Positions 1-64,000 of a stretch of 64,000 bases of DNA are shown here, in pieces. Source of the stretch: an uncultured Verrucomicrobiota bacterium (lineage in GTDB: Bacteria > Verrucomicrobiota > Verrucomicrobiia > Limisphaerales > UBA9464); NCBI GenBank assembly GCA_903922605.1, contig CAIXUG010000061.1, forward strand, positions 62,001 to 126,000, read 5' to 3'. Position 1 is the first letter of the stretch; the number at the start of each line of letters is the position of its first letter. The notes under the pieces are model-generated. The model was not told the DNA's origin. It saw only the letters and a program-made list of their open reading frames with translations, and did not search any database. Made by a program: the position numbers and the translations under genes.

Positions 1-2702
1 TCGTACACGACGCCCTCATGCGCCGAGACGGAGAAGCTCCGGTCCAACGTGGGCAGCTGGACCTCCCAGACCCGTTCCTTCTTTCGCGGGTCCCAGAACT
101 GCAGCACGCGGTTGCTGAAGGAACTCCCGCACCAGGCCACGAGCAGGCCGTGTTTTTCGAGCGCCTCCATGCGGATGACGCTCCCGGAGCCATTGTCCAG
201 GGTGCCTTCCGGCGCGTAATCGGACAGCCGATGCAGGGTGATCTTCCCGGAGTTGCGGGCGATGGCCATGGGGCCCTCCGGACTGACGAGGAGGCAGCCT
301 GCCGCGTCGTTCCCCAGCTGGGGCAGAGGCCGGATCACGAAGTCCGGCGCGAGGGCCTCATGGCAGCTTCCATCGGTGGAAACCGTCAGCAACCCCCGGT
401 CTGCGGGCAACCACGCCACCTGGTCGATCGGCAGTTCCAGCCTGAGAGGAGACCGTGTCTGGGCGGGCGCCTGCAGATCCCAACGGAGAATTTCACCGGC
501 AGTGGACGGGGTCAGATAACCCCGGCCATCTGCGGTGACAGCGGAAGCCGCAAACCCCTCATCCTGTCCTTCGAGCACATGCTCAAACGTGAACTCCGGC
601 ACCCGCAGGACACCCAGGCCGGCAAACAACCGATGGCCACGGGCATCGAACTGCACCGCCCGGCAGCCGAAATCCAGTTCGTGAGCGAGCCGTCCCGTAC
701 TCAGGTCCCAGACACGGAGCTGCGCCCGGTCAAACCCGCCCGACGCGGCCAGCCATCTGCCATCGGGAGAGATCCCGACACCCTGAACATAGTCCTGGCC
801 CATGGGCAGCCAGAAGCGGTCGAGCCCCGTCGCGATCTCGACCACCCGAAGCCCGCCCCGACGTTCCAGGGTCAGTTCCTCCACCGTGACGGCGGATCCG
901 TCCGGGGTGAAGACCAGGGAATTCCCGCCGGACCAGTCGGGTATGTATTTCGACCGGATGGACCGGAGCAGCGCGCCGCTCCCCACCTCGAAAACCAGCA
1001 CCCGGTTGTCTCCGCCCATCGTGCTGCAGGCCAGCAACCGGCCGTCGTGACTGACCGCGAGATGGCGGGGAATCCACGGAAGGGGCAGCGACCGCACGTT
1101 GGTGCGGGTCTTCGTGTCCCAGAGGCGCACGAAGGAGTTGGTCGGGGAGCGGCAGTCCGTATAGGCGAGCAGATCCGTGCCTGGCACGGCTGCCAGCCGG
1201 CAGGACACGATGTTTCCAAAGGCATGATTTTCATCCACGACCCGGTTGATGGCTTCCGGCAGCGAGTAGAGAAGCTTGCCAGTCCGGACATCCCACAGCT
1301 CGAAGCCGAGCTCCTCCCGCCCGACCGCCAGCTGCGTGCCATCCGACAGGAGCGCCATGGAGCGGATTCCCCCCGGGCGGAAACCGGCAAACACCGAGGC
1401 CACGGAACGGCTCGCCCCCCAGAGATAACGCCACTCCCAGCCGCGCAGGTCCGGCTCGCCCGGCGCGGGACGGGTGCGCGCCAGAACGCCTTGGATTGTC
1501 CGCCAGTCCTTCCGTTCAAGGGCCTGGTTGGCCACGGCCATTTCGGCCAGATAGGCGTTGCGGCGGGCGGCCAGCTCGTTGGCGCGGGCCTGTTTCGCGG
1601 CCCGCACCGCCAGGCGGTTTTGCCAGAGGATTCCGCTAACGCCCAGGACGACGGCCGAGGCGCAGGCGGCTGCCAGCGCCGCGATCATGGGCCGGCGCCG
1701 GACCCACTTCCACGCCCGTTCGCGAAGCGACAGCGGGCGGATGCTCAGAGGTTCCTGACGCAGCCAGCATTCGAGATCATCCGCCAGGGCGGCCGCGCTG
1801 GCGTAGCGACGGGAAGGGTCTTTCTCCAGGTACCGAAGACACACCGCTTCCAGATCACGGTCGAGTCCGGGCGCGAGCGAGCCGGGTCGCGGCGGTTCCG
1901 TGTCGGCCACCAGGCGGAGCACGTCCAGGCTGCTCCGGCCGAGGAACGGCGCGCGCCCGGTGAGGAGTTCAAACAGCACCGCGCCCAGCGAGTAGATGTC
2001 GGCCGGTGTGCCGGCGTCCTTGGCGTTTCCCGTCGCCTGCTCCGGTGCCATGTATGCCGGTGTGCCCAGCACCGACGTGCTCAGGGTCAGGCCGCTGTCG
2101 CGGCCCGCCAGCTTGGCCAGACCGAAATCCGCGACATGGGGTGCGCCATCGTCATCAAGGAGGAGATTTGATGGCTTGAGATCGCGGTGCAACACGCCCC
2201 GGGAATGGGCATGATGCACCGCCCGCTCGGCGATGGCCACGAGGCGGGCCGCCGCTTCGGGTGAGAACCGGCGGACCTTCAGCGCCTCGGCGAGGCTGCC
2301 CTGCTGGAAGTAACGGAGCGTCAGGAAATGCGTGCCCGCGTGGCGCCCGACTTCGTAGAGCGGCACAATATGCGGGTGGTTGAGCCGGGCGACCGCCTCG
2401 GCCTCGATCTGGAGCCGTTCAAAGGCTTCGCGACTGGTCAGGGCTGAGCCGTGCAGCGTCTTGAGCGCCACGATGCGGTTGAGACGGCGTTGGCGGGCGC
2501 GATAGACGACGCTCGTGCCACCCCGGCCGATTTCGCCGAGGATCTCGTAGTCGCCCAGTTCCGTGAACGTTTCTTCAGCCGGTGCTTCCGGGAAAAATTC
2601 CAGCGGTTCGTCGCCGAGCGCCGAAACAAAGAGGCACGCCGGACAGTTGCCGCCCGCATGTCCCACCGGAAGGGGACGAAGGCATCGGGGGCAGGTGCTC
2701 AT
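1..2702 (-). CDS. Serine/threonine protein kinase with WD40-type propeller (3' end beyond window)
   Basis: Open reading frame of about 900 codons from the ATG at 2702, still open at the left edge, so the C-terminus is missing. A zinc-ribbon-like CPRC...CPAC motif lies at residues 4-23. A Hanks-type kinase domain follows (about 50-320) with GEIGRGGTSVVY, VALKTL, VLHRDLKPSN, VADFGLAK and PAYMAPEQ, so all catalytic motifs are intact. One transmembrane helix (RRRPMIAALAAACASAVVLG) comes next, then a long region with WD40-like units such as VRLWDTKTR and LRVWDLSTG. Architecture predicts a membrane kinase with an intracellular kinase domain and a propeller on the other side. In Verrucomicrobia and Planctomycetes such kinases commonly follow an ECF sigma gene, as here (95 bp upstream). 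Signal and targets are unknown. Confidence 0.93.
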   Translation of the reverse strand, partial: MSTCPRCLRPLPVGHAGGNCPACLFVSALGDEPLEFFPEAPAEETFTELGDYEILGEIGRGGTSVVYRARQRRLNRIVALKTLHGSALTSREAFERLQIEAEAVARLNHPHIVPLYEVGRHAGTHFLTLRYFQQGSLAEALKVRRFSPEAAARLVAIAERAVHHAHSRGVLHRDLKPSNLLLDDDGAPHVADFGLAKLAGRDSGLTLSTSVLGTPAYMAPEQATGNAKDAGTPADIYSLGAVLFELLTGRAPFLGRSSLDVLRLVADTEPPRPGSLAPGLDRDLEAVCLRYLEKDPSRRYASAAALADDLECWLRQEPLSIRPLSLRERAWKWVRRRPMIAALAAACASAVVLGVSGILWQNRLAVRAAKQARANELAARRNAYLAEMAVANQALERKDWRTIQGVLARTRPAPGEPDLRGWEWRYLWGASRSVASVFAGFRPGGIRSMALLSDGTQLAVGREELGFELWDVRTGKLLYSLPEAINRVVDENHAFGNIVSCRLAAVPGTDLLAYTDCRSPTNSFVRLWDTKTRTNVRSLPLPWIPRHLAVSHDGRLLACSTMGGDNRVLVFEVGSGALLRSIRSKYIPDWSGGNSLVFTPDGSAVTVEELTLERRGGLRVVEIATGLDRFWLPMGQDYVQGVGISPDGRWLAASGGFDRAQLRVWDLSTGRLAHELDFGCRAVQFDARGHRLFAGLGVLRVPEFTFEHVLEGQDEGFAASAVTADGRGYLTPSTAGEILRWDLQAPAQTRSPLRLELPIDQVAWLPADRGLLTVSTDGSCHEALAPDFVIRPLPQLGNDAAGCLLVSPEGPMAIARNSGKITLHRLSDYAPEGTLDNGSGSVIRMEALEKHGLLVAWCGSSFSNRVLQFWDPRKKERVWEVQLPTLDRSFSVSAHEGVVY

Positions 2703-2796
2703 CCCCGGCAGGCCTTTTCCTGCGTCCTTCGCTTTGGGATGCGTGTCCCATCCTTATCAGGTTCGGAAATTGCGGGGCACGTTCACAGGCAATGTT

Positions 2797-3394
2797 TCAG
2801 CTGCACAGCGCTGCCAGGAGATGGCGTATCTCCTCGTCGAGATCGGCGACGCGCGGCACCGTCTGGGCGATTTCCTGGCGCAACAGCTCGCGGTAGCGCA
2901 CCCGCCAGCGGCTGAGCCGCATCTTGACCGCGCTTTCGCCAAGGCCCAGGCGCGCGCCAGTCTCGGCGAGGGTGCCGGCCGGTTCGCCACCCCCGAGAAA
3001 ACCCTGCAGGGCCGCGAACAGTTCGCCCTGGCCGGCCCGCTCCGTCTCAGCACGGAGGTGTCGCAGGGTGTTATCGAGCGTGGCGAGCGCCCAGCGCCGG
3101 TCGAATTCCTGCTCCGGGCTCAGTCCGCCACTGGGTTCAAAGGGGCGTTCCTCTTCGGCGGCCAGTTCGTCCAAGGAAAGCAGCACTTCGCCACCGGGCC
3201 GCTTCGGACGGGTGGCCGGCTCGCCGGACGTAGGTGTGAATCGCCGGCCAGTAGGCCCGGCAGAGGGTCTCCAGCGCCTCCCGGGTGGGACTGGAATCGT
3301 CGCCGCCGGCTTGAATCACCAGACTCCAGTGCGTCGTCGCAAACGCACCACCGTGCGCTTCGCTCAGACTTCGACTGGACGTCGGGCTGGTCAT
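2797..3394 (-). pseudogene. ECF sigma factor gene disrupted by an internal deletion and frameshift
   Basis: The N-terminal part starts at the ATG at 3394 (MTSPTSSRSLSEAH, then TTHWSLVIQAGGDDS and LCRAYWPAIHTYVRRAGHP). The C-terminal part, in another frame, reads GGEVLLSLDELAAEEE through the region-4 helix-turn-helix (ARLGLGESAVKMRLSRWRVR) to LLAALCS. The frames switch near 3198-3205. Intact members of this kinase-associated ECF family carry about 50 more residues here, with the DLTQ(E/G)FF and GKFRSFL segments that form sigma region 2; these are absent. The remaining 598 bp is not a multiple of three. What I see is a joined N- and C-terminus; that it was lost by deletion is inference. An assembly collapse is the alternative. 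The gene would have been cotranscribed with the kinase. Confidence 0.8.
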
Positions 3395-3520
3395 GTCGTG
3401 AATGGAAACCCAGCTCCGTCGGCGCGGGTAGCCAAATCGACAAGTGACCGAAAGGCACCCTCCTGCCACCCCGACGGTCAGTGTCCACCCGTACGGGACG
3501 CAAGCCAAACGCATCCTCCC

Positions 3521-3558
3521 AAAAAGCACCGCCGCCACCCATTGCAGGGTGGCGGCGG
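3521..3558 (-). terminator. Rho-independent terminator of the LamG/cohesin gene
   Basis: A perfect 12-bp stem (ccgccgccaccc, 3529-3540; gggtggcggcgg, 3547-3558) encloses a 6-nt loop. On the minus strand it is followed by a run of five T (3521-3525). It lies 30 bp past the stop of the leftward gene ending at 3589. Confidence 0.85.
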
Positions 3559-3588
3559 CTAAAAACCAGCTCCCTCGCGGCTGGACGC

Positions 3589-6500
3589 TTACGGCAGCTT
3601 GACGTGGAAATAGGCAGCGGATGCACTCAGGGGGAGCACCACCGTGTTCTGCCCGTTGGCCACCGTCGGGGCCACCGTCACCGCCGACCAACTGCCCCCC
3701 AGACTGTCCGAGGTTTCCAACACGGCACCCACATAGGTTGTCGGCCAGGAAACCTCGATCGCCGGCCCATCCTGAGTGACCAACCGGCGGACATTGACAT
3801 CCGGCAAGGTCACGCTGAAGGACGAGGCTTGCCAGGCAACCGACAGCGTCTCCGCCAAGGGGTCGGCCACTTCACGCACCACCGGTGCATCCGTGAAGGC
3901 CAGATTTGTCGAGGCACTGCCACCGTTGATGGCCGTGAACTGCAGTCGGGCTATTTCCAACGTGCCGGCCGGGAACTTCGCCCCGGTGGTAAGAGCCATC
4001 GCCACGCCGACCTCGCCGCTGTCGGTATGCCGTGTGTTGACGTTCAGCACCGCATTTTTGCTGGCCGCACCTTTGACCGCACCGACAAATCTCAGCACGG
4101 CCGGATCATAGCTCACACTGAAGGCCACGGCGTTCTCATCGCCGGAGGCCGTGATCGTGACCGGAATTTCCTGCGCCAGTCCCTCCACCAAGGCGGCAGA
4201 GCCAAAGCTGACCACCCGGTCGGGCGGCGATTGGCGCACCGGCTGCTTGCGGTCAGGCCCCGGAAGCGTGCCGGTCGGCCCGCCCGCGCTGACCGCCGCA
4301 TCTAGGCCCACGGCAAACCGGCCGGCCTGCACCCAGTCACTGACGCTGAGCACGCCATTGCCGGCGGTTGACAGCGGCGCGCAGTCCGCCCGTTGGAAGA
4401 TCGAGCCGGGCGCAATATCGTCCAAGCCGGCCACATAGCGGCCCACCTGTACCCAGTCGGAGATGTCCAACTGCCGGTCACCACCCGGCAACGGACTGAC
4501 ATCCCCCTCGAAATCAGCGGCGGTGATGGTCACCACACCATTGACCCAGGTGCCTGGAAGCACCGTGCCGGTCGCATCGGAAATCTTCTGCGCGGTAGGA
4601 CTGTTCAGCAGCGCAACCTGCGGCATTAGATCAGCGGAGACCAGAGGAGTGCCGAAGTTCAGGTGCAGCACATCGTTGGTGCCTTCGGCAAACGTGGACC
4701 CGGACGGCAGGGCGAGAATGACCGCAAGAATGCCCCTGGCCGCCTGCGCGTCATTTACAAGAATCTGGACGTCCGGCGCATCAGTGCCCAGGTCGGTACC
4801 AAGGTAGGTCAGGCGGTTGGTATCGAAACGGAGGCTGAAACTGAGCGCATTCTCCACGCCATTGCCGATTAGCTGCACCGGCACCACGGCGTTTTGCGGA
4901 GATTGGACAGTCGTGTTCACGATGTGCACGATAGCCGGCACCGGTGTGACCGTCAGGTTGGCCGTGGCGGGCGGAGTGCACCCGGCCACGTTGCATACGG
5001 TCACGCTGTAGGCACCGGCCGCATTCTTCCGGGGGGCGGGCACGACGAGCGTCGAATTGGTCGCATCAGCGATGTCCACACCCTTGAACTTCCACTGGTA
5101 GGTCAGCGGCCCGGTGCCGGCGGCGACCACACCGAATGTCGCATCCTGCCCCGCCGGCACGGTCAGGTCTGTTGGCGGGACAATGATCGACGCCGCGATT
5201 GTCTGCACACACTTGCCGGCGGCACCGGCCTGATAGACGGAGGCAATCTCCGCACCGGTCAATGCCCGTCCGTAAAAGCTGAACTCGTCGATCCGCCCAT
5301 TGAAGCGGTCCTGCGGCCGGACATTGGTGACATACTGTGGGTTCCGGCTGCCGAGCCTCAGCGGCCCGTTGTTCACGACCGGAGAACCCGTGAGGTTGGT
5401 CGCACTGAAGCTGACCGAACCGTTGACATACGCTGTCACTGTTCCCGGGGTCACGGTGAGCGCCACGTGAGTCCATTGGTTCAACGGAACGTTCGCCTGG
5501 GCATCGACCCAGCCGCCATAGTTGTTGGGGAGGCCGCTGATGCCGCTCAGAAAGAAACTGAGGTTGCCCACCGGAATCTGGTTGGCCGCGTCATTGATCG
5601 GGCCCTTGATGCCCAGTTCAAACTGGGTGTCCGACAGCGTGGTCGGGAAAACGAGTTCCTTATTGGCAATGATGTCCACCGCGCCATCCACCGAGGTCGG
5701 ATAAACCCACGTCTCGATGGTGAAGCTGTTCTGGTCCAGATCAGGCGAGTCGTTGATCGCGACCTCACTGGTGCCATCGAAGGAGAAGGCCTGGCCGACC
5801 TTACCCGGTGCGTAACTGACACCTGCGGGAGTGCTCGCATGCGAGAGTTCATCGTTGGCATCGCCTTCGCCGCGCAGCCAGAGGGTCAGGCCGCTGGGAG
5901 CCGTCAGGCATGGGCCCAGAATCTCCACGCTGACATCCGCCTGGTTGTCCGCGAGCGTCAGGTCGCTGCCATCACGGGTGACCTGGCCGTGAAAGACGAG
6001 GTTCGTCGCCACGCCGCCATGGCCGGTCAGGGTGACGGTCACGGCGGTGCCGGCTTCCACGATCCCAATAGTGCTCTGAATCGAGGTGTCACCCACCACG
6101 TTGGTACCTTGGGTTATGGTATTAGTTACGAGCGTGAAACCCGTCGGCAAGGTCACGTTGAGGGCGACGTTGGTCGCGGGGTGCGCTCCACCGTTCTGCA
6201 CCACGAAAGTGGCCGTGAAATCAGTGCCCGGCTGCGCGGCGGTTGGTGCGTTGGCGTCCAGGGAGATGTTTTCCCCGAGGGATGCGGACGTCAGCTGCAC
6301 GTTGTCGAAGACGACTTGATCAGGATTGGAACCGGGGATGCCGAGCCGGATCTCGATGGGCGTACCGATGAAAGGCGAGTTCTCGGGCAGCGAGACTGCC
6401 ACCGTCGCCGTGCCCATTCTGCCGGCCACCACGTTGATTGAGTTGGAGTCTGCCGCCACGAGTTGCCCGTTCGCGTAGAGACCGATGACATAACCCGGGA

Positions 6501-7575
6501 AATTCACCCCGACGGGGTAGCTGACATCCACGCTGAGGCGGTAGAGGCGCTTGGCGGCAAAAGTGGCGGCCAACGTCTGGCTGATCTGTCCATGCACATT
6601 GATCCAGGCACAGTATTTTCCAGTGAGTCCGTTCGTGATGTAGGGAGTTCCGGTGTAGTTGATGGTCCCGGCAGTCGCCTGACTGCTCCAGCCTGGAATC
6701 GCGTCGGCGGCAAAGAACCCGAAAGAATTGATGGGAAATCCGGGAAACTCGGAATAATTGCCGGGAAGCAGGTTGCCGCTGGCGTCAAAATGGTTGGTGT
6801 CGCTTCCCGTCAACAGTTCGAAGCTGGGATTGACCACCGGAAGTGAAACCACAGTGCCGATATCCGGAGCGCATTTGCCAGCGGTGCCTGCGGCATAAAT
6901 GGACGCGATTTCATCAGTTACCAGGGCGCGATCGTAGGCTCCAAGCTCGTCGATTTGCCCCAGAAAACCATAATAAGCACCAAAAATTGTGCCCAAACCG
7001 CCAATCGCATAGGGCCCGGCCAAGTCAAAGACGGCCGAAGCAGACACTGTGCTGATCAGCGCACCATCCGCATAAAAGTTGAGGGCATTGGTTGCGTGGG
7101 TCACCGCGACATGGTGCCAGTTGGTGTCGCGAAGCGATGAAGTGCTGTAGAAACTCACCACCCCGACTTTGCCACAATAAAGCACACCCGTGTGGGTCAT
7201 GCCAAAGGACACCCCGTTGGCACTTCCGGCAAAGAACTCACCGCCTTCGGCGTCCGACCCAACGTTATTGGTGTTAGCTCGCTTGACCCACGTCTCAATG
7301 GTAAACTCCTGCGACGGCAGCTGAAAAGATGCCGGGAGGCGCAAGGCATCCGCGCCACCTCCGAAAACGAATCCGGAGCCGATGTATCCCGAGCCGATTT
7401 GGCCGGCACCTCTGAAACTACCCGGACTTGAAGCCAGCGCGCTCTGAGTGGAATCACCCGTCCAGAGGTCCACCAAGCCGGTAGGCACGGCGACGCAGTC
7501 AGCAGCCACTGAAAAGGCTGCGAGCATGGACAGCGCAAAGCTGTGGAGTAGGATTTTGGCAGATATGAGTCTCAT
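3589..7575 (-). CDS. Secreted multidomain LamG / cohesin-like / dockerin-like protein
   Basis: 1328 residues from the ATG at 7575, which begins a clear signal peptide (MRLISAKILLHSFALSMLAA). The frame stays open 240 bp further upstream, but that stretch has no signal peptide. Rough domain order: LamG/concanavalin-like fold 25-235, a DUF642-like carbohydrate-binding region 240-425, a DUF11-like repeat 435-550, a second LamG 553-786, an Ig-like domain 800-870, a cohesin-like domain 880-1010, a dockerin-like pair with calcium-loop spacing (DGDVSPLPGGDRQLDISDW region and GNGVLSVSDW) 1018-1085, a second cohesin-like domain 1118-1245, and a C-terminal beta domain. No catalytic motif is visible, so an adhesive or scaffold role outside the cell is likely. 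Domain names come from recognising sequence character, not from a search; the cohesin/dockerin calls are the least certain. Confidence 0.88.
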   Translation of the reverse strand: MRLISAKILLHSFALSMLAAFSVAADCVAVPTGLVDLWTGDSTQSALASSPGSFRGAGQIGSGYIGSGFVFGGGADALRLPASFQLPSQEFTIETWVKRANTNNVGSDAEGGEFFAGSANGVSFGMTHTGVLYCGKVGVVSFYSTSSLRDTNWHHVAVTHATNALNFYADGALISTVSASAVFDLAGPYAIGGLGTIFGAYYGFLGQIDELGAYDRALVTDEIASIYAAGTAGKCAPDIGTVVSLPVVNPSFELLTGSDTNHFDASGNLLPGNYSEFPGFPINSFGFFAADAIPGWSSQATAGTINYTGTPYITNGLTGKYCAWINVHGQISQTLAATFAAKRLYRLSVDVSYPVGVNFPGYVIGLYANGQLVAADSNSINVVAGRMGTATVAVSLPENSPFIGTPIEIRLGIPGSNPDQVVFDNVQLTSASLGENISLDANAPTAAQPGTDFTATFVVQNGGAHPATNVALNVTLPTGFTLVTNTITQGTNVVGDTSIQSTIGIVEAGTAVTVTLTGHGGVATNLVFHGQVTRDGSDLTLADNQADVSVEILGPCLTAPSGLTLWLRGEGDANDELSHASTPAGVSYAPGKVGQAFSFDGTSEVAINDSPDLDQNSFTIETWVYPTSVDGAVDIIANKELVFPTTLSDTQFELGIKGPINDAANQIPVGNLSFFLSGISGLPNNYGGWVDAQANVPLNQWTHVALTVTPGTVTAYVNGSVSFSATNLTGSPVVNNGPLRLGSRNPQYVTNVRPQDRFNGRIDEFSFYGRALTGAEIASVYQAGAAGKCVQTIAASIIVPPTDLTVPAGQDATFGVVAAGTGPLTYQWKFKGVDIADATNSTLVVPAPRKNAAGAYSVTVCNVAGCTPPATANLTVTPVPAIVHIVNTTVQSPQNAVVPVQLIGNGVENALSFSLRFDTNRLTYLGTDLGTDAPDVQILVNDAQAARGILAVILALPSGSTFAEGTNDVLHLNFGTPLVSADLMPQVALLNSPTAQKISDATGTVLPGTWVNGVVTITAADFEGDVSPLPGGDRQLDISDWVQVGRYVAGLDDIAPGSIFQRADCAPLSTAGNGVLSVSDWVQAGRFAVGLDAAVSAGGPTGTLPGPDRKQPVRQSPPDRVVSFGSAALVEGLAQEIPVTITASGDENAVAFSVSYDPAVLRFVGAVKGAASKNAVLNVNTRHTDSGEVGVAMALTTGAKFPAGTLEIARLQFTAINGGSASTNLAFTDAPVVREVADPLAETLSVAWQASSFSVTLPDVNVRRLVTQDGPAIEVSWPTTYVGAVLETSDSLGGSWSAVTVAPTVANGQNTVVLPLSASAAYFHVKLP

Positions 7576-7702
7576 GTGTTTGACTCCGTAAATTTGGTCT
7601 TTGAAAACAAGCGTAAATGCTTTGGGATGTCCAGTCGAAAAACGCCGAAATTGTCTTTGTGACACCGCTGTCAAGCGGCGTAGCCTGCGTCCACAAAACC
7701 TG

Positions 7703-8479
7703 ATGAAAGTGGTCATTCTCTGCGGTGGTCTCGGCACGCGCCTGCGTGAGGAGACGGAATACCGGCCCAAGCCTATGGTGCCAGTGGGTGGCCGGCCCAT
7801 CCTTTGGCACATCATGAAGCTCTATGCCCACCATGGCCACAAGGAGTTCATCCTCTGCCTCGGCTACAAGGGGGAGGTCATCAAGGATTACTTCCGCAAC
7901 TACCTCTGGAACACCTCCGACGTGACCCTGAAGCTTGGTCGCAATCCACAGATCAAATATCACTCCACCCACGACGAGGAGGATTGGACCGTGACCCTGC
8001 TGGAAACGGGCCTGGAAACGCAGACCGGCGGCCGGCTCCGCCGCGCGCTGCCGTTTCTGGGCGACGACACCTTTCTGTTCACGTATGGCGACGGGCTGAC
8101 GGACAGCGACATCAACGCCAGCATCGCCTTTCATCAGCAGCACGGTGCCGTCGCCACGATGACCGCGGTCAAACCAACCGGTCGCTTCGGCGAACTGGCC
8201 ATGGACGGACGGACGATCACGGCCTTCCGCGAAAAACCGGAACAGGAGAGCGGCTACATCAATGGCGGCTTCATGGTCCTGAACCGGCAAGTAGCCGGCT
8301 ATCTCGACGAAAGCGATGCCTGCGTCTTCGAGCGCCGCCCGCTGGAACGCCTCACCCGGGAGGGACAGCTCAAGGCCTACTGTCACGATGGCTTCTGGCA
8401 GTGCATGGACACCTACCGCGAACAGCAGCTCCTCGACAAGCTGTGGCAATCGGGCAAAGCCCCCTGGAAGAACTGGTGA
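7703..8479 (+). CDS. rfbF: Glucose-1-phosphate cytidylyltransferase
   Basis: 258 residues, matching the roughly 257 usual for RfbF. It makes CDP-glucose from glucose-1-phosphate and CTP, the first step of CDP-linked 6-deoxy and dideoxy sugar synthesis. The N-terminal nucleotidyltransferase signature is LCGGLGTRLREETEYRPKPM, followed by GGRPILWHIM, FLFTYGDGLTD (metal-binding Asp), YINGGFMVL and a C-terminal WQCMDTYRE. The ATG at 7703 places this signature at residue 5; an in-frame start further upstream would add 34 residues without family character. It opens the polysaccharide cluster and shares a 127-bp divergent upstream region with the LamG gene. The next gene starts 2 bp after its stop. 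Confidence 0.97.
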   Translation: MKVVILCGGLGTRLREETEYRPKPMVPVGGRPILWHIMKLYAHHGHKEFILCLGYKGEVIKDYFRNYLWNTSDVTLKLGRNPQIKYHSTHDEEDWTVTLLETGLETQTGGRLRRALPFLGDDTFLFTYGDGLTDSDINASIAFHQQHGAVATMTAVKPTGRFGELAMDGRTITAFREKPEQESGYINGGFMVLNRQVAGYLDESDACVFERRPLERLTREGQLKAYCHDGFWQCMDTYREQQLLDKLWQSGKAPWKNW

Positions 8480-8481
8480 AC

Positions 8482-9588
8482 ATGGGTCAGGCCTTTGCCA
8501 ACGCCTACGCCGGCAAGCGCGTCTTCGTCACCGGGCATACCGGTTTCAAGGGTGCCTGGCTCTGCGAATGGCTGCTCGCCCTCGGGGCGGAAGTCACCGG
8601 CTATTCCCTGCCCGGCTCCGCCTCGGAGGCGCTGTCCGATCAATTGGGACTGCGCGGGCGGCTGCAGGACCTGGAAGGTGACATTCTGGATGCCGCAACG
8701 CTTCGGGCCGCAGTTGCCCTGGCGCAGCCGGACTTCGTCTTCCACCTCGCCGCCCAGCCGCTGGTACGGGCGTCCTATGCCGATCCGGTGCGGACGTTTG
8801 ACGTGAATGTGCTCGGCACCGTGCAGGTGCTGGATGCCCTGCGAGCACTGGTCAAACCGTGCGCGGCGGTCTGCATCACCACGGACAAATGCTACGAAAA
8901 CCGCGAATGGCTCTACGGCTATCGCGAGGAGGACCCGCTGGGGGGCCACGATCCTTACAGCGCCAGCAAGGCGGCGGCGGAGATCGTCATTGCCTCCTAC
9001 CGGAAATCGTTCTTCACGGGCCTGCCGGTCCGAATCGCCAGCGCCCGGGCTGGCAATGTCATCGGCGGTGGTGATTGGGCGGCCGACCGCATTGTGCCGG
9101 ACAGCATCCGCGCCCTTTCCGCCGGACAACCAGTCACCGTACGCAACCGCCAGGCGACCCGCCCCTGGCAGCACGTGCTCGAACCGTTGAGTGGCTATCT
9201 GTGGCTGGGGGCTTGCCTGGCCCGATCCGAATCGTTCGCTGGCGCCTTCAACTTCGGCCCCTCGCACGACGCGGACCGCACGGTTGAGGAACTGGTGGTG
9301 GAATTGCTCCATCACTGGCCGGGCCGCTGGGAGGACCGCAGCAATCCGAACGCGCCGCATGAGGCCGGCCGCCTCCAATTGGCGACGGACAAAGCGCATG
9401 CCCTGCTCGGATGGTCGCCCGCGTGGCGCTTTCCCGAAGCCGTCCGCGCGACCGTTTCGTGGTACCGGGCCGCGCAGGAAAAGCCTTCGGCGGAAATTCT
9501 TCGCAACCTCACGCAGCAGCAGATCCGTCAATATACGGAGGCGGCCCACGCCGCCTCCATCCGTTGGGCCATAGAACCCGCCTCATGA
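8482..9588 (+). CDS. rfbG: CDP-glucose 4,6-dehydratase
   Basis: 368 residues, family-typical. It converts CDP-glucose to CDP-4-dehydro-6-deoxyglucose with bound NAD. Extended SDR features: Rossmann VTGHTGFKGAWL near the N-terminus, TTDKCYENREW after strand 5, catalytic YSASK, and the family segment GGGDWAADRIVPD. It starts 2 bp after rfbF and ends in an ATGA overlap with the following methyltransferase, which indicates translational coupling. Confidence 0.97.
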   Translation: MGQAFANAYAGKRVFVTGHTGFKGAWLCEWLLALGAEVTGYSLPGSASEALSDQLGLRGRLQDLEGDILDAATLRAAVALAQPDFVFHLAAQPLVRASYADPVRTFDVNVLGTVQVLDALRALVKPCAAVCITTDKCYENREWLYGYREEDPLGGHDPYSASKAAAEIVIASYRKSFFTGLPVRIASARAGNVIGGGDWAADRIVPDSIRALSAGQPVTVRNRQATRPWQHVLEPLSGYLWLGACLARSESFAGAFNFGPSHDADRTVEELVVELLHHWPGRWEDRSNPNAPHEAGRLQLATDKAHALLGWSPAWRFPEAVRATVSWYRAAQEKPSAEILRNLTQQQIRQYTEAAHAASIRWAIEPAS

Positions 9589-10811
9589 CTGCCTTCCGTT
9601 GCCGCTCCTGCGGTTCCAACCATGGCCGGCTGGTGCTCGACCTCGGTCTCCAGCCGCTGGCTAACAATCTCCTCAGCGAGGCCGACCTGGCCAGGCCTGA
9701 ACCGAAGTTTCCGCTGCGGCTGGCCCTGTGCGAGGGATGCTGGCTGCTGCAGATCACCGACATTGTGCCGCCGGTCCAGCTGTTCAGCGAATACCTCTAC
9801 TTTTCCTCGTTCAGCGACGCCCTGTTGCGTCACGCGGCGGAGGCGGTCGCCAAGCACCGGCGCGATTGCTCCTTGGGGGCGGACAGCTTCGTCGTCGAAA
9901 TCGCCAGCAACGACGGTTACCTGCTCAAGAACTTTGTCGCCGCCGGCATCCCCTGTCTCGGCGTCGAGCCGGCGGAGAACATCGCCAAGGTGGCGATCGG
10001 GCGCGGCGTTCCCACCGTCTCGCGCTTCTTTGGCCGGGAATCCTCGACCGAACTCGTGCAGCAGGAACACCAGGCCGACCTCATCCTCGGCAACAACGTC
10101 TTCGCCCATGCGCCGGACACGAATGATTTTGTTGCGGGACTCGCGACCCTGCTCAAACCCAACGGCCGTATCGCCCTGGAGTTTCCCTACGCCTGCGACC
10201 TGATCGAGCACATCGAGTTCGACACCGTCTATCACGAGCACGTCTTCTACTTCACGCTCACGGCGCTGCTCCCCCTCTTCGGCCGGCACGGCCTGGAAAT
10301 CTTCGACGTGGAACGGCTCCCCATCCATGGCGGCTCGCTGCGGCTTTACGCCGCCCATGGCGGAGCCCAGCCGATCCGGCCCTCCGTCGCGGCTTTGGTG
10401 GAGGAGGAACAAGCGAAAGGCGTCGCCTCCCCGCGCTATTACGATGACTTTGGCGACCGCGTGCGGGGCATCCGCCAAGACCTCGTGACGTTGGTTCACC
10501 GGCTCAAGGCGGAAGGCAGGTCCATTGCCGCCTACGGTGCGTCGGCCAAGGGCAGCACGCTGCTGAACTATTATGGGCTCGGACGCGAGACGCTGGATTT
10601 CGTCGCCGACCGCAGCACGGCCAAGCAAGGCCGCCTGACGCCGGGCACACATCTGCCGATCGTCGCCGCCGAAGAGCTCGTCCGGCGCCGGCCGGATTAT
10701 GCGCTGCTGCTCACCTGGAATTTCGCCGAGGAGATCCTGAGGCAGCAGCAGGCCTATCGTGACGCCGGCGGCCGGTTCATCGTGCCCCTGCCTGAAGTAC
10801 GGACAGTTTAG
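9585..10811 (+). CDS. Sugar C-methyltransferase (NovU/TylCIII type)
   Basis: 408 residues. An N-terminal zinc-binding domain (CRSCGS and LCEGCW, two CxxC pairs) leads into a SAM-binding Rossmann fold (VVEIASNDGYLL, LGNNVFAHAPD). Then come the family's FDTVYHEHVFYF active-site segment and a C-terminal Rossmann-like domain (AAYGASAKGSTLLNYYG). This order matches the Methyltransf_13/23/14 enzymes that add a methyl branch to a 4-keto nucleotide sugar. Its position directly after rfbG suggests CDP-4-keto-6-deoxyglucose or an epimer as substrate. The ATG at 9585 overlaps the rfbG stop. The carbon methylated cannot be told from sequence. Confidence 0.92.
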   Translation: MTAFRCRSCGSNHGRLVLDLGLQPLANNLLSEADLARPEPKFPLRLALCEGCWLLQITDIVPPVQLFSEYLYFSSFSDALLRHAAEAVAKHRRDCSLGADSFVVEIASNDGYLLKNFVAAGIPCLGVEPAENIAKVAIGRGVPTVSRFFGRESSTELVQQEHQADLILGNNVFAHAPDTNDFVAGLATLLKPNGRIALEFPYACDLIEHIEFDTVYHEHVFYFTLTALLPLFGRHGLEIFDVERLPIHGGSLRLYAAHGGAQPIRPSVAALVEEEQAKGVASPRYYDDFGDRVRGIRQDLVTLVHRLKAEGRSIAAYGASAKGSTLLNYYGLGRETLDFVADRSTAKQGRLTPGTHLPIVAAEELVRRRPDYALLLTWNFAEEILRQQQAYRDAGGRFIVPLPEVRTV

Positions 10812-10817
10812 CGCGCC

Positions 10818-11357
10818 ATGCGTTTCACCCCCGCCAGCCTCGAAGGTGCGTGGCTCATCGACCTGGAGCCGCGCGTGGATGAGCGTGGATTTTTTGCGCG
10901 CACGTTCTGCGAGGAGGAGTTCGCCGCGCACGGCCTCAACATCCGCTGGCCCCAGGCCAATCTTACCCTCACCCGGCAGCGCGGGATGATCCGGGGAATG
11001 CACTGGCAGGCCGAACCCCGGCCCGAGGTGAAGCTGGTCCGCTGCGCGGTCGGCGCGATTTGGGATGTGGTGGTGGATGTGCGACCCGGGTCGCCCACCT
11101 TTGGCCGGTGGACCGCCCACGAACTGACCGCCGAAAACGGCCGCCAGCTCTACATCCCGGCGGGATTTGCCCACGGCTTCCAATGCCTCGCCGACAACAG
11201 TGAGGTGGCCTACCTGATGGGTGATTTCTACGCTCCCGACCTCGCGCGCGGGCTGCGCTGGGATGATCCTGCGGTCGGAATCAACTGGCCGCTGCCCAAC
11301 CCCGTGCTGTCAGAGCGTGACCGGCAGTTGCCGCCGCTTGGCTCAGCAATCCTCTAG
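10818..11357 (+). CDS. rfbC: NDP-4-keto-6-deoxyhexose 3,5-epimerase (RmlC-like)
   Basis: 179 residues, the length of RmlC cupin epimerases. Conserved pieces are DERGFFARTF, the catalytic-His segment RGMHWQ, VRCAVGAIWDVVVDVR, PAGFAHGFQCL (the usual P-x-G-x-AHGF) and RGLRWDDP. The classical enzyme epimerises C3 and C5 of dTDP-4-keto-6-deoxyglucose; in this setting the CDP-linked and possibly C-methylated ketosugar is the likelier substrate (inference). Six bp separate it from the methyltransferase. A 200-bp gap with no clear terminator follows. Confidence 0.93.
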   Translation: MRFTPASLEGAWLIDLEPRVDERGFFARTFCEEEFAAHGLNIRWPQANLTLTRQRGMIRGMHWQAEPRPEVKLVRCAVGAIWDVVVDVRPGSPTFGRWTAHELTAENGRQLYIPAGFAHGFQCLADNSEVAYLMGDFYAPDLARGLRWDDPAVGINWPLPNPVLSERDRQLPPLGSAIL

Positions 11358-11557
11358 CTATTTCTGAGTATTTCACTAGGTTATCGATGTCGACTTGAGA
11401 ACATCCGCAATGCCTTGACGAAGGCATCGAGCAAATCAAGGTAACATGGATCGAAGCCGCCCCGCGGGCCGAAAGTCAGTCTGGAGGCAATTCGTAAGCA
11501 TGCCGAAGACTGGCAACAAAAGTGCTTACCTGCTTTTTGCGACATAAATTCCCGATT

Positions 11558-12409
11558 ATGACCAAGCGGACAAGTTTGCATCAGAGACTTAGGCTTGCCA
11601 ATGGGTTTACCCTGATTGAGCTGCTGATCGTCATCGCCATCATTGCGATTCTTGCCGCCCTACTGCTGCCAGCCCTCAGCAAGGCCCGTGAGCAAGCCAA
11701 CCGGACGGTCTGCAAATCCAATCTACGCCAGTTCGGAGTGGCCATCACCCTGTATGCCAATGACAATCGGGACCGGCTGATGCAAACCATCCTCAGCTAC
11801 AGCGGATACCGTTATCCTGTAGCTGCCTTCATGTACAAGGCGGACGGTCTGTACATGGGGGATGGGCAGCTCTTTTTCAATGCCGAGACCATTCGGGACT
11901 ACACCACCGGGGTAAACACCAACAAACTGGAAGTCAGCGGGATATGGTGGTGCCCCAGTTCACCCGTCGAAGTGCAACGGCCGCTCATCAAGGCGGGATA
12001 TGAGGCCGTCCGCTATTTCCAAGCCTCCTATTCCTACTATGCCGAGTCGGAAAGTTGGGAACCCGGCGTCATCGACCGCCATACCGACCTAACGGATAAG
12101 CAGTTGGATCCGCAACGGCTACTGATGTCCGACAGCTGGTTTCATTGGTGGGGAAACGATGCCTGGTTCTACAATCACGGCGATCCCCGGCCCGCCCTGC
12201 ATTACCCGGGGACCCCGTCGTGGTTGCGCGTTGGCACCCCGCTCATGGCTGGCCAGCACCATCTGTACGGTGATGGCCGGGTCGTGTGGCGCAAGGCCAA
12301 GGGGCTCGATCTGAGCACCCTGCCCGGATACGCCAAAGGGGTAGGGGAGGTCAAAGGCATCGCGAATGAGGGGTCTTACTACATCCTCCCCGAAGGTGCC
12401 AGTCTGTGA
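11558..12409 (+). CDS. Prepilin-type N-terminal cleavage/methylation protein (pseudopilin-like)
   Basis: 283 residues. A short basic leader precedes the type IV prepilin cleavage site [19 protein letters not shown] with the conserved Glu+5, followed by [20 protein letters not shown], the hallmark of the large verrucomicrobial/planctomycetal prepilin family. The C-terminus has the [11 protein letters not shown] stretch resembling the H-x9-DG motif. Probably exported, processed by a prepilin peptidase and held in the membrane; function unknown. I chose the ATG at 11558 because it gives a normal-length leader. Its stop overlaps the GTG of the next sugar gene (GTGA), which is odd for a prepilin and places it in the polysaccharide transcript. 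Confidence 0.93.
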
Positions 12410-13287
12410 GATTGCTCCTTACCGGCGGCAGCGGATTCCTCGGTTCTGCCCTGGCCCGCGCCGCGGCGGACCGTGGCCACTCAGTGGCGGTGCTCTCTCG
12501 TGATGTGACAAACCGCCAAAATTCGCGCCTCACCTGGTTGACCGGGGGTCTGGCCGAACCGCCCTGGGCCGAAATCACCCGATTCGCGCCCGAAGCGTGC
12601 GTCCACGCCGCGTGGATCACCACTCCGGGCGTGTATCTAAAAGCGCCCGAGAATCATCATTGGGTGAGGTGGAGCTTGGAGTTTCTCAATCGGCTGCCGG
12701 CCTTGGGTGTCCGGCAACTCGTCGCTCTCGGGACCTGCATCGAGTACCAGATCACCGGTCAACCGCTGCGCGAGGATGTGACTCCGCTCGGGCCCACTTC
12801 GACCTATGCGCGGTGCAAATGCGACCTGCATGAATGGTTGCGGCGCAGTCCGGATCTCGCAGGCACCGCTCTAGCGTGGGCACGGATCTTCTACCCTTAC
12901 GGCGAAGGTGAGCATCCGGCACGACTGGCCAGCTCCCTCATCAGCCGCCTGTCGCATGGCGAGTCAGTAGTGCTCAAGACTCCCGGCAGCGTGAAGGACT
13001 ACATCCACGCGGACGATGTGGCCACGGCGCTGCTGGCGCTGCTGGAACGGGGCTTCAACGGCCCCATCAACATCGGCACCGGTGAAGGTGTGGCCGTGGA
13101 AACCATCGCCCGCAACCTCGCCGGAATGCTGGGCCATCCGGAACTGGTGGAGGTGCCCGCGCATCCCGTCGCGGACCCGCTGGATTTCGTGGTGGCCGAC
13201 GCGGGCCGGCTGCATTCGCTGGGCTGGCGGCCACAGGTGACGCTTGCGGCGGGACTGCGGCGACTGGTACAGGCACGCCGTCCATGA
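12406..13287 (+). CDS. NAD(P)-dependent nucleotide-sugar epimerase/reductase (extended SDR)
   Basis: 293 residues with a GTG start at 12406, immediately before the Rossmann motif [13 protein letters not shown]. The SDR active site is seen as [10 protein letters not shown] and YARCK (YxxxK), followed by [15 protein letters not shown] and [12 protein letters not shown]. Given the pathway, a likely role is reduction of the 4-keto group of the C-methylated CDP-sugar, the last step before transfer; 4-epimerisation is the alternative. Its stop overlaps the start of the next methyltransferase by ATGA. Confidence 0.9.
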
Positions 13288-14438
13288 CGCCACGCCCCGA
13301 CTGTCCCGGCTGCGGAAGCACCAAGCTGTCCGCCCTGTTCCGCCTGCCCCGGCAGCCCGTGGTGCTGAATTACCGCTTTCGCAACGCCGAGGCGGCCAGC
13401 CGTGTGCCGCGACACGACGTGACGTTGAGGCAGTGCCGCGGTTGCGGCCTGGTCTTCAACGCGACCTTCAATCCGGCGCTGATCCCTTATGACGAAAATT
13501 ACGAGAACCGCCAGTGCTTCTCGCCAGCCTTTGGCGCCCATCTGGAAACCCTGGCCAAGGCATTGACGAAGCGGAACGGGCTGCGCGGCGGACGAATCTT
13601 GGAAGTGGGCTGTGGCAAGGGCGATTTTCTGCGGCTGCTGTGTGGCGTCGCCTCAGCCGGTGGCGAAGGTTATGACACCTCGTACGAACCGCGCACCGAG
13701 CCGGAACCGCCCGGGCTGAGCTTCCACCCCCGCTACGTGAGCGCGTCGGATGTCACCCAGCCCTTCGACGCGGTGATCTGCCGGCACGTGGTCGAGCACG
13801 TGCCGGAGATCGGCGCCTTTCTGCGTGACCTCCACGCAATTGCCGTCGCGGCGGGCGATCCGGTGGTGGTGCTGGAGACCCCGCGCTTCGAATGGATCGT
13901 GGAACAGCTCAGCCTGTGGGACGTGTTCTACGAGCATTGCAATTACTTCCCGACCACCACGCTCGCGCACCTGTGCCGGCTCGCCGGGTTTCGGGTGGCC
14001 CATCAGCGGGCGGTGTTCGGGGCGCAATACCAGACACTGGAGCTGAAACTGGCACGTACCAGTCGCCGGCTGGTGGCGCCCGGAATTCCAGCACCAGCCC
14101 GGCTGGCCAGTTTCGCCCGGCGTGCCCGACGACATCTCGACCTGTTGACCAGGCGTTTTGCCAAGGCGAGAGACGGACGCGGCTGGGCCGTATGGGGCGC
14201 GGGAGCCAAGGGCGTTGCACTGGTGAACCTGCTGCGGTTAAAACCGGCCTGCGTGGTGGATTCCAACCCCGCCAAACAAGGCGGAATGCTGCCCGGAACC
14301 AAGGTGCCGATTGTGGCCCCCGAGGATGCGCGACTGGCCCGCCTGGGCCTCATCGTGATTGCCAACCCGAACTATGCCGCCGAGATTCGCGCGGTTCTCG
14401 ACCAGCGCGGCTTCACCGGCCGCACGCTCACGCTCTAG
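13284..14438 (+). CDS. Second class I SAM methyltransferase of the sugar C-methyltransferase type
   Basis: 384 residues. It has the same three-part layout as the 9585 gene: zinc domain (CPGCGST, CRGCGLVF), SAM fold (ILEVGCGKGDFLRLL, CRHVVEHVPE), the YEHCNYFPTTTL segment and a C-terminal Rossmann domain (WAVWGAGAKGVALVN). It is diverged from the first copy: HEHV is replaced by YEHC and the N-terminal linker is longer. It may methylate a different carbon or a different sugar. Coupled upstream by ATGA; the next gene starts 3 bp after its stop. Confidence 0.88.
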   Translation: MTPRPDCPGCGSTKLSALFRLPRQPVVLNYRFRNAEAASRVPRHDVTLRQCRGCGLVFNATFNPALIPYDENYENRQCFSPAFGAHLETLAKALTKRNGLRGGRILEVGCGKGDFLRLLCGVASAGGEGYDTSYEPRTEPEPPGLSFHPRYVSASDVTQPFDAVICRHVVEHVPEIGAFLRDLHAIAVAAGDPVVVLETPRFEWIVEQLSLWDVFYEHCNYFPTTTLAHLCRLAGFRVAHQRAVFGAQYQTLELKLARTSRRLVAPGIPAPARLASFARRARRHLDLLTRRFAKARDGRGWAVWGAGAKGVALVNLLRLKPACVVDSNPAKQGGMLPGTKVPIVAPEDARLARLGLIVIANPNYAAEIRAVLDQRGFTGRTLTL

Positions 14439-14441
14439 TTC

Positions 14442-15218
14442 ATGAAGCTCACCATTGATACCGACCAGAAGACGCTCGTTCACGAGACGGCCGCCGGACG
14501 CGAGGAGGTTCCGCTGTATTCCGACCGGGCATTCGATCTCATCGCCGAACAATGGGTCAAGGTTGGCTGGAACCAGCGCTATTCCTACACGTTCTCCTGG
14601 ATGGGCCGTCCGATCATTCAGCTCCCCGAGGACATGGTTCGCACCCAGGAGGTCATCTACCACGTCAAACCGGACGTGATTCTAGAGACCGGCGTCGCCC
14701 ATGGCGGGTCGCTCATCTTCTACGCCTCGCTTTGCAAGGCTCTCGGCAAGGGCCGCGTGATCGGCATCGACATTGAGATTCGTTCGCACAACCGGCAAGC
14801 CATCGAAGCACATGAGCTGGCTTCCTACATCACGCTGATCGAAGGCAGCTCGACCGCGCCGGAGACGGTAGCCCAGGCCAAATCGCTCGTGAAACCGGGC
14901 GAGACCGTCCTGGTGCTCCTCGACTCGAACCACACCAGGCAGCATGTGCTCGACGAGCTGGCGGCCTACCACGACCTCGTTACCCCCGGTTCCTACATCG
15001 TCGCCACCGACGGCCTCATGAAGGATCTCCACGATGTGCCGCGGGGCCAGCCGGAGTGGACCTGGGACCATCCCACTGCGGCGGCAGCCGAATTTGCCGC
15101 CAGCCATCTGGATTTCGTCGTCGAGCAGCCGGCATGGCCCTTCAACGAGAGCGGTCTCACGCGGAACCTCACCCACTGGCCCGGCGCCTGGCTGCGGCGC
15201 ACTGGTTGGGCGCGATGA
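14442..15218 (+). CDS. CmcI-family SAM-dependent protein (cephalosporin hydroxylase-like)
   Basis: 258 residues. The fold is recognisable from ILETGVAHGGSLIFYASL (SAM motif I), VIGIDIEIRSHNR (acidic residue after strand 2) and VLLDSNHTRQHVLDELAAY (metal-binding DSNH). Members of this family sit in many O-antigen and rhamnolipid-type clusters and are probably O-methyltransferases despite the hydroxylase name. In this cluster a sugar O-methylation role is the simplest reading (inference). Three bp downstream of the previous gene. Confidence 0.85.
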   Translation: MKLTIDTDQKTLVHETAAGREEVPLYSDRAFDLIAEQWVKVGWNQRYSYTFSWMGRPIIQLPEDMVRTQEVIYHVKPDVILETGVAHGGSLIFYASLCKALGKGRVIGIDIEIRSHNRQAIEAHELASYITLIEGSSTAPETVAQAKSLVKPGETVLVLLDSNHTRQHVLDELAAYHDLVTPGSYIVATDGLMKDLHDVPRGQPEWTWDHPTAAAAEFAASHLDFVVEQPAWPFNESGLTRNLTHWPGAWLRRTGWAR

Positions 15219-15325
15219 CCACGATACCGGCGTTTGCCGTCGTCTGGAAGGAGGGCAATGGTCGCCGATTTATTCTTGGTTCGCCCCGCGCCTCGCGTCA
15301 GGCTGGCAACACAAAGCGATATCGC

Positions 15326-16165
15326 ATGATTGCCAAAGACAGCCTCGAAGAACGCGTACGAAATGTCCCGTTCTGGTTCCATTCAATTGATCTGGGCCAG
15401 GGGATCGTGACCCCCGGAATCAAGACACCCGCAGCGCTGAAAAAGGAGACCGAGCGGCTGCGTTTTCCCGACCTTCGTGGAAAATCCGTGTTGGACATCA
15501 ACACTTGGGACGGGTTCTACGCCTACACTGCCGAGCGGCTGGGCGCCGCCTCCGTAACCGCGCTTGATTTCTACATGTGGGCGATGGATCTCGGAGAGCA
15601 CTGGAACTACATCCAGGAATGCCGGGCCAAGGGGGTTTATCCCAAACGCTACGAGACGATGCCCTACTACAAGCCGGCGGAGCTTCCCGGCAAGTGCGGG
15701 TTTGACCTCGCGCACGAGGTTTTGGACAGCAAGGCGAAGGCGGTTGTCGGGGATTTCATGGAGATGGACCTGGAAAAGCTCGGCCAGTTCGACGTGGTTT
15801 TCTTCCTCGGCACCCTTTATCACATGGAGAATGCTCTGGAATCGTTGAAACGACTCTCCCGGGTCACCAAGGAGGTTGCGGTCATCGAAACGCAAGCCTC
15901 GGAATTCCCGGGTTTCGCCTCCCAGTCGGTGGTACAATTTTTTGAGGCGGGGGAATTGAATGGCGATTCCTCGAATTGGTGGGCACCCAACCTCACCGCG
16001 CTTGCCGCCATGTGCCGCACGGCCGGCTTTCGGAGGGTTGAGGTCGTCCGCGGCCCCGACATCTGGTCGCACTCAACCCCGCTGGCACTCCTTAAGAACC
16101 TGGTCCTATCCAAAAAGCTTTCAAGGGTCTGGAGTTACCGAGCCATCGTCCACGCGTGGAAATAG
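15326..16165 (+). CDS. CmoB-like / DUF1698 methyltransferase
   Basis: 279 residues from the ATG at 15326. The family pattern is clear: VPFWFHSIDLGQGIVTPG, VLDINTWDGFYAYTAERLGA, VFFLGTLYHMENALESL and a C-terminal GFRRVEVV. CmoB makes the cmo5U34 tRNA modification, but CmoB-like proteins inside polysaccharide clusters are usually assigned to glycan methylation; a tRNA role is not supported here. The start is uncertain: an in-frame ATG at 15215 overlaps the previous stop as ATGA and would give 316 residues, but the extra 37 residues show no family similarity. Neither start has a good Shine-Dalgarno. Confidence 0.85.
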   Translation: MIAKDSLEERVRNVPFWFHSIDLGQGIVTPGIKTPAALKKETERLRFPDLRGKSVLDINTWDGFYAYTAERLGAASVTALDFYMWAMDLGEHWNYIQECRAKGVYPKRYETMPYYKPAELPGKCGFDLAHEVLDSKAKAVVGDFMEMDLEKLGQFDVVFFLGTLYHMENALESLKRLSRVTKEVAVIETQASEFPGFASQSVVQFFEAGELNGDSSNWWAPNLTALAAMCRTAGFRRVEVVRGPDIWSHSTPLALLKNLVLSKKLSRVWSYRAIVHAWK

Positions 16166-16296
16166 CCGGACAATTTACAAGATGTCGTGGAAGGCTTGAT
16201 TCTTTGCCCGCCAGAGGCCACGGCCCCAGTGCTGCCAAGTTCCATTTTCCCCAATTGCGACCGCGCGGGGCGGCATAGACAGCTTTCTGACCTTTG

Positions 16297-17373
16297 ATGA
16301 CCGAGCCATTTTTCAGCGTCCTCCTGCCCACGAAAAACCGGTCGGAAATTCTGCCGGGAGCCATCCAAAGCGCACTCGACCAGACGTTCGCTGACTTCGA
16401 GCTGGTGGTCTCGGACAACGATGACTCGCCCACCGCAACGCGCGATGTCGTGGCCGGCTTCAAGGATCCGCGCATCCGTTACATCCGGACTTCCGGAGCG
16501 CTGGCCATGCACGAGAACTGGGACAACGCCTTCCAGCACGCCAGCGGAGAACAGGTGCTTGTGCTGGAAGACAAGATGCGTCTAGTGCCCAATGCACTGG
16601 AGATCCTCCACGCCGCCGTCCTCGCGGAAAGCGCCGTGATCTCCTTTCCAGTCACCTTCATCAAGGGTGAGAAACTGGGAACATTGGGCCGCCCGCCCGC
16701 GCGCCGGAGTTGGAGGAGCACTGACATTATTGATGGATTCTGCCGCTTCCAACCGGATGCTTTCGACCTGGTTCCGAAGGGGCTGGATTGCTGCGCCCCG
16801 CGTAAACTGCTGGAGCGCATCAAGTCGGAGAGTCTGACCGGATTCCTGTTTTCGCATGTCTGTCCGGACTATTCGTTCGGGTTCATGGTATTGTCGCGTA
16901 CGGACCGGATCGTCCGACTGGACCGCCCGCTGATTTATGTGCCCAACAATTGGATGTGGGCCGGGAAGTATTCCAACGGGCAGGCGACCTACCGCAAAGA
17001 CGCCCTGATCCGCCGATTCATGAAGGATCTCCCGGTCACGCCCGCCGACATCATCGAACGCGTGCCGGTCAAGGCTCAGTACCTCTGGGTCAACATGGTG
17101 CTCTACGATTTCTTCACGAAGTACCGGCGCCCCGGTCATCAGCCCGAGGTCAGCTGGACCGACTATCATGCTTTCGTGAAGACCCTGATCCTGCTCGGCC
17201 GCAAACTGGGGGCGGACATGGACGAGGAACGCACCGCCGTCCACGCGTCCCTCCGGCAACGGGGCTGGCTTTTCCGTCTGCAAGTCATTGTGAAATTCTG
17301 GCAGCACCTCTTTCTGGCCGCCCGCCGGGCATTGGTGGGCCGCCTCACCGCTGGCCGCGAGCACAAGTCCTGA
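16297..17373 (+). CDS. Family 2 glycosyltransferase
   Basis: 358 residues. GT-A fold: FSVLLPTKNRSEILPGAI at the N-terminus, ELVVSDNDDSPTATRDV for nucleotide binding, ENWDNAFQHASGEQVLVLEDK (the acidic metal site appears as EDK rather than DxD), then VPNNWMW and a basic C-terminus. It probably adds a sugar of the cluster to a growing glycan at the inner membrane; donor and acceptor unknown. Start ATG at 16297. The next gene follows after 4 bp. Confidence 0.88.
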   Translation: MTEPFFSVLLPTKNRSEILPGAIQSALDQTFADFELVVSDNDDSPTATRDVVAGFKDPRIRYIRTSGALAMHENWDNAFQHASGEQVLVLEDKMRLVPNALEILHAAVLAESAVISFPVTFIKGEKLGTLGRPPARRSWRSTDIIDGFCRFQPDAFDLVPKGLDCCAPRKLLERIKSESLTGFLFSHVCPDYSFGFMVLSRTDRIVRLDRPLIYVPNNWMWAGKYSNGQATYRKDALIRRFMKDLPVTPADIIERVPVKAQYLWVNMVLYDFFTKYRRPGHQPEVSWTDYHAFVKTLILLGRKLGADMDEERTAVHASLRQRGWLFRLQVIVKFWQHLFLAARRALVGRLTAGREHKS

Positions 17374-17377
17374 AGCC

Positions 17378-20116
17378 ATGAGCACCTCTCCAGCAAGACC
17401 TTCCCCCAGGCCCCAGCTGCTTGGAGCCGCCGGCATTTTCCTGGCCGTCCTGGCCGTCGTATTCCGGCAGAGCCTCGTTCCTTCGGAGGTGATGTTTGCG
17501 AATGATGCAAGCCTGGGAATGGTCACCGCGCAGTCGCCCACCATCTGGTCGAATTTCCTCGCCTACTGGACCGATCTGGGCTGGATCGGCCTGAATGCCC
17601 CGAGCGGCTCTCCCAGCTTTACCCCGCTCTTCCAAGCCGTCTGCGGCCCGGTCCTTTACTCCAAGTTTTCCGCCCCTTTCGGTCTCGGACTGTTGGCGTT
17701 GGCGGTGTGGTTCTTCTGCAGACAGGCCCGGTTCAATCCGTGGGTCGGTCTGTTGACCGGGCTCGCAGCCGCCCTGAATTCGAACGTTGTCTCGTATGCC
17801 TGTTGGGGGTTGCCGCAGAAAGCGGCGTCCCTGGCCGCCATGCTCTTCGCCCTTGGCCTGCTAGTCGGCGAGGCAAAGGGCTGGAATCGTTGGCTGCGGG
17901 GCGTTTTGGCGGGCTTTTTCGTCGGCCTAGGGGTTATAGAGGGCGCAGATGTAGGCGCCATCCTGAGCCTGTATGTCGCCGCCTTTGCCGCGTGGCAGAT
18001 TTTGGCCGAGCCGGGCGCCAAGGTGGGTAGCGCCGTCCGCGGGATGGGCCGCCTCACGCTGGTTGCGCTTTGCGCCGGCTGGATCGCCTTTCACGCGCTT
18101 AGCACGCTCATCGGCACCCAGATCATCGGGGTGAGCGGAGCGGTGCAGAAGGCTGAATCCCAGGAACAGCACTGGGCGTTCGCCACGGGCTGGAGCTTCC
18201 CGAAGGCGGAGACCTTGCGGATCGTGGTGCCCGGGCTCTACGGGTACCGCATGGACACGCCTGATGGGGGCGCATATTGGGGTGCGGTCGGGCCGGGCGG
18301 CACGCCTGAATCCCGTTTCAGTGGTGATGGCCAATACGCGGGGATCGGGGTAGTGCTGATCGCGGCCTTCGCCGTCGCCAGTTCTTTCCGGAAAGACAAG
18401 ACGCCTTTCTCACGGAAGGAGGGCAAATACATCTGGTTTTGGGCCCTCGTGGCGGTGGTTTCCCTGCTGCTCGCCTACGGGAAGTTCGCGCCTTTTTACC
18501 AGTTTGTCTTTGCCCTGCCCTACTTCTCGACGATCCGTATCCCGATGAAGTTTCTGCACGGGATGGATCTGGCGCTGTGGATCCTGTTCGCCTACGGGTT
18601 GGAAGCGCTGGCCAGAACCGGCCTCACGAAGGACCGCACCGCCCGTGCCGGGCTGGGCGACCAGGTCCGGGCCTGGCGCAAAGCGGCTCCCGCGTTCGAA
18701 CGGCGTTGGGTAATGGGCTCGTTCATAGTCCTGGGCATCGCCGTGGTGGCAGCCGGGATTTACACCAGCCGGGGGGCGCAACTGACGCGTTATTTGGGCG
18801 GACTTTTCCCCGCCGGATCCAGCAATCCTGCCACGGCCGATTTCAGCATTCACGAGGTGTGGATCGCCGTTGCGTTTCTGGCCGCGACTGTGGTCACAGT
18901 AGCGCTCACCGTCGCCGGCTGCTTTGGGGGCTCGCGGGCGGGTCGCGCCTGGGTTTTGCTGGGCGTCATCCTCGTGGTAGACTTGGTCCGCGCAAACACC
19001 CCCTGGGTGATCCACTACGATTACCAGATGCGCTACCAGACCGATGCGGTGCTGGATGTCCTGCGTCAGCAACCCCATGAGCACCGGGTCACGGCTCAGC
19101 TTTCCCCGAACCGGGCCGCACCGCTCGTGCAGGCCGATGAGTTTGCCATGCTGCAGAAGGAGTGGCTCGAAAACCAGTTCCAGTATTTCAACATCCAGTC
19201 TCTCGACATCGACCAGATGCCGCGCAAGCCGGAACTGGACGCGGCCTATATGGGCGCGCTTGATCCCGCCTCAGGCGATCCGGCCGCTTTCCAGAAGCTG
19301 GCGATCGCCATCTACTACGGGCCGTTGCTGGCGCAGTTGCAGCCGCAAGCGGTCGGCCAGGTAAAGGAGGCGATGAACCAGGCCAAAGTCACCGGTCCCA
19401 TACTGGGCCGCCTATGGCAGCTGACCAACACCCGCTACCTCATCGCCTCGCCCAAGACGGCGGAGTCACTCAATGACCTTATCGATCCCGGTCAGCGCCG
19501 TTTCCGGGTGGTCTTGCCTTTTTCTCTGGCGCTGAAGCCGGGCGCGCCCCAGCCCACCGAAAAGACCGGATTGGCCGACGTCGTGCAGCTCCTGAAGGCG
19601 GTGCCGAGCGAGCAGGGAACCCTGGCGCTGATCGAGTTTTCCGGGGCGCTGTCACGGGCAAAACTTTACACCGGTTGGCAGACCATCACCAATGATGCCG
19701 CCGCGCTGGAACGGCTGCGTTCGGCTGAGTTTGATCCGGAAAAGGGTGTCTTGTTGGCGGAAGAGCCGCCCGGCCTGAAGTCGTCGCCGGACGCCACCCC
19801 TGGCGAAGCCACCATTGTCAGTTATCTGCCCAAGGACATCGTGGTGAAAACAAAATCCACCGCCGCCGGCGTGCTGCTGCTGAATGACCGTTGGCATCCC
19901 GACTGGCACGTCACTGTCGATGGTCAGCCGGCGACGCTTTTGCGGGCGAATTTCATCATGCGCGGCGTGGCGGTGCCGGCCGGTGAACACACCATGGAAT
20001 TCCGCTTCAATCCGCCGCACGGCACCCTGTGGGTGAGCCTCTCAGCCATCGTCGCCGGCCTGGTCTGCATTGGGCTGCTCGCCTTGGGCCCCAAAGAAAA
20101 GCCGGCCAAGGTCTGA
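17378..20116 (+). CDS. Large polytopic membrane protein, YfhO-like
   Basis: 912 residues. The N-terminal half has about ten hydrophobic helices, starting with LLGAAGIFLAVLAVVF, and loops typical of YfhO/GT-C-like proteins (NDASLGMV, NAPSGSPSFTPLF, RIPMKFLHGMDLALWILF). The C-terminal 350 residues form a soluble domain ending in LLLNDRWHPDWHVTVDG...PAGEHTMEFRF and a last helix. Characterised YfhO proteins take part in lipid-linked glycosylation in Gram-positives; here the position at the end of the polysaccharide cluster suggests glycan transfer or assembly. It ends 11 bp before a convergent gene, with no hairpin between. Confidence 0.85.
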   Translation: MSTSPARPSPRPQLLGAAGIFLAVLAVVFRQSLVPSEVMFANDASLGMVTAQSPTIWSNFLAYWTDLGWIGLNAPSGSPSFTPLFQAVCGPVLYSKFSAPFGLGLLALAVWFFCRQARFNPWVGLLTGLAAALNSNVVSYACWGLPQKAASLAAMLFALGLLVGEAKGWNRWLRGVLAGFFVGLGVIEGADVGAILSLYVAAFAAWQILAEPGAKVGSAVRGMGRLTLVALCAGWIAFHALSTLIGTQIIGVSGAVQKAESQEQHWAFATGWSFPKAETLRIVVPGLYGYRMDTPDGGAYWGAVGPGGTPESRFSGDGQYAGIGVVLIAAFAVASSFRKDKTPFSRKEGKYIWFWALVAVVSLLLAYGKFAPFYQFVFALPYFSTIRIPMKFLHGMDLALWILFAYGLEALARTGLTKDRTARAGLGDQVRAWRKAAPAFERRWVMGSFIVLGIAVVAAGIYTSRGAQLTRYLGGLFPAGSSNPATADFSIHEVWIAVAFLAATVVTVALTVAGCFGGSRAGRAWVLLGVILVVDLVRANTPWVIHYDYQMRYQTDAVLDVLRQQPHEHRVTAQLSPNRAAPLVQADEFAMLQKEWLENQFQYFNIQSLDIDQMPRKPELDAAYMGALDPASGDPAAFQKLAIAIYYGPLLAQLQPQAVGQVKEAMNQAKVTGPILGRLWQLTNTRYLIASPKTAESLNDLIDPGQRRFRVVLPFSLALKPGAPQPTEKTGLADVVQLLKAVPSEQGTLALIEFSGALSRAKLYTGWQTITNDAAALERLRSAEFDPEKGVLLAEEPPGLKSSPDATPGEATIVSYLPKDIVVKTKSTAAGVLLLNDRWHPDWHVTVDGQPATLLRANFIMRGVAVPAGEHTMEFRFNPPHGTLWVSLSAIVAGLVCIGLLALGPKEKPAKV

Positions 20117-20127
20117 AGCAGGCGGAC

Positions 20128-20871
20128 TCAGCCCCCGCGGAGGTGCTTCAGCACCTTGCCGGGGAAATGCGGAAGTGCTTTCGCGACTTCCTTCAGCATG
20201 CGGGGCGACATCTCGCTGGGCACCGTGGCGCGCACGTAGGCCCGGGGATGCACCAGGTCGATCGGCCAGGGACGATTGGCGGCGACGGCGGCGGGAAACT
20301 CGGCGAGCCGCGACTCCTTCACAAACGCAAACATGTTCTGCACGTACCACCACGCGACCTTGTCATTGCCCCAGAGCTGGTGGCGCAGGCAGTCGAGCGG
20401 CACAAAGCCCTGCATGCGGAAAAAGGGCAGCCAGTAGCTCGGCCACTGTTCGTTGACGTGATGGGTGCCGCCCTGTCCGGGAACCGCGGCCGAAAACACG
20501 ACCACATCCCCCAACCGGCAGAGATCGGCCGCGAAACTTTCGCCCCGCGCGGGCGGCAGATGCTCGGCGACTTCAAGACAGTTCACGAGGTCGAAACGGC
20601 GGTCGAGGCGCAACGGTTCGGCCAGGTTCGCGCGCTGAAACCGTTCGGCCGGAATCAGGAGTTGGTCAACGCGCACGATGGCGCCATCGATGCCCAGCAC
20701 GTCACAGCCGTTGTCGGCATACGCCTTGGTCCAGGTGCCGGACCCGCAGCCGACATCGACCACGGTTTTCGCGGGGAAAAGACGCAGCACGAGCGGCACC
20801 GTCTCGCGGGCCGAGCCGGCGGAGTCTTCCTTCAGACCTTCGTAGTAGCGCGATGAGTAGGGCGAGGCCAT
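20128..20871 (-). CDS. Class I SAM-dependent methyltransferase
   Basis: 247 residues. Motif I is VVDVGCGSGTWTKAYADNG, followed by LGIDGAIV and LVNCLEVAEHLPPARGES; the middle has HHVNEQWPSYWLPFF. This is the Methyltransf_23 type often found near glycan clusters. Substrate unknown. It converges on the YfhO-like gene and is divergent from the Nudix gene (104 bp). Confidence 0.85.
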   Translation of the reverse strand: MASPYSSRYYEGLKEDSAGSARETVPLVLRLFPAKTVVDVGCGSGTWTKAYADNGCDVLGIDGAIVRVDQLLIPAERFQRANLAEPLRLDRRFDLVNCLEVAEHLPPARGESFAADLCRLGDVVVFSAAVPGQGGTHHVNEQWPSYWLPFFRMQGFVPLDCLRHQLWGNDKVAWWYVQNMFAFVKESRLAEFPAAVAANRPWPIDLVHPRAYVRATVPSEMSPRMLKEVAKALPHFPGKVLKHLRGG

Positions 20872-20975
20872 GCGGCAAGTGAAGATCGGCGGGTGCTGTG
20901 TGACGAGGAAAACGTGAGGCAGCAGGGGAAATACTCCTGCTTGTCACCGCTCCGGTTTCCCCCGTCACTTTCCCC

Positions 20976-21431
20976 ATGGCGCACATCCACGAGAAGATTG
21001 ATTTCACGGTCGCGATCTTCGTCGTCCACGAGGGCAAGATTCTGCTGATCCATCACCGCAAGCTCAACAAATGGCTGCCGCTCGGCGGCCATGTGGAGCT
21101 GGACGAGGAGCCGGAGCAGGCGGCTCTGCGCGAGGCGAAGGAAGAAAGCGGCCTCGACGTGGAACTGTTGGGCGAACGCCCGCCCACGACGGAGCCGGGC
21201 ACCCGCGCCCTGATCGCCCCGAGCTTCCTCGACATCCACCGCATCAGCGACACCCACGAGCACATCGGGATGATCTATTTTGCGCGTGTGCAAGGCGGCG
21301 ATCTCGCCCTCGCGGCGGCAGAACATCACGATATCCGCTGGATCACTACCGAACAGCTTGATGATCTCCAGCCGCCCATGAGCGGCGCGGTGAAGTGGTA
21401 TTGCCGGCAGGCGCTGGCCGAGGTGGTTTGA
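20976..21431 (+). CDS. Nudix hydrolase
   Basis: 151 residues. A complete Nudix box G-x5-E-x7-REUxEExGU is visible (GHVELDEEPEQAALREAKEE then SGLDV). Nudix enzymes hydrolyse nucleoside diphosphate derivatives with Mg2+ held by the box glutamates; the substrate cannot be assigned. The N-terminus is FTVAIFVVHEGKILLIHHRK. Single gene, followed by a REPIN-like element starting 26 bp after the stop. Confidence 0.93.
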   Translation: MAHIHEKIDFTVAIFVVHEGKILLIHHRKLNKWLPLGGHVELDEEPEQAALREAKEESGLDVELLGERPPTTEPGTRALIAPSFLDIHRISDTHEHIGMIYFARVQGGDLALAAAEHHDIRWITTEQLDDLQPPMSGAVKWYCRQALAEVV

Positions 21432-21457
21432 CGTAAACAGTGCCGCTCAGTCACCGG

Positions 21458-21584
21458 GTAGGGACGGTGCGCTGCGCCGTCCCCGTCGCCGAGCGAAGCG
21501 TCAGGCGACGGAACAAACGCCCACGGCGTTCGCACGCCTCTTCCGCCCTTTCAGGGCAGGGACCGCGCAGCGCACGGTCCCTAC
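21458..21584. repeat. REPIN-like inverted pair of GTAG-hairpins (locus 1)
   Basis: The left unit is GTAG (21458-21461) running into a hairpin (stem gggacgg/ccgtccc, 21461-21483). The right unit is the reverse complement: hairpin 21559-21581 (stem gggaccg/cggtccc) ending in CTAC (21581-21584). The arms differ at two bases that pair with each other in each hairpin, so the stem is kept. A third small hairpin (gtcgcc/ggcgac) lies between. It fills the gap between the Nudix gene and the end of mgtE. Confidence 0.85.
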
Positions 21585-21614
21585 CAGACGCCCGGCTCTC
21601 TCAGGAGAAAGGGA

Positions 21615-23396
21615 TCAGTTTGCCGGCAGCGCGCCCACCGTTGCTTCCCACGGCAGCGGCGAAGCCAGCGGACAGGGCGTGCCACCGGTCTTGAGGCGCA
21701 ACTGCGGGAGTTCGCAGACGACCTCGACTTTGTGGCCGAGGAGCGGTCCCGGCACCTTCCAATGGCGAGCCTGGGTGTGCCCGGCGACCTCGACCTTCTC
21801 GCCCTGCCGGCCGCAGTCGCTGGCCTTGGCCACGTCCTCGCCGTCCACGACGGTCACGACAATGGTGTCGTCCTTTTCGTGCCATTCGACGCGTTCGACC
21901 TGCCAGGTTTCCGGCGCTTTCTCGTCCGTGCCCTTGATGCCGAGCAGGCGGGCGAACGACTCGGCGCCCGTCTCGTGCTCCATCACAATCACGCCAGGCT
22001 TGGACGGCGCGAGGATGGTCGAGTGCAGCACCTGCGAGGCGATGGTGAAGTAGATCACCAGCCCGGTGACGTCCACGAGCGTGGCGACCAAGGGTGCGGA
22101 CGCCACCGCCGGATCGAACCGGACCGCCCGTAGCAGGAAGGGCAGCATCGCGCCCGCGAGGCTGCCGAACAGGATGACGCCGACGAGGCTGAAGCCGACC
22201 GTGAGGGCGATCAGCCCGTGATGTTCGCCGTAATTCTTCAGGCCGAGCAACTGCCAGAGCCAGATACGGCTGAAGCCGAGCACCGCGAGCGTGCACCCGA
22301 GCAGCGTGCCCGCGACGAGTTCACGCCGCAGCACGCGCCACCAGTCGCGCAACGCCACGTCGCCAACCGCCAGCGACCGAATGATGAGCGACGTGGCCTG
22401 CGAGCCGGAGTTTCCGCCGCTGGAAATGATCAGCGGCAGAAAAATGGAGAGCACGACCGCCTTCTCGATCTCGCTTTCAAAGACGCCCATCGCGGTGGCC
22501 GTCAGCATTTCCCCCATGAACAGCAGCGCCAGCCAGCCGGCCCGCTTCTTCACCATCGATAAAAGGCCGATCGCCAGGTAGGGCGCATCCAAGGCCTCCA
22601 TACCGCCGAGCTTCTGGATGTCCTCGGTGGTCTCCTGTTCGGCGACATCGAGCACGTCGTCCACGGTCACGACGCCCAGCAGCACGTTGTTGCGATCCAC
22701 CACCGGCAAGATGGTCACATCGTACTTTTTGAAGGCGGCGACCGCCGTTTCCTGGTCGGCGGCGGCGTTCAGCGAAAGGTTGCTGCCCTCGAACAGCTCG
22801 GCAACCCGTTGGGCGGGCTCGGCAGTGACCACGTTCTGCAGCCGCACCCAGTCCACCAGCTCGCCCTTGCCATCCACGACATAGAGCTGGTTCAGCGTGA
22901 TGCGCTCGCGGCTTTGCCCGACCCGGCGGAGATGGGCCATGACCTCGGCAATCGTCCAGCCGTGTTCGATGGCCACGTAGTCCGGCGTCATGCGCCGGCC
23001 GACGGAGCCCTTGGGATAACCGAGCAGGTCGGAGGCGACCTTGCGCTCCTCGGGACTGAGCAGGCCGAGCAGCTTTTGCGTGACGTTCGCCGGCAGCTCT
23101 TCCAGCAGCGCCGTACGGTCATCGGCCGCCAGCTCGTTCAGGATCTTGGCGACATCGGCATCACCGAGCGCGTGCAGCATCTCTTCCTGACCGGCCAGCG
23201 GGATGTATTCGAAAACTTGAGCCGCCAGCTCCTTCGGCAGGATGCGGAGCAGCACCGCCGTGTCCGCCGGCTCCAGGTCATCCAGCAGCTCGGCCAGATC
23301 CGGGGCGTGAAACTCCGAAAGGATCTCCCGCAACTGCGCGAAATCGCGCTGGCGGATCAGTTCCTTCAGCTCCGGAAGCAGCAACGCACCAATCAT
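21615..23396 (-). CDS. mgtE: Magnesium transporter MgtE with C-terminal extension
   Basis: 593 residues. Cytosolic MgtE_N superhelix (about 15-125), paired CBS domains (about 130-255, ending TILPVVDRNNVLLGVVTVDD), then a five-helix channel domain with GEMLTA, ISSGGNSGSQATSLIIRSLA and SAPLVATLVDVTGLVIYF. A Mg2+ channel gated by cytosolic Mg2+ through the CBS and N domains. The canonical protein ends around residue 462 (IASQVL); here about 130 further residues follow, including VERVEWHEKDDTIVVTVVDG and a Cys-containing stretch (DCGRQGEKVEVAGH). This extension is not part of the standard family. Confidence 0.95.
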   Translation of the reverse strand: MIGALLLPELKELIRQRDFAQLREILSEFHAPDLAELLDDLEPADTAVLLRILPKELAAQVFEYIPLAGQEEMLHALGDADVAKILNELAADDRTALLEELPANVTQKLLGLLSPEERKVASDLLGYPKGSVGRRMTPDYVAIEHGWTIAEVMAHLRRVGQSRERITLNQLYVVDGKGELVDWVRLQNVVTAEPAQRVAELFEGSNLSLNAAADQETAVAAFKKYDVTILPVVDRNNVLLGVVTVDDVLDVAEQETTEDIQKLGGMEALDAPYLAIGLLSMVKKRAGWLALLFMGEMLTATAMGVFESEIEKAVVLSIFLPLIISSGGNSGSQATSLIIRSLAVGDVALRDWWRVLRRELVAGTLLGCTLAVLGFSRIWLWQLLGLKNYGEHHGLIALTVGFSLVGVILFGSLAGAMLPFLLRAVRFDPAVASAPLVATLVDVTGLVIYFTIASQVLHSTILAPSKPGVIVMEHETGAESFARLLGIKGTDEKAPETWQVERVEWHEKDDTIVVTVVDGEDVAKASDCGRQGEKVEVAGHTQARHWKVPGPLLGHKVEVVCELPQLRLKTGGTPCPLASPLPWEATVGALPAN

Positions 23397-23453
23397 TTGC
23401 CTGACAGGCTAAGACGGGTCCGCGCCGCAAGTCCAACGCGGGTTTGTCACAAT

Positions 23454-23483
23454 AAAAAACCGCCCAGGATTGCCCCGGGCGGT
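23454..23483 (-). terminator. Rho-independent terminator after the A-type carrier gene
   Basis: Stem 23459-23468 / 23474-23483 (accgcccagg / cccgggcggt, one mismatch), 5-nt loop, and a run of six T on the minus strand (A at 23454-23459). It lies 19 bp past the leftward stop and 58 bp before the start of mgtE. Confidence 0.85.
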
Positions 23484-23502
23484 CCTTGGAAAACTGGCGC
23501 AC

Positions 23503-23865
23503 TCAGGCCGAGAACGACTTCCCGCAACCGCATGAGCTGTGTGCGTTCGGGTTGTTGATCTTGAAGCCGCCGCCGGTCAGCGCGTCGCTGAAGTCAATCA
23601 CCGCGCCGCGGACGTAGTTCGCGCTGAGCGCGTCCACCACGACACTGACTCCGAAATATTCGGCGGACAGGTCGTCCGCCCGCTTCTCGTCAAAAACCAT
23701 TCCGTACTGCATGCCCGAGCAGCCACCCGCCTCCACATAGACGCGCAGCGGTTTGCCGGCGTTTTCCTTGTCCTCGGCCAGCATGGTGGCGATCTGGCGG
23801 GCGGCAGGTTCGGTGAGGACGACCACGGCATCCGTGCTCACTGGGGCGGTAGCGGTTTCGTTCAT
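23503..23865 (-). CDS. erpA: A-type iron-sulfur carrier protein (HesB/IscA/ErpA family)
   Basis: 120 residues. The family's three cysteines are present: VEAGGCSGMQYGMVFD, and SSCGCGKSF at the C-terminus, with the preceding GGGFKINNPNAH. It accepts and delivers Fe-S clusters to apo-proteins. The long PAARQIATML N-terminal helix and NPNA segment fit ErpA best, but IscA/SufA cannot be excluded; no isc or suf genes are nearby. It has its own terminator. Confidence 0.92.
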   Translation of the reverse strand: MNETATAPVSTDAVVVLTEPAARQIATMLAEDKENAGKPLRVYVEAGGCSGMQYGMVFDEKRADDLSAEYFGVSVVVDALSANYVRGAVIDFSDALTGGGFKINNPNAHSSCGCGKSFSA

Positions 23866-24380
23866 GACGGGGTCACGCTAGGACTGACCGTCCAAGGTGT
23901 CAAACGGGAGTCTTTCCCTCCGGTTTGGGCCGGCTTTAACCCCTGCGACAAACGAAAGCCCCCGATATCGCGGTCGAAAGAAATCCCGGTGGGGCGAGCG
24001 TCCGCGCGAGCCGTGGCCGCCTTTGCCCTGCAACGCTCCGGCTCGCGGGGACGCTCGCCCCACCCGCAGCCCCTCAAGGTCCATATCCGGTAGCTCAACC
24101 GCATGCAGAGTGGCCCACGGGGAAGCCACCCCGGCAAAAACCCGTTGACCTGCCGGCCCATTGCGATAGCGTCCGCGCCCGATGTTTCCGGTGGCAGACA
24201 AGCTCGTGGCCAGCGTAGTCGTAACTGACTGACGCGGCCTGCGGTGTTGTCGAAAGCTCCCAGGTCGCCCGCGGTCCCCAGACAAAACGAGGGACGCGGG
24301 TTTTCGATTTTTGGGAGACGCCGTGCAACCCGTTCCCGAAAATTCAGGCAATCGGTTGCGCGAAACAGAAAAACGGTATC
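23866..24380. other. 515-bp region without a gene upstream of ilvN
   Basis: Divergent spacer between the A-type carrier gene and ilvN. The left half holds the 25-bp inverted repeat listed separately. The right half (about 24100-24380) shows several short GC-rich palindromes but no clear tRNA, T-box or leader peptide with a run of branched-chain codons. Open frames crossing it lack family character and are taken as chance. Confidence 0.6.
23988..24064. repeat. 25-bp inverted repeat, palindromic element
   Basis: Left arm 23988-24012 and right arm 24040-24064 are reverse complements with one mismatch in 25 (core ggtggggcgagcgtcc). The spacer is 27 bp. It resembles the dispersed intergenic palindromes at other loci in size but lacks the GTAG start. 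Confidence 0.8.
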
Positions 24381-24854
24381 ATGCGACACACCATCTCGGT
24401 TCTGGTTGAAAACAAGTTCGGCGTGCTCACGCGCGTGGCCGGCCTCTTCAGCGGGCGCGGCTACAACATTGACACGCTCAATGTTGGCCCCACCCACGAC
24501 CCCTCGCTCAGCCGCATGACGATCGTCACGCGGGGCGACGAGGCGACCGTCGAGCAGATCTGCAAGCAGCTCAACAAGCTCATCGACGTCGTCAAGGTCA
24601 CCGACTTCCACGCCGGCGACTTCATCGACCGCGAACTCATCCTCGTGAAAGTCGCCGCCGGTTCGCAGAACCGCGCCGAGGTCGCCCAGATGGCCGAGCT
24701 CTTCCGCGGCAAGATCGTGGACGTGCAGCCCAATTCCGTGACCGTCGAGCTGACCGGCACCGAATCGAAGCTGGAAAAGTTCCTCCTGCTGATGAAGGAT
24801 TTCGGAATCCTTGATCTCACCCGCACCGGCCAGGTCGCCCTGCCGAGAAACTGA
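24381..24854 (+). CDS. ilvN: Acetolactate synthase small (regulatory) subunit
   Basis: 157 residues. An N-terminal ACT domain (RHTISVLVENKFGVLTRVAG, LFSGRGYNIDTLNVGPT) and the C-terminal ALS_ss_C half (ELILVKVAAGSQNRAEV, GILDLTRTGQVALPR). It binds valine and activates and regulates the catalytic subunit in isoleucine/valine/leucine synthesis. The large subunit gene ilvB is not adjacent, which is unusual because ilvB-ilvN are normally coupled. The small membrane protein and ilvC follow. Confidence 0.96.
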   Translation: MRHTISVLVENKFGVLTRVAGLFSGRGYNIDTLNVGPTHDPSLSRMTIVTRGDEATVEQICKQLNKLIDVVKVTDFHAGDFIDRELILVKVAAGSQNRAEVAQMAELFRGKIVDVQPNSVTVELTGTESKLEKFLLLMKDFGILDLTRTGQVALPRN

Positions 24855-24890
24855 TCGAAGCAAAATCTGGAACCAGCTTTTGGTGCGAGA

Positions 24891-25184
24891 ATGGAGCCAA
24901 ACGACATAGCATTCATCTTCATCGCATTCTTGGTCGCGATGCTGGTTCACGCTTTGATCTCCCGGTTCCTGGTTGCCTGGATGGTCATCGTGATCGGCTT
25001 GCCTGCGATCTACGCGGTCGAGGAGTTTGTCCGATTGAAACTCCCTCCAGCCAAGCTTTTTTACCTGCCTTTCATTTACCTGGAGGGCGGTCTTTTCGCG
25101 GCGGGCATCGCGCTGGTGGTCGGCCTGCCGTTTTACGCCTCTCGACGGTGGCGTAAGGGAAATGGCCAACCGGCCGCCGTCTGA
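24891..25184 (+). CDS. Small hypothetical membrane protein
   Basis: 97 residues, no family recognised. Three hydrophobic segments are visible: IAFIFIAFLVAMLVHALI, FLVAWMVIVIGLPAIYAV and LEGGLFAAGIALVVGLPFYA, with a basic C-terminus (SRRWRKGN). It lies 36 bp after ilvN in the same direction. Codon use and the helix pattern support a real gene; a link to branched-chain amino acid synthesis is only positional. Confidence 0.65.
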   Translation: MEPNDIAFIFIAFLVAMLVHALISRFLVAWMVIVIGLPAIYAVEEFVRLKLPPAKLFYLPFIYLEGGLFAAGIALVVGLPFYASRRWRKGNGQPAAV

Positions 25185-25241
25185 GTTTTAACTTTGCATC
25201 AATGAACGCACGACATCACAGGCGCAGATCGCGACGGTTTT

Positions 25242-25271
25242 ATCCGTGTTCATCCGTGTCCGTCTGTGGTT
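25242..25271. repeat. Degenerate 10-bp tandem repeat upstream of ilvC
   Basis: Three tandem decamers (atccgtgttc, atccgtgtcc, gtctgtggtt) end 28 bp before the ilvC start. The third unit is diverged. No hairpin is formed. Confidence 0.55.
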
Positions 25272-25299
25272 AAATTTCACCTCTCGCAATTAATTATCT

Positions 25300-26322
25300 A
25301 TGGCAAAAGTCTATCACGATAAGGATGCCGACCTCGGCTTCTTCAAAGGCAAAACCCTCGCCGTTCTCGGCTTCGGCTCCCAGGGCCACGCGCACGCGCT
25401 GAACCTCAAGGAGTCCGGCTGCAACGTCATCATCGGCCTCTACGAGGGCAGCAAGTCCATCAAGGTCGCCCGCGAAAAGGGCTTCGAGGTCGTCGCCACC
25501 GCCGAGGCGGTGAAGCGCGCCGACGTCATCTTCGTCGCCCTGCCCGACACCAAGCAGGCCGCCGTCTATGAGAAGGACATCGCGCCCAACCTGACCAAGG
25601 GCAAGACGATCCTCTTCAGCCACGGCTTCTCGATCCACTACAAGACGATCGTGCCGCCGGCGGATGTAGACGTTATCCTCGTCGCCCCGAAAGGCCCCGG
25701 CCACATCGTGCGCCGCCAGTACACCGAAGGCAAAGGTGTGCCCTCGTTGATCGCCATCTTCCAGAACCCCTCGCGCAAGGCCAAGAAGACGGCCCTCACC
25801 TGGGCCAAGGGCATCGGCGGCACCCGCGCCGGTGTCCTCGAGACCTCCTTCAAGGAGGAGACCGAGACTGACCTCTTCGGCGAACAGACCGTCCTCTGCG
25901 GCGGCGCGAGCGCACTGGTGCAGGCGGGCTTCGAGGTGCTCACTGAGGCGGGTTACTCCCCCGAGATGGCCTACTTCGAGGTGCTGCATGAGCTGAAGCT
26001 GATCGTCGACCTCATGAACGAGGCGGGCATCGCCGGCATGCGCTTCTCGATCTCCGAGACCGCCAAGTGGGGCGACGTCACCGTGGGTCCGAAGATCATC
26101 GACGCCTCCGTCAAGAAGCGGATGCAGGCGGCGCTCAAGGACATCCAGAGCGGCAAGTTCGCCAAGGACTGGGTCGCCGAGTACAAGGGCGGCTATAAGC
26201 GCTACAACGCGCTGCTCGCCGCCGGCGAGAAGCACCCCATCGAGAAGACGGGTGCCAAGCTCCGCTCCATGATGCCGTGGATGCAGAAGCGCAGCATCAA
26301 GGGCGCCCAGGCGGCCTACTGA
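25300..26322 (+). CDS. ilvC: Ketol-acid reductoisomerase (class I)
   Basis: 340 residues, the class I length. It isomerises and reduces acetolactate (or acetohydroxybutyrate) with NAD(P)H and Mg2+. Rossmann motif [27 protein letters not shown], the conserved [13 protein letters not shown], and the knotted C-terminal domain with [14 protein letters not shown] (metal-binding D and E), [13 protein letters not shown] and [11 protein letters not shown]. The cofactor loop reads [11 protein letters not shown]. It is followed by a terminator, so ilvN, the small membrane gene and ilvC may form one unit or ilvC may have its own promoter in the 115-bp gap. Confidence 0.97.
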
Positions 26323-26344
26323 GGCTCCGTACCGAATTCCAAAG

Positions 26345-26378
26345 CCGCCGCTTTCGCAAGGGAGCGGCGGTTTTTTTT
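26345..26378 (+). terminator. Rho-independent terminator of ilvC
   Basis: 8-bp stem (ccgccgct 26345-26352, agcggcgg 26363-26370), 10-nt loop, then eight T (26371-26378). It starts 22 bp after the ilvC stop. Confidence 0.92.
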
Positions 26379-26400
26379 GTTTATGGCAATTCGGGAAATC

Positions 26401-27249
26401 CTATTTCCGCGTAGCTTGCTGGATCTGTTCCAACTGCCGTAACACATCGCCCGTCAGCCGGTCCATCTTTTCGTGGAGCTGCACGATCTCCAGCTCGGCC
26501 TTCAGGTTCACGTCGTACTCGATGTCGGAACGCACGCGGTCCTTGGCCGCCTGCCGATTCTGGCTCAGCAGGACGAACACCGAGAGGAAAATGGCCTCCA
26601 GCGACACCGCCAGCGTCAGAAAACCAAACGGAAACGGATCGAATTGCGGAATCCCGGGCAGCTTCACGGAATTGATGACCACCCACACCGTGAACCAGAC
26701 CACGTGGATCAGCAGGAACGTGATGCTGCCGGCAAATTCGGCGATCCAGTCCGCCGCCTTCTGCACGCGGCTGCGCTTGTCCTCCGTCTCCTCGTTGACG
26801 TTCCGCGTCGCGGTCTGCCGCAGCCGCTCGGAACTGGCCCGCAACCGGCGTCCCATGGCGGTGAGCAGATCCATCGCCGCCTGCGGCCTCAGCATGAGGA
26901 ATTTCTCCAGATGGCTGCGATTCAGCCGCAGCGTCTCGGTATCCTGGGTGGCGACCACCGATGCACTGCGCGCCCCGTGATCCAGCAGGGACAGCTCCCC
27001 GATGAATCCGCCGCCGGTGACCACTTCGAGCACGATGCGCTCGCCGGTGTGGTTCTTGAAGAACACCTCCACCTCACCCGAACGGATCAGGTACAGCGAA
27101 TCACCCGGATCGCTGATCTGGAAAATGGTCTGCCCCGCCCGAAAGCGGACCAGTTCCAACTGGTCGGCCAGCTCGGCCCGCTCCTGATCGTCAAGGAACT
27201 GGAACAGAGAGACTTCCTTCAACAGTTCGGCATCCGGTTTCACGTCCAA
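26401..27249 (-). CDS. Cyclic-nucleotide-binding domain / DUF1003 membrane protein
   Basis: 282 residues. A cNMP-binding beta-barrel (about 10-130) shows RAGQTIFQISDPGDSLYLIR and GGGFIGELSLLDHGARSASV, with FIGELSLL and R-S-A at the phosphate-binding cassette. A DUF1003 region follows (about 165-250): FAGSITFLLIHVVWFTVWVV, FDPFPFGFLTLAVSLEAIF and SQNRQAAKDR, giving two transmembrane helices. A C-terminal coiled-coil-like helix ends the protein. Ligand unknown; likely a cyclic-nucleotide-responsive membrane protein. It converges on ilvC. Confidence 0.9.
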   Translation of the reverse strand: MDVKPDAELLKEVSLFQFLDDQERAELADQLELVRFRAGQTIFQISDPGDSLYLIRSGEVEVFFKNHTGERIVLEVVTGGGFIGELSLLDHGARSASVVATQDTETLRLNRSHLEKFLMLRPQAAMDLLTAMGRRLRASSERLRQTATRNVNEETEDKRSRVQKAADWIAEFAGSITFLLIHVVWFTVWVVINSVKLPGIPQFDPFPFGFLTLAVSLEAIFLSVFVLLSQNRQAAKDRVRSDIEYDVNLKAELEIVQLHEKMDRLTGDVLRQLEQIQQATRK

Positions 27250-27363
27250 AAATTAGCGCGGTCCGCACCGCTTCGGAAGCCGTTTCCCTCGAAGACCGCA
27301 AAATCGCAGAAAATTCAGTCGCCCGCGAAATGCGGCGGTGACGACACCTGGCGCAAGCGCGGG

Positions 27364-28041
27364 TCATTCGGCCAGGGCACGCTTGTAGTCTGGCGCCGGG
27401 TCCCCATAGCCGGCACGGCGACGGCCCAGGGCCGGAGCGATGATATCCCGGCGAACATCGAGCTCGGACTGCCAGAGCTCGCGCCAAAGGCGGACGGTGT
27501 TCTCAGGATAGCGATTGGGCGAATCCTCATCGAACGCCGGGCGAAACAGATCCACCGCGTTCTGCAGTTCGTGAAGAAACTCCTCCTTCGTCGGGTGGCC
27601 CGTCACGTCAATGACGCGTCGGAAGGCGAGGAAGTCTTTCGGATCAAGCCGGTCCAGCTTGCCAATCAGGATGTCGAGCGGATGCGGTATCGTGACGGCG
27701 ACATTCCCGAGCTGAACCGTCCGCGCACGACCGCGCATCTGCGGGGTGGTGCGAAAACTGAGTTGGAAGCCGGGTTCGAGGTAGAAGTCAGCCTGCCCTT
27801 TGGCCAGACCAAGACCTTGGATCCGCTCGCTAAAATCCTCATCATCCTCGGCGAAGAAATCCACATCGGCACTGGTCCAAGCGCGGTTCATCGTAAGTTG
27901 GAGCGGCGCGGATCCATAAAGGACGAAATGGAAGTGTCCCGCAGCGGGGAGCGCGGAGAAGAAACGGCGCAGCAATTGGCCGGCAGGGGTCTCCCAGTCC
28001 ACCTCACCGCGCCACCAGTCCGAGGTTTTGATCGAACTCAT
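27364..28041 (-). CDS. Nucleotidyltransferase of the AbiEii / MenT-like superfamily
   Basis: 225 residues. The nucleotidyltransferase core is FVLYGSAPLQL (GS motif) followed by SADVDFF (DxD metal site) about 17 residues later, and the later IPHPLDILIGKLDRLDPKDF resembles the Lys/Asp segment of AbiEii-type proteins. Such enzymes are the toxic half of type IV toxin-antitoxin or abortive-infection pairs, usually preceded by a small antitoxin gene; a candidate overlaps its start. Substrate and toxic activity are inference. Confidence 0.75.
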   Translation of the reverse strand: MSSIKTSDWWRGEVDWETPAGQLLRRFFSALPAAGHFHFVLYGSAPLQLTMNRAWTSADVDFFAEDDEDFSERIQGLGLAKGQADFYLEPGFQLSFRTTPQMRGRARTVQLGNVAVTIPHPLDILIGKLDRLDPKDFLAFRRVIDVTGHPTKEEFLHELQNAVDLFRPAFDEDSPNRYPENTVRLWRELWQSELDVRRDIIAPALGRRRAGYGDPAPDYKRALAE

Positions 28042-28252
28042 GTTTACGATTTCCTATGCGGCGACCTTGATAACGGATGGAATAAACTCCCTGTTGAATC
28101 AGCCGGTTGGTGACTTCGGGATCGCGGGCCAGCGTCTGCGCGATGCGACGATCGCGCGCGGTCATGCGTCCGGCCTCCTTGCGGAAAAGGATGCGGGCGG
28201 CGAGACGGGATTTCCGCCACGGCCGGTCGGTGTCATCACCGGGATGTCGCAT
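28004..28252 (-). CDS. Candidate small upstream partner gene (hypothetical)
   Basis: 82 residues, rich in Arg, with the helix-like stretch TARDRRIAQTLARDPEVTNR. No family recognised. It overlaps the nucleotidyltransferase start by 38 bp on the same strand, as expected for a coupled antitoxin-toxin pair. An internal ATG would give a 53-residue form starting MTARDRR. It could still be a chance frame. Confidence 0.4.
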   Translation of the reverse strand: MRHPGDDTDRPWRKSRLAARILFRKEAGRMTARDRRIAQTLARDPEVTNRLIQQGVYSIRYQGRRIGNRKHEFDQNLGLVAR

Positions 28253-28297
28253 AACTGGTGGGGAGACTAGGCGGTTGGTCGCCCGCTTTCAATCCGT

Positions 28298-30994
28298 CTA
28301 TTGGGACGAAAACAAATCCAGCTGCGGCGGCGGCGCGATTTCCTTCAGCTTCTCCCGCTCCGCCCGGTGCTTCCGATTTTGAGCTTTGAGCTTTGAGCTT
28401 TGAGCCTCCCCTCCCTCTCCGCCCAACACGTGCTGCAGATTCAGCTCCGCCTCTTCCAGCACGCGCAGAATCTCCTTCGCGCGGTCAATCACGGGCTTGG
28501 GCACGCCAGCCAGACGGGCCACCTGGATACCATGGCTCTTGTCAGTCGCTCCCGGCTGCACCTTGCGCAGGAAGATGAGCTGGTCGTTCCACTCGCGCAC
28601 GGCCACGTGATAATTGCGCACCCGCGCCAAGGCGGGGGTCCTGGGTCGCGCCTCCGCGACGGGCTCGCCCTCAGCCGACTCGGGACCTTGGACCTTGGAC
28701 CCGGGACTCGTCCCCAGTTCGGTCAGCTCATGATAGTGGGTTGCGAACAAGGTCTTGGCGCCAACCTGGTGATGCAGGTGCTCGACGATGCTCCACGCCA
28801 GACTCAGCCCGTCGAAGGTACTCGTGCCCCGCCCGATCTCATCGAGGATCACCAGGCTGCGGCGCGTGGCGTTATTGAGAATGTTCGCCGCCTCGCTCAT
28901 CTCGACCATGAAGGTGCTCTGGCCGCGCGCGAGATCGTCGCTCGCCCCGATGCGCGTGAAGATGCGGTCGAGCAGGTCCACGCGTGCCGTGGCGGCGGGC
29001 AGACAGCTCCCCGTATGCGCCAGCAGCGCCAGCAGCGCGACCTGCCGAATGTAGGTGCTCTTGCCTGCCATGTTGGGCCCGGTGATCAGCGCGATCTGCT
29101 CATGGACAAGATCCAGGACGGTGTCGTTGGGCACGAACCGCTCGTCCGTCATCACCTGCTCCAGCACGGGATGCCGGCCATCACGGAAATTCAGCACGCC
29201 CTCGTCGCCGACTTCGGGACAGGTCCAATCGTGCAGGCGGGCGACCTCGGCAAACGCGGCCAGCACATCGAGCTGGGCCAGCGCCCCGGCGGTCTGTTGG
29301 ATGGGACGCAGCTGCGCCAGCACTTCCTCGCGCACCTTCAGGAAGAGATCGTACTCCAGCTTCGTCGCCCGCTCCTCGGCCCCGAGGATCTTCGACTCCA
29401 TCGCCTTCAGCTCCTGCGTGATGAAGCGTTCACCGTTGGCCACGGTCTGCTTGCGGACGTAATCACCCGGCACTTTCGCGAGGTTGGCCTTGGTCACCTC
29501 GATGTAATAGCCGAACACGGAGTTGAACCCGACCTTGAGCGAGGAAATGCCAGTGCGCGCGATTTCATCCTGCTGAAGCTTGGCCAGCCAGTCCTTGCCG
29601 CCGCGTGAGGCGGCGCGCAGTTCGTCCAGCTCCGGGCTATAGCCGTCGCGGATGAGTCCGCCTTCCTTCACGGCCAGCGGCGGTTCGTCGGCAATGGCGC
29701 GGGCCAGCAGCTCCACCAGCGCCGGCAGTTCACAGAGCTGGCCGAACAGCTCCTCGTGCAACGAAGGCAGCGCGGGCTCGACCTCGTCCGGCTCGGAAGC
29801 GATCAGCTCATCGCCCTCCGCCGCGAGCACCGGCCCCGGCACTTCTGTTCCCGTGGCACGCAGAGTTGGTATCTGCTCCAACGCCAGCCGCAGCGCGATG
29901 AGATCCCGGGCATTGCCGGAGCCAAGGCTGAGCCGCGCCAGGGTGCGTTCGAGATCGCGCACCTCCGTGAGGCGCGCACGAAACGACTCCAGCGCGGCGG
30001 GATTCGCGAGCCAGGATGCGATCGCATCCTGCCGGCGGCGGATCGGCCCGACCGCCGCGAGTGGCTGGGTGAGCCAGTCGCGCAGGCGACGCGCCCCCAT
30101 CGGTGTGACCGTGCGGTTCAGCGCGGTGAAGAGCGTATTATTGCGCGCGGCGTCGCGCTGCAGCGGCTCCAGGATCTCCAGGTTCCGCAGCGACGTGGCA
30201 TCCAGCACCAGATAATCCGCAACCTGGTAGAAAACCAGCCGGGTGAGGTGCGCGAGATCACGCCGCAGATGCTGCGTGAGATAGTGCAGCACGGCACCGG
30301 CGGCACCGATGGCCGCGCTCCGCCCGCGAAGGCCGTAGCCATCCAACGAGGCGACCTTGAAGTGCTCCCGCAACGTGAACACCGCCGTCTCGGGCTGAAA
30401 CGTCCAGTCGTCGTAGGCGTTGAATTGCGTGCGGACACCCGCGAGCTGCTCCGCCAGTGCGCGCGCCTCGGCCGGCAGGATCAGTTCGGCGGGACGCAGA
30501 CGGTCCAGCTCGGCGAGCACTCCCTTGAACTCATCGAGTTCCGTCACGCGGAAATCGCCCGTGGTCAGATCCACCACCGCAAGTCCGAAGGTCTTCCCCT
30601 GGGCAAACACGGACGCGAGGAAGTTGTTCCGCTCGGCCTGCAGCAGGCGTTCGTCGAAGTGCGTGCCCGGCGAGAGGATCGCGGTGACCTCACGCGTCAC
30701 GAGCTTGCCGGGCTTCGCCTCCTCCGCCTGATCGCAGATCGCAACCTTGCGGCCGTGCTTGAGCAGGCGGCTGATGTAGCCATTGGCCGCGTGATGTGGC
30801 AGGCCGCACATGGGGATACCGTTGCGCTTGGTGAGCGCGAGGTTGATGAGCTGCGAGCCGATGACGGCATCCTCGAAAAACATCTCGTAGAAATCGCCGA
30901 GGCGGAACAGCAGCAGCGCATCCTTCGGCAACTCCGACTTGATGCGGCGGTACTGCGCCATCATCGGCGTGAGTTGAGGTTCGGCGGCGGCCAT
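28298..30994 (-). CDS. mutS: DNA mismatch repair ATPase MutS
   Basis: 898 residues. N-terminal mismatch-recognition domain begins LTPMMAQYRRIKSE and contains FRLGDFYEMFFEDA (the Phe and Glu that contact the mispair). Connector, lever and clamp follow, and the C-terminal ATPase has Walker A GPNMAGKSTYIRQ, SFMVEMSEAANIL and Walker B LVILDEIGRGTSTFDG. All motifs are intact. Two features are unusual: a low-complexity insert of about 30 residues after YHELTELGTSPGS, and a C-terminal stretch with QSSKLKAQ. Both are encoded by 7-bp tandem repeats. A single gene; no mutL is seen. Confidence 0.97.
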   Translation of the reverse strand: MAAAEPQLTPMMAQYRRIKSELPKDALLLFRLGDFYEMFFEDAVIGSQLINLALTKRNGIPMCGLPHHAANGYISRLLKHGRKVAICDQAEEAKPGKLVTREVTAILSPGTHFDERLLQAERNNFLASVFAQGKTFGLAVVDLTTGDFRVTELDEFKGVLAELDRLRPAELILPAEARALAEQLAGVRTQFNAYDDWTFQPETAVFTLREHFKVASLDGYGLRGRSAAIGAAGAVLHYLTQHLRRDLAHLTRLVFYQVADYLVLDATSLRNLEILEPLQRDAARNNTLFTALNRTVTPMGARRLRDWLTQPLAAVGPIRRRQDAIASWLANPAALESFRARLTEVRDLERTLARLSLGSGNARDLIALRLALEQIPTLRATGTEVPGPVLAAEGDELIASEPDEVEPALPSLHEELFGQLCELPALVELLARAIADEPPLAVKEGGLIRDGYSPELDELRAASRGGKDWLAKLQQDEIARTGISSLKVGFNSVFGYYIEVTKANLAKVPGDYVRKQTVANGERFITQELKAMESKILGAEERATKLEYDLFLKVREEVLAQLRPIQQTAGALAQLDVLAAFAEVARLHDWTCPEVGDEGVLNFRDGRHPVLEQVMTDERFVPNDTVLDLVHEQIALITGPNMAGKSTYIRQVALLALLAHTGSCLPAATARVDLLDRIFTRIGASDDLARGQSTFMVEMSEAANILNNATRRSLVILDEIGRGTSTFDGLSLAWSIVEHLHHQVGAKTLFATHYHELTELGTSPGSKVQGPESAEGEPVAEARPRTPALARVRNYHVAVREWNDQLIFLRKVQPGATDKSHGIQVARLAGVPKPVIDRAKEILRVLEEAELNLQHVLGGEGGEAQSSKLKAQNRKHRAEREKLKEIAPPPQLDLFSSQ
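28378..28405. repeat. Four exact 7-bp tandem repeats inside mutS
   Basis: TTTGAGC is repeated four times without interruption (28378-28405). Read on the minus strand it encodes the QSSKLKAQ region near the MutS C-terminus. Confidence 0.9.
28685..28701. repeat. 7-bp tandem repeat inside mutS (second site)
   Basis: ACCTTGG is repeated 2.4 times. It lies within the low-complexity MutS insert (SPGSKVQGPES), flanked by other GC-rich sequence. Confidence 0.7.
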
Positions 30995-31197
30995 GCGGGC
31001 CTCACACTAGAAAGCCGGAACGCGGACGCAAAGCCCGCAAACGGTCGGCGGTCATGGCGGGTGGAAAAAAAATTGCGGGCAAAAAAGCGAAAACACTTTT
31101 CGTCAAGTCACTCTGCCATTACAAACTCGTGAAAACTTCAATTGATTCCCAATATGCCTCAACGGCCGAACAGCACTCTGTTCGCCCCAGCACCCGA

Positions 31198-31207
31198 GGG
31201 GAGGTGA
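31198..31207 (+). promoter_or_regulatory. Strong Shine-Dalgarno for the H1-like peptide
   Basis: GGGGAGGTGA ends 6 nt before the ATG at 31214. It matches the 16S anti-SD over eight bases, the best SD noticed in the window, and most other genes here lack one. It decides the start of the very short gene downstream. Confidence 0.85.
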
Positions 31208-31213
31208 CACGAC

Positions 31214-31291
31214 ATGGCAGCCAAGAAAGCTCCTGCAAAAAAACCCGCCGCGAAACCCGCCGCAAAGAAACCCGCCGCAAAGAAAAAGTAA
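31214..31291 (+). CDS. 25-residue lysine/alanine/proline-rich histone H1-like peptide
   Basis: Sequence character: MAAKKAPAKKPAAK followed by two more KPAAKK units and a stop, so ten of 25 residues are Lys and the rest are Ala and Pro apart from the initiator Met. It resembles the C-terminal tails of eukaryotic H1 and of bacterial H1-like proteins such as Hc1/AlgP, which bind DNA. A near-perfect Shine-Dalgarno and a private intrinsic terminator 17 bp after the stop show it is a real, separately transcribed and probably highly expressed gene. Nucleoid binding is inference. It has no globular domain. Confidence 0.8.
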   Translation: MAAKKAPAKKPAAKPAAKKPAAKKK

Positions 31292-31308
31292 TTTGCGCCT
31301 AACCCATC

Positions 31309-31355
31309 GGGGCGAAAGCACACCGCACTTCGCGGGTCGCTTTCGCCCCTTTCAC
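31309..31355 (+). terminator. Rho-independent terminator of the H1-like peptide gene
   Basis: Perfect 11-bp stem (ggggcgaaagc 31309-31319, gctttcgcccc 31339-31349) with a 19-nt loop, followed by a T-rich tail (tttcactttt). Confidence 0.85.
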
Positions 31356-31421
31356 TTTTCCGCCCGCTGGGCGCATTTCTTCGCTGCCAACGCGCCCCGT
31401 TCCGGGCCAAATCCCCCGCAC

Positions 31422-32147
31422 ATGGCTCGTCTGGTCTTCGACATTGAAACATCCGCCCTCGGTCTGGAGCACTTCGACGAGGGGCAGCAGGAGTACCTCT
31501 TCCGCGAGGCGGGCCGGCTGCCCGACCCCGACGCGCAGGCGAAGAAACGCGCCGAGATTTCGCAGATGTTCAACCTGTGGCCCTTCACCGCGCAGGTCGT
31601 GTGCATCGCTATGGTCAACGCCGACACCGGCCGCGGCCAGGTGCTCTACCAGTCCGACGACTTTGAGGAGGAACCCGAGGAAGCGGAGGCCGCTCCGGTC
31701 GAGTTTGCGCCCCAGCCCGACGAGGGTGAGCTGCTCACCGCCTTCTGGGATGTCGCCAAGCGCTACGACAGCATCGTGACCTTCAACGGCCGCGGCTTCG
31801 ACGTGCCGTTCCTCTACCTGCGCTCAGCGCTGCTTAACGTGCCCATCTCGCGCAAGGACTGGCTGGGCTACCGCTACAACACCGAGCCGCACTGCGACCT
31901 CGCCGAGCAGTTCTCCTTTTACAACGTGAGCGGCAAAGAGGGCGCGGCGCGGAAGTTCAACCTCGATTTCTACTGCAAGGCCTTCGGCATCCCCTCGCCC
32001 AAGGCGCAGGGCGTGACCGGCCTTGATGTAAACGACCTGCTCGCCGAAGGCCGTCATCGCGAGATCGCCGAGTACTGCCTGCGGGACGTCGAGGCGACGG
32101 TGGAGCTGTACAAGATCTGGAAGGAACGGCTGGCAGGGATCAAGTGA
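31422..32147 (+). CDS. Predicted 3'-5' exonuclease (DnaQ-like, PolB-type)
   Basis: 241 residues from the ATG at 31422. The DEDD exonuclease pattern is visible: LVFDIETSALG (motif I, D-x-E), YDSIVTFNGRGFDVPFLYLR (motif II, N-G-x-x-FD) and HREIAEYCLRDVEATVELYK (motif III, YCxxDV). Related to the RNase_H_2 / PolB exonuclease group acting on DNA or RNA ends. An acidic insert (FEEEPEEAEA) sits between motifs I and II. Single gene. Confidence 0.9.
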   Translation: MARLVFDIETSALGLEHFDEGQQEYLFREAGRLPDPDAQAKKRAEISQMFNLWPFTAQVVCIAMVNADTGRGQVLYQSDDFEEEPEEAEAAPVEFAPQPDEGELLTAFWDVAKRYDSIVTFNGRGFDVPFLYLRSALLNVPISRKDWLGYRYNTEPHCDLAEQFSFYNVSGKEGAARKFNLDFYCKAFGIPSPKAQGVTGLDVNDLLAEGRHREIAEYCLRDVEATVELYKIWKERLAGIK

Positions 32148-32225
32148 AGCGGTTCATTGAAAGTGGATCAGTTTGCCTGAATTCCCGTTTGATGGTGACA
32201 AGTCGCGAGAACCGTCCCTGCCACA

Positions 32226-32345
32226 GTAGGTCAGGCTGCCGGCCTGACAGGTATGGCGGGCTGCCAGCCTGCCGAAAAAGGGCCGTGCCGTATCCGACGG
32301 GCTGGCAGCCCGTCGCACGGTGTCAGGCCAGCGGGCCCGACCTAC
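32226..32345. repeat. REPIN-like inverted pair of GTAG-hairpins (locus 2)
   Basis: The left unit is GTAG (32226-32229) plus a hairpin with stem gtcaggc/gcctgac (32230-32248). The right unit ends in CTAC (32342-32345) and, read on the minus strand, is GTAG plus a hairpin closed by GTCGGGCC/GGCCTGAC with one G-T pair. Two further hairpins (for example gacgggct/agcccgtc) lie between. It occupies most of the 273-bp gap between the exonuclease and HEAT-like genes; the rest shows nothing recognisable. Confidence 0.82.
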
Positions 32346-32420
32346 TTGCGGACGCTCCGCCCAACGCGTAGTCCCTCTCCCGCGCTGCCCCGCGCAGTTT
32401 CAAACGGATATGCTACCGGC

Positions 32421-33752
32421 TCATTCGCCAATTTTCGGCAGCGCCAGTTCCACCGCATCGCGTACCATCTTCCATTCGTCATTTCGCAGCGCCCGCAACT
32501 GCGGCAGGGCCGGACGAGCCGCCGGGCCCAGCCGGCCGAGCACATCCGCCCCCTTGGCGCGGATGTTCGCCACGGGATGGGCCAGGGCTTTCGTGGCCAG
32601 CAGCCGCGTCTGCTCCCCATTGGGATCAATTGACGGGAGGACCACGAGTGCCTCCCATGCCGCTCCCGAATTGTCGCTCGCAATGAGCGCCTCAGCCGCG
32701 GCGAAGCGGAGGTCAGCCAGTTGACGGGCCTCAGCCGAGAGCACCGTTCGCAGGGCGCCCATCGCGGTCGCCTGGTCGGGAGACTGACGCAGGGCCACCT
32801 GACGCAGCTCGGGGACGAAGCCCGCCGCCATGGGGCCGGAGGCTGCGACCAGATTCAGCGACAACCATGAGATATTGGTATCCTCCGATTGGAAACCCTT
32901 TCGGAACGGCTCCAGCCGCTCCGGCGTGAGCTGGCGCGCCAGGCTCAGTCCCTGAATGGCGGCCGAGGCGAGGTCGCGGCCTTCCTGCAAGGCCGGCCAT
33001 AGATTGGTCTCCAACCCGGCATGGTACCGCGCAAATGCGCCGATCACCGGCAGCAGCGCGACGCGGGTCGCCTTCGGTGCCGTGGGCAAAAGAGCGACCA
33101 TTCGCTGCGCCGAACTGGCACCCTGCTGATCGATGTTACCGATGGCGGTCGCGAGCGTCGGCCCCACGTACCCGTTGGCATTTTCCAAACGCCGCAGCAA
33201 CCGGGGAAGGGCCGCCGCCGCCCCTTCACGCAATCTTTCCAAGGTCTCAATTCCTTGCTGCGCGTACAGGCCCCGGCTCGATTCCGCCAACTGGATCAGC
33301 TCCGGCAAGGCGGGAACGGCGGTGTGCTGGAAATTTTGGGAGAGGATCATTGTCGCCGTCTGCAGCCGTTCTTCCCGTGGAAACCATCGCGACTCCAACT
33401 GGGGCAGAAGCTTGTCAATGATGCCCTGCACCAGACGCGAATGGTTGGGGTATTGCATCCAGGTATGGAGAGCGTCCTCCCAATCGGCCGGCCGATTGGC
33501 AAGGTCGCGCTTGATCGAACGCCAGAACCTTTCCTCCCCAATTTGGGTGCGAACGTCCTTGAGGCGGGAATTCGAACCGTAGAAGGCCGCATTTCGGATC
33601 AGCAGGCTGTCGCTATTGGCTCCGTCGTCCAGAGGCGGCGACCACAGGCGAAGCGCAAGGAAAGCAGCCACGCCGATCAGACTCACGACCAGCAGCGGGA
33701 CCAGCCACCAACTTAGCCGGCGTCGCGGGCGGTTCTGTGCCGGCACGTCCAT
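32421..33752 (-). CDS. Membrane-anchored HEAT-repeat-like protein
   Basis: 443 residues. A basic N-terminus and one helix (LVPLLVVSLIGVAAFLALRL) anchor the protein. The rest is alpha-helical repeats of about 35-40 residues, such as LPELIQLAESSRGLYAQQGIETL and the clear HEAT-like ending HPVANIRAKGADVLGRLGPAARPALPQL. Such repeats usually bind other proteins. No enzyme motif. It lies 5 bp downstream of the ABC ATPase gene and may share its transcript. Function unknown. Confidence 0.75.
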   Translation of the reverse strand: MDVPAQNRPRRRLSWWLVPLLVVSLIGVAAFLALRLWSPPLDDGANSDSLLIRNAAFYGSNSRLKDVRTQIGEERFWRSIKRDLANRPADWEDALHTWMQYPNHSRLVQGIIDKLLPQLESRWFPREERLQTATMILSQNFQHTAVPALPELIQLAESSRGLYAQQGIETLERLREGAAAALPRLLRRLENANGYVGPTLATAIGNIDQQGASSAQRMVALLPTAPKATRVALLPVIGAFARYHAGLETNLWPALQEGRDLASAAIQGLSLARQLTPERLEPFRKGFQSEDTNISWLSLNLVAASGPMAAGFVPELRQVALRQSPDQATAMGALRTVLSAEARQLADLRFAAAEALIASDNSGAAWEALVVLPSIDPNGEQTRLLATKALAHPVANIRAKGADVLGRLGPAARPALPQLRALRNDEWKMVRDAVELALPKIGE

Positions 33753-33757
33753 GCTGC

Positions 33758-35248
33758 TTAACCGGCGTTCACTCCGGCCATCAGGCGCATCAGTGCAGGC
33801 TGCGTCGCGTCGACACGCGGCAGCACGCCGGCGACCTGGCCGCCGCGCATCACGAGGATGCGCCGGCTCAGGTTCATCACTTCAGGCAGTTCGCTGGAGA
33901 TGACCAGCAGGGCCAGACCAGCGCAGGCCAGTTCGTCGAGCAGCTTGTGAATCTCCGCCTTCGCGCCGACATCCACGCCGCGCGTCGGCTCGTCCACGAT
34001 GAGCACGCCGCAATCCCGGGCCACCCATTTGGCCAGGGCGATCTTCTGCTGGTTGCCGCCGCTCAGGCCGGCAATCACGGCCTCCAGCGAGGGCGTCTTC
34101 ACGCGCAATCGGTCGGCGTAACGCTGCGCCATCCCCTGCTCCTCCTTGCGCCGTATGAAGCCGAAGCTCACCAGCTTGCCGAGCGCGGCCAGCGAGGTGT
34201 TTTCGCGGCAGTTCATCGAGAGCACGAGGCCAAGCCGCTTGCGGTCCTCCGGCAGCAGGCCGATGCCGGCCCCCAGCGCGGCCTGCACGTCGCCGAGGGG
34301 CAGCTCACGACCACGGACAAACACGCGCCCGGTCGCGTTGGGATCCAGGCCGAAGACCGCCTGCGCGACTTCGCTGCGGCCCGCCCCGACAAGGCCGGCA
34401 AATCCCAGCACCTCTCCCGCCCGCAGCGTGAAGCTCACGTCGCGGAACTTGCCTGGAGAACTCAGCCCCGCGACGCGCAGCATCTCCTCGCCGGGCTCAT
34501 GGGTCAGGTGCGCCGGCTCATGCGTGAGCACTTCGCGCCCGATCATCTGGTGGATGACCCGGTCGTTGCAGGTGTCAGGAATCTTCTCCGTCGCCACATG
34601 GCGTCCGTCGCGGAGCACAGTAATGGCGTCGCAGAGCCGGAAGATTTCCTCCATGCGATGCGACACGTACAGCACGGTGATGCCGCGCGCCTTGAGGTCG
34701 CCGAGCAGTTTGAACAGGTGCTCGCTCTCGGCGGTCGAGAGCGAACTGGTCGGCTCGTCAAAGACGATGACCCGGGCGCCCGTGCCGACAGCAGCGGCGA
34801 TCTGCACCAGCTGCTCCTGACCGGTCGAGAGCTGGCCGATGGGCTGGTTCACGTCGAAGCTCGCGCCAATCTCCGCCAGCATCGAGCGCGCGCGGGCACA
34901 CATGGCGGCACGATTCACCCAGCCGGCCGTTGATGGCATGTCGCCCAGGCAGAGGTTTTCCGCAATCGAGAGATTGGGGCAGAAAGCCAGCTCCTGGTGT
35001 ACCATCGCAATGCCCAGCCGGCGGGCGTGCAACGGGTCCGTGGGGGCGATCGCGCTGTCTTCGAGGCGTATTTCACCGCCATCCGCCGTGTAAACGCCGG
35101 CCAGGATCTTGCCGAGCGTGCTCTTGCCCGCCCCGTTTTCCCCCATCAGTGCGTGGCAGCTGCCACGCTCGACGCTGAAGCTCACCCCATCGAGCGCCTG
35201 CACGCCGGGGAAACGCTTGGTGATGCCGGTGAAATTCAGGAAGGCCAT
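33758..35248 (-). CDS. Sugar ABC importer ATPase (RbsA/XylG/MglA type, two ABC domains)
   Basis: 496 residues, two fused ATPase halves. The first has Walker A GENGAGKSTLGKIL, signature LSTGQEQLVQIAAA and Walker B VIVFDEPTSSLS. The second has a degenerate Walker A (GLVGAGRSEVAQAVFG), signature LSGGNQQKIALAKW and Walker B LIVDEPTRGVD. This asymmetry is normal for the CUT2 family. It energises uptake of a monosaccharide or cyclitol. Its own permease and binding protein are not adjacent, but a CUT2 permease and binding protein lie about 25 kb away at 60.6-62.7 kb without an ATPase, so they may be partners. Confidence 0.94.
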   Translation of the reverse strand: MAFLNFTGITKRFPGVQALDGVSFSVERGSCHALMGENGAGKSTLGKILAGVYTADGGEIRLEDSAIAPTDPLHARRLGIAMVHQELAFCPNLSIAENLCLGDMPSTAGWVNRAAMCARARSMLAEIGASFDVNQPIGQLSTGQEQLVQIAAAVGTGARVIVFDEPTSSLSTAESEHLFKLLGDLKARGITVLYVSHRMEEIFRLCDAITVLRDGRHVATEKIPDTCNDRVIHQMIGREVLTHEPAHLTHEPGEEMLRVAGLSSPGKFRDVSFTLRAGEVLGFAGLVGAGRSEVAQAVFGLDPNATGRVFVRGRELPLGDVQAALGAGIGLLPEDRKRLGLVLSMNCRENTSLAALGKLVSFGFIRRKEEQGMAQRYADRLRVKTPSLEAVIAGLSGGNQQKIALAKWVARDCGVLIVDEPTRGVDVGAKAEIHKLLDELACAGLALLVISSELPEVMNLSRRILVMRGGQVAGVLPRVDATQPALMRLMAGVNAG

Positions 35249-35345
35249 GGTGGACGAGGAATCCTAGCCAGACTGGAAGGATACGCCACGAAGAATGCGC
35301 CGGCCGATCACCACCAAAGATTTGCCCCGGGCAACGGATCAACGT

Positions 35346-36263
35346 TCACGGCGCGATTTCCGAGGCGTCCAGCTTCGCATTGCTGACCGGACCATCCCAA
35401 CGCTTGCTGGTATTGGCCGGGATGGTGGTGCCGCTGAATACGTTGTAGAACTGCCCCCAAATGAGCTGGCTCGGCTTGGTGCCGGCGGAATGGCCATCCA
35501 CATAGACGGTGTTCACCCGCTGGTTGTGCTTCTTCATCTGCGATTGGAACCGGAAGTTCTCATTCCCGGTGGCGGTGGTCGCATTGGGGAAGGAACCGCT
35601 GGCCCAATAATCGTCCAGCCAGGCCGCATCCGCCTTTTCATTGCCGACGCCGCCGCCGATGTCCTTCGGATTGTCGGTCCCGTTCACCTCGGTCACCGCC
35701 AGCACCTCCGACGGGCGCTCAACGCTCGAGGCTTTGAAGTTCCTGGGCGGAGTGCCATTCCCGCCGAAGACGCCTAGATAGTTGAATCCGTAGGAAAGAA
35801 AGCCCGTGATCACCGGGTTGAACTCGCCCGGCTCGGACTTGTAGGTGAGCCCACGCCGTTTCTTGGGACAAACCCAGACCTTCGGGCTGCCCGTGTAGTT
35901 GGACATCACGCTGGCCGGGGTGCGCAGCCACTCGCCGCCGGAGTTCAGGCCCCGCGAATTCTTGTAGGGGCCGCCCGCCCACCACTGGTTCGGAAAGACG
36001 TCCAGGTTGTCACCGGAATACATGAGCATCGCCAGGCCGATCTGGTGGGTGTTGCTCAGGCACGCGGCACTGTTGCCCTTGTCCTTCGCCTTGCTCAGGG
36101 CCGGCAGCAGCATGCCCGCCAGGATCGCGATGATGGCGATCACCACGAGCAGCTCGATCAGGGTGAAGCCACGGGCCTGGGCCTGACAGTCGGTCCTGAG
36201 AGATTTATCAGGGAACACGCCATCCGAATAGCAGGACGCCGGGTCAACCAAGGGGGAGTGCAT
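35346..36263 (-). CDS. Prepilin-type protein with H-x9-DG motif
   Basis: 305 residues. Prepilin site [19 protein letters not shown] with Glu+5 at about residue 37, then [20 protein letters not shown]. The C-terminus contains [12 protein letters not shown], an exact H-x9-DG match. Secreted or membrane-held pseudopilin-like protein of unknown role; such genes are scattered in many copies in Verrucomicrobia. The leader before the cleavage site is long (about 30 residues), and no shorter in-frame ATG is obvious. Confidence 0.92.
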
Positions 36264-36308
36264 GCCCGTTTCTCCCTCGCCGGACCGAAACTGGCAAGCC
36301 CCGTCGTG

Positions 36309-36406
36309 TTCGTAATCGTAATCGTAATCCTCCTCTTAATCTTACTCAGGGCAACAAAGGCGCGGAGGCAGGCTATTAAGAGCAGGATTAAGATTAGGAT
36401 CAGGAT
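36309..36406. repeat. 32-bp imperfect inverted repeat with hexamer tandem units
   Basis: The left arm (36309-36340) begins with three exact CGTAAT units (36311-36328). The right arm (36375-36406) is its reverse complement at 26 of 32 positions. It sits between the prepilin and L-fuconate dehydratase genes and runs seven bases into the end of the latter. Confidence 0.65.
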
Positions 36407-37710
36407 GCGGCACCATGCCAAGCGCTCCCATTCGGATAGGCAAACTCCGCGCGACTGGCGGCGAGTATCTCGGTGCTGTAGCCGGGCAGCTGCGGCACCA
36501 GGTAGCGGGCGTTCTGGATGCGGCAGGGTTCGGCGAAATGTTCGTGCAGGTGGTCCACGAACTCACAGACGCGGCCGTCCCACGAGCCGCTCACGCTGAT
36601 GAAATCCACCATCGAAAGGTGCTGCACAAACTCGCACAGGCCGACGCCGCCGGCGTGCGGGCATACGGGCACACCGAACTTGGCGGCCAGCAGCAGCACG
36701 GCAAGGTTCTCGTTCACACCACCGAGCCGGCACGAGTCGATCTGGCAAAACGCAATCGCGCGGGCCTGCAACAGCTGCTTGAAGAGGATGCGGTTCATGC
36801 CGTGCTCGCCAGTGGCCACCCCGATGCCGAACGGTTCCATCGCCCGGGCAATGGCGGCGTGACCGAGCACGTCGTCGGGCGAGGTCGGCTCCTCGATCCA
36901 CCACGGCTGGAAGCGCGCCAGCTCCTTCATCCAGGCAATGGCCTGCGGCACGTCCCAGACCTGGTTGGCGTCCACCATCAGTTTCCGTTCCCAGCCGATC
37001 TCCTCCCGGATGATCGTCAGGCGGCGCACGTCATCGGCCAGATTGCGGCCCACCTTCACCTTGATGTGGGTCCACCCTTCGGCCACGGCCTCGCGGCAAA
37101 GGCGGCGGATCTTGTCGTCCGGATAGCCGAGCCAGCCAGCGCTCGTGGTGTAAGCGGGATAGCCCTCGGCCTCCAGCTGGGCCACGCGGGCGGCCTTGGT
37201 CGGCGCCTGTTGCTGGAGCAGGGCCAGCGCTTCCTCCGGTGTCAGCGCGTCGGTGAGGTATCGAAAATCCACGCACCGGACGAACTCCTCCGGTGTGAAA
37301 TCCGCGACCAGCCGCCAGAGCGGTTTCCCAACGGACTTGGCGTGGAGATCCCATAGCGCATTCACGATGGCCGCGAGCGCGAGATGCACCGCGCCCTTGT
37401 CCGGACCGATCCACCGGAGCTGCGAATCGTTGTTCAGCGAATGCCAGAACGCGCCCTGGTTCGCGATGAACTCCTCCAGCGTACGACCCACGATCAGATG
37501 TTCATGGGCGCGGATGGCGGCACAGACGATCTCGTTGCCACGACCGATCGTGAACGACGAGCCGTGGCCTTCCAAGGGCGGCGCATCGGTGTGCAACACG
37601 ACGTAGGCCGACGAATAATCCGGGTCGGGGTTCATGGCGTCCGAACCGTCCAACTCGCGCGAGGTGGGGAAGCGGATGTCTTCGATGGTCAGGCCGGTGA
37701 TACGGGGCAT
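36400..37710 (-). CDS. fucD: L-fuconate dehydratase (enolase superfamily)
   Basis: 436 residues. It dehydrates L-fuconate to 2-keto-3-deoxy-L-fuconate in L-fucose breakdown. Family-specific start [20 protein letters not shown] and [10 protein letters not shown]; catalytic KVKVG on strand 2, metal ligands at [18 protein letters not shown] and GVATGEHG, and [15 protein letters not shown] with SGSW at the C-terminus. I chose the ATG at 37710 because the frame upstream runs into a 7-bp tandem repeat. No other fucose genes are adjacent; the ABC ATPase lies one gene away. Confidence 0.93.
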
Positions 37711-37725
37711 GGTGCGTGTGGCTGC

Positions 37726-37767
37726 TTGAACGTTGAACGTCCAACGTTGAACGTTCAACGTTCAAAG
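37726..37767. repeat. Six-unit 7-bp tandem repeat, self-palindromic
   Basis: Six consecutive heptamers in register: TTGAACG twice, TCCAACG, TTGAACG, TTCAACG, TTCAAAG. Because AACGTT is its own reverse complement, the array can fold on itself. It lies between divergent genes (fucD and a glycosyltransferase-like gene). Confidence 0.88.
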
Positions 37768-37894
37768 AGCGGCCAAGGGCGGCGGCATATTCGAAAAGTT
37801 GCGCCGAACGTCCCGCGACAGGCCGCAAGTTCCCTTTGCCTGCTCCCGCCTCCCGAAGCCAAGCTGCGCGGGTGCCACGGGCGACAAACCAGCC

Positions 37895-38905
37895 ATGAAG
37901 ACCATTTTCTGCCTCGCCGAAGACCGCCGCGGAGCCGAGATCGGGCTCAAGCTGGCGATCCTTTCCCTGGCCGAGCACTGTCCCGGCGTTCCCGTCGTGC
38001 TGCACCGGCCCGACCCCATTCCCTCTTTCGTGGAGTGGCTGAAGACACATCCGCAGGTGCGACTTGTCACGGAACCTCTGCCCGGAGCCAATGACTGGAA
38101 CTGCAAACCGCACGCGCTGCTGCCCCTGCTCCCGGATGATGACGAGACCCAGGCCGTCTGGATCGATTCCGACATCATGGTCACGCGCGATCCCCGGCCG
38201 CTGTTCGCCTCGGTCTCGCCGCAGACCCTCATCCTCGCCCAGGAGGCGATCACCCAGACACACCAGGGCACCGGCATCCGTACCCGGGGCTGGGAGCTGC
38301 CGGTCGGCCGCGAGTTCCCCCGCACCTTCAACAGCTGCGTGATCCGCACCACGCGTCATCACCGCCGCCTGTTGCAGCGCTGGCGGGAATTGCTGGAAGA
38401 CCCGCGCTACATCGCGGCGTGCGAGGTGCCCGTGGCCGACATCGAGAAAATGCCGCCTCATCTCTGGTGCGATCAGGACGTGCTGAACGCGCTGATCGGC
38501 GCGGCGGAATTCGCGGACATGCCGGTCCGCCCGCTCGCCCATGCCCGTGAGCTGCTGCACACCGGCGGCGCACTGGGCTTCACGGTGGGCGAACGCCTGC
38601 GCGGGCTGTTCCTGCCCGTGCCGACCTTTCTGCATGCCATCGCAGGCAAGCCGTGGGTTTTGCTCTCGCCTGAAATCCGCCAGCCAGGCCGGTACGCCGC
38701 CTTCCGCCGGCTTCAGCAGGAGCTTTCGCCCTTTGTCGCCCATGCGCGCCGCTATCGCGACCAGGTAGGGGAACCGACCCCGTGGTTCGATGAGCACACA
38801 CACCTCGGCACGGCCCTGCGCATCGCCGGTCTGGGTAACTGGGCCCTTCGCGGGCTGCCGATCACCGTTGCCGTCACGGTGGCGCGCAAGCTGAAGATGG
38901 CGTGA
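37895..38905 (+). CDS. Glycosyltransferase-like protein (GT-A, DxD)
   Basis: 336 residues from the ATG at 37895. N-terminal alpha/beta unit MKTIFCLAEDRRGAE, LSLAEHCPGVPVVLHRP, then KPHALLPLL and VWIDSDIMVTRDP with the DxD metal site, and WCDQDVLNALI downstream. The pattern fits GT8-like or related nucleotide-diphospho-sugar transferases, but I cannot assign a family firmly. The upstream in-frame extension has no conserved character. Single gene. Confidence 0.7.
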   Translation: MKTIFCLAEDRRGAEIGLKLAILSLAEHCPGVPVVLHRPDPIPSFVEWLKTHPQVRLVTEPLPGANDWNCKPHALLPLLPDDDETQAVWIDSDIMVTRDPRPLFASVSPQTLILAQEAITQTHQGTGIRTRGWELPVGREFPRTFNSCVIRTTRHHRRLLQRWRELLEDPRYIAACEVPVADIEKMPPHLWCDQDVLNALIGAAEFADMPVRPLAHARELLHTGGALGFTVGERLRGLFLPVPTFLHAIAGKPWVLLSPEIRQPGRYAAFRRLQQELSPFVAHARRYRDQVGEPTPWFDEHTHLGTALRIAGLGNWALRGLPITVAVTVARKLKMA

Positions 38906-38931
38906 CCAAGAGCAAGCTGGGGAGCAGCGGT

Positions 38932-38985
38932 GAAAGGGTGCAGGGGTGATTTCGCGCACGCGCCCTTTCTCCCCTGCCCCCTTTC
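38932..38985. repeat. Short imperfect inverted repeat
   Basis: Arms gaaagggtgcaggggtga (from 38932) and tctcccctgccccctttc (38968-38985) are complementary apart from two mismatches. It could act as a weak bidirectional terminator, but no T run follows. Confidence 0.5.
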
Positions 38986-39045
38986 TCCCCCACTTCCGCG
39001 AAATCTTCCTGCCTTTCGCGGCGCGACCGGTTCAAACTTCGGCGC

Positions 39046-40986
39046 GTGAGAATCCTGTTGCTGTTCAGCCTGATCGCCTGGCTCCCCCTACGCGCCGCCG
39101 ACTGGCAGACCCTCTTCGACGGCCAGTCCCTCGCCGGCTGGCGGATTGCCGAATTTGCCGGACACGGCGATGTCGAAGTGACCGGAGGTGCGGTGGTGCT
39201 GAATCAGGGCACCCTGACCGGCATCAATTACACCAACCCGACGCCGACCGTGGATTACGAGGTCGAATGGGAGGCTCGGCGCACGCAGGGACTCGATTTC
39301 TTCAGCGGACTCACGTTTCCCGTGAAGGACAGCTTTGCCACGTTCATCAATGGTGGCTGGGGCGGGGCCGTGGTCGGGATTTCGTCCATCAACGGCAACG
39401 ATGCCTCGCACAACGAGACCACTTCCTACCATCGCTTCAAGACTGGCCAGTGGTACCGCTTCCGCCTTGCCGTCACAGCCACCAATCTGAGCGCCTGGAT
39501 CGATGGGGAACGGGTCGTCAATGCCGACATCACGGGCAAGACGATCACGCTGCGACCCGGGGAGATTGAGCAGAGCAAGCCGTTCGGCTTCGCCAACTGG
39601 AGCACGACGGCGGAACTGCGCGGCATCCGGCTGCGGAAACTGGAAGCCGTTTCAAAGCCGGGCACCACCACCGAAGCATCCGCCTACCAACTGCCCGAAA
39701 GCATCGTGACCGCCGCCGACCGGCTCATCACGGCGGCAACCAACAGCGACTTCCCCTACCGGCGGCTCGCCGAATTGTGTGACACCTTTGGCCCGCGTTT
39801 CACCGGCACGACCAACCTGGAGGAGGCGATTGACTGGATTCTCGCGCAGATGCGCGCGGATGGGTTCGACACGGTTCGGGGCGAACCGGTAATGGTACCG
39901 CACTGGGTGCGCGGTTCGGAATCTGTCGAGCTGCTCAAGCCGCGTCGGGAAATGCTGCCGATGCTGGGATTGGGCGGGAGCATCGGAACCCCTTGGGGTG
40001 GCATCACTGCACCGGTGTTTGTCGTGCATTCGGTGGCGGAGCTGACCAACCACGCCGCTCAGGCAGCGGGCAAGATCGTCGTTTTTGACGTCCCGTACAC
40101 CGACTACGGCGAGACGGTCGCCATCCGCGTCAACGGCGCGGTGCACGCGGCCAGGGCCGGTGCCAAGGCCAGCCTGATCCGCAGTATCACGCCCTTCGCC
40201 CTGCGCACACCGCATACCGGTGTCATGTCCTACGAGACGAACGTGACCAAGATTCCCCATGCCGCGCTTGCGCCCGAAGATACGGCCCGGTTTGCCCGCT
40301 GGCAGGATCGCGGCATCACGCCAGTGGTGCGGCTGAAAATGTCGGCCCGGACGCGGAAGGATGTGCCCTCGCGCAATGTCGTGGCCGAGCTGCGTGGCCG
40401 GGAGAAGCCAGACGAGATCATCGTGATCGGCGGCCACGTAGATTCCTGGGATGTCGGCCAGGGTGCGCAGGATGACGGCGGCGGCTGCCTGGCGGCCTGG
40501 GAAGCCGTCCGGCTGATGAAGCAGCTCGGCCTGCGCCCGCGCCGGACCGTACGCGTGGTGCTCTGGACCAACGAGGAGACGGGCGGTGCCGGCTCCAAGG
40601 CCTATCACAAGGCGCATCTCGCAGAAATGCCGAAGCATGTCGCCGCCATCGAGACCGATATTGGCACCTTCGCACCGGAAGGGTTCGGCTTCACCGGCAG
40701 CACCAAGGCGAACGAGGTCATCCGCGCCATCGGCGGGCTGCTGGGGCAGCGCCTTCAGGCCGGCAAGATCGTGCTGGGAGCGGGCGCGGCGGATGTCGCG
40801 CCGCTGTTGCAGGAGGGCGTCCCGAGTCTGGGCATGCGGGTCGATCGGACCCGCTACTTCTGGTATCACCACACCGCCGCCGACACGGTGGACAAGGTGG
40901 ATCCGAATGATCTGGGCCGCTGCACCGCCACGCTGGCGGTCATGGTGTACGCGCTGGCAGAACTCGACGAGCCGCTGCCGCGCTGA
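39046..40986 (+). CDS. Secreted DUF1080-M28 aminopeptidase fusion
   Basis: 646 residues with a GTG start directly before a signal peptide (RILLLFSLIAWLPLRA). Residues 20-205 are a DUF1080 / 3-keto-disaccharide hydrolase-like LamG fold (WQTLFDGQSLAGW, DYEVEWEARR, LSAWIDGERV, FGFANWSTTAELRGIRLR). Residues 225-640 are an M28 metallopeptidase of the carboxypeptidase-Q type, with an inserted PA-like segment and zinc ligands seen as VIGGHVDSWDVGQGAQDDGG, LWTNEETGG, AIETDIG and YFWYHHTAADT. Both halves look intact. Likely periplasmic or outer-membrane; the first domain may bind or process a sugar. Confidence 0.88.
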   Translation: MRILLLFSLIAWLPLRAADWQTLFDGQSLAGWRIAEFAGHGDVEVTGGAVVLNQGTLTGINYTNPTPTVDYEVEWEARRTQGLDFFSGLTFPVKDSFATFINGGWGGAVVGISSINGNDASHNETTSYHRFKTGQWYRFRLAVTATNLSAWIDGERVVNADITGKTITLRPGEIEQSKPFGFANWSTTAELRGIRLRKLEAVSKPGTTTEASAYQLPESIVTAADRLITAATNSDFPYRRLAELCDTFGPRFTGTTNLEEAIDWILAQMRADGFDTVRGEPVMVPHWVRGSESVELLKPRREMLPMLGLGGSIGTPWGGITAPVFVVHSVAELTNHAAQAAGKIVVFDVPYTDYGETVAIRVNGAVHAARAGAKASLIRSITPFALRTPHTGVMSYETNVTKIPHAALAPEDTARFARWQDRGITPVVRLKMSARTRKDVPSRNVVAELRGREKPDEIIVIGGHVDSWDVGQGAQDDGGGCLAAWEAVRLMKQLGLRPRRTVRVVLWTNEETGGAGSKAYHKAHLAEMPKHVAAIETDIGTFAPEGFGFTGSTKANEVIRAIGGLLGQRLQAGKIVLGAGAADVAPLLQEGVPSLGMRVDRTRYFWYHHTAADTVDKVDPNDLGRCTATLAVMVYALAELDEPLPR

Positions 40987-40994
40987 CTCCGAAG

Positions 40995-42047
40995 CTACCG
41001 GGTGACCCGGATGCGGAAGAATCGGGCCGCCACGTCCAGCGGCACATCCGCGGCGGCCTCGGCGCCGTCGCCGACAATCTCGTCACCGATGGGCTGCCAT
41101 GCGTTTGAATCCGGCGCGTCGGCCTGCTCGAACAGGTAAAAACCACCCGGCTGCGTCAGCGCATGCAGATGCAACTGGCCGCCGCTCAGCTCGGCGAGCA
41201 GCGGCGGAGCCTCCACCGGCACGCTGCCTCCGACCACGAACTGAAAGACCGGGCTGCTCACCCGCACGCCGTCCGTGATCTGGTTGATCTTCCAATAGTT
41301 CGTGGAACCGGAGGCCAGATTGGAAAGGTTCCACGATGAGTCAGCCGTCATACCCAGAAGCTGGGCGGCACCCAGGTTGGCCTTGGGGCCGAGATAAATT
41401 TCGTACTCCACCTTCTGCGGAATGATTTCGATCCGGACATCATCCAATATCGCCCCCCCTCGCGACGAGGGAATGCCGACTTCCATTACAAATGCCAGCG
41501 TGAAGGATTTTCCCTTCAGTGAGGAAACGTCCACGTCATGCGGTTGCCAGCCTGCGCCATCGTTTTCTCCGGCCACCCGGTCATATACCGGGGCCGAGCC
41601 GTCATCGGAAGTATACACCTGCCAGCGCATGGTGCTGTCCAGCGGGCCGCCCGGCCCAATCGTGGTCCCGTAAGTACTGTCGCTCCAGCTCAGGCGGGCC
41701 GAGCCGATCAGCCTCGGAAGTTTGACGGTTTGGACCAGATACGTCTCTCCCCCGCTCCTCCCATCCGCCGTAACGGTGACAAAGCGACTCCCTGCGGCCG
41801 CCGGCTCGTCCACACTCGAGGAACTCACCGCCCACCCTGAACTGGCATCCCAGCCAGCAGAAAACTGTTCGAAGCTGCCGTTCTGGACATAATTTGTGAG
41901 CGCTCCGGCCTCCCATGTCAAAATCACGTCCGCCGGCTGGTCGCTGGCATTGTTTTCCGGGACGATCAAGGTCGGTGGTCCCGCCACGGCGGCCAGCGCA
42001 AGGACGCAAGAGAGGGTGAAAGCCGCACAGGGCCGGGCGAAGATCAT
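40995..42047 (-). CDS. Secreted hypothetical protein with lectin-like domain
   Basis: 350 residues from the ATG at 42047, which begins a signal peptide (MIFARPCAAFTLSCVLALAA). An in-frame ATG at 42080 adds 11 residues and weakens it. Sequence pieces: PENNASDQPADVILTW (fibronectin-like start), NYVQNGSFEQFSAGWDASSG (MAM/DUF642-like carbohydrate-binding fold), another Fn3-like YEIYLGPKANLGAAQ, and a C-terminal beta domain ending RFFRIRV. No catalytic motif. It ends 8 bp from the convergent peptidase gene. Confidence 0.72.
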   Translation of the reverse strand: MIFARPCAAFTLSCVLALAAVAGPPTLIVPENNASDQPADVILTWEAGALTNYVQNGSFEQFSAGWDASSGWAVSSSSVDEPAAAGSRFVTVTADGRSGGETYLVQTVKLPRLIGSARLSWSDSTYGTTIGPGGPLDSTMRWQVYTSDDGSAPVYDRVAGENDGAGWQPHDVDVSSLKGKSFTLAFVMEVGIPSSRGGAILDDVRIEIIPQKVEYEIYLGPKANLGAAQLLGMTADSSWNLSNLASGSTNYWKINQITDGVRVSSPVFQFVVGGSVPVEAPPLLAELSGGQLHLHALTQPGGFYLFEQADAPDSNAWQPIGDEIVGDGAEAAADVPLDVAARFFRIRVTR

Positions 42048-42204
42048 GATCGGGCCGGGAACCTGCCTGACACCCGACATTCATGTCAAACCAGGTCCGG
42101 TTAAGCTGGGATCACAGACGGTCGGCCGACCGGCCGCGACGGCACCTGTATGAAAGCCAGGTCGCTCAAGCCGGGTGAGGCCAGACGTGGCATTCAAACC
42201 GGCT

Positions 42205-44106
42205 TCACTTCCGGTCAAGACACTCGCGGACGATCCGGGCCAGTTTGATCGGCGAGTATGGTTTGGCCAGAAAGCCGTCGGCATTGGTTTGAGTCGTCTC
42301 GGCGTTGTAACCACTTGTCAGGATTACCTTCAGGCCGGGATCTTCCGCCTGCAGGCGGGCGGCCAGTTCACCGCCGGTCATCCCGTCGGGCATGACCATG
42401 TCCGTGAGCAGCAACCGGATCTTGTCCCGGTTGGCCGACCATACTTTCAGGGCCGAGACACCCGAACCCGCTTCCAACACCTTGTATCCGCAGCGCTGCA
42501 GGACCAGCTTGGCCAGCGCCCGCAGGGCCGGTTCATCCTCGACCACCAGAATCGACTCGTTTCCGCGCGGCAGCTCGTTGGACGGGGTGGCCGCCGGGCT
42601 GGCCACCACCGGCCGCTCGGCCACCGGAAAATGGACATGGAACGTGGTGCCTTCGCCGACCACGCTTTCCACTTCAATCCAGCCCCGGTGCTGCTTCAAA
42701 ATGCCGTAAACCGTCGCCAGCCCAAGCCCGGTGCCCTTGCCCACCTCTTTCGTGGTGAAGAACGGCTCGAAAATGCGGGACAGATGTTCCGGCGCAATGC
42801 CGGTCCCGGTATCCGTCACACTCAGCCGTACATAAGCGCCGGGAGCGGCATCGGAACCGGGCGGCGGAGTTGCGGAATCGAGGGACACCAGGGAAGTGGC
42901 CAGCGTCAGCCTGCCGCCGTTGGGCATCGCATCCCGGGAGTTCACGACCAGATTCAGCAGCACCTGTTCGATCATGGTACGGTCCCCGCGCACGGGCGGC
43001 AGGTCGGGGGCGCAATCCGTCACCAGGTCGACATCCTCGCCCAGCAACCGCCCCAGCATGACCGCCAGATTCTGCACGATTTCGCGGAGGTCGAGGTCGG
43101 CCATCTCCATCGCCTGCTTGCGGCCAAACAGCAGCAGCTGGCGCGTCAGCCCGGCCGCACGTTCCGCTGTCTCGATAATCTGTTGGGCCAGCGCCGAGGC
43201 CTCGCTGTCCGGCCCGCCGGTGGTCTCCAGCAGCAGGGAGGCATTGCAATGGATGACCGTGAGGATGTTGTTGAAATCGTGGGCGACCCCGCCCGCCAGC
43301 TGGCCGATGGCCTCCATCTTCTGCGCCTGCCGGAACTGCGCCTCGAGCCGTTTCTGCTCGGTGATATTGCGGGCAATGGTGCTGATGCCGATAATCTTGT
43401 CCGCCCCATCGCGCAGCGGCGAAATGGTCATGGACACATCCAGCTGCTTCCCCTCCTTGGTAACGCGAACCGTTTCGAGATGACTGACACCCTCGCCTCG
43501 CGCCACCCGGGCCAGAATTTCCCGCTCCTCAGCCACCCGGTCGGCCGGAAACAGTTGCAAAATTGACCGCCCGACGATTTCCGAAGCGGCGTAGCCAAAG
43601 AGCTTTTCCGCACCGGGATTCCAGCCGGTAACCACGCCTTCGACGGTCTTGCTGATGATGGCGTCATCGGAAAATTCCACCACGGCGGCAAAGCGGGCCT
43701 GCATCTCCTCGGCCTGACGCCGCTGGCGGCGGGCCTGCCCCTGCGCCAGGGCCTGCGCAACCGCCGGTCCCAGGCGCACCAGCCGGTCCTTCAGCAGGTA
43801 ATCGGCCGCACCGTCCCGCATCGCCGCCACGGCGACATCCTCACCAATGGTGCCGGACACGAGGATGAAGGGGATTTCCAGACCGCTTTGGGTCAGCAGT
43901 TCCAGGGCGCGCAGGCCGCCAAACTGCGGCATGGCATAGTCGGAAAGCACCAGATCATAACTGGGCCCAAGGTGGGCCAGAAAATCCGGCTCCGTATCCA
44001 CACGCCGCCAATCGGGAGTGTAGCCGGCACGCCGCAGCTCACGCAGGAGCAGCTCGGCGTCGTCGGGGTTGTCCTCGACCATCAGGATGCGGATCGGCTT
44101 CCCCAT
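42205..44106 (-). CDS. Hybrid histidine kinase (REC-PAS-HisKA-HATPase-REC)
   Basis: 633 residues, no transmembrane segment. Receiver 1 (1-120, acceptor Asp56 in YDLVLSDYAMP), PAS (about 135-255, FGYAASEIVGRSILQLFP), HisKA with H-box LAGGVAHDFNNILTVI, ATPase with GTGIAPEHLSRIFEPFF and GKGTGLGLATVYG, and a C-terminal receiver (510-633, LLLTDMVMPDGMTG). Last gene of a four-gene signalling operon, 3 bp after the response-regulator gene. Output unknown; no DNA-binding domain is present in any of the four proteins. Confidence 0.94.
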   Translation of the reverse strand: MGKPIRILMVEDNPDDAELLLRELRRAGYTPDWRRVDTEPDFLAHLGPSYDLVLSDYAMPQFGGLRALELLTQSGLEIPFILVSGTIGEDVAVAAMRDGAADYLLKDRLVRLGPAVAQALAQGQARRQRRQAEEMQARFAAVVEFSDDAIISKTVEGVVTGWNPGAEKLFGYAASEIVGRSILQLFPADRVAEEREILARVARGEGVSHLETVRVTKEGKQLDVSMTISPLRDGADKIIGISTIARNITEQKRLEAQFRQAQKMEAIGQLAGGVAHDFNNILTVIHCNASLLLETTGGPDSEASALAQQIIETAERAAGLTRQLLLFGRKQAMEMADLDLREIVQNLAVMLGRLLGEDVDLVTDCAPDLPPVRGDRTMIEQVLLNLVVNSRDAMPNGGRLTLATSLVSLDSATPPPGSDAAPGAYVRLSVTDTGTGIAPEHLSRIFEPFFTTKEVGKGTGLGLATVYGILKQHRGWIEVESVVGEGTTFHVHFPVAERPVVASPAATPSNELPRGNESILVVEDEPALRALAKLVLQRCGYKVLEAGSGVSALKVWSANRDKIRLLLTDMVMPDGMTGGELAARLQAEDPGLKVILTSGYNAETTQTNADGFLAKPYSPIKLARIVRECLDRK

Positions 44107-44109
44107 CGT

Positions 44110-44562
44110 TCAGGCTCCTGGACGGGGGGCTTCGTTGAGCAGGAGCCAGTACATGCCCAGATCCCGCACGGCCGCCGTGAACCCCTCGAAATTCACTGGT
44201 TTCACAATGTAACTGTTCACGCCGAGCCGGTAGCTTTCCACCACGTCGCGCTGCTCCTTGGACGAGGTGAGGATGACCACGGGAATGGTCTTGGTGCGGG
44301 GATCGGATTTGATCCGTTGCAACACTTCCAGTCCGTCCACTTTCGGCAGTTTCAGGTCCAGCAGGATCACCCGTGGGGTATCCTCAATGCGGCGGCCGGC
44401 GAACGTGCCCTCGCCGAAAACATAATCCAGCGCCTCAACGCCGTCGCGGGCGATGTGGATGCGGTTGGCGATGTGCGCCTTCTGCAGGGCGCGTAAGGTC
44501 AGCTCGAGATCCTGTGGGTTGTCCTCCACGAGCAGAATTTCCACGGCATTGTTCTCGTTCAT
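44110..44562 (-). CDS. Single-domain response regulator (Rcp1-like)
   Basis: 150 residues. Receiver only: [20 protein letters not shown], acceptor Asp69 in [26 protein letters not shown] and [12 protein letters not shown]. The extended loop before the acceptor ([15 protein letters not shown]) is typical of Rcp1-type regulators that partner phytochrome-like kinases. It overlaps the upstream kinase gene by 4 bp. Confidence 0.95.
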
Positions 44563-45953
44563 TCAGAATTCCCCCTTTCCACGGTGAAATAGAAGGTCGC
44601 CCCCCGATCCACCGCTGACTCGGCCCAGATGCGTCCGCCATGACGGTGGACGATCCGCTGCACGATCGCCAGGCCGACGCCCGTGCCCTCGTACTCCTCA
44701 ACCCGGTGCAGGCGCTGGAATACGCCAAACAGCTTGCCCGCATAGCGCATGTCAAAGCCAGCCCCGTTATCGCGCACAAAATAAATGGTCTCGCCACTGT
44801 CCGCCTTGCTGCCGAGCTCAATGACCGCCGGAGCACGGTGGCGGGTAAATTTGAGCGCGTTGGTGAGCAGGTTGGACCAGACCAGCTTCAGCAGCGCCGG
44901 GTCTCCCTGACAGGCAGGCAGTGGGCCGACCTTCAGCTCGATGTTTCGGCCCTGCCTCTGCCAATTCAGGTCTTCCAGCGCGGCATTCACGAGCTGGAGA
45001 TTGTCCACCTCCCGCTTGGTCAAGGGGGTCCGGCTCAGCCGCGAGAAGGTCAGCAGGTCATCAATGAGGTCACCCATGCGCTGCGCCCCCTGCCGGATGA
45101 TGCGCAGGTAGCGTCCGGCCTCTTCCGGCATTTGCGGTCCGAAATCCTCGAGCAAGGCGTCGGAGAAACCGGCCATCGAGCGCAGGGGGGAACGCAGGTC
45201 GTGGGAGACCGAGTAGGAAAACGCCTCCAGTTCCTGGTTGGCCTCCTCCAGCTGCGCCGTGCGCTCAGCCACCCGTCTTTCCAGGTCGGCGTTCAGCCGC
45301 CGGACCTCTTCCTCGGCGGACTTGCGCTGGACCACTTCCAGTTTCAACCGGGTATTCGCCTGCTCCGCCAGATTCCGCGCCTCGACGGCATCCTCCATCA
45401 GGTTGAGCGCGGCGATTCGTGACGTGGCAAGATGGTCTTCCGCAATGCGCCGGGCCTCGACCTGTGCCTCCAGCTGGACGGTCCGTTCGTGCAACGTGTC
45501 CAGCATCCGTTCCTTCTCCACCCCATGCCGCTTGGCCCGGACGAACTCGGTCACATCCTCAACGTGGTGAACGATGTAGATCAGATGGCGCTGGGCATCC
45601 AGCACGGGCGAGTTATGCGGCTTCCAGTAGCGCTCCTCAAAGCCGCCACCCGCCTCCAGCGGACGCCGGATGTCATACTGTTGCACCGGCATCGTATCCG
45701 CCACGCGGCCATCGAGGACGCGGTGCAACGAGGCACGCAGGTTGCGCACTCCATCGGCCTTGGGATCGTCGGGGTTGTCCGGGAACACCTCGAAAATGCC
45801 TTTCCCGACAATCTGCTCCCGCTGGGTCATCGTCGCGCGGGCATAGGCATCGCTGACTGCGACGATGCGCAGGCCCGGGTCCAGCACCAGAATCAGGCCG
45901 GGCAAGGCTTCGAAGAGCCGCTTAAAGTCTGGGGTCAGAAGGGGGAGGCTCAT
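44559..45953 (-). CDS. PAS-domain sensor histidine kinase
   Basis: 464 residues, soluble. PAS (about 10-140, [31 protein letters not shown]), a long coiled coil (145-235), HisKA with [18 protein letters not shown] (phospho-His), and HATPase_c with [33 protein letters not shown] and [13 protein letters not shown]. It overlaps the upstream membrane sensor gene by 4 bp (ATGA), so the two are probably made in equal amounts. Confidence 0.94.
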
Positions 45954-47560
45954 GCCATTTCGGCGCGCGAAGTCAGGGTGGGGATCCCGGTCTCGGTCTC
46001 GGTACCAGCGGCAAAACTGAGCCGATAGACCTCCGGCCGGCCCAGTTCACCGGCGAGTTCGTTGACCTGGCGTTTCAGCTCGACCATTCGCATCTCCCGG
46101 CCGGTGGTGGCCCGGTTGAAGCGTTCGAGTTCCTCATTGCGGGTGCGGAGTTCCTCGACGTAGCGACGCAGTTCGGCCTCGGCGACCTTGCGTTCGGTCA
46201 CATCGCGGTAGTTGGTCACAATGGCCCCGACTGCCGGATCATCGAGCAGGTTGGTGGCCACGCCTTCGAGCCAGAGCCAGCGGCCATCCTTGTGCCGCCG
46301 CCGCCACAACACCGGGATTGGCTTGCCCGGGTTGGCGAGCAGCTGCTGGACGATCCGGCCCACGATGGGCAGGTCGTCCGGGTGGGTGTTTTCCAGACCG
46401 GAACGGCCCAGCAGCTCCTCCGGAGTGTAACCCTCGACCGTCTCCACGGCCGGACTGACGTAGAGGATTTTGTTCTCCGCATTGATGATCGCGATGCTGT
46501 CGCTGCCATGCTCGATCAGCGCCCGAAATCTTCTTTCGCTGCGGGCCAGCGCCTCACTCGCCCGGGTCAGTTCGGCCGTGCGCTCGGTTACCCGTAGCTC
46601 CAGACGTTCCTTGGCCTCACGCAGCCCTGCCTCGGCCTGCAGCCGCACCGTGTCCGAGGCGTGCAGCAGAACCGCCACCCACCAGATCACCGCCGTGAAG
46701 ATGAAGATGTTAAAAAAGGAAAACGACCAGCCCACCACCTCGACGTTGAACACCCCCATCCGCCGGAGCGCGATCCCCAGCAGGCCCGTGACCAGCGGTA
46801 TGACCACCGGAGCCAGCAGCAGCCGCCGGGCGACCAGGCTGCCGGCCGTGCTCCCGGCCAGCACCCGCATCAGGCCGCGATCCCGGTGGGCCGCGAGCGA
46901 ACCGGCCCCCAGAATGACAAACGTCACGGCGGTGAGCAGGGACATTGCCGTGCCCGGATACAGGGATCGCCATCCATAAAAGGAAGGCACACCGCACGCA
47001 TACCCAATCAGGGCGAGCAGCGCGATCCGCACCGGCACCATGGCGCAGACATCGGCCAGCAGGCGGTACTGCTGACGTCTGACATCCAGCAACATCAGGC
47101 TCAACCCGCCCAGAGCAAAGCCCAAGGCAGTCAGCACGGATGGACGCCCCGCCAACGCAGTACCCAGCCCCTCCAGGGTCTGTCCAAACAGCAGGCGATC
47201 CAGCCCCGGATCCCAGCTGAAAAGATATTCGGCCAGCGTCACAACGCCCAGCGCGGCCGTCAGCCCGGCCAGCAGCATTCCCGAGCACCGTGCCAAAAGA
47301 GAACCTGAGGCGGATGCCCGCAACCGGAGCGCGCCGCCCGCGAGGACAAAGCCCAACGCCGTGTTCGGCATGGTCAGAGGGAGGGTTGGAAAGACGCCTT
47401 TGAGTGCCAGGAATCCAAACTCCCACGCCGCCAGCGCGAGGAGTCCGACCAGAAACACCGTCACGCCAATCCCGCGGACGAACGGCTGACTTTCCCGCTG
47501 ATTGCCGCCCGCACTCATTGTCACAAGTGACGATGACAGGCGCTGATGAAGAGTTTGCAT
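45950..47560 (-). CDS. Membrane sensor with PAS domain, no kinase domain
   Basis: 536 residues. Seven or eight hydrophobic helices (about 28-300, from [19 protein letters not shown] to [19 protein letters not shown]) form a MASE-like sensory module. A coiled coil ([16 protein letters not shown]) and one PAS with PAC follow (about 345-465, [31 protein letters not shown]), then a further coiled coil ending at residue 536. HisKA and ATPase are absent, so it cannot phosphorylate on its own; the kinase downstream, coupled by ATGA, may serve it. First gene of the operon. Confidence 0.85.
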
Positions 47561-48218
47561 GCTGGCCCCGCTGAAGATGCATCACTTCCGGAAAATGCCG
47601 CCGAAAGGAAACCTCCGGGGGCACCGAAATGGAGAGCCGCGAGCGGCTCCTCAATGGTCACCTTGTTCGATTATTCTTCACCGTATTGCTGCTGATCCTC
47701 AACCGTCCTTTTCCTACCGTTTGAACTGTCGCCTGTCACGTTCCAAAACCGTCTGGCCACCCTCACGGCCCGGCCGTCAGTTTCCACCGAAACTGTTCTG
47801 TCAAAACGATATCCGCAGAAACAGAGTGACCAGATGACAATCATGTCATCCCCAAACGACGATTTGTCGAAATCTTCCCAGTCAGCGGCTCTCAGGAAGT
47901 CAACCTATCCCGAAGTAGGCGAACGGCCCAATCCCGGTTCGGTCGCTTCCCCTGCGAACCTGCTGCTGCCGTTTCGACGTGGAGCCAAGCCATCTCCCTT
48001 GATGCCTTTCCGGCCTTCACGTCCGGTCGATTTCACCACGAGCTCTTCATTCTGTATGACGGACGAAACCTGAGCGCACTTAACCCACGGCAAAAATCGT
48101 CACACTTACAAAATTCTGCTCGCTCCGGCCGACTGGCTCTCGCACGATTTTGTCCGCTCCGCCCTGCCCTGCCCCACTGGTCGTCCGACTGTTGGGGCAG
48201 GAACATCCAGCCCGGTTT
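47561..48218. other. 658-bp divergent intergenic region
   Basis: It lies between the sensor operon and the thuA-like gene and probably holds both promoters. One small perfect palindrome (gagccgc-ga-gcggctc, 47634-47649) lies 74 bp upstream of the sensor gene. An open frame at 47834-48073 has no protein-like character. Nothing else is recognised. Confidence 0.55.
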
Positions 48219-49175
48219 ATGCCTACGAACACACTTCGCCTCATTTTCTGCGCCTCGTTCAACCGATGGCGTTGGGCCGCCCTCGTCCTGCTGCTGGCGG
48301 TTTGTGCTCGCGAAACTTCCCTGTGCGCCGCCCCTGTCCGCGTCCTGGTCTGGGATGAGCAGCAGCCACAACAGCGGATGGCCTATTCGAACTGGCTCGG
48401 CGGCCAGATCGCCGAGCATCTGCGCCACCGGCCCGGCTTCACGGTGTCCACGGCGCGGTTGGATGATCCGGAACAGGGGCTTTCCGCCGCTGCGCTGGAC
48501 GGCTGCGATGTGCTCGTGTGGTGGGGGCATGTCCGCAATGGCGAAGTCTCCCCCGAGCGCGCGAAGGAGATCGTCCGGCGCATCGAGGCGGGCAAACTTT
48601 CGTTCATCGCGCTGCATTCGGCGCATTGGTCCGCCCCGTTCATGGAAGCGATGAACGAGCGCGCCCGTACGGATGCGCTCAAGCCGCTCTCGACCGCCGA
48701 ACGCGCCATCGCCGTAATCCACGAGACCAACCTCTTCGCCAACGTCCGCACAGCTCCGAAATACACCGAGCGCCTCACACCCGTCGCGATCTACCGCAAG
48801 CCCTTTGGCGAACCGGTGGAGATCAACCTGACCCTGCCGAACTGCTGCTTCCCGGCCTTTCGCCCCGACGCCATGCCCAGCCACATGCGTGTGCTGCTGC
48901 CCCGGCATCCCATCGCCCAGGGGCTGCCGGCCGAGTTCACCATCGCGCAGACGGAGATGTACGATGAGCCGTTTCACGTGCCGCCGCCGGATGAGGTCGT
49001 GCTGGAGGAACACTGGGAACACGGTGAGTGGTTCCGCAGCGGCAGCGTCTGGAATCTGGGAAAGGGCAAGGTCTTCTACTTCCGGCCGGGCCACGAACTT
49101 TACCCCGTCTTCAAAAATCCCGACGTGCTCCGCGTCATCGAAAACGCCGTCCGCTGGCTGGGCGAGAAAAAGTGA
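48219..49175 (+). CDS. Secreted ThuA-domain protein
   Basis: 318 residues from the ATG at 48219, with a signal peptide (WAALVLLLAVCARETSLCAA). The ThuA (class I glutamine-amidotransferase-like) fold shows VRVLVWDEQQPQQ, DVLVWWGHVRNGEVS, LSFIALHSAHWSAPF, GEWFRSGSVWNLGKGKVFYF and PVFKNPDVLRVIENAVRW. The ThuA family is linked to trehalose/disaccharide use and is common in Verrucomicrobia and Planctomycetes. Substrate unknown. Converges on the propeller gene without a clear terminator. Confidence 0.9.
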   Translation: MPTNTLRLIFCASFNRWRWAALVLLLAVCARETSLCAAPVRVLVWDEQQPQQRMAYSNWLGGQIAEHLRHRPGFTVSTARLDDPEQGLSAAALDGCDVLVWWGHVRNGEVSPERAKEIVRRIEAGKLSFIALHSAHWSAPFMEAMNERARTDALKPLSTAERAIAVIHETNLFANVRTAPKYTERLTPVAIYRKPFGEPVEINLTLPNCCFPAFRPDAMPSHMRVLLPRHPIAQGLPAEFTIAQTEMYDEPFHVPPPDEVVLEEHWEHGEWFRSGSVWNLGKGKVFYFRPGHELYPVFKNPDVLRVIENAVRWLGEKK

Positions 49176-49225
49176 TTTCCACCCCGCTCCCCTGCTCCCT
49201 TTTTCCCCCGCTCTCTGCTCAGCTT

Positions 49226-50515
49226 TCACCGCGGCAGCAACTCCACGCAACGCAGGCTCCCTTTGCCACTGAGGCCGTCCTGCACGTAAAGCCGGCCATC
49301 CGCATAAGCGGGATACGACCACGTCTTGCCGCTGACCTGGGCGCGCCCCAATTCATGGCACGCGCCTGCGTCCGCCGCGATCAGCACCGCCTGACCACCA
49401 TCGGTCTGCAGGAGCAGGTTCGGCCCAATCACCAGCAACGCGGCAAAAGTCGAGCCGGCGTCCGCCGTGAAATAACCATCCTTGGACCACGCCACGCGGC
49501 CGCTGACGACATCCACGCACACGAGGTTCTTCGCCGGACCGACTCCATAGAGGAAGCCATCGACCGCGACGGGACTGGTGAAGTTCATGGCACCTGCCGA
49601 ATTCGTCCACACCGGCGTCGCCTGCAACTGTCCCCCAGTTGACGCGATTTGCACCCCGATCAATCCGGCCTGATAGGAGCCGGTAATCACACGATCGTCC
49701 ACGACCAGTGGTGTCAGGCAGTTGCGCCCGTAATTCGTCTTCAACGGCACGCGCCAGAGCACGCGGCCATCGGCAGGCGCAAGGCTGAGCAGACCTTCCA
49801 CCGTGAAACACACGACCTGCTCGACGCCGGCGATCCGTGCGACCACGGGAGCCGCGTAGGCCGCAAGGTCATTCTGCGAACGCCATCTCACCGCGCCAGT
49901 TTGCTGGTCAAAGGCAACCACACCCGCGCCGTTGGTGCTGCCGACGCAGGCGATCAGAAGACCACCGGCAAGCACCGGCGAGCCGGTGTAACCATGCTCC
50001 GACGCACCGGGAATGACGCTGTCCTCGCCCAGCCAGGGTGAGCCGAAGTCGCGCCGGAAATTGGTCCGCCAGACCAACGCACCATCCGCCACATGACGGC
50101 ATTGCAGCTCACCGAGACATGACTGCATGTAAACACGGTCACCTTCCACCAAGGGCGTGCCCCGTGGACCATCGGGCCCCTGCTCGTCGTGCATCACGGT
50201 ATCCACATTGGTCCGCCAAAGCTCGTGACCGTCCGTGGCATTGACCGCATACAGCGTCTCCATGCCATTCTGGTTGTCGGCGTAGAAGACCTTGCCCGCA
50301 ACGACCACCGGCGAGGCCCACCCCGCCCCGGTCTTCAGCCGCCAGAGAACCGGCGGCTCCGCCGGGAGGGTAGTCAGCGGTTTTTCCTCCGCCGCCGCGT
50401 GGCCGGTGCGGGCCGGACCACGCCATTGCGGCCAGTCGCTCGCGTGAGCCAAGGCCGCCAGCACGACAAAGCCGCACAGGCTCCGGAACCGGGACGTCGC
50501 TCGCATGAAAAGCAC
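49226..50515 (-). CDS. Secreted PQQ-like beta-propeller protein
   Basis: 429 residues with a signal peptide (RFRSLCGFVVLAALAHAS). Beta-propeller blades with the PQQ-repeat pattern: DWPQWRGPARTG at the start, TLYAVNATDGHELWRTN, VVAFDQQTGAVRWRSQND, LAPADGRVLWRVPLKTN, VCVDVVSGRVAWSKDG. These pyrrolo-quinoline-quinone-like propellers in Verrucomicrobia usually lack the dehydrogenase active site and act as scaffolds. No PQQ-binding residues can be assigned. Confidence 0.9.
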   Translation of the reverse strand: MLFMRATSRFRSLCGFVVLAALAHASDWPQWRGPARTGHAAAEEKPLTTLPAEPPVLWRLKTGAGWASPVVVAGKVFYADNQNGMETLYAVNATDGHELWRTNVDTVMHDEQGPDGPRGTPLVEGDRVYMQSCLGELQCRHVADGALVWRTNFRRDFGSPWLGEDSVIPGASEHGYTGSPVLAGGLLIACVGSTNGAGVVAFDQQTGAVRWRSQNDLAAYAAPVVARIAGVEQVVCFTVEGLLSLAPADGRVLWRVPLKTNYGRNCLTPLVVDDRVITGSYQAGLIGVQIASTGGQLQATPVWTNSAGAMNFTSPVAVDGFLYGVGPAKNLVCVDVVSGRVAWSKDGYFTADAGSTFAALLVIGPNLLLQTDGGQAVLIAADAGACHELGRAQVSGKTWSYPAYADGRLYVQDGLSGKGSLRCVELLPR

Positions 50516-50670
50516 GTGGAGAGCGAGCGCCCGCTGACGCGAGGCGTCAAGGCGCGCGTCGTTTCATCGCGGCCGGCCCCTGATCGAATTCACCCAACCG
50601 GCCCGGCGCGTGCCACCCATAGCGAAAACTAAATCGGACAATCCGTCCCAAGGCGCGCATACTGGGCCGG

Positions 50671-51570
50671 ATGAGCTGGACCCCGCTTAACATCACCGTC
50701 CGTGTCGGTTGCAACCTCGCCTACCAGACCACCGTGCCCACTCCCGTGCTGTTCGTGCTCCGCCCACGGCTGGAAGGCCGCGTGCTGGTGATGCAGGAAA
50801 AGCTGTCGTTCGGCATCGGCCTGCCGTCATACGAGTTCCAGGACAGCCACGGCAACATCGCCTACCGCTCCATGCTCATGCCGGGGCGCAACGAGATCCG
50901 GCACGACGCGCTCGTCGCCGTCTCCTCGCTGCCGGACAGCCGCGACGTGCGGGGACCGGTTGTGCCCGTGGGTCAGCTCCCGCCCGAGCTGCTGCGCTAC
51001 ACGCTGCCCAGCCGTTATTGCGACTCGGACAAGCTCATGGATTTCGCCTGGAAGAACTTCGGGCAAATCCCTAACGGCCTCCAGCGCGTGCAGGCCATCT
51101 GCGACTGGGTCCACAACAACATCGAGTACCGCTACATGTCCGGCCGCGCCGACCTTTCCGCGTCGGAGGTGATCGGGCGGCGCTATGGGGTCTGCCGCGA
51201 TTTCGCGCACGCGGCCATCGCGCTGTGCCGCACCTTCAACTTGCCGGCCCGTTACGTGACCGGCCACCTGCCGGACATAGGCTGCATCGACCCCGGCACG
51301 CCAATGGATTTCCACGCCTACTGCGAAGTCTATCTGGGCACGGAGTGGTTCACTTTCGACCCGCGTTTCAACGTCCCGCGCATCGGTCGCGTCAAGGTCG
51401 CCCACGGAGCCGATGCGGTGGATGGCGCGTTTGCGACGATCTACGGCGAGGCCGCGCTCACCCATTTCCAGGTCTGGGCCTATCAGGTGAACCCGCAGAA
51501 CGTCTCCGTCGGCGACCCCATCGACCTGGGCAAGCGGCTGGACAGCACCCTCACTGTCCGGCTGGGGTAG
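50671..51570 (+). CDS. Transglutaminase-like cysteine protease-fold protein
   Basis: 299 residues. An N-terminal beta domain (Bact_transglu_N-like, NITVRVGCNLAYQTTVPTPV) and a transglutaminase core with the Cys-His-Asp triad: YGVCRDFAHAAIALCR, PMDFHAYCEVYLG and WFTFDPRFNVPRIG. No signal peptide. Such proteins are often peptidases or amidases and commonly sit with alpha-E and ATP-grasp genes, absent here. Single gene. Confidence 0.9.
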   Translation: MSWTPLNITVRVGCNLAYQTTVPTPVLFVLRPRLEGRVLVMQEKLSFGIGLPSYEFQDSHGNIAYRSMLMPGRNEIRHDALVAVSSLPDSRDVRGPVVPVGQLPPELLRYTLPSRYCDSDKLMDFAWKNFGQIPNGLQRVQAICDWVHNNIEYRYMSGRADLSASEVIGRRYGVCRDFAHAAIALCRTFNLPARYVTGHLPDIGCIDPGTPMDFHAYCEVYLGTEWFTFDPRFNVPRIGRVKVAHGADAVDGAFATIYGEAALTHFQVWAYQVNPQNVSVGDPIDLGKRLDSTLTVRLG

Positions 51571-52021
51571 TAGGGTGAGCGGATGCGTGAGGCGCGCCGC
51601 GGCAGCATACTGCTCCGAGCCCTTGCCCACCAAGTAGGACGGGCGTCCCGCCCGTCATCCATATTTTCCCCGTCGAAGCCTACCGTGGCCGATCCGAAAG
51701 AATTGCGAATTAGGCGAACGAAAGCTCCCTTACGTTCTCTCCGCTCCGGCCTTGGGCCGCCGTCGCAGTGGAAGAGAAATTGGAAAACGGGCGGGCCGCC
51801 CGTCCTACTAAGGAGCGCCCCCCATTTCCCCCTAGCCCGGCCCGCCTGCCTTCGCCTAGCTTCCGCGTCCTTTCGATGAACGGGTTTGACGACAGCGGTC
51901 TTAAGACGCCAGGCGACGCGCGGCATTGTGCCGGCGCGGTCCGCCTTGGTTCCTTCGTTCCTGGGTTGTTTCCCCTCCGCCTTCGCGTCTTCGCGCCTTC
52001 GTTGTTCTCCCTCTTTCTCCC
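51571..52021. other. 451-bp region upstream of alaS without a gene
   Basis: Contains the REPIN-like element at 51634-51808. Between it and the alaS ATG are about 210 bp with pyrimidine-rich stretches (cctttcgatgaac, ttgttctccctctttctcc) and no clear Shine-Dalgarno or hairpin. The alaS frame is open upstream of the ATG, but that part is not conserved. Confidence 0.6.
51634..51808. repeat. REPIN-like inverted pair of GTAG-hairpins (locus 3, upstream of alaS)
   Basis: The left unit is GTAG (51634-51637) followed by a perfect hairpin gacgggcg-tcc-cgcccgtc (51638-51656). The right unit, ending CTAC (51805-51808), is on the minus strand GTAGGACGGGCGGCCCGCCCGT. The arms agree over about 23 bp with one or two mismatches. 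The unit sequence is almost the same as at locus 4 on the other side of alaS. Confidence 0.85.
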
Positions 52022-55000
52022 ATGACCTCCGCCCAGATCCGCCAGAGCTTCCTCGATTTCTTCCGCTCGAAGCAGCACACCATCGTGCCCTCGTCTTCGC
52101 TCATGCCGGACAGCCCGAACCTGCTGTTCACCAATGCCGGCATGAACCAGTTCGTGCCCATCTTCCTCGGCGAACGGAAGGCCGATCTCTCGAAGTGGGC
52201 CGGGGCCGTCCCCGCGCTCGATACCCGCGCGGCCGACACCCAGAAGTGCATCCGCGCCGGCGGCAAGCACAACGACCTCGATGACGTCGGCCTCGACACG
52301 TATCACCACACGTTCTTCGAGATGCTCGGCAACTGGTCCTTCGGCGACTACTTCAAGCAGGACGCCATCGCGTGGGCCTGGGAACTCGTGGTCGAGGTCT
52401 GGAAGTTCCCGCCGCAGCGCGTTTACGCGACCATCTACCAGCCCAACAAGGAGAAGAACGACCCCGCCGACCGCGACCAGGAAGCCTGGGAACTGTGGGC
52501 CGCGAAGTTCCGCTCCGTCGGCCTCGATCCCGACATCCACATCGTCAACGGCGGCAAGAAGGACAACTTCTGGATGATGGGCGAGACCGGCCCGTGCGGT
52601 CCCTGCACCGAGATCCACATCGATCTCCGGCCCGGCGCGCGCGAGACCAGCGTCGAGGAACAGCAGTCCGGCGCGAAGCTCGTCAACGGCTCCGACGCCC
52701 GCTGCATCGAGATCTGGAACAACGTCTTCATCCAGTACAACGCCAATCCCGACGGCACCTTCACCCCCCTGCCCGCGCAGCACGTGGACACCGGCATGGG
52801 CTTCGAGCGCGTCACCAGCATCATGCAAGGGACGAAGGGGCTGACCGACTTTCAGAACGCCAAGATCTCGAACTACGAAACCGACATCTTCCGCCCGATC
52901 TTCGACGAGATCGAAAAGCTCAGCGGCAAGACCTACGGCTCCACGCTGCCCAAGGCCGGCAGCACCGGCGACACCGAGCAGGAGAAGATCGACGTGGCCT
53001 TCCGCGTCATCGCCGACCACATCCGCACGCTTAGCTTTTCCATCGCGGACGGCATCCAGCCGGGCAACACTGACCGCAACTACGTGCTGCGCCGCATCCT
53101 GCGCCGCGCCGTGAAATACGGCCGCACGCTCGGCTTCCACGACCCGTTCTTCTACAAACTGGTGGACGTGCTCGCCCGCACGATGGGCGATGTCTTCCCC
53201 GAAATCCGCACCAAGCAGCAGCACGTGAAGGATGTGCTGAAGCTGGAGGAAGAGGCGTTTAATCGGACGCTGGATCGGGGAATTGAGCTGTTCAATCACG
53301 AGGTCAAAAGCGTCCTGATTCCAGAGGGGTTGGGGACCGCGCCCGCCTCGGGCGCTGCCGACTGCGCCCTCGCGGTCGGCACTGACGCGTCCGAAGTCCG
53401 GGGCGCAACCTACTCGAAGCGACGCCTCCCTCATTTCGAACGTCCGTGGGGCAAATACATGGTCACGTTCTCCACGCGGCAGAAGCGTCCGCTCACCACG
53501 CCCGAACGCGATATCGTTCTCGAAAGCGTCCTTTATGCACACCACCACCGGCAGTATCAGCTCTTCGCCGCGTGCGTGATGCCGGACCATGTTCACCTCC
53601 TGTTCGAGCCGCAAATCAAGGAGCAGGACCAGGAAGGCAAGCCCGTCTTCTGGTCTCTGAGCGAAATACTGCAAGGCATCAAATCCACGACCGCGCATCG
53701 CATCAACAAGGCGGCCAAGGTGACTGGGGCCCCCGTGTGGGAAGAGGAGTCGTTCGACCGGCTGATGCGCGGGGAGTCCGACTTGACTGAAAAGTTCCAC
53801 TACATCTGCGGGAATCCTTGGGATGGCGGGGTTGTCCCGGTGACGGAAAACTATGCGTGGCTTTGGACACCGGATGCGGCTGCGCCGGCAACTGGCACAG
53901 CGGATCGCGCCCTCGCGGCAGACTCGGCTAGGCATCTAGTGACGGGCGATTCAGGCAACGCCGAACGCTCCGGCGTTTCCCGCGAGGGCGCGGGAAACGG
54001 CGCCCGAGGCGGGCGCGGTCCCCAGATCTCGGGCGCATTCGCGTTTCGCCTTTATGATGAACAGGGCTTCCCCTTCGACCTCACCGAACTGATGGCCCGC
54101 GAGCGCGGCCTGACAGTGGACAAGGCAGGCTTCGAGAAGCTGATGGAAGAACAGAGGGCCCGCGCCCGCGCCGCCCAGAAAAAGCAGGTCATCGAGCTGT
54201 CCCAGATCGAGACCAAGACGCCCACGCATTTCCTCGGCTACGACCACGCCCACACCGGGGCAGACGTGCAGGAAGTCGTCCAGCTCAAGGACAAGACCGT
54301 CGTCGTGCTGAACAACTCCGTCTGCTACGCCGAGATGGGCGGCCAGGTCGGCGACATCGGCGAGCTTTCCGGGTCCGGCCAGCTCTGGCGCATCGTCAAC
54401 ACCCAGAAGTCGGGCAACACCTGGTTGCACTTCATTGAGGGTGGCGACGCCCCAGCCGTCGGTTCGCACGTCACGGTCGAGCTGGATTCCGCCCGTCGCG
54501 GGGCCATCCAGCGCCACCACACGGTCACGCACCTGCTGCACTGGGCCTTGCACGAGGTCGCCAGCAAGGAGGCCTCTCAGAAGGGTTCCAGCGTCACTCC
54601 CGACAAGCTCACCTTCGACTTCAACAGCGCGCCGCTCACGCCCGCGCAAGTCGCCGACATCGAGAAGCTCGTCAATGAACGCATCGTCGAGAACGCCGGC
54701 GTGAGCTGGACCGAGGTGCCCCACGCCGAGGTGAAGACCCGCGCCGATGTGATGCAGTTCTTCGGCGACAAGTACGGCGACGTCGTCCGCGTCGTGCAGA
54801 TCGGCGGCCAGGCCCACAAGCTCGACGGCTATTCCATGGAACTCTGCGGCGGCACCCACACCCGGGCGACCGGCGAGATCGGCCTCTTCCGCATCGTGAG
54901 CGAGGCGGCCGTGGCCGCCGGCGTGCGCCGCATCGAGGCCGTCGCCGGTCTCAGCGCCTACGCGCTCGCCCGCGAACAGGCCGAGCTGATCAAGACCCTC

Positions 55001-55465
55001 GCCGGCAAGGTCAGCGCGCCCGTCGCCGAACTGGAGAAGAAGATCGACGCCCTGCTCGCCCACCAGAAAGAGCTGGAGAAGTCGCTCAAGGCCGCCGCGC
55101 AGCGCGAGGCCGCCGGCAAGGCCAAGACGCTCCTCACCCGCGCCGAGACCATCAACGGCATCCCCGCGATCATCGCCAACCTCGGCGACGCCGACGGCGA
55201 CACGCTCCAGACGGTGGCCGATGCGCTGAAGTCCGAGTTCAAAGGCGTGATCGTCCTCGGCGGCGTCAGCGGCGGCGCGGTCGCGCTCATCGCGGCTGTC
55301 ACGCCCGAGTTCACCGCGAAGGCGCAGGCCGGCAAGCTCATCCAGGGCATCGCCCCGATCGTGGGCGGCAAGGGCGGCGGCAAACCCGACAACGCCCGCG
55401 GCGGCGGCAAGGATGCCACCAAGCTCGACGAGGCCCTCGCGAAGGCGAAATCGCTGCTGGGCTAG
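52022..55465 (+). CDS. alaS: Alanyl-tRNA synthetase with an in-frame RAYT transposase insertion
   Basis: 1147 residues; usual AlaRS is about 870-950. The ATG at 52022 begins the conserved TSAQIRQSFLDFFRSKQHTI. The catalytic domain is complete (FTNAGMNQFVPIFLGE, MGETGPCGPCTEIHID, VDTGMGFERV). The frame then passes through an insertion of about 230 residues (roughly 437-668) and resumes at ISGAFAFRLYDEQGFPFDLT, the normal next AlaRS block. The editing domain is intact (HTVTH zinc/editing motif, LCGGTHTRATGEI), as is the C-Ala coiled coil and tail (GGGKPDNARGGG). The insertion lies in a variable loop of the tRNA-recognition mid-domain. It is the only alaS seen here and the gene is essential in all bacteria, so the fused product, about 125 kDa, is probably functional. 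Confidence 0.95.
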   Translation: MTSAQIRQSFLDFFRSKQHTIVPSSSLMPDSPNLLFTNAGMNQFVPIFLGERKADLSKWAGAVPALDTRAADTQKCIRAGGKHNDLDDVGLDTYHHTFFEMLGNWSFGDYFKQDAIAWAWELVVEVWKFPPQRVYATIYQPNKEKNDPADRDQEAWELWAAKFRSVGLDPDIHIVNGGKKDNFWMMGETGPCGPCTEIHIDLRPGARETSVEEQQSGAKLVNGSDARCIEIWNNVFIQYNANPDGTFTPLPAQHVDTGMGFERVTSIMQGTKGLTDFQNAKISNYETDIFRPIFDEIEKLSGKTYGSTLPKAGSTGDTEQEKIDVAFRVIADHIRTLSFSIADGIQPGNTDRNYVLRRILRRAVKYGRTLGFHDPFFYKLVDVLARTMGDVFPEIRTKQQHVKDVLKLEEEAFNRTLDRGIELFNHEVKSVLIPEGLGTAPASGAADCALAVGTDASEVRGATYSKRRLPHFERPWGKYMVTFSTRQKRPLTTPERDIVLESVLYAHHHRQYQLFAACVMPDHVHLLFEPQIKEQDQEGKPVFWSLSEILQGIKSTTAHRINKAAKVTGAPVWEEESFDRLMRGESDLTEKFHYICGNPWDGGVVPVTENYAWLWTPDAAAPATGTADRALAADSARHLVTGDSGNAERSGVSREGAGNGARGGRGPQISGAFAFRLYDEQGFPFDLTELMARERGLTVDKAGFEKLMEEQRARARAAQKKQVIELSQIETKTPTHFLGYDHAHTGADVQEVVQLKDKTVVVLNNSVCYAEMGGQVGDIGELSGSGQLWRIVNTQKSGNTWLHFIEGGDAPAVGSHVTVELDSARRGAIQRHHTVTHLLHWALHEVASKEASQKGSSVTPDKLTFDFNSAPLTPAQVADIEKLVNERIVENAGVSWTEVPHAEVKTRADVMQFFGDKYGDVVRVVQIGGQAHKLDGYSMELCGGTHTRATGEIGLFRIVSEAAVAAGVRRIEAVAGLSAYALAREQAELIKTLAGKVSAPVAELEKKIDALLAHQKELEKSLKAAAQREAAGKAKTLLTRAETINGIPAIIANLGDADGDTLQTVADALKSEFKGVIVLGGVSGGAVALIAAVTPEFTAKAQAGKLIQGIAPIVGGKGGGKPDNARGGGKDATKLDEALAKAKSLLG
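53331..54024 (+). mobile_element. RAYT (REP-associated tyrosine transposase, Y1/HUH) element inside alaS
   Basis: 694 bp bounded by a perfect 25-bp inverted repeat (53331-53355 and 54000-54024; core ggggaccgcgcccgcc). Each end also folds by itself (gcgcccg/cgggcgc), and further hairpins lie next to them (tgccgac/gtcggca 53356-53381; cgtttcccgc/gcgggaaacg 53974-53999). In between the alaS frame encodes a Y1 transposase domain: YMVTFSTRQKRPLT, the HUH site CVMPDHVHLLF (His523 and His525), SEILQGIKSTTAHRIN, VWEEESFDRLMRGESD, and KFHYICGNPWDGG with Tyr594 as the expected catalytic tyrosine. The end hairpins are translated as Ala/Gly/Arg-rich linkers. All catalytic residues are present. Whether it still moves is unknown; no target duplication is evident. 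Confidence 0.9.
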
Positions 55466-55490
55466 GAGACCTTCTAGACCGGCTTATGAA

Positions 55491-55592
55491 GTAGGACGGC
55501 GCGTCCCGCCCGTCCTCTATCTTTCCTTTCTCCGTCCGCCTGCGTGTTGACGCACAGAGAAATTGGAGGACGGGCGGGACGCACCGTCCTAC
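55491..55592. repeat. REPIN-like inverted pair of GTAG-hairpins (locus 4, downstream of alaS)
   Basis: The left unit is GTAG (55491-55494) plus hairpin 55495-55514. The right unit ends CTAC (55589-55592). The arms (28 bp counting flanks) are reverse complements with one mismatch (aagtaggacggcgcgtcc against aagtaggacggtgcgtcc). It begins 26 bp after the alaS stop and could also act as a transcription barrier between alaS and the convergent gene. Confidence 0.87.
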
Positions 55593-55604
55593 TTGAGGCA
55601 AAAG

Positions 55605-56300
55605 TCACCGCAACAGCACCCCCAACGTAAGCCCGCGGCGACTGACCGCTTTCGTCACGACGAAGCCGGCGGCGGTGAAGGTCGGCAGCTCACGCGGGTT
55701 TGCGTAGAGGATCCACACCGGCTGCCGGTCAGCCTTGGCGCGCTGGCGCAGTCGCGCCACCACCCGGCGCAGCGTTTCACCGTGAAAGGGGTTGTAGAGG
55801 AAGACCACGAGCGGTCCGGACGGCAGTTCAAACTCCGCCGCGTCCTGCACCCGGACCTTCACCTCTGCACAGGCCGCGCGGCCCCGGCGCCGACGCAGAT
55901 TCGCCTCGCAGATGGCGGCAAGTTCCGGGGCAAAATCGACCCCGATCAGCTGGGTGAAACCGGTTTCCGCCGCCATGAGCAGCACCCGGCCCTTGCCACA
56001 GCCGTAGTCCACAAAGGTGGCCCCCCGGACGATCGACGGAAGACAGGAAAGGAGTTCGCGGACCAACCGGGGATTCGCGCCCTGATACTGCACGCCGTCG
56101 GCGACGGCCGCCGCGGTCATGCGCAACCGGTCCAGCTCGTGCGGCAGGAAGGTTTCCGTGCCGCGCCGGAGGTCAAACCAGCATTCCGCCGCCAAGTCGG
56201 CCAGCGTGTGCCGCCAACCATGCTGCCGCAGCGTCTGCAGGGCGAAGCCGGCGTATTTCGCCGTGGTCGGCAGCAGGCCGGTGGAGTTGAGCGCGTTCAC
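55605..56300 (-). CDS. Class I SAM-dependent methyltransferase
   Basis: 231 residues if the GTG at 56300 is the start; the frame is open to an ATG at 56474, but that would overlap the divergent gene and add residues without family character, so the start is uncertain. Motif I is FVDYGCGKGRVLLMAAETG, followed by IGVDFAPELAAICEANL, VQDAAEFELP and the motif IV-like VVFLYNPF. Substrate unknown. Divergent from the BtaA-like gene, so an N-methylating partner role is possible but not supported beyond position. Confidence 0.8.
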   Translation of the reverse strand: MNALNSTGLLPTTAKYAGFALQTLRQHGWRHTLADLAAECWFDLRRGTETFLPHELDRLRMTAAAVADGVQYQGANPRLVRELLSCLPSIVRGATFVDYGCGKGRVLLMAAETGFTQLIGVDFAPELAAICEANLRRRRGRAACAEVKVRVQDAAEFELPSGPLVVFLYNPFHGETLRRVVARLRQRAKADRQPVWILYANPRELPTFTAAGFVVTKAVSRRGLTLGVLLR

Positions 56301-56472
56301 TGGCCGTAACAATGGCCGCCTTCGGTGAACGCCGGGCGTCACCAAGGTGACATTGTCGCATCGAAACACTCTGCGTGTTGCGGACAGATTGTGGCTTCCG
56401 GCAAGGTCACCACAACCGATGGTGGTCGGACCCCAACAACCCACAATTGGCAGCGCAGTGAGACCGTAAACC

Positions 56473-57669
56473 ATGAAAGCCCTCAGCGACTGGACTTCGA
56501 AGCGTGTTTTCAGCTACGTCCACGGCAGCCAGCTCGTCTATAACACCTGCTGGGAAGATCCCCGGCTGGACCGCGAGGTGATGCGCCTGGGGCCGGACGA
56601 CGAGGTCGTGCTGATCACCTCGGCCGGTTGCAACGCGCTGGATTACGCCCTGGATGGCCCCCGCCGGATCCACGCCGTGGACATGAACTTCCGGCAGAAC
56701 GCGTTGCTGGAGCTGAAGCTGAGCGGCATCCGCCGGCTGGAGTTCAGCCAGTTCTTCGCGCTGTTTGGCGATGGCGGGCACCGGGATTTTCCGGTGTGGT
56801 ACCGCGAAAAGCTCCGAGAGGACCTCACCGTTCCGGCCAGGGTGTATTGGGATGCCCGGCCGCACTTCTTCAGCCGGCCGACGGCGGAGTCGTCGTTCTA
56901 CCATCGGGGCACGACCGGTTTCTTTGCCCGGATGCTGGTGAAATATTTCAAGATCGCGCGCGTGCATGCCGACGTGCTCCGGCTTTTCGCCGCCACCACG
57001 CTCGACGAGCAAAAGCGGATCTATCATGCCTCCGTGCGGGACACGCTGTGGAAGCCCGCCATCAAGCGCGCGCTCCGCACCGATGTGATGCTGAGCATGC
57101 TCGGGGTGCCCAAGGCTCAGCGCGAGCACCTGGAACGGACCTGCGCGTGCAACATGGCGGACTTCATGGAAGACTGCGTGGAGTCCGTGCTCACGAAGCT
57201 GCCGGTCTCGGACAACTACTTCTGGCGGCTCTACCTCTTCGGCCGCTACTCGCCGGAGTGCTGCCCCGGCTATCTTCGGCAGGAGAATTTTGAGCGGCTC
57301 AAGGGCGGCTTGGCCGACCGCATCGAGCTGCACACGGGCGATCTCACGGGCTTCCTGAAGAACCATCCGGGCACGCTGTCACGCTTCGTTCTGCTCGATC
57401 ACATGGACTGGCTCAGCCAGGCAGAGCCGAAGCTCCTCGCCGCCGAATGGCAGGCGATCATGGACAAGGCCCGCGACGGTGCGCGCCTGCTCTGGCGCAG
57501 CGGCGGGTTCGAGGTGGATTTCGTGGACCCGCTCAAGGTGCTTTACCGCGGGGCCACCCGGAGGGTCGGTGATCTCCTGAACTACGACACCGCGCAGGCC
57601 CGCGCGTGCCACGCCCGTGATCGCGTCCACACCTATGGGAGCTTCTACATCGCGAACCTTGCCGCCTGA
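56473..57669 (+). CDS. btaA: BtaA-like S-adenosylmethionine:diacylglycerol 3-amino-3-carboxypropyl transferase (DUF3419)
   Basis: 398 residues. DUF3419 pattern: VYNTCWEDPRLDREVM, VLITSAGCNALDYALDGP (SAM motif), IHAVDMNFRQNALLELKL, FFALFGDGGH, and C-terminal LLDHMDWLS and LLWRSGG. BtaA attaches the aminocarboxypropyl group of SAM to diacylglycerol, the first step of the betaine lipid DGTS. The usual N-trimethylating partner BtaB is not recognisable nearby. The downstream acyltransferase-like gene overlaps its end by 53 bp, so they are cotranscribed. The lipid product is inference. Confidence 0.85.
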   Translation: MKALSDWTSKRVFSYVHGSQLVYNTCWEDPRLDREVMRLGPDDEVVLITSAGCNALDYALDGPRRIHAVDMNFRQNALLELKLSGIRRLEFSQFFALFGDGGHRDFPVWYREKLREDLTVPARVYWDARPHFFSRPTAESSFYHRGTTGFFARMLVKYFKIARVHADVLRLFAATTLDEQKRIYHASVRDTLWKPAIKRALRTDVMLSMLGVPKAQREHLERTCACNMADFMEDCVESVLTKLPVSDNYFWRLYLFGRYSPECCPGYLRQENFERLKGGLADRIELHTGDLTGFLKNHPGTLSRFVLLDHMDWLSQAEPKLLAAEWQAIMDKARDGARLLWRSGGFEVDFVDPLKVLYRGATRRVGDLLNYDTAQARACHARDRVHTYGSFYIANLAA

Positions 57670-58870
57670 GGACCTGCTCCTCGCCCGCAGTGTGTCGCCC
57701 AGGGCGGCCACGGTATCCCGTGCAACCACCGCGCCGGCTGCTGTGGTCCACTTTTACGAGGCGGCCCGGGCGCGGCTGGTGCGGCAGGCCGGCAAGAACC
57801 TGGCCTATTGGCGCGGGTTTCTGGAGGAAGGCCCGGCGGCCTTTGCGCCGAATCTTCAGACCCGGCCCGGGATCGTCCTCCACGACGGGGTGGCCTGGCC
57901 GCTCTGCGTGAATGATGGGATCAGCGCCAATTCGTACCCGTGCTCGCTGCACACGCAGTACGTCAGGTATCCGCGCGCGGAGCTGAATTTGGTACCCGCC
58001 GGCATCCAGCGGCTCACCGCCCACCTCGGCCTGGTTGGCATGGACGCCCTGCTGCGGACGGCGCAGGCGGACCGCGCCGTCCAGTGGGGTAGCTGGCTGC
58101 TCTCCACCAACCTCCACAGCGGCCCGCTGCGAGAGGCCGTTGAACCGGTCACGCGCACGCTGGCGGCCTCCTTCCCAAAGCACGCGGTGCTGGTGAAGAA
58201 CCTCCACGGCTTTGAGGATTCCGATCTTCTCGCCGCCTTTGCCCGGGCCGGTTACCAGCTGGTCACCAGCCGTCAGATCTATTTCTTCGACGGTCGCACG
58301 AAGGACTTCCTGACGAAGAGCACGGTGAAACGTGAGCTGAAGGAATTCGCCCAAGCCGGTGACTACCGCGTCGTGGAGCACGACCAGTTCACCGCAGCGG
58401 ATGTCCCGCGCATCACCTCGCTCTACCGCCAGCTCTATGTGGAGAAGCACTCGGAGCTGAACCCGCGCTATACCGAACGCTTCGTCGCCCGAGCCTGGTC
58501 GGGACGCTGGCTGGAATTTCGCGGCCTGCGCCACGTCTCGGGCCGGCTCGACGGCGTCTTCGCCTGCTTCACTGCGGGAGGCACGACCTCGACGCCCTTC
58601 ATCGGCTACAACACTTCGCTGCCGGCGGAGCTCGGCCTGTACCGCCACCTCGTCAGCCTGCTGCTGCGGCGGGTCGCGGAGCGGGGACTGGTGCTCAACT
58701 ACTCTTCGGGCGCGGGCGACTTCAAGCGGCGACGGGGAGGCCAACCTGTGATCGAGTTCAATGCCGTTTATACGCGGCACCTCTCACCGGTGCGCCAGGC
58801 CGCCTTTCGCGTGCTTGCAGGATTAGCCAATGGTCCGGGACGGCGTTTTCTCGAAAAGAACGAGATTTGA
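57617..58870 (+). CDS. GNAT/FemAB-like N-acyltransferase family protein
   Basis: 417 residues as drawn. The true start is uncertain: the first 17 codons overlap btaA, and ATG 57635 or a later GTG are alternatives. The conserved body begins VVHFYEAARARLVRQAGKNLAYW. Middle: YVRYPRAELNLVP, HAVLVKNLHGFEDSDLLAAF. The C-terminal half is GNAT-like (DVPRITSLYRQLYVEKHSELNPRYTERF, FACFTAGGTTSTPFIGYNT, LVLNYSSGAGDFKRRRGG, IEFNAVYTRHL). Coupled to btaA, so an acylation step in the same lipid pathway is plausible. No firm family assignment. Confidence 0.7.
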   Translation: MIASTPMGASTSRTLPPEDLLLARSVSPRAATVSRATTAPAAVVHFYEAARARLVRQAGKNLAYWRGFLEEGPAAFAPNLQTRPGIVLHDGVAWPLCVNDGISANSYPCSLHTQYVRYPRAELNLVPAGIQRLTAHLGLVGMDALLRTAQADRAVQWGSWLLSTNLHSGPLREAVEPVTRTLAASFPKHAVLVKNLHGFEDSDLLAAFARAGYQLVTSRQIYFFDGRTKDFLTKSTVKRELKEFAQAGDYRVVEHDQFTAADVPRITSLYRQLYVEKHSELNPRYTERFVARAWSGRWLEFRGLRHVSGRLDGVFACFTAGGTTSTPFIGYNTSLPAELGLYRHLVSLLLRRVAERGLVLNYSSGAGDFKRRRGGQPVIEFNAVYTRHLSPVRQAAFRVLAGLANGPGRRFLEKNEI

Positions 58871-58882
58871 AGGCGGATGGGC

Positions 58883-58998
58883 CTTGGTGGTCGGATTACC
58901 GAATCGGCCGTGACGGAGATACGATCTCCGATCCGGCGCGGATGAGAGCGAAAAGCCAACCACCACGCCGGGTCGGAGACCGGCGCTCCGTACGGGAA
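58883..58998. repeat. Cluster of hairpins in the 201-bp gap
   Basis: Contains ggagat-acg-atctcc (58915-58929), a wider inverted pair (ggtggtcgg near 58886 against ccaaccacca near 58957) and, at the right edge, on the minus strand GTACGGAGCGCC, a hairpin-forming unit that resembles the GTAG elements in plan but not in its first four bases. Nothing protein-like. Confidence 0.5.
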
Positions 58999-59018
58999 CA
59001 GTCGCCCTTAAAACGACA

Positions 59019-59045
59019 AGGCCGGCAGAAATGATCTGCCGGCCT
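59019..59045 (-). terminator. Terminator hairpin after inositol oxygenase
   Basis: Perfect 11-bp stem (aggccggcaga 59019-59029, tctgccggcct 59035-59045) with a 5-nt loop. On the minus strand a weak T tail (ttgtcgtttt) follows. It lies 26 bp past the stop at 59072. Confidence 0.78.
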
Positions 59046-59071
59046 GAAATCAGTCACCAACCACGACCCAC

Positions 59072-59992
59072 TTACCAACGCACCTTCGACGGGAAGTATT
59101 CCGCGATCAGGTCCTCGTAGTAAGGGCGGAGGGCCTTGGCATCGGGTTTGGCGTGGCTCTTGGTGTAGAGATCGTAGGGGTTGAACGCCAGGACGTCCTT
59201 CAGGTGCTTGCGGTCCTGATCGTTCAGCAGATGGCCGTATTCGCCCTCGCGGTGCCACGGGTAGAAGCTGTGGTAGCGGAGCATGTAGAGCCCCTCCATC
59301 GGGAGGTAGTCCTTGCACACGTTGTAGATGTACTCGTCATGCCCCCAGGAGAGGTTCACGGCGTCGAGGCCGCAGCCGGCCTCGTAGATGCCGTTCTTCG
59401 ACTGGAAGCGGGCATCGCGGCTGTCGGGATTCGCCTCGAAGAATTTCGGGAACACGATCTTTTGCGAATAGGCGCAGCCGGTCGGAAAGGTGTCGCCCAC
59501 GACCGCCCACTGCGGCTCGCCCCAGAGGCAGAGGATCTTGCCAAGGTCGTGCACGAAACCGGTGAGGATCATCCAGCGCGGCTGGCCGTCGGCCCGGAGG
59601 TGCTCGGCGGTCTGGAGCAGGTGCTCTAGCTGCGAGAGATCGGTGTCGGGATCGGAATCGTCCACGAGCTGGTTGAGGTACTCGGCGGCCTCCCAGATGC
59701 TCATCTGGCGGCGGTTCAGGCCGAGGTACTCCTTCCGCTTGGCCAGCGCAAAGTCGTAGGTCTGGAAGGAGTGATTGAGCCGGTAGAACTCGCGCACGGT
59801 GGGCCGGGCATCGGCCTCATAGTTGCGGAACTCGTCGGTCTTCTTCTCCGGGTCGGTGCCGACGGAGGGCTTTTTCTGCGTCTCCTGCTTCTGCGCCTCG
59901 GTCATCGGCTCGGGATAGCGCTCCTTGTAGAAGTCCTCGACCTCGTCGAGAGATTGCAGCGGGGTCGGATTGGCGGCGGGGGCGATGCTCAT
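59072..59992 (-). CDS. myo-Inositol oxygenase
   Basis: 306 residues from the ATG at 59992. It cleaves myo-inositol with O2 at a di-iron centre to D-glucuronate. The eukaryotic-type MIOX signature is well conserved: [58 protein letters not shown] (HD iron ligands), [35 protein letters not shown] and LNDQD. It is last in a leftward group with an ABC permease and binding protein, which might import inositol (inference). Confidence 0.95.
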
Positions 59993-60020
59993 AAAAATTC
60001 TTTCGTAGAAGAGAACAGGT

Positions 60021-60587
60021 TCAGCGGGCGCGACGCAATAGGTCGGCAATGGCAATCCTAAGATCTGGAAAGGCGGCCGGACTGACTGTCTCTCCCGGTT
60101 TGAGAATGGTCTTGGATGAGTAGCCTACGAAGTGCGGTTCGCGATAGACCTCAATCAGCCCTTCCTCCAGATTCACGATCCACACTTCCAACACGTTCGC
60201 CTTACCGTAGGCCGGCAGCTTTCGATTGCGATCATAGTCGAGCGAGGTGTGGGCGACTTCGACCAGCAGGAAAACATCTTCCGCAGTCGGATGGCTCTCC
60301 ATGTAGTCATCCGGGTCGGGTCGCAACAGCATGAGATCCGGCTGCGGTTCGGAATGGCGGCTGAGGCGAAGGGGATTTTGCACCGCGACCGTCCAACGTC
60401 GGCCGGCCGGATCACTGAACAACCGGTTAAGCCGGGTAACTGTGCCGCCATGAAAAGGCCCGATCGGTTCCATATCAATGACCTCTCCCTCCAACAGCTC
60501 GACCCGCGCGTCGGGTGCCAATACACCCGTCTCCGCCATGCGGTAGTAGTCTTCGACGGTGAAACGATGGGGCGTCAACAGCGCCAT
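60021..60587 (-). CDS. Uma2-family (DUF820) putative PD-(D/E)xK nuclease
   Basis: 188 residues. [45 protein letters not shown] and [20 protein letters not shown] with [14 protein letters not shown] give the restriction-endonuclease-like core (D, E-x, K). The family is very abundant in cyanobacteria and Verrucomicrobia; cellular role unproven. It lies 28 bp before inositol oxygenase and 21 bp after the permease, an odd companion for transport genes. Confidence 0.9.
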
Positions 60588-60608
60588 GTGTGAAGCTTGA
60601 CCGTCCGC

Positions 60609-61577
60609 CTAGCTTCGTGCAAGCCGGCTTTGCCGCCACTTGTCCAGCCCCACGGCGAACACGATCACCACGCCGATGATGATTTCCTGCGTGTAGGTCT
60701 GCCAGCCGAGCTGGTTGGTGCCGTTGCGGAGCAGGGCCATGATCAGCGCGCCAATCAGCGACCCGGAAATGCTGCCGGCACCGCCGCTGAGGCTCGCGCC
60801 GCCAATCACCACGGCGGCGATGATGTCGAGTTCCAGCCCGACCGCGACGGTGGGATCGCCCTGGGTGAGCCGCGACATCTGGAGCAGCCCGGCAAAACCG
60901 AAGAGCAGCCCGGCGATTCCGTAGGTGGCCGCCTTCACCAGCCCCACGCGCACGCCACTGTAGCGCGAGGCCGTCTCATTCGCGCCAACCGCAAAGACGT
61001 GCCGGCCAAACACCGTCCGGCGTAGTAGCAGGGCCATCACGACTGCCAGCGCGAGCAGGATCCACACGCCGGGCGGCAGTGGCCAGAATTCAGCGGGATT
61101 CACCCGGGCCATGAGCCGCCCGGCAGATGAATCGGCGGGAATGTTGATCGTCTGGTTATCGCCCAGCCATTTGGCCGCACCCCGAACCACGCCCATCATG
61201 CCAAGCGTGACGATGAACGGCATCATCCGGAAGCCGGCGACGATGGCCCCGTTGAAAAGGCCGATCGCGCCACCGGCCGCTACCAGCGCGCCGGCGGTCG
61301 TCCAGGGCGACCAGCCGGCGACGAGCAGCTTGGCCCCGAGCACGCCGGTCAGCGCGACGACTGAGCCGACGCTCAGGTCAATGCCACCCCCCACGATGAT
61401 CAGCGTCATGCCCAGCGCCCCGACGGCCACGATGACCGTCTGGGTGAGGATGTTCTTGAAGTTGCCGCCGGTGAAAATGAACTGACGCTCCTCGGTCAGT
61501 GCGAAGAGTCCGCAGACCAGCAGCAGCCCGAGGAAGGGGCCGCCGGATTGGAGCAAGCGAGTGAGGCGGGGGGGCAC
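60609..61577 (-). CDS. Sugar ABC importer permease (RbsC/XylH type, CUT2)
   Basis: 322 residues with about nine hydrophobic helices. Family motifs GGGIDLSVGSVVALTGVL, VFAVGANETASRYSGV (EAA-like loop contacting the ATPase) and VVIGGASLSGGAGSISGSL. It forms the channel for a periplasmic-binding-protein-dependent sugar importer. The gene encoding its binding protein lies 156 bp upstream, separated by a 7-bp repeat array. No ATPase gene is adjacent. Confidence 0.95.
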   Translation of the reverse strand: MPPRLTRLLQSGGPFLGLLLVCGLFALTEERQFIFTGGNFKNILTQTVIVAVGALGMTLIIVGGGIDLSVGSVVALTGVLGAKLLVAGWSPWTTAGALVAAGGAIGLFNGAIVAGFRMMPFIVTLGMMGVVRGAAKWLGDNQTINIPADSSAGRLMARVNPAEFWPLPPGVWILLALAVVMALLLRRTVFGRHVFAVGANETASRYSGVRVGLVKAATYGIAGLLFGFAGLLQMSRLTQGDPTVAVGLELDIIAAVVIGGASLSGGAGSISGSLIGALIMALLRNGTNQLGWQTYTQEIIIGVVIVFAVGLDKWRQSRLARS

Positions 61578-61590
61578 GGGGGGAGTGAGG

Positions 61591-61661
61591 CAGTAATCAG
61601 TAATCAGTAATCAGTAATCAGTAAACAGTGGGTCAGTGATCAGTTTTCAGTTTTCAGTTTT
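61591..61661. repeat. Ten-unit 7-bp tandem repeat (CAGTnnn)
   Basis: CAGTAAT four times, CAGTAAA, then an 8-bp CAGTGGGT, CAGTGAT and CAGTTTT two and a half to three times. The reverse-complementary sequence ending near 61735 (gtactgatcactgttttact) lets the region fold back. It lies between the permease and binding-protein genes. Confidence 0.9.
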
Positions 61662-61733
61662 TGGCCGGCTGCTTTGCGGCACTCGGAGCACCGGGCCTTT
61701 CTGAGTACTGATCACTGTTTTACTGGTTATTGA

Positions 61734-62726
61734 TTATTCCTTCAGATATTTCGCGATCGGCGGCGCAAGCAGGGCCGCCATATCGGGCTCATTCATGTTC
61801 TCCTTCGTCACCAGTGACACGCCGGTATCGATGCGCTTTTCGATGGGCTTGCCCTGGAGGTGCTGAACCAGGGTCATCACGCCGAGGTAGCCCATCTTGA
61901 CCGGGTCCTGGACGACCAGCGCCTGCACGTCACCGTTCTTCAGGTCGAGCACGGACTGGGAGCCGGAGTCAAAGCCCACGATCTTCACCTGGCCACCGGC
62001 GCGGCCGATGTCGCGCAGGGCCTTCGTCATCGCGATGGTCACGGTCTCGTTCGGGCAGAAGATGCCGCTCACATCCTTGCCGTAGCGGTTGAGCAGGTTC
62101 TGCGAGGCCTGATAGCCCAGCTCACGCGTCGCGCCCGCGTGCTGGTCGGAGGAGACGAGCTTGAGATCGGGGAACTTCTTCAGCGCATCCAGAAAGCCCG
62201 CCTCCCGGGCCTCGGTGCTCGCGCTGCCCACCTGGTAACGCAGCAGGATGATGTTGCCCTTGCCGCCGAGAGCCTTAACGAGGAACTCGCCCGCCATCTG
62301 GCCGCCTTTGAAATTGTCGGTCGCAACGAAACTGATCTGCTTGTCCGACTTGAGGTCGGAATCGATTACCACCGTCGGCACCCCGGCCTGCGTGGCGCTC
62401 GTCACCGGCGCGACCAGCGCCTGCGAGTCGAGCGGGGCGAGCACGATGCCGCTCACCTTGCGGGCGGTGAAATTCTCGACCACCTGGATCTGTTGGTCTC
62501 GGTCATCCTCGCGCAACGGCCCCTTCCAGAAGAGACGCACCTTCATCCCCTGCCCCGTGAGTTCCTGCTCCGCCTTCACCGCGCCGGCATGGATGGATTT
62601 CCAAAATTCGTGCGTGGTGCCCTTGGGAATGACGGCGATGGTGTAGGACGGATCGGCGGCTACCGCAGCCAACGTGGCCATGGCGCAACCAAGGGTCAGG
62701 AATAACGCACGAAGCGGGGAGTTCAT
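61734..62726 (-). CDS. Sugar-binding protein of an ABC importer (RbsB type)
   Basis: 330 residues from the ATG at 62726, with a signal peptide (ALFLTLGCAMATLAAVAA). Peripla_BP_4 fold: YTIAVIPKGTTHEFWKSIHA, GIVLAPLDSQALVAPV, VPTVVIDSDLKSDKQISFVA, NFKGGQMAGEFLVKAL, GIFCPNETVTIAMTKAL, VKIVGFDSGSQSVLDLKNG. It captures a pentose, hexose or cyclitol in the periplasm; ligand unknown. First gene of the leftward transport group with the permease, Uma2 and inositol oxygenase genes. Confidence 0.94.
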   Translation of the reverse strand: MNSPLRALFLTLGCAMATLAAVAADPSYTIAVIPKGTTHEFWKSIHAGAVKAEQELTGQGMKVRLFWKGPLREDDRDQQIQVVENFTARKVSGIVLAPLDSQALVAPVTSATQAGVPTVVIDSDLKSDKQISFVATDNFKGGQMAGEFLVKALGGKGNIILLRYQVGSASTEAREAGFLDALKKFPDLKLVSSDQHAGATRELGYQASQNLLNRYGKDVSGIFCPNETVTIAMTKALRDIGRAGGQVKIVGFDSGSQSVLDLKNGDVQALVVQDPVKMGYLGVMTLVQHLQGKPIEKRIDTGVSLVTKENMNEPDMAALLAPPIAKYLKE

Positions 62727-62827
62727 GGGCGGAGCGTAGAAAGGCGGACGGACCGCACGCAAGCCGCGTTCAACGGGTTGTGTCATTGACCCCGCAGGCC
62801 GCACCGGGCTACGAAGGGTCCGACGCC

Positions 62828-63448
62828 ATGCACCTGCCCCCGAAAAACCGATGCCACCGCCGGCATTGCGCGGCCTTCAGCCTGTTCGAGATGGTCGTCG
62901 TGGTGCTCCTGCTCATTGTGGTGTCGATCCTTCTCTCCCGGGGGACACCGCAGAGCCGGTTCAAGAGCCAGCTTGCCCGCTGCAAGAACAACCTGCTCTT
63001 CATCCAGCCCGCGCTGATCACCTACGCCAACGACCATCAGGGACGCTTCCCGGCCACCAATACCCCGACTTCCGAGGGGCCGCTCAGCCTGCTGGTGCCG
63101 GCGGATACCGTGCGCACCGAGATCTTCCTCTGTCCCGGCACGTCGCTGCGGAAGCTGCCCGACGCCCAGCCCTTTGCCGATCGTCGCATCAGCTACGCCT
63201 ACGTGAGCGGCCTCACCAATGACGCCTCGCCGGAACAGGTGCTGCTGTCGGACGCACAGGTCAACACGCTCTCGAAGACCAACGGCCAGCTCATCTTCTC
63301 GCCGGACGGAAACGGCCCCGGCAACAACCACGGCCGGTTCGGCGGGAACCTGCTCTTTGCCGATGGCCACGTGGAAGCCAGTCCGACCAACACCGAGTTC
63401 GCCGTGCGCCAGCCCGGCGGCGCGAAGCTGCTCAATCCCCGTCCCTGA
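62828..63448 (+). CDS. Divergent prepilin-type protein with H-x-DG motif
   Basis: 206 residues from the ATG at 62828. Prepilin-like start AAFSLFEMVVVVLLLIVV, with Ala in place of Gly before the cleavage Phe but Glu+5 kept. Then ARCKNNLLFIQPALITYAND and a C-terminal NNHGRFGGNLLFADGHVEA, the H-x9/10-DG motif of the large prepilin family. Shorter than the other two prepilins in the window. Role unknown. The following gene starts 21 bp downstream. Confidence 0.88.
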   Translation: MHLPPKNRCHRRHCAAFSLFEMVVVVLLLIVVSILLSRGTPQSRFKSQLARCKNNLLFIQPALITYANDHQGRFPATNTPTSEGPLSLLVPADTVRTEIFLCPGTSLRKLPDAQPFADRRISYAYVSGLTNDASPEQVLLSDAQVNTLSKTNGQLIFSPDGNGPGNNHGRFGGNLLFADGHVEASPTNTEFAVRQPGGAKLLNPRP

Positions 63449-63469
63449 CCTGTTCAGTTCCGACCCACC

Positions 63470-64000
63470 ATGACCGTCAAAATTGAATGTTCCTGCGGGC
63501 AGCGGTTCGGCTTCGACGTCGAACCGGAGAACGGCCACATGCCGATGCCACTGGCCTGTCCCTCGTGCAACGCGGATCTCACCGCCGTCGCCGATGCCGA
63601 TATCGCGCGTCAGCTCGCGCTGGCAGCACCCGCCATGCCGCAACCGACGCAGGGACCGGCCCGTGTCGCCCTGCGAGTCGCCGGCTCAAGGGAGCCAAAA
63701 CCGGGCACTCCTGCTTCCGATTCCCCGCCTCCCCCGCCGGGCGAAGCGGAAACCAAGCCTGCCAAGTCCGCCCGGGAACAGGCGCTGGAGCGCACCCGGA
63801 TCGTCGGGCAGGCGACGGCCCTGCTGACCGAAGATCGGGCGACATCAAAGGACTTCGCGAGCTTCCAGAAGCATCGCATGCTCGTCCGGATCGCCCTCGC
63901 GGCGGTGGTGGCGCTGTTTGGCTGGTGGATCTGGTTTTCTTTCGTGGCTTCCAAGCCGCACGTGGCGTTCACCAATTCCGCCCCCGAATCGACACGTTTC
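63470..64000 (+). CDS. Zinc-ribbon membrane protein (3' end beyond window)
   Basis: 177 codons to the right edge without a stop. N-terminal zinc ribbon IECSCGQRFGFDVEP ... ACPSCNADL (CxC and CxxC), a Pro/Ala-rich linker (SDSPPPPPGEAETKPA), a basic helix and one transmembrane segment (VRIALAAVVALFGWWIWFSF) near residues 145-165. Architecture is common among verrucomicrobial envelope proteins of unknown function. Confidence 0.75.
   Translation, partial: MTVKIECSCGQRFGFDVEPENGHMPMPLACPSCNADLTAVADADIARQLALAAPAMPQPTQGPARVALRVAGSREPKPGTPASDSPPPPPGEAETKPAKSAREQALERTRIVGQATALLTEDRATSKDFASFQKHRMLVRIALAAVVALFGWWIWFSFVASKPHVAFTNSAPESTRF

Follow-up and report, generated by a model that had tools for sequence, protein, structure and literature searches.

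The window, a 64,000-nucleotide stretch of DNA from an uncultured Verrucomicrobiota bacterium of the order Limisphaerales, contains a complete, tiny and apparently independent gene with a histone-H1-like composition, which is conserved across much of the order and whose product may act by binding nucleic acid. The gene occupies positions 31214-31291 of the plus strand as an ORF running from ATG to TAA and encodes the 25-aa peptide MAAKKAPAKKPAAKPAAKKPAAKKK (net charge +10), in which the Met is followed by ten Lys, ten Ala and four Pro residues and nothing else. The coordinates, strand and composition given for it by an earlier sequence-only reading are exact for this copy, which is the sole ORF in the window with at least 15 aa and at least 75% K/A/R/P. 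The source genome comprises 5.3 Mb in 90 contigs.

The ORF is preceded by its own Shine-Dalgarno (SD) sequence, GGAGGTGA at 31200-31207 (plus strand), as had been proposed. Its duplex energy of -16.9 kcal/mol surpasses those of all 41 other ORFs in the window that reach 180 aa (best -13.2, median -5.6 kcal/mol), in a comparison that used a manually entered anti-SD sequence and allowed each of the other ORFs the best among its first start codons. As a word, GGAGGTGA is not rare, occurring four times in the window vs. 2.36 expected. From the SD alone we infer that the peptide may be abundantly translated. The 5' leader contains a small perfect hairpin (CGAACAG-CACT-CTGTTCG) at 31167-31184 of the plus strand, and across 53 related units the leaders fold modestly better than shuffled sequences, with z below -1 in 20 units and above +1 in four. 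A k-mer search of the upstream regions returned chiefly A-rich words, plus TTACAAA, which in the window lies at 31119-31125 (plus strand) and may be a weak -10-like promoter element. Its occurrence in 10 of 50 upstream regions, some of them closely related, compares with a top 7-mer count of 4-8 in 20 shuffles and is suggestive only. A simple promoter near the gene was dropped as a candidate, since a consensus scan of positions 30600-31900 gave no sigma-70 match.

Downstream of the stop codon, a terminator-like element was found at 31309-31359 (plus strand), consisting of a hairpin at 31309-31349 (-33.5 kcal/mol, z -5.45, equalled by none of 200 shuffles) and a T-run at 31350-31359 that is interrupted (TTTCACTTTT). 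The intrinsic terminator postulated by the sequence-only reading is borne out in its strong hairpin, but its T-run is broken and the terminator consensus scan omitted it, reporting in its place a small site on the plus strand at 31361-31373, one of three sites in total vs. 2.1 expected in shuffles. A clean hairpin with a T-run is found at the same place in several relatives. We scored this element in 54 of 55 collected units, one being left out because its downstream DNA was too short. For a hairpin followed by a T-run, an energy of -15 kcal/mol or lower was reached by 46 of the 54 units vs. 21 of 162 mononucleotide shuffles, and one of -10 kcal/mol or lower by 49 units vs. 62 shuffles, under a loose scoring in which the best structure of some units, including that of the window, spans beyond the obvious hairpin. 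Eight units miss the -15 kcal/mol threshold, including four that gave no hairpin with a T-run and one that scored -6.6.

Within the order, an SD-led Lys/Ala/Pro-rich peptide unit was identified in 43 of 78 genomes, the window genome included, a count confirmed by a script that took a single locus from each genome. By hand count from the table, the carriers belong to 22 of the 32 families and 26 of the 40 genera. They comprise seven of eight genomes of genus g1 and 15 of 39 other genomes of the same family (G011, G013, G014, G019, G020, G023, G025, G027, G029, G030, G032, G033, G035, G037 and G039); the remaining families of the order contribute 21 carriers among 31 genomes. The total was obtained by reading loci and scanning for SD-led K/A/R/P-rich ORFs and should be taken as a floor, loci being detected through a start pattern, the neighbourhood of an exonuclease gene and a sub-cut-off search with the HC2 profile (PF07382). 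The start pattern matched in 51 of the 78 genomes, vs. nine for its reversed control, and a DNA search of the same 78, among which G000 is counted, gave matches in 20. The unit was not found in 35 genomes; in three of these, all from genus g3, there is a related gene of another kind. A lack of conservation in close relatives, which the sequence-only reading had named as evidence that would count against it, is thus not what we observed.

Some genomes depart from the pattern of one unit each. G048 has two copies with differing peptides (L144 and L182), and G035 has two copies with an identical peptide near contig ends (L172 and L173), which may be an assembly effect. Two further loci, L015 and L019, gave short DNA matches to lysine/alanine codons without a K/A/P-rich ORF of at least 15 aa.

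The 55 collected units include two near-duplicates, leaving 53 distinct ones that form a graded series of peptides from 12 to 85 aa (median 23). Their pooled composition is 44% K, 39% A, 8% P and 4% V, K+A+P accounting for 91%. Net charge ranges from +7 to +44, and the number of lysines tracks length (r 0.93). Most peptides begin with MAAKK... and end with ...KKK, so that the ends and the composition are kept, whereas the sequence is not. The earlier statement that the peptide contains only Lys, Ala and Pro holds for the window copy, whereas V, T, G, S and a little R also occur in the peptides of relatives. Since 37 of the 53 distinct units are shorter than 30 aa, a length commonly dropped by gene finders, this gene, conserved across much of the order, is probably missing from annotations.

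The pattern of substitutions is that of a protein-coding gene. Start codons are ATG in 45 and GTG in 10 of the 55 units, and stop codons are TAA in 28, TAG in 26 and TGA in one. Over seven anchored codons in the 53 distinct units, diversity amounts to 1.17, 0.79 and 3.24 at the first, second and third codon positions, respectively. Synonymous changes account for 62% of the codon differences between pairs, vs. 18% for random substitutions. Ten chosen closer pairs differ by 37 synonymous and 22 non-synonymous codons; the opposite trend was seen in L167/L169 (two vs. six) and L054/L082 (one vs. two). It should be noted that the units were filtered by K/A/R/P content and an upstream GGTGA, which inflates the synonymous share and partly builds in the SD conservation, so that the synonymous bias and the conserved start, SD and stop are all biased upward by this selection. 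Less biased evidence for a coding gene comes from the intervals between mutS and the exonuclease gene, which were chosen by position, and the protein-coding status is supported by these as well.

In the window, the peptide gene sits between mutS (28298-30994, minus strand) and a PolB-like 3'-5' exonuclease gene (31422-32147, plus strand), both assigned by Pfam. A search for the unit between these two genes in relatives had been suggested together with the original reading, and we looked for it in the best 80 of 291 exonuclease relatives, which were kept as loci. In 18 of these, mutS and the exonuclease gene are adjacent, and 17 have the unit between them; the lone exception, L112, has a gap of 121 bases. 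Altogether the unit occurs in 31 of these best 80 loci, next to mutS in 17 of them and with no mutS in the DNA covered in the other 14, and is absent from 49, nine of which have less than 400 bases of upstream DNA. Wherever mutS is present in the loci of the 55 units, it is divergent to the unit, with a start-to-start distance of 162-227 bases, except for 304 bases in L031 and 462 in L185. The exonuclease gene follows on the same strand 67-243 bases past the unit stop, with exceptions of 468 bases in L034 and 1944 in L097, where another ORF lies between them.

This neighbourhood is not fixed. In L154, L182 and L185, mutS but no exonuclease gene is found beside the unit. Nine loci from genus g7 have neither gene within the 3-6 kb covered around the unit. 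The neighbours in g7 include a chorismate mutase/prephenate dehydratase gene near the units of L166 and L174, a NusB/RsmB-type rRNA methyltransferase gene near those of L170 and L172, and a DHDPS-family gene upstream of the unit in L169. As the unit is kept while its neighbours change, it is apparently an independent gene acting in trans rather than a leader. 

Several features of these regions were recorded in passing. In L182 (contig 115 of G048), beside the second unit copy of that genome, a frame at 3-1571 on the minus strand has a MutS-like start (MutS_I and part of MutS_II) that runs into DUF5682; this could be a fused gene, a disrupted mutS or a joining error of the assembly. Some contigs carrying the exonuclease gene (L072, L076, L109, L128 and others) are titled as Akkermansia muciniphila, Proteobacteria or Klebsiella pneumoniae, titles that look mislabelled. 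In the window itself, a 546-aa ORF at 26473-28113 (plus strand) has no Pfam match at E 0.001.

Among 387 genomes of the phylum, the start pattern matched in 161 and a second, looser pattern in 130, and reversed-pattern controls matched too. The 50 first-pattern loci that were read, a few of them at the same place, mostly represent unrelated proteins or short chance ORFs. Nonetheless, SD-led K/A-rich units were found outside the order in G302 (28 aa), G418 (80 aa), G136 (45 aa), G392 (81 aa) and G401 (32 aa), a floor that covers first-pattern loci only; from such sequences, shared descent and convergence cannot be told apart. Two other genomes, G426 (L237) and G303 (L246), have SD-led short ORFs containing cysteine, MAAKKNCGCGCGCSGTRKSKK... 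and MATKKKAVKKCTKGKCGSKKKK, respectively, which are perhaps metal-binding relatives or else unrelated.

Genus g3 has no unit beside the exonuclease gene. In its members G016, G042 and G044, the HC2 search revealed a different K/A/P gene of 63-69 aa with its own SD, AGGAG, starting with MPATEKQQAAKK.... On reading the loci, it was placed at 1495-1704 on the minus strand of L313 and at similar places in L306 and L312. In the flank that was read, that of G016 (L313), it comes directly after a P-II gene. A start pattern for this variant matched in 13 of 19 g3 genomes, and the same upstream letters are shared by G016, G042, G044 and G465.

Most likely, the peptide is disordered and acts in trans as a polycation that attaches to nucleic acid through its charge, similar to a free tail of histone H1 or AlgP. 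The observations on which this builds are the existence of the gene, its conserved SD, a 3' hairpin in most units, independence of neighbours and the coding pattern. An independent mini-gene would thereby yield a short, disordered, strongly basic peptide acting as a counter-ion of nucleic acid, like an H1, AlgP or Hc2 tail without a folded domain. Both the disorder and the binding of DNA or RNA are predicted from composition and from the in vitro DNA binding of KPAA-repeat peptides, as described in excerpts of PMC9239181. A sequence-specific role is unlikely for peptides whose length varies seven-fold, and the ligand cannot be deduced from composition alone. A nucleoid role is plausible, the peptide possibly compacting or neutralising the nucleoid beside HU. 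Two HU-type genes, both lacking K/A/P tails, are present in the host genome, so that the peptide would not be the sole nucleoid protein.

Should the peptide bind nucleic acid, it would show that a gene may consist of nothing but a histone-like tail, with selection acting only on charge and composition, and the units would provide a natural series of tail lengths from 12 to 85 residues. A bolder proposal, which we put forward tentatively and consider rather doubtful, is that stand-alone "histone tails" form a family widespread in the Verrucomicrobiota, strongly translated from as few as 12 codons (MAAKKKKGKKKK), supplying the nucleoid with a free polycation selected for its composition and not its sequence, and possibly representing a relic that preceded the domain-borne tails of Hc2 and AlgP. 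If true, these would be among the smallest dedicated genes for chromosome-binding proteins and largely invisible to standard annotation.

Other readings of the unit have to be weighed against that of a nucleic acid-binding polycation. Association with the ribosome or rRNA in place of the nucleoid would suit the very strong SD, the tiny size and the richness in lysine, other very short basic ribosomal proteins being known, and the RsmB-type methyltransferase gene near the g7 units of L170 and L172 points the same way. We consider it unlikely, given that peptides of 12-85 aa with only their two ends alike do not resemble a site-specific ribosomal protein, that 35 of the 78 genomes gave no unit, and that the few flanking genes named by Pfam include no ribosomal protein gene. 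Binding of the peptide to polyphosphate or a different anionic polymer is quite unlikely, although it may be imagined from the localisation of AlgP to polyphosphate granules (excerpts of PMC9239181). PPK1 matches were found in 67 of the 78 genomes, but seven of the 43 carriers (G003, G027, G039, G047, G070, G071 and G073) have none in a search that covered PPK1 alone, the completeness of G070, G071 and G047 being 96%, 95% and 90%, respectively, which argues mildly against a purely polyphosphate-related role.

The combination of a short ORF, a hairpin and a same-strand gene mostly at the short distance given above could represent a cis-acting leader or attenuator of the exonuclease gene; however, the linkage is not fixed, since the unit occurs without this gene in the three loci that retain mutS and in the nine g7 loci and is separated from it by another ORF in L097, so this candidate was rejected and appears highly improbable. 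A functional small RNA with an incidental peptide would account for the compactness of the unit and its strong 3' hairpin, but is very unlikely in view of the third-position variation and the retention of K/A/P codons through indels, both read with the caveat of selection by composition, and of the lack of an Rfam match above the cut-off. The best Rfam candidate, SNORD16, was discarded at 21.6 bits vs. a cut-off of 45 (E 0.21). Finally, low complexity and the use of metagenome-assembled data might suggest a chance ORF without function, which is hardly credible for an SD-led peptide that is conserved at both syntenic and non-syntenic places and is the single ORF of its kind in the window.

The reading as a nucleic acid-binding polycation can be set against the known families of similar composition. 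The window peptide has no match to a Pfam or NCBIfam family. For HC2, none of the 78 genomes reaches the cut-off of 40 bits, and matches at E 0.1 or better were obtained in 14; the highest score, 38.8 bits, comes from the variant gene of genus g3 in G042, and units proper reach at best 29.5 bits (G007). The sub-cut-off matches to HC2 or H1-like models come from some of the longer members. When ten peptides were compared with this profile directly, the best score was 25.1 bits (L236), below the cut-off, and the window peptide gave none. The profile also matches below its cut-off in two of 14 control genomes, which indicates that composition explains part of the resemblance. Against the same ten peptides, NF038053 (cut-off 80 bits) scored at best 19.7 and NF038052 (cut-off 135 bits) at best 14.9. 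The former, a Burkholderia-type histone H1-like protein, shows a weak compositional match to L236, L171 and L034 and none to the window peptide. The nine other peptides also gave sub-cut-off matches to compositional models, such as extensin, DUF4816, the valine-tRNA ligase tail and the Rv3852 family. Judged by these cut-offs, the peptide gene belongs neither to HC2 nor to the H1-like families of NCBIfam. In literature searches covering open-licence papers, no title or opening lines of an abstract described such a gene.

The likenesses that remain are those of composition and architecture. Chlamydiae and Verrucomicrobia share a superphylum, and lysine-rich repeats and length variation are common to chlamydial Hc2 and the present units, which were selected partly by composition. 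According to the abstract of PMC2848022, the Hc2 of C. trachomatis has lysine-rich repeats whose number determines its size of 165-237 aa, compared with 12-85 aa for the units, which fall outside this range. The C-terminal domain of the eukaryotic linker histone H1 is likewise a K/A/P-rich disordered tail, contacting linker DNA (excerpts of PMC9239181); the peptide is far shorter and has no globular domain, and its complexity is too low for common descent to be tested. Among the systems compared, AlgP (AlgR3) and PhaF of Pseudomonas share with the units KPAA-type repeats in varying number and an H1-tail-like composition, and in AlgP this C-terminal tail is predicted to be disordered, with a repeat number that changes in clinical isolates (PMC9239181, as excerpted). 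In AlgP, a putative N-terminal domain of helical structure precedes the tail (same excerpts), whereas the ORFs described here open directly with the K/A tail, which is the entire protein.
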